Origin: an uncultured Clostridia bacterium
Lineage (GTDB): Bacteria > Bacillota > Clostridia > UBA1381
Direction of reading: 5' to 3'
Assembly (NCBI GenBank): GCA_949742185.1
Contig: CATJNN010000159.1
Coordinates: 1-33,198, forward strand
DNA length: 33,198 nucleotides
The translations under genes and the position numbers were made by a program. The notes beneath the pieces are model-generated. The model was not told where the DNA came from. It was given only the letters and a program-made list of their open reading frames with translations, and did no database searches. Shown here piece by piece: positions 1 through 33,198 of the stretch. Positions within the stretch are counted from its first letter, which is position 1; each line of letters opens with the position of its first letter.

Positions 1-246
1 AAGGGTGAGACGGGGAAGATGATTATATTTAAAAGGACTTCCGACGAGCCATATCAGATTACAACGGCTTCATATGATATAAACATGATTGCAAATGTTG
101 AAAAGCTTGTTCCCGCAGAGTGGATTGTTGACGACAATACGTATGTGTCAAAAGAATTTGAACGATATGCTCGGCCGCTTATAATCGGCGAGTTGTCGCC
201 GTTTATGGTAGACGGTCTGCCAAGACATGTGTTTATAGATAAATAA
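1..246 (+). CDS. 6-phosphofructokinase (ATP- or PPi-dependent), C-terminal fragment
   Basis: Frame 1 is open from base 1 (KGETGKMIIFKRTSDEPYQITTASYDINMIANVEKLVPAEWI...), resembling the C-terminal region of Pfk-family proteins (GETGKM, K-VP-EWI). The 5' end lies outside the window. Confidence 0.7.
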   Translation, partial: KGETGKMIIFKRTSDEPYQITTASYDINMIANVEKLVPAEWIVDDNTYVSKEFERYARPLIIGELSPFMVDGLPRHVFIDK

Positions 247-253
247 TATATTT

Positions 254-293
254 GGTCTGTCTATTCTTTTGAGTATGCAGACCGATATTTTTA
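254..293 (+). terminator. possible intrinsic terminator of the phosphofructokinase gene
   Basis: GGTCTG (254-259) pairs with CAGACC (278-283), followed by gatattttta just after the stop codon. Confidence 0.4.
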
Positions 294-371
294 TGCCGAA
301 GTGAAATGATAGAAAAAATATTTTGACTGGCTTTTGGAGTATATATTAATTTACGGATTTTAATTAAGAGA

Positions 372-409
372 AAAAACACCTGTCGGTTATATAACCGACA
401 GGTGTTTTT
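372..409. terminator. bidirectional intrinsic terminator (convergent genes)
   Basis: Perfect palindrome aaaaacacctgtcggttat/ataaccgacaggtgttttt between two convergent CDSs, with A-tract and T-tract flanks. Confidence 0.85.
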
Positions 410-430
410 ATAAGTGCAGTACGCTGACTA

Positions 431-1807
431 TCAACGTTTTATAAGCGTTGCCACTTGCTTTGTCAATTCGGGCAAAATAAGATTTGAGAGGTCTCCCGTA
501 TAGTGGTTAAAGTCATTTGGATACCATTTTAAAAGCTCTTCCGCTTTATTTGCCGCCGCTTCATCAGCCGCTGCGCCGGAGCCGCCTGCAGCGTCACGGG
601 CTTTTCTGACCTCGGCGGTCATAAGCTCGTCTGTTATTGCGCCGATGTCTACATATCCCAGAATATTTTTATCGTCTTTTCTGGATTGGTAAACCTCATA
701 CAGAGCAACGTCAAAATCGTCGTAACGCTTCCCGGTAAAGGTTTCGGTCTGCTCGTTGTACACCTTGCCTTTATACGAGCCCCAGTTTCCGTTTGGCGTA
801 TAGCTTCCCAGAATGACCTTTCCGCCCATTTGGATGACGGAGTCAATATAATAATTGAGCTGTGCTTTAAAGTCTTCTATGGTTCCGCTATAGCCGTTTG
901 TTCCCATGCCGCTGATAGACACAACATCGTTCGGGCGTATGGTTCTGAGAACGGAGTCTAAAAGTCCTTCGTTATAGAAGCTCGTTAGCTGTCTTGCGCC
1001 TCGTCCCATATTGCGGAAGTTATCGACCGCGCCGGCAAGTTCCGGATAGGATTGCCATTTGCCCGCGAGCACGTAGCCCCACGATGGATTTTGTGCGACT
1101 GTGGAATCGCCTATTTCAATCCATGCAGGCTTTTCGCCGGCTGTTTTCACCGGCTGTTCCTCAATTTTTACAGAAGCAAGTTTACCTGTTCCCGCGAGGT
1201 TTAAGTCGAGTATGCCTTTTCCAACAGTTTCTCCGTCGCCGACAACTGCTACTTCATATGTTTTTGAGGTCAGCGCAGAGTTTGTATCTTTTTTTATTCC
1301 TGTTAAATATCTGTTATATTTTTCAAGATATAGCGTCCCCTCATAGCTGACCGTTATGTTATAAACTTTTCCGGCAGCGACGTTGGCTTTGAATACGATA
1401 TCGCTTCCCGATAAATATCCGCTGTTATTTTCAGCCGCCCCCTCTATGCCGAAGCCAAGCGCGTCATCGTAGGCGGTTTCTGCAGTAACCATGGTCTGGT
1501 TATCTGCCGCGGCGCCGCTTCCGAATGAAAAATTCAAGCTGTAGATTATAACGGAGGTTTTTCTTGTAATTGGCTGTCCTGCAGTGTTTTGCGCTGAAGC
1601 GATAACTACTGCTTTTGAAGCCTCCGCATCCGGCGATACAGTGATTTCTCCGGTAATTTCATTTATGCTGACGCCTCTTACGGGAGTTTCCAGAGAATAT
1701 GAAACCGCGCATCCGTCAATTTCATTTCCAAGTCCGTCGCGCACAACAGCAGAGCACTCTGCAGTTACGCTTTCGCCAGATGGGATGAGAATACTTTTCG
1801 GCTTATA
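431..1807 (-). CDS. 3' part of secreted esterase: Ig-like domain, CBM35-like segment and CE12/YesT-like rhamnogalacturonan acetylesterase (SGNH); probably continuous with 1803..4313 through a +1 frameshift
   Basis: SLNFSFGSGAAADNQTMVTAETAY..., then WIEIGDSTVAQNPSWGYVL (GDS block), GRGARQL, GTNG and a C-terminal DFNH. The ORF-track start (1921) gives a basic, non-homologous-looking N-terminus (MRETTRHIRCIAQ...). The sensible protein begins at YKPKSILIPSGESV. Confidence 0.75.
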   Translation of the reverse strand, partial: YKPKSILIPSGESVTAECSAVVRDGLGNEIDGCAVSYSLETPVRGVSINEITGEITVSPDAEASKAVVIASAQNTAGQPITRKTSVIIYSLNFSFGSGAAADNQTMVTAETAYDDALGFGIEGAAENNSGYLSGSDIVFKANVAAGKVYNITVSYEGTLYLEKYNRYLTGIKKDTNSALTSKTYEVAVVGDGETVGKGILDLNLAGTGKLASVKIEEQPVKTAGEKPAWIEIGDSTVAQNPSWGYVLAGKWQSYPELAGAVDNFRNMGRGARQLTSFYNEGLLDSVLRTIRPNDVVSISGMGTNGYSGTIEDFKAQLNYYIDSVIQMGGKVILGSYTPNGNWGSYKGKVYNEQTETFTGKRYDDFDVALYEVYQSRKDDKNILGYVDIGAITDELMTAEVRKARDAAGGSGAAADEAAANKAEELLKWYPNDFNHYTGDLSNLILPELTKQVATLIKR

Positions 1808-4313
1808 CAAGCTCAAATTTGTCAATCGGCACAGGCGTTTCCGTGGGCTCCGACGGTGGTTCGGGATAATCAGTCCATGCGCCTGTGCTATACAGCGTAT
1901 ATGCCGTGTTGTTTCCCGCAATAGCGCCTACAGAATTGTAAGCCTCCTGATGATAGTGATACTGATCCCGCATTAGAGCCGCATATTCGTCGGTATAAAA
2001 AGAAGCGACTGCCGTGATATTTTGTTCTGTGTCCGCAAGTTCTTTCTGCGCTAAATTTATCGCCTTATACCGAGCGTCCTTAACCTCGTCAATCGCGACC
2101 GCCCCGCTTGTTTTGCAGCGACCGATTCTTATCATGAACATATCCGTAAGCCCTGTTTGTGATTTCATCGCATCAAAAATTGCTTTTGTGTTTGCTTTGT
2201 ATAACGCGGCGCTTCTGTTGCTGTCCGCGTCTGAACAGCCTTGACACCACACCATAAATTGTTTGCCTACAGTATAACCGCAGCTTTCAAGATACGCCTT
2301 AGCCTCGTTATATCTTGTCGCCGCTTCGTTTATTTTCGCACTGTCGTTCCACCATTTCGACTCAGTTCCTCCGCGGGAGCACTGCACGCCTACAAGCGGC
2401 GTTCCCGCTGTCTGATAGTAGCTTTCCATAAATGCGGAGACCATATCTCCGCTGCGGCGGTCGACGCCGCTTCCGCTGTTATCGTTAACCGCGTCGTTAT
2501 TTTCATGTTTGCCGAAAGGTTCCGATACGGTTGTTAAAACCCCGGGTTCGGTAATGGGATGATATTCAAAGCCATGTCCGGGAGCGCAGGGAACCGCATT
2601 TTCATAATCTCCGCGTCCAGCCATATTGGACTGTCCCATAAATATTGCTAAATCTACGGTTTTGATTTCGGTTTGTTCTGATAAAATCCATTCCTCAAGC
2701 CCTATTTCAGCGGCGGCTTTAGCTGTGATTTTGTGCCCCTCATACGGATATTCCGTATATCTTGCGTCAATTCCAGAAGTCTGCAGACTGTTAATCATAG
2801 TTCTGACATTGGAAACAGAAGTCGTATCGTCATTATATCCCGCAAACGCCCAGACCTTGCCGACGGGTTTTGCCGTTCCCGCGCCTGCGATGGTGATAAT
2901 TTTATCTGCGCCCGAAGAAAGCGCGGCGTTCACGCTTTCCGACTGACCAATCACTATGATCTCCCGCGCCGTTGTACGCACCTCGTCTACAAGCGCGGTA
3001 ATATCGGAAAATATCTCCGCTGACTGCGGCGCAATAAGCGCGGCTCTACCGCTGAGTTTATCAAAAAATGGCTTTGCGTCATATAACTGAGAATATGTAT
3101 CTGTTCCGCACCGCATTTCGCTTGCTAAATAAATTACTGCCGGCGCGTCTGTTTGTTCTTTAATTCTGCAAGGATAGCCGGCTATTGTTTTAAGCTCGTA
3201 GCCATCCGTAACGGTTATGTCTGCGGGCGGTTCGGTCGAATTAAATTCAGAGATTGTCAGATTGTCAAGTGAAATATATCGTTCACCCGCTGTTTTTGAG
3301 CGCGTAGACGATATTTCCAGTTTTTTAAAATCGGATATGGTACCTTCGGGAAGTTCTCCGGAAAAAGAGGTGTTTCCGATTGTGACAGTTACAGTTCTTG
3401 CATTATAATCAATATCAGTTTTTATATGGTGATTTCCAACGCCGCCCCATGCCGAGCGCACAGCTTTGTCGTCTGCCGCGACGGCGCCGCATATCATAAG
3501 ACCTTTTGCGGGGGTTTCATCATATGGATGAACCTGAAAATCTACAATGATTTCTTCGCTGTTTTTTACAGAATAATTGAAAAATTGCTGACCGAGAGCC
3601 TTTGAGTGGTCTATAGCGTCAAATTCAATCGTAATGTTGTTTCGTATAGAGTTTTTCATGTCGACAGTAACTGAGCCGCTTTTTGTATCGCTCGCAGGAA
3701 ACTGTATCTCTCCGCCGCTCCATACGGCGCTGCCGCCCATGACGGGTACATTTTTGCCTTCGGACGGCGGAGCGGCGTCAAAGCTCCATGAAGTGGACGG
3801 AGACTGATATTCTTCGGCTTCGCCGCCGCTTACAGGCGGCTGCTCTTCCGTGGCTGACTTAAACGAGAGCGTTTTAACAGCAGACGTTCCTTTTCTGTAT
3901 CCAAGCTGAAATTTTTGTCCTTCCGTTAATTCCATAGAAACACTGCTTCCGTATTGATTGGAATATTGTCCGTTAATAAAATAGCTGATGTCTTTTCCGG
4001 TATACGAAACAGTGCCGTTGGACGGAGCCGTAAATTCAATATATGAGCCGGTTAGTTTTTTTGCATCCGCTCCGGTCAGATGAACCGTACCGTCTGCATC
4101 GACGTATGTGCCCTCGTATGTAAGATGGGCCGTAGTGTTCGCGTCAATAGATATTATGTCCGAAGCTGTGCCGTAGTCCGTTTTTATGCCGTCTTTAACG
4201 AGCAGCGTAAAGTCGCACATGTAATCGGCATCCTCGGCCAAAACAACAGATGGTATAAATGATATAAGTATCGCCATTGCTGTTATGAGGCTTATAATTT
4301 TTGATGATTTCAT
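1803..4313 (-). CDS. Secreted multi-domain esterase, N-terminal part: signal peptide, beta-rich modules, degenerate alpha/beta-hydrolase-like domain, SASA-type (sialate O-acetylesterase-like) esterase domain
   Basis: Signal peptide MKSSKIISLITAMAILISFIPSVVLA; KVWAFAGYNDDTTSVSNVR...YTEYPYEGHK (alpha/beta-hydrolase C-terminal part); VDLAIFMGQSNMAGRGDYENAVP (SASA GQSN-AGRG motif). RBS ggag upstream of the ATG. Confidence 0.8.
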   Translation of the reverse strand: MKSSKIISLITAMAILISFIPSVVLAEDADYMCDFTLLVKDGIKTDYGTASDIISIDANTTAHLTYEGTYVDADGTVHLTGADAKKLTGSYIEFTAPSNGTVSYTGKDISYFINGQYSNQYGSSVSMELTEGQKFQLGYRKGTSAVKTLSFKSATEEQPPVSGGEAEEYQSPSTSWSFDAAPPSEGKNVPVMGGSAVWSGGEIQFPASDTKSGSVTVDMKNSIRNNITIEFDAIDHSKALGQQFFNYSVKNSEEIIVDFQVHPYDETPAKGLMICGAVAADDKAVRSAWGGVGNHHIKTDIDYNARTVTVTIGNTSFSGELPEGTISDFKKLEISSTRSKTAGERYISLDNLTISEFNSTEPPADITVTDGYELKTIAGYPCRIKEQTDAPAVIYLASEMRCGTDTYSQLYDAKPFFDKLSGRAALIAPQSAEIFSDITALVDEVRTTAREIIVIGQSESVNAALSSGADKIITIAGAGTAKPVGKVWAFAGYNDDTTSVSNVRTMINSLQTSGIDARYTEYPYEGHKITAKAAAEIGLEEWILSEQTEIKTVDLAIFMGQSNMAGRGDYENAVPCAPGHGFEYHPITEPGVLTTVSEPFGKHENNDAVNDNSGSGVDRRSGDMVSAFMESYYQTAGTPLVGVQCSRGGTESKWWNDSAKINEAATRYNEAKAYLESCGYTVGKQFMVWCQGCSDADSNRSAALYKANTKAIFDAMKSQTGLTDMFMIRIGRCKTSGAVAIDEVKDARYKAINLAQKELADTEQNITAVASFYTDEYAALMRDQYHYHQEAYNSVGAIAGNNTAYTLYSTGAWTDYPEPPSEPTETPVPIDKFELV

Positions 4314-4345
4314 AGCGTTTCTCCTTTTGATATTCTTTTGTACTA

Positions 4346-4374
4346 ATTATACAATGATTTAAATTATTTCGGAA
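4346..4374 (-). promoter_or_regulatory. putative sigma-70-type promoter for the esterase gene
   Basis: On the minus strand, TTCCGA (4369-4374), 17 bp, TATAAT (4346-4351). Confidence 0.5.
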
Positions 4375-4395
4375 TTGCGTTTTGTGTAAATGAGT

Positions 4396-4424
4396 TTGCG
4401 TTTTTTGCTTTTATATGCTATAAT
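4396..4424 (+). promoter_or_regulatory. putative sigma-70-type promoter for the araC-like gene
   Basis: TTGCGT (4396-4401), 17 bp, TATAAT (4419-4424), immediately upstream of the ATG. Confidence 0.55.
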
Positions 4425-4429
4425 AAATA

Positions 4430-5296
4430 ATGGTGATTATAATGGATATAAAAATTGTAAAACATGGAAATCATGCTGTAAACAGCGATACGGACGGATA
4501 TATGTATAATTTTAACACCTCAATGGGAAGTGATTTTAGTTTGCATATTCATACATGCTTTGAATTTATACATATAATACACGGCAAACTTTTATATAAA
4601 GTCGAAAATTCGGAATATATGCTCTCAGACGGCGATTTTATAATGACAAAGCCCGATGAGTTTCATTCGTTCAGTTTTCCGGAGGAATGTGAATATCAGC
4701 GCGAGTTTCTGCATATTTATCCTGGCTTTTTAAAGAATTATCCTGAGATTCTTGAGAGCCTTCAAACTAGAAAATCTGGTTATTTTAACCGTATTCCGGC
4801 GGATGTGGTTGAGAAATACGGTATTAACAGAATATTCAGAGATATTGAGAAGTGCTGCGCAGAGCCTGTGGAGGAAACAGATTTTATGATGCTGACATAC
4901 ACCCTCCAGCTTGCTGTGAAAATAAAACAAATTCTTCGCAGTGAAACGCCTGAAAATCAGAGGATTCCCGCTCAAAGCAAGGCGAATGTTATATGCAGTT
5001 ATATAGACGCTCATTTTATGGAGGATATAAGTCTGGAGGAAATTGCGAAATCTGTTTTTATGTCTCCATCGCACACGAGCCGGCTTTTTAAACAAGAAAC
5101 AGGTATGACCATAAAATCATATCTTACTATGCGGCGCATACGTAAAGCGAAAAATATGATTATGGAAGGACATAAAACCATGAGTGTATTCGTTGACTGC
5201 GGTTTCAGCGATTATTCAACTTTCTATCGGGCGTTTATGAAGATTGTGGGAATGTCGCCGGATAAATTTAAACAGCAGCAGACTAAAAAAATTTAG
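4430..5296 (+). CDS. AraC-family transcriptional regulator (N-terminal cupin, C-terminal HTH_18)
   Basis: HIHTCFEFIHIIHGKLLYKVENSEYMLSDGDFIMTKPDEFHSF (cupin) and ISLEEIAKSVFMSPSHTSRLFKQETGMTIKSYLTMRRIRKAKNMI...FSDYSTFYRAFMKIVGMSPDKFK (AraC HTH). An alternative in-frame ATG is at 4442. Confidence 0.9.
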   Translation: MVIIMDIKIVKHGNHAVNSDTDGYMYNFNTSMGSDFSLHIHTCFEFIHIIHGKLLYKVENSEYMLSDGDFIMTKPDEFHSFSFPEECEYQREFLHIYPGFLKNYPEILESLQTRKSGYFNRIPADVVEKYGINRIFRDIEKCCAEPVEETDFMMLTYTLQLAVKIKQILRSETPENQRIPAQSKANVICSYIDAHFMEDISLEEIAKSVFMSPSHTSRLFKQETGMTIKSYLTMRRIRKAKNMIMEGHKTMSVFVDCGFSDYSTFYRAFMKIVGMSPDKFKQQQTKKI

Positions 5297-5331
5297 AAAA
5301 CTGTATTATTTTTACCTGATTGTTAAATGTG

Positions 5332-5360
5332 TTGAAATTTAATCGGCGTTGCGTTATAAT
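5332..5360 (+). promoter_or_regulatory. sigma-70-type promoter for the GH88-like gene
   Basis: TTGAAA (5332-5337), 17 bp, TATAAT (5355-5360). Confidence 0.7.
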
Positions 5361-5400
5361 AGGTTCAATAAAATTTTATTATAATATTGGGAGAGCAGAT

Positions 5401-6495
5401 ATGTTTGATAAAGCTTTGAAATTTTCATTAGAGAAAATAAAAAAGAACACAGTTGAATTTTCAGACGGATTTTTGAGCGATGAAAGCAGCGGATACATAT
5501 ACAAGAAAAATACGGAATGCACAAGCTGGACAGAGGGGTTCTGGCCCGGAATGCTGTGGCTTGCGTATGAGATTACAAACGACGGTGTTTTTAAAAACAC
5601 GGCGAAGGGTTTAGATAAAATACTGCAGAAAAGAATCTTCAGCCGGCAGGCTATAGACACGCATGATTTAGGATTTTTGTATACGCTTTCCTGCGTTGCC
5701 GAATATAAAATATGCGGCGATAAAGATGCGCGCCGCGCGGCTATTGAGGCGGCGGATAGACTTGTTCTGCGTTTTCATGAAAAGGGACAGTTTATTCAGG
5801 CGTGGGGAAGACTGGATGAAAAAGAAAATTATCGTCTGATAATAGATTGTCTTATGAATTTGCCGCTTCTTTTTTGGGCGTCGGAAGAGACCGGCGATAT
5901 GAAATATGCAGATATTGCAAAACGCCATTTTTATACAGCGATAGATTGTGTGGTTCGGGAAGATTACACAACGCACCATACGTTTTATTTCGATTCTGAA
6001 ACGGGAGAGAAGGTTAAAGGCGTTACTAGGCAGGGGTATAGCGATAATTCCTGCTGGGCGCGCGGTCAGGCATGGGGGATATATGGAATTGCATTGGCGT
6101 ATAAATATCTGCGCGACGATAAACTGCTTGAACTGTATAATCATATAACTGATTGCTTCATAGAGCGGCTTCCTGAAGATTATGTGCCGTATTGGGATAT
6201 GGTATTTACAAGCGGCGGAGAGCCGCGCGATACGTCTGCGGCGGCTATAGCGGCGTGCGGTATAATGGAAATGAATAAGTATTTTGAGAATAAGAAATAT
6301 ATGGAGTTTGCGCTGAAAATGATGCAGTCGCTGGAAGATAATTATCTTACGGACGAAAGCTCAAACGGAATTTTGACGGACGGAATGTATTCAAAGCCGG
6401 ACGGCTCGGAACCGGAATGTAACGTGTGGGGAGATTATTTTTTCCTTGAAGCGTTAATAAGACTTATTAAGCCGGATTGGAAGATGTATTGGTAA
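5401..6495 (+). CDS. GH88-family unsaturated glycuronyl hydrolase (no signal peptide)
   Basis: MFDKALKFSLEKIKKN...SWTEGFWPGMLWLAYEIT...THDLGFLYTL...CNVWGDYFFLEAL, typical of the (alpha/alpha)6 GH88/GH105 superfamily. RBS gggagag precedes the ATG at 5401, so the ORF-track start at 5320 is upstream of the predicted transcription start. Confidence 0.85.
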   Translation: MFDKALKFSLEKIKKNTVEFSDGFLSDESSGYIYKKNTECTSWTEGFWPGMLWLAYEITNDGVFKNTAKGLDKILQKRIFSRQAIDTHDLGFLYTLSCVAEYKICGDKDARRAAIEAADRLVLRFHEKGQFIQAWGRLDEKENYRLIIDCLMNLPLLFWASEETGDMKYADIAKRHFYTAIDCVVREDYTTHHTFYFDSETGEKVKGVTRQGYSDNSCWARGQAWGIYGIALAYKYLRDDKLLELYNHITDCFIERLPEDYVPYWDMVFTSGGEPRDTSAAAIAACGIMEMNKYFENKKYMEFALKMMQSLEDNYLTDESSNGILTDGMYSKPDGSEPECNVWGDYFFLEALIRLIKPDWKMYW

Positions 6496-6530
6496 TAAAA
6501 TTTGCTGCATATCCTTTCTGGGAGTTTGTC

Positions 6531-6567
6531 AACAAAATAAGAGCGTTAAAAACGCTCTTATTTTGTT
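6531..6567. terminator. bidirectional intrinsic terminator
   Basis: aacaaaataagagcgtt-aaa-aacgctcttattttgtt: 17-bp perfect stem between convergent genes. Confidence 0.9.
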
Positions 6568-6585
6568 GCTTGGATTTTATATTAT

Positions 6586-8352
6586 CTATTCCTGACGTTC
6601 AACGGGGATTTTAACATATACGGCAGTGCCGGCGCCAACGGCGGACTGAACGGAGATGCCGTAACTGTCTCCGAATATAATTTTAATTCTTTTGTTCACA
6701 TTATCAAGACCTATATGAGATTTTTCCTGATTATATGTGTTGTCTTCAAAACGGCTGTTAAGGCTGTTTACTGATTCCGCGTCCATTCCCACGCCGTTGT
6801 CGCTTATCGTGATTATTATATTTTCGTCGTCGCGCCGCCCTGTAATTTTGATAAGCCCCTTGCTGTTTTTTGGTTTTATTCCGTGATATACGGCGTTCTC
6901 AATAATCGGCTGAAGGCAGATTTTTATGATTGTATATGAAAAAATTGCTTCGTCGATATCCCATTCTATATCAAATAAATCACCGTAACGCAGGGACAGA
7001 ATATTTATATATTCCTTAGTATATTTAATTTCGTCTTCGATGGTAACAAAATATCCTGAAGACAGGGTATTACGGAAGAAGCTTGCCAGATTTACCAGGG
7101 ATTTTGACACGGGATTGTCTGAACCTGACATATTATACGCCATCCAGTTTATAGTTTCAAGCGTGTTATATAGAAAATGAGGATTTATCTGCGTTTGCAG
7201 CATATCATATTGGGTTTGACGCAGGAGTTTCATGCGTTCTTCAAGAATTTCCTCCATTTTTGTCTTGTCTTCTATGTGCAGACGTATATTATTGATTATG
7301 TACATAAGCTCGTTTTTATCTTCAGCGCCTATATTATTCACTGACGGAGTGAACTCGTCAAGCGATGAGATAATTTCGTGGAGCGGGGTATAGCTTTTTA
7401 CAGAGGCTACATATGCTAAAATAAAAACGACTATCAGAAGAAAGAATAGTGTCGCGGCAATTTGAAGCCTGAGCATAGAAAGCTGATTTTCATATATCGT
7501 GCGCGGATATGCGCTTATATATTTAAAGTCTGAAATTAGACTGTCCGAGGCTTGAAGCAGATAGCCTTCTTCATTAATTTCGCAGGAAACGGTTTCAAAG
7601 GAGTTTTTTATATCTGCTGAACTAAATCCTATATCTTCGGGCTTCATATGCAGATATGAAGCGTCGTTTGCCATTATAATTCTGTTTTTTGTGTCAATTA
7701 AGAAAAACAGTCTGCCGTCTTTGTAACGTTTATATAGTATTGAGTTATACATAATTTGGGAATTAACGTTCATTATCACAGCGCCTTTTTTTTCATCGGC
7801 AATATATATGGGTTTAATAATTGTAATAAGAGGAGGATATGTATTATTTTTGTTTCTGGGAACTATAATTCCTTTTTGAGCGCTGATGGAATTGTAGCTG
7901 TCGAGCCAGCCTAAGTCGTTAAACTCTGAAACGGACATAATATTTTCATCAACGATGACGGAATCAGACAGTTCGGAATATATGTACACTGAGTCAATGT
8001 ATTTATATACTATTGGAAGCGTTTTTGCGAGCCGTGTAATGGTTTTGAACGAATCTGTGCTGATATTGTTGATTGTGAACATCTGCGCGCTTTCATTACT
8101 TGCAATAGAGCTGCTCATCATGTCGCACTCCATCAGGGTTCTGTCAATAATATTTGACGAGCCGTCTAACATGGAGGAGTTTTCAAATTCAATTTCTTCA
8201 CGCATATTCTCAAAATTGCCCGAATAAAACATGATGCTTAAAATGAGAAATGGAACAATAGTCAGCAGCGAAATAAGCAGGAATGTGCGCAGAAATATAC
8301 TGTTCATTTTAAACTGTTTAATATACGGCCATATATTTTGAAGCTTTTTCAT
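6586..8352 (-). CDS. Sensor histidine kinase, YesM-like (membrane; His_kinase plus HATPase_c)
   Basis: N-terminal and mid-protein TM segments, QTQINPHFLYNTLETINWMAYN (His_kinase phospho-acceptor region), PIIENAVYHGIKP, ISDNGVGMD. Confidence 0.93.
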   Translation of the reverse strand: MKKLQNIWPYIKQFKMNSIFLRTFLLISLLTIVPFLILSIMFYSGNFENMREEIEFENSSMLDGSSNIIDRTLMECDMMSSSIASNESAQMFTINNISTDSFKTITRLAKTLPIVYKYIDSVYIYSELSDSVIVDENIMSVSEFNDLGWLDSYNSISAQKGIIVPRNKNNTYPPLITIIKPIYIADEKKGAVIMNVNSQIMYNSILYKRYKDGRLFFLIDTKNRIIMANDASYLHMKPEDIGFSSADIKNSFETVSCEINEEGYLLQASDSLISDFKYISAYPRTIYENQLSMLRLQIAATLFFLLIVVFILAYVASVKSYTPLHEIISSLDEFTPSVNNIGAEDKNELMYIINNIRLHIEDKTKMEEILEERMKLLRQTQYDMLQTQINPHFLYNTLETINWMAYNMSGSDNPVSKSLVNLASFFRNTLSSGYFVTIEDEIKYTKEYINILSLRYGDLFDIEWDIDEAIFSYTIIKICLQPIIENAVYHGIKPKNSKGLIKITGRRDDENIIITISDNGVGMDAESVNSLNSRFEDNTYNQEKSHIGLDNVNKRIKIIFGDSYGISVQSAVGAGTAVYVKIPVERQE

Positions 8353-8415
8353 AAGGGGTATGTTCCTTCCTTTGTGCCAGATAGTAAGATTAATTTCACA
8401 AATAATCTATATTTT

Positions 8416-9435
8416 TTATGAATTATGGATATATTCGCTGGGAGTGCATTTATAGTATTCCTTGAATACGCGTGTGAAATAGCCTGAGTTCTGATATCCG
8501 CATTCCTTGCTTATGTCATTGATTTTCTTGTTTTCGTGAAGCAGACGCGCGGCATGTTGCATACGAACTTTAAGCAGATAATCGCTGAAGTTTTCGCCGG
8601 TTTGTTCTTTAAAAAAGCGGCTGCAGTAAGCCGGATTGAAAAATACTTTTTCCGCCGCGTCCTGAAGAGAGATGTTTTGTGAAAAATTTTCATTTATAAA
8701 CTGAATAAGCTTATCGACAACTATATTATCGGTTTTCTTATCTTTTGGCAGAAGCCTGTTAATAATATTATCAATAATATGAGTTGACAAATCGTATATT
8801 TCGCTGTATTCGGAGATTTTTGGCAGAGAGGCGTATCCCGCGAAATCAGCTTCAAGCTTTATATTGAGGTTAGCGTACAGCTTGTCTATTATTATTTCAA
8901 AAATATTAAAAGCATATTGACCGAGCTGTTCGTTTTTGCGTGTATTGCTGTCCAAAAGCGTGCGCATTTCGGATTTTGCTCCATTTATATCTTTGTTTAA
9001 TATTGCCGCATAGAGACGCATAATATTGTCAAGAAATGAGTTTACGTTGCTGTTCTTTTCTGACAAAAGAAGATTGCGAATATTTATAAGCGTATTTTTT
9101 AGGTCGTCAAAGTTAGTAGGCTTTGTTATATATTCTTTCACGTTATATTTTATCGCCGCTTTTGCGTATTCAAATTCAGCGTAGCCGCTGAGAAGAATAA
9201 CATGTATCCAAGGCTTGTTTTCGTATATATATTGCGCAAGGTCAATGCCGGACACCTCAATCATCCTTATATCTGAAATAACTAAATCCACATCGTTTTC
9301 TTTCAGATAATTAATAGCGTCTGCGCCGTCTCTGAAAGCTTCGGCAACATAAAACCCTGCGTCGCAGTTATTTATGAAAGAGGAGATGCTTGACCGTATC
9401 ATCAGCTCGTCGTCCACAATTATAACACTAAACAT
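8416..9435 (-). CDS. Response regulator, YesN-like (REC plus AraC HTH)
   Basis: MFSVIIVDDELMIRSSI...DLVISDIRM...LLSGYAEFEYAKAAIK..YITKP and a C-terminal AraC HTH. Start at 9435 is supported by the ggaaggga RBS; the ORF-track start (9468) lies upstream of that RBS. Confidence 0.93.
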   Translation of the reverse strand: MFSVIIVDDELMIRSSISSFINNCDAGFYVAEAFRDGADAINYLKENDVDLVISDIRMIEVSGIDLAQYIYENKPWIHVILLSGYAEFEYAKAAIKYNVKEYITKPTNFDDLKNTLINIRNLLLSEKNSNVNSFLDNIMRLYAAILNKDINGAKSEMRTLLDSNTRKNEQLGQYAFNIFEIIIDKLYANLNIKLEADFAGYASLPKISEYSEIYDLSTHIIDNIINRLLPKDKKTDNIVVDKLIQFINENFSQNISLQDAAEKVFFNPAYCSRFFKEQTGENFSDYLLKVRMQHAARLLHENKKINDISKECGYQNSGYFTRVFKEYYKCTPSEYIHNS

Positions 9436-9532
9436 AAAAATCTCCCTTCCGCCGCTTTGCGCCGGCATAAACAGTAATTAAAGACTTTTTATTTATTCTG
9501 AAAAGAATATTTTTTTCTTGGTTTTGATTTGT

Positions 9533-9561
9533 AGTATATCACAAGAAACAGGATTAATCAA
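9533..9561 (-). promoter_or_regulatory. putative promoter for the response regulator/kinase pair
   Basis: Minus strand TTGATT (9556-9561), 17 bp, TATACT (9533-9538). Confidence 0.6.
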
Positions 9562-9679
9562 GCGTCGTCTCTAAAATATATGTGTAAATTGCTCATATAC
9601 AGACTGGAAAAGCGTGGGATAGTATTAATGATGTACAAGAAAGAGGTCAATATATGAACAAAAAGTAAAATTTTTTCAC

Positions 9680-9708
9680 TTGAATTGTGTCGGCGCCTCG
9701 TATAAAAT
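9680..9708 (+). promoter_or_regulatory. putative promoter for the ABC permease/surface protein operon
   Basis: TTGAAT (9680-9685), 17 bp, TAAAAT (9703-9708). Confidence 0.5.
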
Positions 9709-9743
9709 ATTATTAAAAGAAAGAGAAAGTGAGGTAAAAAGCT

Positions 9744-10709
9744 ATGGCTAAGTTAGAAATTAAAAAAGCCGAAAAGCCAATCACAAACAAAAGAAAAAAA
9801 AGCAGATGGAAGGAATTTCGTGACAATGCGGAGCTTTCAGCTCTTATGCTTCCGGGAATGATTCTGCTTTTAATATTCGCATACATACCGATGTTCGGCA
9901 TAATTATCGCGTTTAAGGATTACAGAAATAATCTGGGTATTTTCAAAAGCAAATGGGTAGGGTTGGACAATTTTAAATTTTTCTTCACATCGCAGGACGC
10001 GTGGAGAATAGGACGCAATACAGTAGGCTACGGTCTGCTTTTCATAATTCTTGGTTTAATTGCGGCAGTATTGGTTGCAATACTTCTTTATGAAGTACGA
10101 AACAGAGCAGCGTTAAAATTTTATCAGACGAGTATGATACTGCCGCACTTCCTCTCTTGGGTTATTATAGGATATATAACATACATATTGCTTGAGCCTG
10201 ATATGGGTATTTTCAACAAGATAATTCAGGCGTTTGGCGGCAAGGGACTGCAATGGTATTCCGAACCGAAGTATTGGGTGTTTATTCTGCCCATTGTGAA
10301 CTTGTGGAAAACTGTAGGACTAAAATCCATAATGTATTACGCGGCGCTTATGGGAATAGACGAGCAGCTTTATGAAGCGGCGCAGCTTGACGGCGCGGGA
10401 AGATTTAAGCAAATATTGTATATCACGATTCCGTCGCTGGTACCGCTTATGGTAATTCTCACTATCTTGGATGTGGGACATATAATCAAAGGCGATTTCG
10501 GATTGTTCTACACAATACCGCGCGACGTCGGACTTTTATATCCTACGACTGATATTATTGACACATATGTATACCGCGGATTACGTACCGGAGACGATAT
10601 AGGCATTACCACGGCGGTCGGACTGTTCCAGTCGGTAGTGGGACTTTTGATGGTGGTAGGCACGAATCTGGTAGTGAAAAAAATATCGCCGGAAAATTCA
10701 TTATTCTAA
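9744..10709 (+). CDS. CUT1 ABC transporter permease, LplB-like
   Basis: LMLPGMILLLIFAYIPMFGIIIAFKDYRNNLGIFKSKWVGLDNFKFFF; EAAQLDGAGRFKQILYITIPSL (EAA motif). Confidence 0.93.
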   Translation: MAKLEIKKAEKPITNKRKKSRWKEFRDNAELSALMLPGMILLLIFAYIPMFGIIIAFKDYRNNLGIFKSKWVGLDNFKFFFTSQDAWRIGRNTVGYGLLFIILGLIAAVLVAILLYEVRNRAALKFYQTSMILPHFLSWVIIGYITYILLEPDMGIFNKIIQAFGGKGLQWYSEPKYWVFILPIVNLWKTVGLKSIMYYAALMGIDEQLYEAAQLDGAGRFKQILYITIPSLVPLMVILTILDVGHIIKGDFGLFYTIPRDVGLLYPTTDIIDTYVYRGLRTGDDIGITTAVGLFQSVVGLLMVVGTNLVVKKISPENSLF

Positions 10710-10724
10710 TAGGGAGGGAGAAAG

Positions 10725-11615
10725 ATGAAAAAACAAAACAGAATCTCCAATATAATAATAAATTTGTTGTTCTGCGTTGGGTCGCTTTTGTTTATACTTC
10801 CGTTTGTGCTGATAATTTCAGCGTCGTTCACGGAGGAGGCGGCATTGGTTGAACATGGTTATAAGCTTATTCCGTCGGTGTTTTCAACAGAAGCGTATAA
10901 GTATGTTTTCAGAACTCCGCATCAGCTTATAGACTCATATAAGATAACGATTATTTATTCGCTTTTAGCAACTTTCCTTGGGGTAATCGTTATGTCTATG
11001 CTGGCGTATCCGCTTTCGAGACCAAACTATAAATATAAGAAACCGGCAACGTTTTTTATATTTTTTACAATGCTTTTCTCGGGCGGACTTGTGCCGAGCT
11101 ACATATGGATGACAAGATACCTCCACTTGGGAGACACAATATGGGTGTATATACTTCCGTTTCTTGTGAACGCGTTTCATGTAATCGTTATAAGAACATT
11201 TTTTCAGGGGCTTCCTCAGTCCCTGGTTGAATCTGCTAAGATTGACGGGGCGAGCGAACTGCAAATATTCTTTAGGATAGTTATGCCGCTTTCAAAGCCG
11301 GTTATTGCAACAATTTCGCTTCTTACGCTTCTTGCAAGATGGAATGACTGGAATACGGCGCTTATATATATTAAGTCAAGTAATTTGTATTCGCTGCAAT
11401 ATTTGCTGCAAAAGATACTTCGCGAGGCGGAATTTGTGAAGAACATGGCGGACAGCGCACCGGTTGCGGGAATTGACCTTGATTTATCAAATCTGCCGTC
11501 AATAACTATACGCTTTGCTATGTGTATGGTTGCGGCGGGTCCGATGCTTGTGGTGTTCCCGTTCTTCCAGAAGTATTTTGCAAAGGGATTAACTGTTGGA
11601 GCGGTTAAGGGTTAA
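10725..11615 (+). CDS. CUT1 ABC transporter permease, YtcP/MalG-like
   Basis: ILPFVLIISASFTEE...ESAKIDGASELQIFFRIVMPLSKPVIATISL (EAA motif); FPFFQKYFAKGLTVGAVKG C-terminus. Confidence 0.93.
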   Translation: MKKQNRISNIIINLLFCVGSLLFILPFVLIISASFTEEAALVEHGYKLIPSVFSTEAYKYVFRTPHQLIDSYKITIIYSLLATFLGVIVMSMLAYPLSRPNYKYKKPATFFIFFTMLFSGGLVPSYIWMTRYLHLGDTIWVYILPFLVNAFHVIVIRTFFQGLPQSLVESAKIDGASELQIFFRIVMPLSKPVIATISLLTLLARWNDWNTALIYIKSSNLYSLQYLLQKILREAEFVKNMADSAPVAGIDLDLSNLPSITIRFAMCMVAAGPMLVVFPFFQKYFAKGLTVGAVKG

Positions 11616-11664
11616 TTTGTTCTAAATTAAATAGGTATATAAAGAAAAAGAAAGGGAGAGAGAC

Positions 11665-14600
11665 ATGGAAAAGAGGAAATTAATTTCACTTATTCTTTCA
11701 CTGGCAATGATGTTCAGCGGTATAGCGATACCTGTTACAGCGGAAGAAGCGGGAAGCGGCGGCGAAGCCAAAATAACTTTGCCGGATGGTTACAGTTTTA
11801 TTGACGCTGCGCATAACGGGAATGTCGTTGTTGCGATGGCAAAGGATGGAGCCAAAACTGCGGCAAAGCTTTATTATTCTGCTGACGGCGGAGTTACATG
11901 GGCTGAGAGTGAAAATCAGCCGTTAGCAAGCAATGCTGGAATTACAAAAAATCTAAATTCACAGCAGCAGCTTGTTTACTGGGAGCATAATAAGATTTTT
12001 GTTGCACACGGGACCGGCAAAACATATACATCCTCAGATGGTGTAAATTGGATGGATAATACGGCTATACACTGGACAACGGATACAATGCTTACAGTTT
12101 CAGGAGAAAATCTTGTGTTTGCCGGATTGGCTTCTGCAAACGCAACAAGCGATTTAGCTACAAAACAATTTGCAAATAATAAATATAGTATACCAAGCAC
12201 TACAGGTATAAATTTTAAAGTTGTAGCGGCAAAACCTGCGGAGGCGGACGGGACGACAAGCGTATTGGTAGGAGACAAAGGCAGACTTCATACAATGACA
12301 TTTAAGCCTGAGACGCCAAAGTACACATGGGCGGCAGGCGGTAATAATGCTTCTGCGGCTGCGGTTACAGCAAATCCATACGACGCGCTTTATGCTAAGA
12401 CGGCTGACCAGTATCTCGTAATTGACGGTTCGGAAACGGTTGTTGCGGTGAAAGACGCAAACACAATCGTAACGTCTGCCCCAAGCGCAGGTACAAAAGT
12501 GACGGGTATAGGCGCAAGCGACAAGTATATTGTCGCGGGAATGGAAAACGGCAAGCTGTATTATACGGCGAACGCCGAGATAACGGCGGACACAGTGTGG
12601 ACAGAAATTTCTGCTGCGTCTGATACGACTGCTTGTACAGAGACTGTAAAGAATATTGAATTTTTAGACGACGATAATTTCGTTGCATTCAGCGATACAC
12701 AAGTTTATAAGGGTGATAAGGACGGTTATAAAAATATTAACGATATTGAAGCGTCGGTAACTCCTCCGACGCAGGAGCCGACAGAAGAACCGACAACTCC
12801 GCCGACGGAAGAGCCGACTCCCGAGCCGGAGAAAACATTTGTTAAAGACGGGTATCATCTTATGGACGTTGCGCGCAAGGGAAATACGCTTGTGGCAATG
12901 GCAAAGAGTGAGAATAATGCATTAGGTCAGCTTTATTATTCGGACGACGGCGGCAGCACTTGGCAGAATACCCAAAACAATCCGTCGGGAATAAGAGATA
13001 ACTCGCTTATATCGGGGAATGATTTGTCTCAGCAGCAACTGGTTTACTGGGCAGAGAAAAACATTTTTGTAGCGCATTCGGCAAAAAGCACTTATTCTTC
13101 CGCGGACGGTATCACATGGGCAGAGGAAGCAAATCTGCACTGGAATTCAAATACAATGATTGCGACGTCCGGGAAAGAGTTTGTAGCGGGAACAAAAGAC
13201 TTGATGAGTGCGACAAGCGACATGTCGGCGAAGAAATTTGACGACAATAAAAAAGATTTGGGTACAACAGGATACTATACTGCCGCTATTGCGGCAAAGC
13301 CTGCCGACAGCGAAGGCAATATCGAAATGATTGTAATAAATAAAGCGGTCGGGGACAATCCTGCGACAATATGCGGCGCGGGCTTTAAGGCGGAAGGCGG
13401 CGCATATACATGGACCGATGTAAAGAAGGGTTACGGAAAGTCGGGAGTTTTGTACGATGCTATGTATTCCGAGAAAGCGGGACAGTATCTTGCAGTCAAC
13501 GGCACGGCTAACCTTCAGGTAATCACACAGGCGAACGCACAGACTACGCCGGCGCTTTCTCATATAGCCGTTCTTGCGGACGACAAGGTAACCGGAGTAA
13601 ACGCCAACGCTAATCATATAATAGTCGGAATGGAAAGCGGCAAAATGTTTTACACAGCCGCGGCTCCGCTTGCGTCAACCACGGCATGGACAGAAATTCC
13701 TGTTTTGGAGGGAGCAACAGCGGCGACTGAGCCTATAAAAAATATTGAGTTTTTAGACGACGGAAGTTTTGTGGCTCTCGGAGCTACGCAGGTATACAAA
13801 GGTGATATTACAGGATATAAAAATATAAACGATAAGAGTGAAGAACCGACGCCAACTCCAACAGAAGAACCGACGCCAACGCCGACGGCAAAACCGGAGG
13901 AGCCGGAAGACCCAAGCAAAAATCCTTTTTACGGAGTTCAGCTTATGGGCGGCGCATATAACGGCGAAGTTTATGTTGTGTACGGAAACGTTACAAATGC
14001 GGACGAGTCGGCGGACGCCAAAAAGCTTGGCAGAATATTTACATCAACCGATTGCGTTACATGGGAAATGACAGCGGATAACGTTACTACGTTCAGCACC
14101 CAGAAGAACGGGGCAGTATGGTGGGAAGCGCAGAATAAATTTGTTATATCGGGAGTGACCGATATGTTCCCGCAAACAAGCGGAGGCACCGTAGGTCTTG
14201 CTATGGTTTCCGCCGATGGCTCAAAGGATAGCTGGGAAATGGTTACAACAACAGATTTTCGTGTGAAGACGGATATTGTTGTCAGAGGAGATAAGCTTTA
14301 CACAACAAATCATGGAAGACGATTCCGAATGTTTACGGGATTAGACGTCGCAGAGGGAATGACAGAAATCTTGCTTAACGGCGCAAATCATTTAGGAGAA
14401 GCACAGGGGTACTACGAAACAATCGCAATGAGCAATTCGGCAGGCGCGGATAATATTCCTTCAGTATTTTTGGCATATAACGGCAGCGCTATGGTGAGAG
14501 ACAAAGACTCGGCAGAAGCTGAGGAGGCAAACAGATGGAAAAAAGTAACCACAGTAGGCGGCAGCGGGCAGGTTTCAGACGCTGTTTATAGTGACGCGCT

Positions 14601-15279
14601 TGGGAAGTTTGTAGTTACTCTTAATGGTGGATACAGAACATCGGTGGTCAGTCTTTCGGGCGGTAACGGAGTTCAGGGACCGGTAGTAAGCGGCAAGGTA
14701 TGCTCTGCGCTTGATACAAACGGAGAGGACTTTATGTTTGCTTGCGAGGATGGCGGAGTGTATACTGCCGCAGACGACGAAAACTTTATTGTGTTTGACA
14801 GCGAGGGTAAGGTTGTAAGCAAAGCGGAATTAAAGAAAGTTCCGCTTGCAAAAGGCGAAGAAAATACATTGCCTGTTACTAATGTAATCACTATGGGCGA
14901 CAAGTTCCTTGCAATAGCAACTGATGGAAAGAACAGCGACATACTCACAATTTCTAAAGCGGGCGATTCATATTCATACGTTAAATTCAGCGACAGCTTA
15001 AAGCCTGAGCCTGTTCCTGAAACGTACGATATAAAATATGAAAACGGAAGTGCTGTTATTACAGCTCCAAACGGTACATACGCGCTGATATTTGCGGCAT
15101 ATGACGACAGCGGTATACTGACGAGCGTAGAATATAAAAATGTTGAAATCGCAAACGGCGAAAAGACAGAGACGCCCGAAACATTTACATTGGACGGAGC
15201 TGCAAGCGGAAAGGTAATGCTTTGGAATAATATGAAGGATATATTGCCGCTGGCAATGGTGGAAATCCCTTTCAACTAG
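11665..15279 (+). CDS. Secreted protein with three BNR/Asp-box beta-propeller-like repeats, P/T/E linkers and a C-terminal accessory module; probably continues by -1 frame into 15273..17396
   Basis: Signal peptide MEKRKLISLILSLAMMFSGIAIPVTA; Asp-box motifs YYSADGGVTW, YTSSDGVNW, YYSDDGGSTW, YSSADGITW, FTSTDCVTW; the repeat-closing TQVYKGD..GYKNIND occurs twice. RBS gggagag. Confidence 0.8.
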   Translation: MEKRKLISLILSLAMMFSGIAIPVTAEEAGSGGEAKITLPDGYSFIDAAHNGNVVVAMAKDGAKTAAKLYYSADGGVTWAESENQPLASNAGITKNLNSQQQLVYWEHNKIFVAHGTGKTYTSSDGVNWMDNTAIHWTTDTMLTVSGENLVFAGLASANATSDLATKQFANNKYSIPSTTGINFKVVAAKPAEADGTTSVLVGDKGRLHTMTFKPETPKYTWAAGGNNASAAAVTANPYDALYAKTADQYLVIDGSETVVAVKDANTIVTSAPSAGTKVTGIGASDKYIVAGMENGKLYYTANAEITADTVWTEISAASDTTACTETVKNIEFLDDDNFVAFSDTQVYKGDKDGYKNINDIEASVTPPTQEPTEEPTTPPTEEPTPEPEKTFVKDGYHLMDVARKGNTLVAMAKSENNALGQLYYSDDGGSTWQNTQNNPSGIRDNSLISGNDLSQQQLVYWAEKNIFVAHSAKSTYSSADGITWAEEANLHWNSNTMIATSGKEFVAGTKDLMSATSDMSAKKFDDNKKDLGTTGYYTAAIAAKPADSEGNIEMIVINKAVGDNPATICGAGFKAEGGAYTWTDVKKGYGKSGVLYDAMYSEKAGQYLAVNGTANLQVITQANAQTTPALSHIAVLADDKVTGVNANANHIIVGMESGKMFYTAAAPLASTTAWTEIPVLEGATAATEPIKNIEFLDDGSFVALGATQVYKGDITGYKNINDKSEEPTPTPTEEPTPTPTAKPEEPEDPSKNPFYGVQLMGGAYNGEVYVVYGNVTNADESADAKKLGRIFTSTDCVTWEMTADNVTTFSTQKNGAVWWEAQNKFVISGVTDMFPQTSGGTVGLAMVSADGSKDSWEMVTTTDFRVKTDIVVRGDKLYTTNHGRRFRMFTGLDVAEGMTEILLNGANHLGEAQGYYETIAMSNSAGADNIPSVFLAYNGSAMVRDKDSAEAEEANRWKKVTTVGGSGQVSDAVYSDALGKFVVTLNGGYRTSVVSLSGGNGVQGPVVSGKVCSALDTNGEDFMFACEDGGVYTAADDENFIVFDSEGKVVSKAELKKVPLAKGEENTLPVTNVITMGDKFLAIATDGKNSDILTISKAGDSYSYVKFSDSLKPEPVPETYDIKYENGSAVITAPNGTYALIFAAYDDSGILTSVEYKNVEIANGEKTETPETFTLDGAASGKVMLWNNMKDILPLAMVEIPFN
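12763..12831 (+). repeat. low-complexity Pro/Thr/Glu linker-coding repeat
   Basis: Encodes PPTQEPTEEPTTPPTEEPTPEPE between propeller repeats 1 and 2. Confidence 0.8.
13843..13909 (+). repeat. low-complexity Pro/Thr/Glu linker-coding repeat
   Basis: gaaccgacgccaactccaacagaagaaccgacgccaacgccgacg..., encoding EPTPTPTEEPTPTPTAKPEEPE between propeller repeats 2 and 3. Confidence 0.8.
15267..15273 (+). promoter_or_regulatory. candidate -1 ribosomal frameshift heptamer C_CCT_TTC
   Basis: Zero frame ATC CCT TTC AAC TAG; the heptamer is in the X_XXY_YYZ register one codon before the stop; the -1 frame continues with beta-helix protein sequence. Confidence 0.5.
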
Positions 15280-17396
15280 AGGACGGTCAGGCTATTTATG
15301 TTTCCGCTGTCGGAGACGACAGCGGAAACGGGGATTTTTACTCACCTGTAAAAACACTGGAACGCGCGATTGAGCTGGCTTCAGCAAAAAAAGAAGACGC
15401 GCAGGAAGAAATTAAAATATATATGCGGGGAGGCGTATACCATGTCTCGAACACGATTAAAATATCGGATTCCTACAATGAGTATGCGCCGCTCCGTATA
15501 TGTGCATATCGGAATGAAGATGTGACTATAAATGCAGGAATTGATATTCCTCTTTCGGCTATGGTGGCTGCGAATGCGGATTTTATAAACGCAGTTATCA
15601 ACAAGCCTGCGAGCGGAAAGATTTTGCAGTATAATCTGAGAGACGCAGGGATTGACGATTACGGAGAAATTTCTCTGCGCGGTTTTCTTATTTCCGATGA
15701 AAAGGAGGCGCAGGCAGAGCTTAGTTTAAACGGGCAAATGCAGCAGCTTGCGCGCTGGCCTAACGATGACTACACGGGGCTTATAAAGCCTGCGGATAAT
15801 TCCGATGAATATGGGAAAAGAAGTAAGGCGGGGATTGCCAATGGATGCAGCTTCAGAGTGGATTTTGACCGTCCGTCACGCTGGAGCAAACCGGAAGACG
15901 TATGGCTTGCGGGAACATTGGGACCTAATTATAATTTTGACTATTATCCGGTGAGTCGCTTTGACGCAGAGGAAAAACGGGTTTATTTAAGCCGCGGCGC
16001 ATTGCAGAAATATTATACCGAGCCGTATTACAGATTTGAGAATATTCCGGAAGAGCTTGACGCTCCGGGTGAATATTATATAGACAGACAAAGCGGCATG
16101 CTGTATTTTTATCCGCCGGAGAATACGCCGGAAAACTCAGTGCTGACAATAACAATGTCTACGCCGACATTGGATTATGGCGCGGGGAAAGCGCCGAATT
16201 CAATGTTCAGACTGGACAACTGCAAAAATATCAGTTTTGAAAATCTGACATTTAAAGGCGGACGCGGTTCGGCTGTGACAGGCAGATATAACGATAGGAT
16301 ACAGTTTATAAACTGCGACATTAACAGTTTTGGCGAGCATGGAATGCGATTGGACTATTCCACAAATATTACAGTAAAAGACTGTCGCGTGCATGACGTT
16401 GGTCAGGATGGAATGCAGTTTACAAATTGCGGGGATTATGCAAATCTTATTCCTAATAATATTCTTGTGCAAAATAATGAGATTTATAATTTTGCAAGAT
16501 TAGAGCGGGATTATAAGGCGGGAATAAATTTTGGATACAGAAGCGTAGGCGCTACTGCCGCTCATAATCATATATATAACGGACCTCATACGGGAATGAT
16601 TTTCTATGGCGTTAACAATAGTATCTATGGAAATGAGTTTAATAATCTTGTTACGGAATTTAATGATATGGACGCGTTATATACAAACAACTCCAACTAC
16701 CCTTGGGAAAGAGGAAACAAGATTTACGGAAATTACTTTCATGACATTGGAAGAAGCTCTATGAACGGCAGACATCAGGTTAATGTGAGAGCCATAAGAA
16801 CGGATAACAAGGGCTGCGGGCTTAATATATATGAAAATTTGTTCTATAGAATAGGCGACGGCGGAACCGGCAGAGGTAACAACGGAATAGGCGGAATAAC
16901 CGCTGAAGGTACGCGCAATAAAATTTATAATAATTTGTTTGTAGATTGCAATGAAGCGTATACGAATACGCAAAAGTATATTGAAATTGCCGAGGCTGAA
17001 GACGGGACGCTTTATCCGAATACAGGCACAATTAATGGAGCCAGTGTGGCTGATTTGAAGAAAGAGATGCAGGCAAGACTTCCTGTTTACGGAAAGCAGT
17101 TCCCAGAGCTTTACAGTTTCTTTAATGAGCATCCGAATATGTCAAAGACAAATGAATTTAAAAATAATATGATAATAAATAGGGCTTTTCCGCTTAGTAT
17201 ATATAACGGAGAGCAGAATAAAGAAGGATTTAGAGGTTCGGAGATGCTTGTTGATGCGTCAGGTAATTTTGTTGGAACTGAGGATCCGGGATTTATTTCA
17301 TATTCAGATGGAAATTTGGAGCTTTCGCCCGAAGCAGCGGCAAAGGTTGAGGGACTCCCAAACTTTGATATGAGTTCATTTGGTGTAATTAAATAA
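15273..17396 (+). CDS. Right-handed beta-helix (GH141-like) module with no recognizable own start codon or signal peptide; likely the 3' part of a frameshift fusion with 11665..15279
   Basis: The -1 frame reads QLEDGQAIYVSAVGDDSGNGDFYSPVKTLERAIEL...IYMRGGVYHV, collinear with paralogs AVYVAESGSDSNDGSADAPFKTIEKARDKV...VYLRGGEYRL (17427 gene) and LYVASNGNDSNDGSEGAPFATVQKAKDTV...VYMRGGTYYM (27940 gene). The ORF-track ATG (15423) is inside this conserved domain. Confidence 0.8.
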   Translation, partial: QLEDGQAIYVSAVGDDSGNGDFYSPVKTLERAIELASAKKEDAQEEIKIYMRGGVYHVSNTIKISDSYNEYAPLRICAYRNEDVTINAGIDIPLSAMVAANADFINAVINKPASGKILQYNLRDAGIDDYGEISLRGFLISDEKEAQAELSLNGQMQQLARWPNDDYTGLIKPADNSDEYGKRSKAGIANGCSFRVDFDRPSRWSKPEDVWLAGTLGPNYNFDYYPVSRFDAEEKRVYLSRGALQKYYTEPYYRFENIPEELDAPGEYYIDRQSGMLYFYPPENTPENSVLTITMSTPTLDYGAGKAPNSMFRLDNCKNISFENLTFKGGRGSAVTGRYNDRIQFINCDINSFGEHGMRLDYSTNITVKDCRVHDVGQDGMQFTNCGDYANLIPNNILVQNNEIYNFARLERDYKAGINFGYRSVGATAAHNHIYNGPHTGMIFYGVNNSIYGNEFNNLVTEFNDMDALYTNNSNYPWERGNKIYGNYFHDIGRSSMNGRHQVNVRAIRTDNKGCGLNIYENLFYRIGDGGTGRGNNGIGGITAEGTRNKIYNNLFVDCNEAYTNTQKYIEIAEAEDGTLYPNTGTINGASVADLKKEMQARLPVYGKQFPELYSFFNEHPNMSKTNEFKNNMIINRAFPLSIYNGEQNKEGFRGSEMLVDASGNFVGTEDPGFISYSDGNLELSPEAAAKVEGLPNFDMSSFGVIK
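15300..15329 (+). other. perfect 13-bp hairpin with GAGA tetraloop
   Basis: gtttccgctgtcg-GAGA-cgacagcggaaac, 26 nt downstream of the candidate slippery heptamer. Confidence 0.75.
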
Positions 17397-17426
17397 TTAA
17401 AAATACATTATATAGGAGGGCTAAAG

Positions 17427-20111
17427 GTGAAGAAGATTGCTATTATGCTTGCAGCGGCTATGACAATTCAAATGAGCGCTGCCGCCGCGTATGCAGACTA
17501 TGCGGATACCGCCGGTCATTGGGCGGAAGGCTTCATAAGCAGCCTGACCGCCGAGGGCATTGTGGAAGGGGATAGCGTAAGCTTCCGACCCGACAGCCAT
17601 GTCAGCGTGGCGGAATTCATAAAAATGACGCTGGCTGCAATGAAGATTGACGTTGCGCCGCAAACGGCAAACTGGTCGGCTCCGTATATTAAAAAAGCGT
17701 TAGAGGAAAAATTGATATATGCGGATGAAATTGTTGATTTTTCAAAGCCTATAACGCGTGGAGAGCTTGTTAAAATATGCGTGAGAGCTATAGATGCGAA
17801 CGCTGTGGCAGGCAATGAGCGAGAGCAGTTAATATCGCGTATTTCAGACTATTATGATATTCATAACAGCGACAAGGAATATGTGCTTGCGGCGTACGCT
17901 AATAAACTTATTTATGGTTATGAGGATAACAGCTTTCAAAGTGAAAGATATACCACAAGAGCGGAAGCGTGCGTTATAATAGATCGCATGATTTCAGCGG
18001 GTAATTTCTCTAAGCCGGACGACGGAGGCAATCAGACAGTGATAGACGCAGGCGACGCAGTATATGTCGCGGAGTCGGGAAGCGACTCAAACGACGGTTC
18101 GGCGGACGCTCCGTTTAAGACTATCGAAAAGGCGCGGGATAAAGTGCGCGAGGTTATCGCGGCGGGCGCTTATCCTAAGACAGGAATGACAGTTTACCTG
18201 CGCGGCGGGGAATACAGGCTTGACAAATCTCTGGAGCTTGGAGCGGGAGATTCGGGAACGGAGGAGGCGCCTGTTGTATACGCGTCATATCCGGGAGAAA
18301 CAGCGAGAATTACAGGCGGTGTGAAGCTGCCGTACAGTGAGTTTAAGAATATTTCAGACGATATGGCGTCTAAGCTGATTGATAAATCAGCGGCGGGAAA
18401 GGTGCTGGAGCTTGACCTCGGCAAGCTGGGAATTGAGGAGCTTGGTCAGCTTTCGAGACGAGGATATCTTATTGCGGCGGAGGGAGTTCCGCAGGCGGAG
18501 TTATATGTAGACGGAAGCAGAATGCAGCTTGCGCGCTGGCCCAATAAGGACTGGGTCGGTACGACTGAAATTGTCAGAAGCGGCGCGAGAAGCAAAAACG
18601 GAGTTTTGGAGGGCGCGGTCTACAAGATTGACTATGACCGTCCGACAAAGTGGAAAAACAATATTAACGAGATTTACACAGCGGGCGTTCTGGGACCGAA
18701 CTATTTTTACGGATATTTCCCGATAGAGAAAATCGACCCCGGACAGATAACGCTTAAGGAAGGCTCGGTAACAAGCTACTATTCAAAGCATTTTATTCGA
18801 TACGAAAACATATTTGAAGAGCTTGACGAGCCGGGCGAATACTACATAGACCGTAACACAAAAATGCTCTATATGTATCCGCAGGACGGATTGGGCGCGA
18901 ACTCCGATATAATGCTTTCACAGATTAGCGAGAATTTGATTGCAGGTTCAAATGTAAGCAATGTTACATTTAAAAATCTGAAAATGGATTGTTCGCGCGC
19001 GGGAGTTGTGCGTATAAATGGAGCGAAAAACGTCACGGTTGAAAACTGCGAGGTCTCCGGAACAGGTACGAACGGCGTGTATTTAAACGGTACTGGCTGC
19101 ACGGTTAAAAACTCGATAATCCATGATATAGGAAGTACGGGAATCAGTATAACGGGCGGCGACTACGATAACATTGTTTCAAGTGAGAATATGGTTACGA
19201 ATAATCATATTTATAAGGCGGCGCAGATTGAACGCTCGTATCAGACGGGTATTACCGTAGGCCACAGGTCAGTAGGCACGACGGTGAGTCATAATGAAAT
19301 TCATGATATGCCTCATGCCGCGGTTATTATATACGGACCTAATCACACGATTGAATATAACAACATATATGACTCGGTTAAGGAATTCCACGATATGGAC
19401 GCTATATATATGAATGTATATCAGTATCCGTGGGAGCGCAATGTCATAATAAGAAGAAACTATATTCATGATTTGGGACAGCAGACGTTTACGGAAAAGC
19501 AGATGAATGTTGCGGGAATAAGAACGGATAATAACGGAAACGGTTTGCAGGTGCTTGAAAATGTGTTCTACAATATAGGATATCAGAACGCAAACGGAAT
19601 ACGCGGCGTGTGCGCTCAGGGTATCGACAATGTTGTGAATGGTAATATGTTTATAGACACTTCAGGAACATATGAAGCCGCGCATTCATATAATCCGGAC
19701 GCGAAGTGGGATGTGCAGTCCGACAGCGTTAAGGGAACTTATGAACAGTGGCAGAAATACAGCCCGAAATATTCAGAGCAGAATCCTGAGGTTGCGGATT
19801 TCTTTAAACATCATTTCGGAGCATATCAAAACGGAAATAAATTTAAGAATAATCTGGTGGTGAATATTAAATTCCCGCTCGGCACGGCAAACGGCGCTCC
19901 GGCGGCTCAGGGCTTTTTTGCAGCGGAGCAGCTTGTTGAGGCTGAGGGAAATATAGTCACAAAATCCGACCCCGGATTTGCAGACTACAGCAAAGGAGAT
20001 TTCACCCTTAAAGACGACAGCGAGGTTTACAGCAAGAATAAAGATTTCCCGAAGATTGACTTTAAAAATATAGGTCTGCTGAAGGACGAGGCTGTGGGCG
20101 TGGTAAAATAG
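17427..20111 (+). CDS. SLH-domain protein with right-handed beta-helix (GH141-like) module
   Basis: GTG start with RBS aggaggg; signal peptide; YADTAGHWAEGFISSLTAEGIVEGDSVSFRPDSHVSVAEFIKM (SLH); YVAESGSDSNDGSADAPFKTIEKARDKVRE...LRGGEY...EPGEYYIDRNTKMLYMYP. Confidence 0.88.
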   Translation: MKKIAIMLAAAMTIQMSAAAAYADYADTAGHWAEGFISSLTAEGIVEGDSVSFRPDSHVSVAEFIKMTLAAMKIDVAPQTANWSAPYIKKALEEKLIYADEIVDFSKPITRGELVKICVRAIDANAVAGNEREQLISRISDYYDIHNSDKEYVLAAYANKLIYGYEDNSFQSERYTTRAEACVIIDRMISAGNFSKPDDGGNQTVIDAGDAVYVAESGSDSNDGSADAPFKTIEKARDKVREVIAAGAYPKTGMTVYLRGGEYRLDKSLELGAGDSGTEEAPVVYASYPGETARITGGVKLPYSEFKNISDDMASKLIDKSAAGKVLELDLGKLGIEELGQLSRRGYLIAAEGVPQAELYVDGSRMQLARWPNKDWVGTTEIVRSGARSKNGVLEGAVYKIDYDRPTKWKNNINEIYTAGVLGPNYFYGYFPIEKIDPGQITLKEGSVTSYYSKHFIRYENIFEELDEPGEYYIDRNTKMLYMYPQDGLGANSDIMLSQISENLIAGSNVSNVTFKNLKMDCSRAGVVRINGAKNVTVENCEVSGTGTNGVYLNGTGCTVKNSIIHDIGSTGISITGGDYDNIVSSENMVTNNHIYKAAQIERSYQTGITVGHRSVGTTVSHNEIHDMPHAAVIIYGPNHTIEYNNIYDSVKEFHDMDAIYMNVYQYPWERNVIIRRNYIHDLGQQTFTEKQMNVAGIRTDNNGNGLQVLENVFYNIGYQNANGIRGVCAQGIDNVVNGNMFIDTSGTYEAAHSYNPDAKWDVQSDSVKGTYEQWQKYSPKYSEQNPEVADFFKHHFGAYQNGNKFKNNLVVNIKFPLGTANGAPAAQGFFAAEQLVEAEGNIVTKSDPGFADYSKGDFTLKDDSEVYSKNKDFPKIDFKNIGLLKDEAVGVVK

Positions 20112-20126
20112 AAAGGATGAGTGTAA

Positions 20127-23100
20127 TTGAAGAAAAAAATATTGTCGTTTATAATTGCGGCGGTTCTGCTGTTTCAGATAGCCGCAATACCGAACGTATC
20201 AGCGGCGGGGGTTACGCTTCCGGGCACGTATACGTTTATTGACACCTGTTACAGCCCTGTAAACGGCGGCACATATGTTGCGATGGCAAAGAATTTTACC
20301 GATGCGCAAAATCATCCCGCAAGAATTTATGTATCGCAAAACGGAGAGGACTGGACAGAGGCAAAAACTTTTAGTCAGGCGAAGCATTATTACCAAGCAG
20401 ACGTCAGACAAAATATCGTATGGTGGGAAAAAGAGCAAAAGTTTGTAGCTATTATACTTAATCATCTCTGGTTTTCAGAGGATGGTTATACATGGGAAAT
20501 GGTGCCGGAGGAGATTTTTAAACGCTCCAATGCTGTTATTGCAACAAACGGACAGCGGCTTGTGGTACTTGCAAAAGCATCTATGCTGGTATTTGACGAC
20601 CTGGAGAATCCGCCTGTTGAAACATATATCTTTGATAAGAAGCCAGACAATAACACATGTGGTAAAACGATAGGTATTTCTCCGGAAGAACCATATCTAT
20701 ATTTTGGAACTGACCAATATAAGATATGGCTGTGTGACAGCCGTATAGGGCCTAATGGTGATCCGGAACGACCAGACACATCTGCGCAGCTGACTGAAAA
20801 TATCGGCGCAATACCGTACGACATGGAATGGGTTAGCGGTTTAGAAGGCTGGATTACGGTGAATGGGAAGGCTGTGCTGCGCGTTGTTAATAATGCGGAT
20901 AAGCCAAGCTATAGCTCTTTAAATGAAGTGATGCTTTCAGACGGTACAGCCAACAAGGAAGGTTTTACGGCTGTTGCTGCAAATGATGAAAATATTGTGT
21001 TTGGTACGGAAAAAGGCAAATTCTACATTGCTCCAAACGACAAAGAGGTGGTAAAGGGAACGATTCCGTTTACGGTTGTTGAAGCGGGATATCTCGATAA
21101 CACGGAAGAAATCCGTTCAATAAGCGCGGCGGGAGACGGAATGTTTTTTGCGGTTTCTAAGACGAAGATATTCCTGATTATGCAAGAGGACGACGGCGTG
21201 TGGCGTTTTTATGATGTCGGCGGTTCCAATATATCGCTTGAAAACGAGACCCGCTTTGAAATCCCTGCGTCAGGATCATACACAACAACATTCGCGCCGG
21301 TTAACTATGATTATAAAGGTAATGTTTCTTCCGATAATATTGTAAGCTTTGATTTAATATCAGAGCTTCCGACAGGAGTAACATCGGAAAAGCTTAGCGA
21401 TGCAAGTGCGCAGTTTACGATTGACAGCACGGTTTCCGGCGGACACGAGATTAAATATAAAGCTGTGACTGAGAGCGGAAAAACACAAGAATTTGTTATA
21501 ACTGTAGTGGACGAAGATCATATTGAAATAACGGGAAATGATAATATGGCAATTCCTCTGGAAGGCGACGAGGCAGAGAGGTATGAGTATCTCTTTGAGA
21601 TGATAGGAACCGACGGAAATACAATGGACCGTGAGATTGTTGTAAATGTGGAAACTATGCCGGAGGGAGCGAGCTTTGACAGCAGCTCAAACACTTTTAT
21701 CATAGGCGAGAATACGGAGCCCGGCGAGATTGTGTTTACGGCGTCTTCTGCAGTTAAACCTGAAAATAAAGCGGAAAAACGTGTTAATGTGTCAAGACGC
21801 AAGCCTGTAAAAATAGTTTTTGACGAAGCGCCAGACGCGGTGTACATTCCTTATGAGGGGAAAGCGCTGTATAAGTATTCAGCTAAGCTGTATGACCAGA
21901 CTGATAGAGAGCTTTCCTATGAAAAAGTGAAATGGAGCGTTGAAGCGAAGGATATTCCGAGTATGGACGGCGTTGCGATGGAAGAGAACAGAGGCGAGCT
22001 TTCGCTAATCAGCACATTAATAAAAGGTACTGTTACAATAACGGCGGCTTCCGCAAGCGACGCGGAGCTTATCATACAAAAGGATGTTAAGCTTAATTAC
22101 ACTGACCGCCGTATAGTGGATGACGACTTTGCTCAATTTAGTCTGGACACGTCTGTGCCAGCCGAGGGAAAACTTCCGCTTGCGTCAAGAGGACCTCAAG
22201 GAAGCACAATTAAATGGCGCAGCACGGATGAGAACGTTATAACAACAGACGGAACGGTAATTCGTCCGAGCCGCGAGGATAAAAAGGTTACGCTCACCGG
22301 AGCGTGGAAGTATAACACGGCGACGATTGAAAGAAAATACGAGTTTTTAGTGAAAAAAGCAGAGACGCTTTGCGTTAACGGCGATTTAAAGGAGAACAGC
22401 ACAAAGGGCTGGAATCCGAAAAATAATACGGAATTATCCGTTATTGAGGAGAACGGCAAGAACGTGCTTAAATCAAGCGGTACGGGCGCGTATCAGACAA
22501 TAACTTTCACAAACAACAGCAGTTACGGCTTTAATGCGAGAGTGAAAGCGCCGGCAAACGGAAAAATAAGATTAATGTCTGAAAAGGTTGGCAAAATTGC
22601 GGAAATCACGTCTAACGGACAGTATCAGGATATAAAAGCGTCGTATGATTATCGCAAGCAAAAGAATTCTTTTGAGGACAAAATTTATCTTGAATATACC
22701 GGTGATTTGCTCGTAGACGAGCTTAAGGTGTATGAGATTACTCTGGAACTTAACGCTGCGGCGGCTGCAGTGAATAAGGCAGTGTATAGCAAAAAGGAAA
22801 AGGATATAAATGCGGCTGCGGATTTGCTTGACGCTTTTTATGATTTGCCGGTGCGCGACGAGCTTAGAGATAAGCTTGACAAAATAAACAGCTCTTCAAG
22901 CGGTGGTTCCGGCGGCTCGGGAGGTTCCGGCGGCGGTGGCGGAGGAAGTTCATCAAAGAATCACAGCACCGCGCCGTCCACAGTGATTATGGGGAACAAT
23001 ACAAATGCAATTCCAACGCCGCCTAAGAAAGAGGACAACACAGCAGACGAGCTTGATACATATCTTTTGAAGTTTAAGGATATGAAAGGGCACTGGGCGA

Positions 23101-23618
23101 GAACAGACGTTGAGCAAATGGCTGAGCTCGGCGTTATAACCGGAGACGGAAACGATATGTTCCGTCCTGACGACGAAGTGTCAAGAGCGGAATTTGCTGC
23201 AATGATAACGCGCGCGATGGGACTTGAGCCGACAGCGTACGAAAACAGTTTCTTTGACGTTGTAAGCGGCGACTGGTATTCGGGATATGTTCAGACAGTG
23301 CGCAGTAATAATTATATGAACGGCTACGACGGATTGTTTAATCCGAATGAAGCGATAACGCGCGAGGAACTTGCAAAGGTTATTGTAGCGGCGTATAACG
23401 CCAAAACAAATACAAAGCTGGAAACAGGAAAGACCCTGTATTTCAACGACCTCGACAATATAAGCTATTGGGCGTACGACTATATAGTGGAGGCGGCTGA
23501 CATGGGCTTTATCAACGGAATGACAGAGGAGCTTTTCGCTCCGAAACAGCATGCGACACGCGCGCAGACTGCCGTTATGTTAAAGCGCGTTTACGATAAG
23601 CTTAATCCGGCGCAGTAA
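20127..23618 (+). CDS. Secreted BNR-like propeller protein with Ig-like/CBM-like domains, Gly/Ser linker and three C-terminal SLH domains
   Basis: TTG start with aaagga RBS; signal peptide; YVSQNGEDW and WFSEDGYTW Asp-box-like motifs; SSSSGGSGGSGGSGGGGGGSSS linker; FKDMKGHWARTDVEQMAELGVITGDGNDMFRPDDEVSRAEFAAMITRAMG and two further SLH repeats. Confidence 0.85.
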   Translation: MKKKILSFIIAAVLLFQIAAIPNVSAAGVTLPGTYTFIDTCYSPVNGGTYVAMAKNFTDAQNHPARIYVSQNGEDWTEAKTFSQAKHYYQADVRQNIVWWEKEQKFVAIILNHLWFSEDGYTWEMVPEEIFKRSNAVIATNGQRLVVLAKASMLVFDDLENPPVETYIFDKKPDNNTCGKTIGISPEEPYLYFGTDQYKIWLCDSRIGPNGDPERPDTSAQLTENIGAIPYDMEWVSGLEGWITVNGKAVLRVVNNADKPSYSSLNEVMLSDGTANKEGFTAVAANDENIVFGTEKGKFYIAPNDKEVVKGTIPFTVVEAGYLDNTEEIRSISAAGDGMFFAVSKTKIFLIMQEDDGVWRFYDVGGSNISLENETRFEIPASGSYTTTFAPVNYDYKGNVSSDNIVSFDLISELPTGVTSEKLSDASAQFTIDSTVSGGHEIKYKAVTESGKTQEFVITVVDEDHIEITGNDNMAIPLEGDEAERYEYLFEMIGTDGNTMDREIVVNVETMPEGASFDSSSNTFIIGENTEPGEIVFTASSAVKPENKAEKRVNVSRRKPVKIVFDEAPDAVYIPYEGKALYKYSAKLYDQTDRELSYEKVKWSVEAKDIPSMDGVAMEENRGELSLISTLIKGTVTITAASASDAELIIQKDVKLNYTDRRIVDDDFAQFSLDTSVPAEGKLPLASRGPQGSTIKWRSTDENVITTDGTVIRPSREDKKVTLTGAWKYNTATIERKYEFLVKKAETLCVNGDLKENSTKGWNPKNNTELSVIEENGKNVLKSSGTGAYQTITFTNNSSYGFNARVKAPANGKIRLMSEKVGKIAEITSNGQYQDIKASYDYRKQKNSFEDKIYLEYTGDLLVDELKVYEITLELNAAAAAVNKAVYSKKEKDINAAADLLDAFYDLPVRDELRDKLDKINSSSSGGSGGSGGSGGGGGGSSSKNHSTAPSTVIMGNNTNAIPTPPKKEDNTADELDTYLLKFKDMKGHWARTDVEQMAELGVITGDGNDMFRPDDEVSRAEFAAMITRAMGLEPTAYENSFFDVVSGDWYSGYVQTVRSNNYMNGYDGLFNPNEAITREELAKVIVAAYNAKTNTKLETGKTLYFNDLDNISYWAYDYIVEAADMGFINGMTEELFAPKQHATRAQTAVMLKRVYDKLNPAQ
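22900..22961 (+). repeat. Gly/Ser-rich linker-coding repeat
   Basis: Encodes SSGGSGGSGGSGGGGGGSSS before the C-terminal SLH domains. Confidence 0.8.
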
Positions 23619-23658
23619 TGTTTTGCCGATTTATAAAGAAAGGAGTTATAAGGTTATA

Positions 23659-26343
23659 ATGAAGAAATTGATAAGTATTTTTATAGCTTTTGTATGTTTG
23701 TTATCGTCTGTTAACTTCGTATTTGCCGAGGACACACTCAGCGAAAAACAGATTGACGCGATTTCCTTTATGAATAATATCGGAATATATCAAGGCGTTA
23801 CTGAAGAAAAAGCGACGGAAGCGCTTACAAGAGCTGAATTTGCAAAAATAGTGGTTAGAGTGATGGGAGGGGAGGAATTTCTCTCTCAGACTCCGCGCAG
23901 AATATTTTCGGATGTTCTGCCGGAGCATGACGCCGCGGCGAGCATTGAATATCTTTATAACCGCGGAATAATGGCGGGATACGGTCAGGCGGAATTTAAG
24001 CCTGATTCGCCCATATCGCTCGGGGAAGCAATCAAGGTTATAGTTTCTTTAACAGGCTATGCTGAATTTGCAGAACAACAGGGAGGATATCCGAGAGGAT
24101 ATTATTCGGTTGCCGCTTCAAACGATATGATAAAGGGCGTAGGCACAGGGTTAGAGGAGCAGATTACATATGCCGGCGCGGCTGTGATGATTCAGAATGT
24201 GCTTGAAAGCGATAAATATCTTAAAGTGACAGGCTATCAGGGAAGCGCGCCGCTTTTCAACAGGGAAGACAATAAGGCGTATATGTCTTATGCGCTTGGT
24301 ATTTACCAATATATAGGTATACTTGAAGCATATGATAACACATCGTTGTATAACGCGCGCGACGAGTATAAAGAGGGTATGGTTAAAATCGACGGCGAAC
24401 TGCTTGACGCGTCCGGCGTTGATGTTTCAAAATATCTGGGAATGAGAATTAAAGTGTATTATAAAGCTGACGATACAGGCTATCGTATAATGCACGCGGT
24501 TCCGGACAAAAACACAAAAATGATTGAAGTTAAAGACGACGACATCGACGAAGGAACCACAAAGACGCGCTTTCAGTATAATGAAAAAAACAGTCTGAGA
24601 AACGCTAAAATCTCAGACGACGCTATATTTATCTATAACGGAAAGCGTCTTGATATTGTGGCTGACACAGACCTTATTGTAAGAAACGGTTATGTTCGCC
24701 TTGTGAGCAATAACAGCGGAAGCACATATGACGTTGTTGTGATAAAAAATTATGAAACATTTATAGTCGATAAGGCGGTTGCAACGGACAGCATTCTGAA
24801 TTTTAAATACGGAAGAGGTTCTCTGGACTTAGGAGAAGAAGGAGTTATAAAAACAGTATACTGGCTGGAAGGAGAAAAGGCTGATTTTTCAGGTATATCC
24901 TCGGGAAGCGTTGTTTCAATAGCAATGAGTAAAAACACTGTCGGAGATTTGTTTGCGGAGGTTATGATTTCCAATAATAAAATTACGGGGGTTGCCAAAA
25001 GCGTTTATGATAACGACTACAGACGCTGCGTAGAGCTTGACGACGAGAGTGTGTATGAGTTTACCGATGAGTATGAGGAAAGACTTGAAGCAGGAGAAAG
25101 CAATACATATGAGCCGTCTGTAGGCAACGAGGGCGAGTTTTACATTGATTACTTCAACAGAGTTGCAGGCTACAAAATATCGGCAGGTTCAAAGGATTAT
25201 GCATATGTTGTGAAATGCTGGTATGACAAGGACGCGGAAGACGGCGAAATGAGAGTGTTCACAAAGGACGGCAATTTTGAAACGTATAAATTAACGGATA
25301 AAGTTACCGTTAATAATGTGAAAACTGACCCGGATAAAATTCCTGAAATGCTTAAGGCTTCAAATCCTGACGCGGATCCTAATAAGAGAACTGTAAATCA
25401 GCTTATTATCTGCAAAGCAAGCGAGGACGGAGTCGTTAAAAAAATTCAGATAGCTGAAAATAAGACTTCTGAGAAGTATTATGTCGCGTCCGACGAGGAA
25501 TTCGTGCTTCACGCGCATCCGTCGAGAGTTGATACTGACGATACAGGTAAGCAAACCTACGCATATCCCGGAATACGCTTTTATAAAGATATGGGGTATC
25601 AGTATCCGTTTAGCTTTATGAGCGGAAAAACAATACATTTTATGATACCGACGGATAAGACGAATGAAAAAGCGTATAAGGTTGCGACAAAGCTTTCAAG
25701 CACAGACGTGAGCGTTCCGGGACCGGTATTTGCATATGACGCAGGTCTTGGCGGAGCGCTGGGAGCGGTTGTGAGCAATACTGAAAAATCAGGGAAATTC
25801 GGCACGCCTGTTATAGTAGATTCAGTGGCAAAGGCTGTCGACGAAGAGGGCGACGTATGCACGCTGATTAAATTTATCGGCGGACAAAGCGTATATGCTG
25901 ACGACGATGTTAACTATAGCCAGCCCGGTGATAATTGGAGCAGCTATGCAGATTACTCAAATACAAGAATCGAGGATTTAAAAAGAGGAGACGTAATAGC
26001 GTACACAACGCAAAACGAAAAAGTTTTGGATCTTTTTGTGATAGTTAGGGTAAACGATATAGGAGAGCTGCGTACTGATGGTCAGAGCATAGCGGAAAGC
26101 GGAAATATGATTGCAGACGTCGTATCTGTTTCGGAAAACGGAAGAACGGCGATGGTATATTATTATGACAATCATGAAAAGCGGTATTTTTATCAGACAA
26201 TGCTTGTAAATTCTACAACGTACCGCTACGACAGCAGCGACGGTAAGGTATATAATTCATCTGCTTCGGATCTCCAGCCGGGAGACAGAGTGCTTATTAA
26301 TTCTTTCTGGTGGTCGCCGAAGCTGATAGTAATATTTAGATAA
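23659..26343 (+). CDS. SLH-domain surface protein with a large uncharacterized C-terminal region
   Basis: Start at 23659 (MKKLISIFIAFVCLLSSVNFVFA signal peptide) rather than 23623; two N-terminal SLH-like repeats (ALTRAEFAKIVVRVMGG; IEYLYNRGIMAGYGQAEFKPDSPISLGEAIKVIVSLTG); the remainder is not recognized. Confidence 0.82.
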   Translation: MKKLISIFIAFVCLLSSVNFVFAEDTLSEKQIDAISFMNNIGIYQGVTEEKATEALTRAEFAKIVVRVMGGEEFLSQTPRRIFSDVLPEHDAAASIEYLYNRGIMAGYGQAEFKPDSPISLGEAIKVIVSLTGYAEFAEQQGGYPRGYYSVAASNDMIKGVGTGLEEQITYAGAAVMIQNVLESDKYLKVTGYQGSAPLFNREDNKAYMSYALGIYQYIGILEAYDNTSLYNARDEYKEGMVKIDGELLDASGVDVSKYLGMRIKVYYKADDTGYRIMHAVPDKNTKMIEVKDDDIDEGTTKTRFQYNEKNSLRNAKISDDAIFIYNGKRLDIVADTDLIVRNGYVRLVSNNSGSTYDVVVIKNYETFIVDKAVATDSILNFKYGRGSLDLGEEGVIKTVYWLEGEKADFSGISSGSVVSIAMSKNTVGDLFAEVMISNNKITGVAKSVYDNDYRRCVELDDESVYEFTDEYEERLEAGESNTYEPSVGNEGEFYIDYFNRVAGYKISAGSKDYAYVVKCWYDKDAEDGEMRVFTKDGNFETYKLTDKVTVNNVKTDPDKIPEMLKASNPDADPNKRTVNQLIICKASEDGVVKKIQIAENKTSEKYYVASDEEFVLHAHPSRVDTDDTGKQTYAYPGIRFYKDMGYQYPFSFMSGKTIHFMIPTDKTNEKAYKVATKLSSTDVSVPGPVFAYDAGLGGALGAVVSNTEKSGKFGTPVIVDSVAKAVDEEGDVCTLIKFIGGQSVYADDDVNYSQPGDNWSSYADYSNTRIEDLKRGDVIAYTTQNEKVLDLFVIVRVNDIGELRTDGQSIAESGNMIADVVSVSENGRTAMVYYYDNHEKRYFYQTMLVNSTTYRYDSSDGKVYNSSASDLQPGDRVLINSFWWSPKLIVIFR

Positions 26344-26363
26344 AGGAAAGGAGCAAAAAAATT

Positions 26364-27905
26364 ATGAAGTATGTAAAAAGAATTATTGCGGCAGTGTCCG
26401 CCGCGGCGATGCTTTTGAGCGGCTGCGGAGCGCAGCGCGCAAAAGACACGGGCGAGGAGCAGGTAACGCTTAAATGGGTTTTCTTAGGTCCAGGAGAACA
26501 GCGCGACTCTCAAAAGGTGTATGATAAGTTCAACGAAGAGCTGGCAAAATATCTTCCGAATACCACCGTTGAGTTTGAGTGCATAAGCTCGACCGATTAC
26601 GCTGAAAAATGGAAGCTTGCCAGCGCGTCGCAGGAAAATCTCGATATCGTATGGCACGGCTGGATGATTCCGTATGCCAGTGAAGTTAAGAAAGGCTCTT
26701 ATCTGGAGCTTGACGAGCTTATTGATGAATATGCTCCGGAGCTTAAAAATGAAATTCCTGCAATTATTATGGATAAGCAGCGCGTGGACGGAAAGCTGTA
26801 CAGCATTCCGTGTATGCAGCAGATGGTGTCGTATGTAACGTCGCTTGATTTCCCGATTGAGATTTATGAGAAGTATAAAGACAAAATCAATCCTGAGGAG
26901 CTTTCCGAATTTTTCTCGTCAAAAGAGACTATGGACAGAGAGTGCTGGGATAAGATTGAGGAATATATAAAAATTGTAAAAGATGGCGGAGACCTTAAAA
27001 AAGGCGCGTTTGGTTTCCAGACTCATGTTGAAAAGGGCTATGAATGGATTTCAGATCCTTATAAGGTTAAAGCGAAAGGCGATGACTACACGCCGATTAA
27101 CCTCTATAGAACGCCGGAATATAAGACGTTTGTCCAGGCATATTCTGAATGGTTCCAGAAAGGCTATATCAGAAAAGACGTTTTAACGGCTGAAAACGTT
27201 GGCACGGAGGATTATGACGTTAAGGGCGGAGTTAATTACATTGTCGGTCAGGGATATATGCCTGTTCAATCTGAGATTGACAGCAAAAAGGCTGCAGGGT
27301 CAACGGCGTATGTGAAAATTCCGTTTGACAACGATCACTATATTCCGTATATGGCGTCTGCTTCAAACACGGCAATATCAATAAATTCAAAGCATCCGGA
27401 ACGCGCAATGCAGCTTATCGCGCTTATGAACACTGAAAAGGGCAAGGATTTATACAATCTTCTTACTTTCGGTATTGAAGGCGAGCACTATACAAAGGTG
27501 AACGACACGGAAATTCAGCCGATAGGCTACACATCACAGCCAACGTCTGAAAGCCCATACGGACAATTTAGATTTGCAACAGGCAACACGTTTAACGGAT
27601 ATGAAATCTATATGAAGGATAAGAACCAGATATATAAGAACGACTTTATCAAGAGTGTGAACGAGAATGCGGCTCCGTCAAAGCTTCGCGGCTTCACGCT
27701 CGACACAGACCCGATTAAGATGGAGCTTGCGCAGGTTACGGCGGTAGTGGGAGAATACAAGAAATCGCTTAATTCAGGCGCGGCGGCAGATCCTATGGGA
27801 CTGTATGAAGAATTCCAGCAGAAACTTATAGCGGCTGGCGACGATAAGATTGTTGCAGAGATTCAGCGTCAGATTGACGAGTGGCGCGCAGGCAATAACC
27901 AGTAA
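26364..27905 (+). CDS. ABC transporter extracellular solute-binding lipoprotein (DUF3502-like C-terminus)
   Basis: Lipobox LLSGC; VTLKWVFLGPGEQRDSQKVYDKFNEEL; DIVWHGWM; C-terminal LRGFTLDTDPIKMELAQVTAVVGEYKKSL..KLIAAGDDKIVAEIQRQIDEW. Confidence 0.92.
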   Translation: MKYVKRIIAAVSAAAMLLSGCGAQRAKDTGEEQVTLKWVFLGPGEQRDSQKVYDKFNEELAKYLPNTTVEFECISSTDYAEKWKLASASQENLDIVWHGWMIPYASEVKKGSYLELDELIDEYAPELKNEIPAIIMDKQRVDGKLYSIPCMQQMVSYVTSLDFPIEIYEKYKDKINPEELSEFFSSKETMDRECWDKIEEYIKIVKDGGDLKKGAFGFQTHVEKGYEWISDPYKVKAKGDDYTPINLYRTPEYKTFVQAYSEWFQKGYIRKDVLTAENVGTEDYDVKGGVNYIVGQGYMPVQSEIDSKKAAGSTAYVKIPFDNDHYIPYMASASNTAISINSKHPERAMQLIALMNTEKGKDLYNLLTFGIEGEHYTKVNDTEIQPIGYTSQPTSESPYGQFRFATGNTFNGYEIYMKDKNQIYKNDFIKSVNENAAPSKLRGFTLDTDPIKMELAQVTAVVGEYKKSLNSGAAADPMGLYEEFQQKLIAAGDDKIVAEIQRQIDEWRAGNNQ

Positions 27906-27939
27906 TGTAAAATAAAAAATTACTGAAGGAGAACAAAAA

Positions 27940-30828
27940 ATGTCACATAGATTTAGTAAAACAGCGGCGGCGCTGATGGCGGCGGCATTAATGCTGCAAT
28001 CGACAGGCTTTGCCGCAATAACAAAAGAGCCGGAGTTTGCAGATCTTTCTCAGCATTGGTCAAAATCTGTTATGATGAGACTTTGCAGCTATGGAGTAGT
28101 AAACGGTTACGGAGATAACACAATGCGCCCCGATTCGCAGGTGAGCGCGGCTGAGTTTCTGACCATGACGGTGAAGTCGCTTGGATTCACCGCGGAGCAG
28201 GGCGAGGGATACTGGGCTTCGCCGTATATTCAGAAAGCTGTTGAAATGGGTCTTATTGAACCAAATGAGTATGCAGATTACGGCGCGGCTTTAACAAGAA
28301 GCCAGGCGGCTAAAATTGCCGCAAACGCATTGTCCGACACAAATATTGCAGACGAGACCTCAGTTAAGGCAAAGATTTACGACTATGCTGAAATAGACGA
28401 ACAGTATAAGCCTTATGTGCTGGTTGCATACGACAAGAAGATAATAAACGGAAATCATGATAACTGTTTCGAGCCGGCAAGACAGATTACAAGAGCGGAA
28501 GCTGGAGTAATAATAGGAAGACTGATTGATAAAAACGGCGGCATTAAAAAGCCTGATGTCGGAAACAGTTCGGGCAATAACGGAGGCGAGGTTGTCAACT
28601 CGTCGGCGAAGCTTTATGTTGCATCTAACGGAAATGACAGCAATGACGGAAGCGAAGGTGCTCCGTTTGCAACTGTTCAGAAAGCTAAGGATACGGTGCG
28701 CGCCATGAATGCTTCCGGAAATCTGCCGGAGGGCGGCGTGACGGTTTATATGCGCGGCGGCACATATTATATGGAAGACGGTATGACGTTTACCAAGGAG
28801 GACTCGGGTAAAGAGGGAAGCGTAATTACATATACCGCATATCCCGGCGAGGACGTTACCATTTCCGGACAAATTCCTCTTGAAAAGAGCTGGTTTAAAC
28901 CTGCGGATGAAGATGCTAAAAAGGTTATTCTTGATAAGAATGCCGCGGATAAGGTTCTTATGGTAGACCTTAAAGAGCACGGGATTACCGATTACGGCGA
29001 GATGAGCACGCGCGGGTATCACTATTTTAATAAGGGACGATATGCGCAGGCAGAGCTCATTGTAAATGATGAGAACCAGACGCTCGCGCGTTATCCTAAC
29101 GAGGGTTCTATGTCTGTTCCGTCTGATAATGTTGACGCGGAAAGCTTCGGATTTAAGTATACGGATGACAGAGTATCCAAGTGGAAAGACGCGAAAGATG
29201 GATATATCGTCGGAACAATATCCATAAACTATGAAAACAATACGTATCCTATTGAGAAAATTGACGCGTCAAAGAAGCTTCTTACAATTAAAGAAGGACG
29301 AATAAACACGTATTATACAAACGGCTGGTTCTTCGGACAAAATCTGCTTGAGGAATTAGACAAAGAAGGCGAATATTATATCGACCGAGATAGCGGCAAG
29401 CTGTATTATTACGCGCCGTCGGACTTCACAAGCGGAAACTATGACATTGGTTTGTCTATGCTGAAAACGCCTGTGTTTAACTTTAACGGAGCGGAGTATA
29501 TAAGCGTAAGCAACATAACGATGAAAGGCGGCAGAGGCTATGCGGCGCTCGGTACGAGCGCGGGATATTCCATTCCAAGCTTTAGAGAATGGATGGTCGA
29601 TATACGCGGAGCAGACGTTAACGGAGATAACTTTAAGAAAGAATCAAGCTCGTCTGTATATATTGCCGACCTTGATAAATACACGGATTCTCAGGTGTTC
29701 CCCGGGCATGTATGGGACGGCTTTGTAGATGAGGGAGACGGCGTAAATCACATTGAAGTGAAGAACTGTAATATATTCAATTTTGGGTCGGGAGCTATTA
29801 TCATGAACGGTACTGACGTTCATCTTAACAGTAACCATATCAGAAATATCGGCGGTACTGCGGTATATCTGCGCGGCGGAGACCTTGAGACGCTTGAGCC
29901 GAGCGGAAACGAGATTATGAATAATAATATTCACAGAGTCGGATATCTGCAAAAGGCGTATGTGCCTGCAATCGCTATGCACGGCGTTGGTATTCATGTG
30001 GCGTACAATGATATGTACGACGCGCCGCATTGTATATTTAACTATCACGGCAACGACCATATAATCGAGTATAACAAAATCCATGACGCCGTTAAGGAAT
30101 GTCTGGATATGGACGCGATTTACACAAGAAACGAATATGTGCCTCAGTGGCGCGGAAGCGTTATAAGAAACAACTATATTTATAATATGGGAATTTATCC
30201 TGTGGGCGAGTACAAGAAACAGCTTAACGTATCGGGTATAAGAACCGATAACTACGGTCACGGCTTACAGATTTACAATAATGTATTCGCAAATATTGGT
30301 TCAGATAATGCAAATAACGTTATCGGCGTTACGGCGCAGGGTAACAGAAATATGCTTAAAGGCAATATATTTGTTGATTGCAGCGCGACGTTCTTAGGCT
30401 GGAACACATATGCGCCGGGAGCGACATGGGATATGACAAAACCGGAGGAAAAAGAAAGAGTAGAGCTTGCGGCTAAGTATGCGGCAAATCCAATATTTGC
30501 CGAGAAATATCCTGAGCTTGCAACATTTAAGGACGAATATTATAAGTCTGTTGCAACAAATGAGTTTGATGAAAATCTTGTTGTTAATATTAAATTTAAG
30601 CTTAGTCAGAATAACGGAACGGTTAACCCGCAGTCTACGCGCGGAGCGCCTGAGCTTATAAAGGGAACGAACAACTATGTTTCAACGTCCGACCCCGGCT
30701 TTGTAGATTACAAAAACGGAAACTACGAGCTTAAACCGGACAGTGAGGTGTTTAAGAAGATACCTGGATTCCAGAATGTAGATATGAGTAAGATGGGCAA
30801 TAACGCGCCTGTCGGTCCTTCAAAATAA
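27940..30828 (+). CDS. SLH-domain protein with right-handed beta-helix (GH141-like) module
   Basis: Signal peptide; FADLSQHWSKSVMMRLCSYGVVNGYGDNTMRPDSQVSAAEFLTM (SLH); LYVASNGNDSNDGSEGAPFATVQKAKDTVRA...YMRGGTYYMEDG...EGEYYIDRDSGKLYYYAP; beta-helix repeats. Confidence 0.88.
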   Translation: MSHRFSKTAAALMAAALMLQSTGFAAITKEPEFADLSQHWSKSVMMRLCSYGVVNGYGDNTMRPDSQVSAAEFLTMTVKSLGFTAEQGEGYWASPYIQKAVEMGLIEPNEYADYGAALTRSQAAKIAANALSDTNIADETSVKAKIYDYAEIDEQYKPYVLVAYDKKIINGNHDNCFEPARQITRAEAGVIIGRLIDKNGGIKKPDVGNSSGNNGGEVVNSSAKLYVASNGNDSNDGSEGAPFATVQKAKDTVRAMNASGNLPEGGVTVYMRGGTYYMEDGMTFTKEDSGKEGSVITYTAYPGEDVTISGQIPLEKSWFKPADEDAKKVILDKNAADKVLMVDLKEHGITDYGEMSTRGYHYFNKGRYAQAELIVNDENQTLARYPNEGSMSVPSDNVDAESFGFKYTDDRVSKWKDAKDGYIVGTISINYENNTYPIEKIDASKKLLTIKEGRINTYYTNGWFFGQNLLEELDKEGEYYIDRDSGKLYYYAPSDFTSGNYDIGLSMLKTPVFNFNGAEYISVSNITMKGGRGYAALGTSAGYSIPSFREWMVDIRGADVNGDNFKKESSSSVYIADLDKYTDSQVFPGHVWDGFVDEGDGVNHIEVKNCNIFNFGSGAIIMNGTDVHLNSNHIRNIGGTAVYLRGGDLETLEPSGNEIMNNNIHRVGYLQKAYVPAIAMHGVGIHVAYNDMYDAPHCIFNYHGNDHIIEYNKIHDAVKECLDMDAIYTRNEYVPQWRGSVIRNNYIYNMGIYPVGEYKKQLNVSGIRTDNYGHGLQIYNNVFANIGSDNANNVIGVTAQGNRNMLKGNIFVDCSATFLGWNTYAPGATWDMTKPEEKERVELAAKYAANPIFAEKYPELATFKDEYYKSVATNEFDENLVVNIKFKLSQNNGTVNPQSTRGAPELIKGTNNYVSTSDPGFVDYKNGNYELKPDSEVFKKIPGFQNVDMSKMGNNAPVGPSK

Positions 30829-30840
30829 TTTAGAGTTTAG

Positions 30841-30953
30841 GGAGCTGCCGCGTTGGGCAGGGGTTTGTGTAAATAATTCAGCGGGCGGGAATTGCATTGG
30901 CTTGAGAGGAATAGCTGTGCGTGGCACAGCTGTCCCGCCCCCTGAGATTATTT
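30841..30953 (+). ncRNA. candidate structured cis-regulatory RNA (unclassified)
   Basis: Hairpin CTGCC/GGCAG (30845-30860), then nested P1 AAATAATTCAG/CTGA(g)ATTATTT, P2 GGGCGGGA/TCCCGCCC and P3 AGCTGTGC-gtg-GCACAGCT in a non-coding leader, followed by a terminator. Confidence 0.6.
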
Positions 30954-30964
30954 TGCTGTAAAAC

Positions 30965-30986
30965 GCCGCTGATGCGGCAGTTTTTT
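30965..30986 (+). terminator. intrinsic terminator upstream of the GH28-like gene
   Basis: gccgc-tgat-gcggc followed by agtttttt. Confidence 0.65.
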
Positions 30987-31016
30987 AAAACTATAAAAAT
31001 CAGGAAGGAAAATAAA

Positions 31017-33152
31017 ATGAATTATAGCATTTTAAAAAATGAAGAACAGATTGAGATTCAAAGCTGTAAAATCTATCCGAAACCGTATAATTTGGTTAAG
31101 AATATGGAGTATGCGATGTTCGATATATCAGACAGAACAGAGCTTATCATTGAGTCGGAAGAGGAAATAAAATCAGCGGTTATACGCCCCTTAAGCGCGA
31201 AGATACCGTTTGAAATAAATTCGGGAAAAATAGCTGCTGTAATTGACCGTCCTGTTAAAATTTCTGTTGAAATTAATGGGAGCAGCGATAATAATCTTAT
31301 GATTTTTGCGAGCGAAAAAGAGAAAGAGGTTTTGCAAACGGAAAATTTCATAAGGATAAAAAAAGACGAACAACGCGAGGGTACGCTTTTTATTGATAAG
31401 GATAACACAACTGTATATATTGAAAAAGGCGCGGTTTTGCAGGGTAATATAGTTGCAGAAAACTGCAGAAACATCACAATCTGCGGCTATGGAAGAATAT
31501 GCATGGAGCGTTATACATATGAAATGCGTCCTGATTTTGCGAGGAGCGTGGATATACGCGGGTGTGAGAATGTTGAAATTCGTGATATAATAATTGACGA
31601 CAGCAATGACTGGAGCATGAGGATAACCGGATGCGACAGCGTGAATGTAACAAATGTGAAGATTTTTGGCTGCCGTGGCAATTCGGACGGAATTGATGTG
31701 TGCGGTTCGCGTAATGTTACGGTATCGGATATTTTTACAAGAGTGTGGGACGATTCATTTGTTGTGAAATCGCTTGGTACAGGGAATACGGAAAATGTGA
31801 TATTTAAAGACTCTGTGCTGTGGAACGATTTTGCAAGACCTATAGAGGTTGGGGTTGAACTTCGCGCGGATAAAGTGAGAGATATACGTTTTGAAAATAT
31901 AGATATTATTCATTCATCTACAGGCTATCCGCTCATGGGGATACATCACGGCGACCATGCGGAGGTTTCGGATATTGTGTTTAATAATATTCGTATTGAG
32001 GACACTCCCGGGGCGCAGTTGTTTGACATTCGTATAGCGGATTCAGTTTGGAGCAGAGACAACGGGATGGGTAATATACACGATATTACATTTTCCAATA
32101 TAGATTATATTGGAAAAGACGGCAGTAATATTATGCTGTCTAATTCAAGGATTGAGGGATTTAGTCCAGAACACAATATTAAAAATGTGAGATTTCATAA
32201 TGTTTGTATAAAAGGAAAAGCCGCGTTAACAGCAGAGGAGCTGGGGCTTGACGTTTACGAATACGTCGAAGAATTTTCGGTTACGTCGGATAAAAATATG
32301 CCTAAAATCGAGCCTTTGACATGCGGCATGGAGATAATAAAAGAGTTTGAATACAGCGATTTGGGTATGTATAAGGGCAGCGTGGCTGTTACGCTGTGTA
32401 ATAATAATGAGAATTCAGTTGAGGGAGAGGCGGTTTTTGCTGTGTCTCCAAAAAATACTGAAGAAGAAAAGAAATTTGTATACAATCTTGCTCCGCACGA
32501 AAGCGCGGAATATCAGTTTGAACTGAGCGTTCAGCCGGGAAAGTATGTGTTCTTTTTAAAAAATGATAAAAATGAGATTGAAAATAAATTCCTGTTTGCA
32601 GAGTTCACCGTACTTGCGCAAAAGGATGCAGATATAGAAAAATGTCCGAAATATAAATTTATTAATTATTATGATATGAACTGTGCCGAGACGCGGTTTT
32701 CAATTCAGGGAAATGAGCTTGTACTGATAAACGAGAATGAAAATGCTATGGATTTTATGCTGTACACGGCGATGCCTGCGGAGCTTGCGGACGGAGAAGT
32801 GTTATTTTCCGCAGAGGAAACAGATTTTGGAGAGGTTTGCGCGCTTATAAATAAAAACGGAACGCCGGTTCCGGCGCCGCAGCTTCGATGCCCTGCTGAA
32901 ATTACATACGTTTTTAGAAACGAGCCTAAGGTTAAGGAGATAATAAAGACTCCGTTCAGGCTTGAAGGCGGCGCAATGATAAAATTACCGCTGGAAGAAC
33001 TGGGAGTTGATATAAATGCGGAAAGCTTTTTAATGGAGCTTGCTGCAAAGACAGAGGAAACTGATGGTTTAAGGTATCCGTATACATTATTTCATTCAAC
33101 AATGCCGGAAAAAACTGCGCATATGTACGGTAAAGTAAAAATAATAAGATAG
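31017..33152 (+). CDS. Right-handed beta-helix protein, GH28 (polygalacturonase)-like, no signal peptide
   Basis: Start at 31017 with aggaagg RBS; VYIEKGAVLQGNI...ITICGYGRI; GNSDGIDVCGSRNVTVSDIFTRVWDDSFVVKSLG, resembling the GH28 NTDGIDI...DDCIAIK pattern; GIHHGDH. Confidence 0.7.
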   Translation: MNYSILKNEEQIEIQSCKIYPKPYNLVKNMEYAMFDISDRTELIIESEEEIKSAVIRPLSAKIPFEINSGKIAAVIDRPVKISVEINGSSDNNLMIFASEKEKEVLQTENFIRIKKDEQREGTLFIDKDNTTVYIEKGAVLQGNIVAENCRNITICGYGRICMERYTYEMRPDFARSVDIRGCENVEIRDIIIDDSNDWSMRITGCDSVNVTNVKIFGCRGNSDGIDVCGSRNVTVSDIFTRVWDDSFVVKSLGTGNTENVIFKDSVLWNDFARPIEVGVELRADKVRDIRFENIDIIHSSTGYPLMGIHHGDHAEVSDIVFNNIRIEDTPGAQLFDIRIADSVWSRDNGMGNIHDITFSNIDYIGKDGSNIMLSNSRIEGFSPEHNIKNVRFHNVCIKGKAALTAEELGLDVYEYVEEFSVTSDKNMPKIEPLTCGMEIIKEFEYSDLGMYKGSVAVTLCNNNENSVEGEAVFAVSPKNTEEEKKFVYNLAPHESAEYQFELSVQPGKYVFFLKNDKNEIENKFLFAEFTVLAQKDADIEKCPKYKFINYYDMNCAETRFSIQGNELVLINENENAMDFMLYTAMPAELADGEVLFSAEETDFGEVCALINKNGTPVPAPQLRCPAEITYVFRNEPKVKEIIKTPFRLEGGAMIKLPLEELGVDINAESFLMELAAKTEETDGLRYPYTLFHSTMPEKTAHMYGKVKIIR

Positions 33153-33164
33153 GAGCTATGAATT

Positions 33165-33198
33165 ATGTTAAAAATATTATTTCAGGGTGATTCGCTTA
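33165..33198 (+). CDS. SGNH/GDSL hydrolase, N-terminal fragment
   Basis: ATG with RBS aggagc; MLKILFQGDSL contains the GDS block. Truncated by the window end. Confidence 0.65.
   Translation, partial: MLKILFQGDSL

Follow-up and report, generated by a model that had tools for sequence, protein, structure and literature searches.

A very probable conserved −1 ribosomal frameshift joining a secreted propeller protein to a GH141-related enzyme in gut-type Clostridia

Introduction

Conserved −1 frameshifting in bacteria is known mostly from mobile elements and phages; dnaX is one of the few chromosomal genes with it. High-level frameshifting has been reported in E. coli at the heptamer C_CC.U_UU.C (PMC4066793). 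Stimulators are also known to act at a distance, from 4 kb away in barley yellow dwarf virus and from 44–104 nt away in IS elements; T7 gene 10 shows an unexplained effect across 200 nt (PMC5009743). A literature search for frameshifted carbohydrate enzymes, with subscription papers outside its scope, returned the archaeal fucosidase as the one relevant example and no bacterial case. This enzyme, the alpha-fucosidase encoded by fucA1 of Sulfolobus, is a glycoside hydrolase produced via −1 frameshifting, on A_AAA_AAT; the shift occurs within one enzyme, and most relatives are full-length proteins in a single frame (PMC8211752).

The locus described here shares with fucA1 the probable production of a glycoside hydrolase-related protein by a −1 shift, but it is bacterial, and the shift would join two different proteins. 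The long-range stimulatory helix predicted for it resembles that of barley yellow dwarf virus, although in this and related plant viruses the contact spans 4 kb of viral RNA, whereas here it would span about 590 nt inside the coding sequence of a bacterial gene, in which the near element need not be an internal loop as in the plant-virus signals. Apical loop–internal loop pseudoknots of the IS3411 type are also similar, in that bacterial −1 frameshifting is combined with loop pairing at a distance, but they belong to mobile elements and have the 44–104 nt range of IS elements (PMC5009743).

Genomes and orthologs

The window, that is, the whole stretch of DNA analysed, comprises positions 1 to 33,198 of contig CATJNN010000159.1 (C159) in assembly GCA_949742185.1 of an uncultured Clostridia bacterium (UBA1381), a draft of 321 contigs that is 81% complete. 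Orthologs were sought in 150 relatives, then in the family and then in the order. Twelve were obtained including the window, from six genera; the 11 further ones (g6, g8, g10, g14 and g15), labelled L033–L043, are 42–76% identical to the window, and none beyond the 12 was found in the 95 genomes searched across the order. The hosts are twelve gut-type Clostridia species, among them Ca. Ornithomonoglobus intestinigallinarum and Lachnospiraceae bacterium MD329 (L033), whose genome is strain-named, carries no MAG label and is probably from an isolate. Among 391 genomes of the class, CCCTTTCNNNTARNNGACGGTC was present in three, always at this same locus, and the cassette was not found elsewhere. 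Below, ‘the nine’ are the orthologs with C_CCT_TTC and ‘the other three’ are L041, L042 and L043. Scores for RNA structure (z) were calculated against codon-preserving shuffles.

Results

Frames, slip site and stop

The upstream, 0-frame ORF (11665–15279, plus strand; 1204 aa) encodes a signal peptide (recognized by eye), beta-propeller repeats with traces of BNR/Asp-box motifs and a C-terminal beta-sandwich. An earlier note on this DNA had given its end as ATC CCT TTC AAC TAG, and the sequence reads so: the slippery heptamer C_CCT_TTC (15267–15273) is in register, one codon before the stop TAG (15277–15279). The −1 frame is open, as also claimed there, from 15231 to 17396 (plus strand; 721 codons), and its product contains a beta-helix domain. 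The GH141-like character that the note had proposed for this domain was borne out by matches to the GH141 enzyme BT_1002 (5mqp), with E 6.6e-15 by hmmsearch and E 4e-21 by Foldseek; BT_1002 is the top fold match and a significant sequence match, although identity in the fold alignment is 15–16%, and the likeness rests on fold and sequence. Within the −1 ORF the first ATG stands at 15423, inside the conserved domain, and the claim that no earlier start exists holds for ATG, GTG and TTG alike. No signal peptide was found on the enzyme. When the end of the 0-frame protein was modelled as a beta-propeller plus beta-sandwich, the final strand stopped at the heptamer codons, and therefore the short product looks complete in the model.

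All 12 orthologs have the beta-helix ORF at −1 to the propeller ORF and keep the slip site and the stop, which stands 17–23 nt ahead of the IYV-type start of the beta-helix domain. The slip site precedes the stop by 0–1 codon in every ortholog, and in 10 of the 12 it is an in-register X_XXY_YYZ heptamer: the nine have CCCTTTC, and L041 has T_TTT_TTT, a run of seven Ts, within TTTTTTTC. The remaining two, L042 and L043, have TCT TTT TAA, a tetramer-type TTT-TAA site. Upstream of the domain, no ATG, GTG or TTG occupies a conserved place in the enzyme ORF of the 12 orthologs, and the first in-frame starts fall at differing positions within it. In neighbouring ORFs of at least 400 aa, 0.5% of codon positions carry an in-register X_XXY_YYZ, and four of 41,049 positions carry C_CCT_TTC; judging by the ORFs included, these four are the junctions of the window, L033, L037 and L039. 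The presence of C_CCT_TTC at the window junction is more than chance. None of the 12 orthologs encodes a propeller–helix fusion in a single frame. Large beta-helix ORFs in two genomes (G007 and G028) were considered as candidates for such a fusion, and a motif search showed none. This homolog check supports the programmed frameshift that the earlier note had suggested. A peptide spanning the junction of the fusion would contain, in its window form, MVEIPFQLEDGQAIYVSAVGDD.

Conservation around the junction

Enzyme identity to the window is 66–76% within the nine and 42–46% in the other three, and the enzyme is therefore taken to be under selection. The last propeller region is 26–41% identical to the window; the junction has thus stayed fixed while the surrounding protein drifts. 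In the nine species, synonymous conservation in the enzyme ORF is highest over the ten codons that follow from the heptamer onward (observed/expected 1.69). Pro is invariant in 18 columns, and only at the CCC of the heptamer is its codon invariant too; of 47 columns with an invariant Gly, only the one in element 1 (see below) has an invariant codon. A second peak of synonymous conservation, at about codons 195–212, includes GACCGTCC. The ORF of the nine contains five invariant runs of at least 7 nt, namely CCCTTTC, GACGGTCA, TGCAGCTT, GACCGTCC and ATGGACGC, two of which are mutual reverse complements. At the RNA level, the first 81-nt stretch downstream has a mean z of −2.84 over the 12 sequences and ranks first of about 84; this structure in excess of codon-preserving shuffles is a candidate stimulatory structure.

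A candidate long-range helix

The two complementary runs suggest an RNA contact across part of the enzyme ORF. Element 1, GGACGGTC (15281–15288, plus strand), the proposed 5' arm of a long-range helix, lies 8–15 nt past the heptamer; its core GACGGTC is invariant in the nine species, and eight of them have the full element. Element 2, GACCGTCC (15867–15874, plus strand), is its perfect reverse complement, is invariant in the nine and stands 576–594 nt downstream of the heptamer, about 590 nt. It occupies the 16-nt apical loop (15861–15876) of a distal hairpin (15850–15887, plus strand) whose 11-bp stem pairs 15850–15860 with 15877–15887. Across the nine species 92 of its 99 cells are paired, the top score among the 36,846 stem placements scanned in the ORF. 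The score is equalled when this stem is read one base further inward, and the stem geometry was picked after the sequence was seen. One pair of the stem has changes on both sides, and the covariation is modest (reached by 12 of 500 shuffles); the region is conserved at the protein level too. The paralog at 17427 lacks the frameshift and has a start and a signal peptide of its own; it carries GACCGTCC in three of eight species and only 5–7 of the 11 distal-stem pairs.

Between the two elements lies a local hairpin (15300–15329, plus strand; 13 bp in the window), and hairpins at a similar place, in varying register, are present in nearly all 12 orthologs. The earlier note had considered the spacer from the heptamer to this hairpin, at 26 nt, longer than usual. 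The hairpin does begin about 26 nt out, but the conserved element 1 stands at about 7 nt, the classical spacing of a stimulator. The pair of elements, which that note had missed, is likely to be the stimulator and is new here. No Shine–Dalgarno stimulator was seen by eye to be conserved upstream, in line with the note, purine runs being limited to L040 and the window. Partners for GACGGTC on the 5' side of the slip site, common to the species, were not found either. In L033 the candidate long-range helix has 7 bp. Searches for long-range pairs in the other three orthologs gave chance-level matches only; in L042 (4546–4640) and L043 (5980–6070) a 10-bp local stem stands about 6 nt downstream of TTT TAA instead.

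Gene neighbourhood

The neighbouring genes encode a SASA esterase, GH88-type and GH28 proteins, SLH proteins and an ABC transporter, which suggests a pectin or rhamnogalacturonan cluster. At 20127–23618, two genes past the one with the frameshift, a propeller-like protein that carries Ig and SLH domains is encoded. On the minus strand a second frame break, near 1803–1927, separates two ORFs (1803–4346 and 431–1927), one a SASA-esterase ORF and the other SGNH-like. Homologs that are 75% identical (L070 and L071) form one open frame, so this break has the look of an ordinary indel or an error of assembly, unlike the junction at 15267.

Discussion

The split between propeller and enzyme could in principle have arisen in one genome, by a recent inactivating indel or an assembly error. 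The draft state of the source assembly and the minus-strand break, which looks just so, would favour such an origin, but the same frame relation and slip site recur in 12 separate assemblies and the downstream ORF is strongly conserved; this alternative, left standing by the earlier note, is rejected as having next to no probability. Transcriptional slippage, yielding mRNAs with one base changed, requires longer homopolymers. The seven-T run of L041 might serve, but the runs in CCCTTTC reach three at most and the direction is invariably −1, so that slippage is very improbable. Somewhat less remote, though still improbable, is that two separate proteins are made, the enzyme being translated by re-initiation or from its own start. 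The stop lies directly ahead of the enzyme domain, and translational coupling may coexist with recoding (PMC3711429). Against this reading, no conserved start precedes the domain, the first starts being scattered inside it, the enzyme would have no signal peptide, and the invariant heptamer would be left unexplained. A conserved −1 programmed ribosomal frameshift at the junction is, on the comparison of 12 sequences, very probable.

What stimulates the shift is less certain. The frameshift might be real and the 590-nt pairing coincidental, local structures acting as the stimulators: nearly all 12 orthologs have local hairpins, the other three do without the long-range pair, and RNAfold on 750 nt favours the long-range helix in just three of the nine species, both elements being invariant in all nine, with no compensatory changes. 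However, two of just five invariant runs are complementary, the chance of an exact 7-nt complementarity among five runs being 0.1–0.2% on a rough estimate, and the hairpin whose loop contains element 2 is the best conserved of the ORF. Coincidence is thus possible but rather unlikely, and the long-range pair, the case for which is invariance plus complementarity, is the stimulator with fair probability.

Given the conserved frame break, the slip signal and the likely RNA contact, some ribosomes should shift and make the fusion; its occurrence and efficiency, and the helix as its driver, are what we infer. Ribosomes would translate the secreted propeller protein up to C_CCT_TTC, where the P- and A-site tRNAs (Pro and Phe) could re-pair to CCC TTT. 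Those that do not shift would terminate within one codon, and the propeller protein would be released. Those that do would read about 700 more codons to give a propeller–GH141-like fusion, which in the window species would be about 1,900 aa long and would be exported through the signal peptide of the propeller. In the nine species, GGACGGTC would pair with GACCGTCC in the distal apical loop, with the local hairpin between them; the other three, which are more distant, would rely on local stems and on slip sites of a different kind. The purpose may be a fixed ratio of the propeller alone to the propeller–enzyme. The fullest form of this model, in which a non-mobile bacterial chromosomal gene has its −1 frameshift stimulated by an apical-loop helix at about 590 nt within the shifted ORF, and later melting of the helix by each shifted ribosome limits the output of fusion, is one for which we see about equal grounds for belief and doubt.

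A conserved frameshift by which a secreted enzyme acting on carbohydrates is attached to a propeller would be unusual. If confirmed, the 590-nt contact would mean that bacteria control frameshifting through RNA contacts made at a distance inside a coding region, and the frameshift would explain why gene callers list two genes here and overlook the secretion of the protein.
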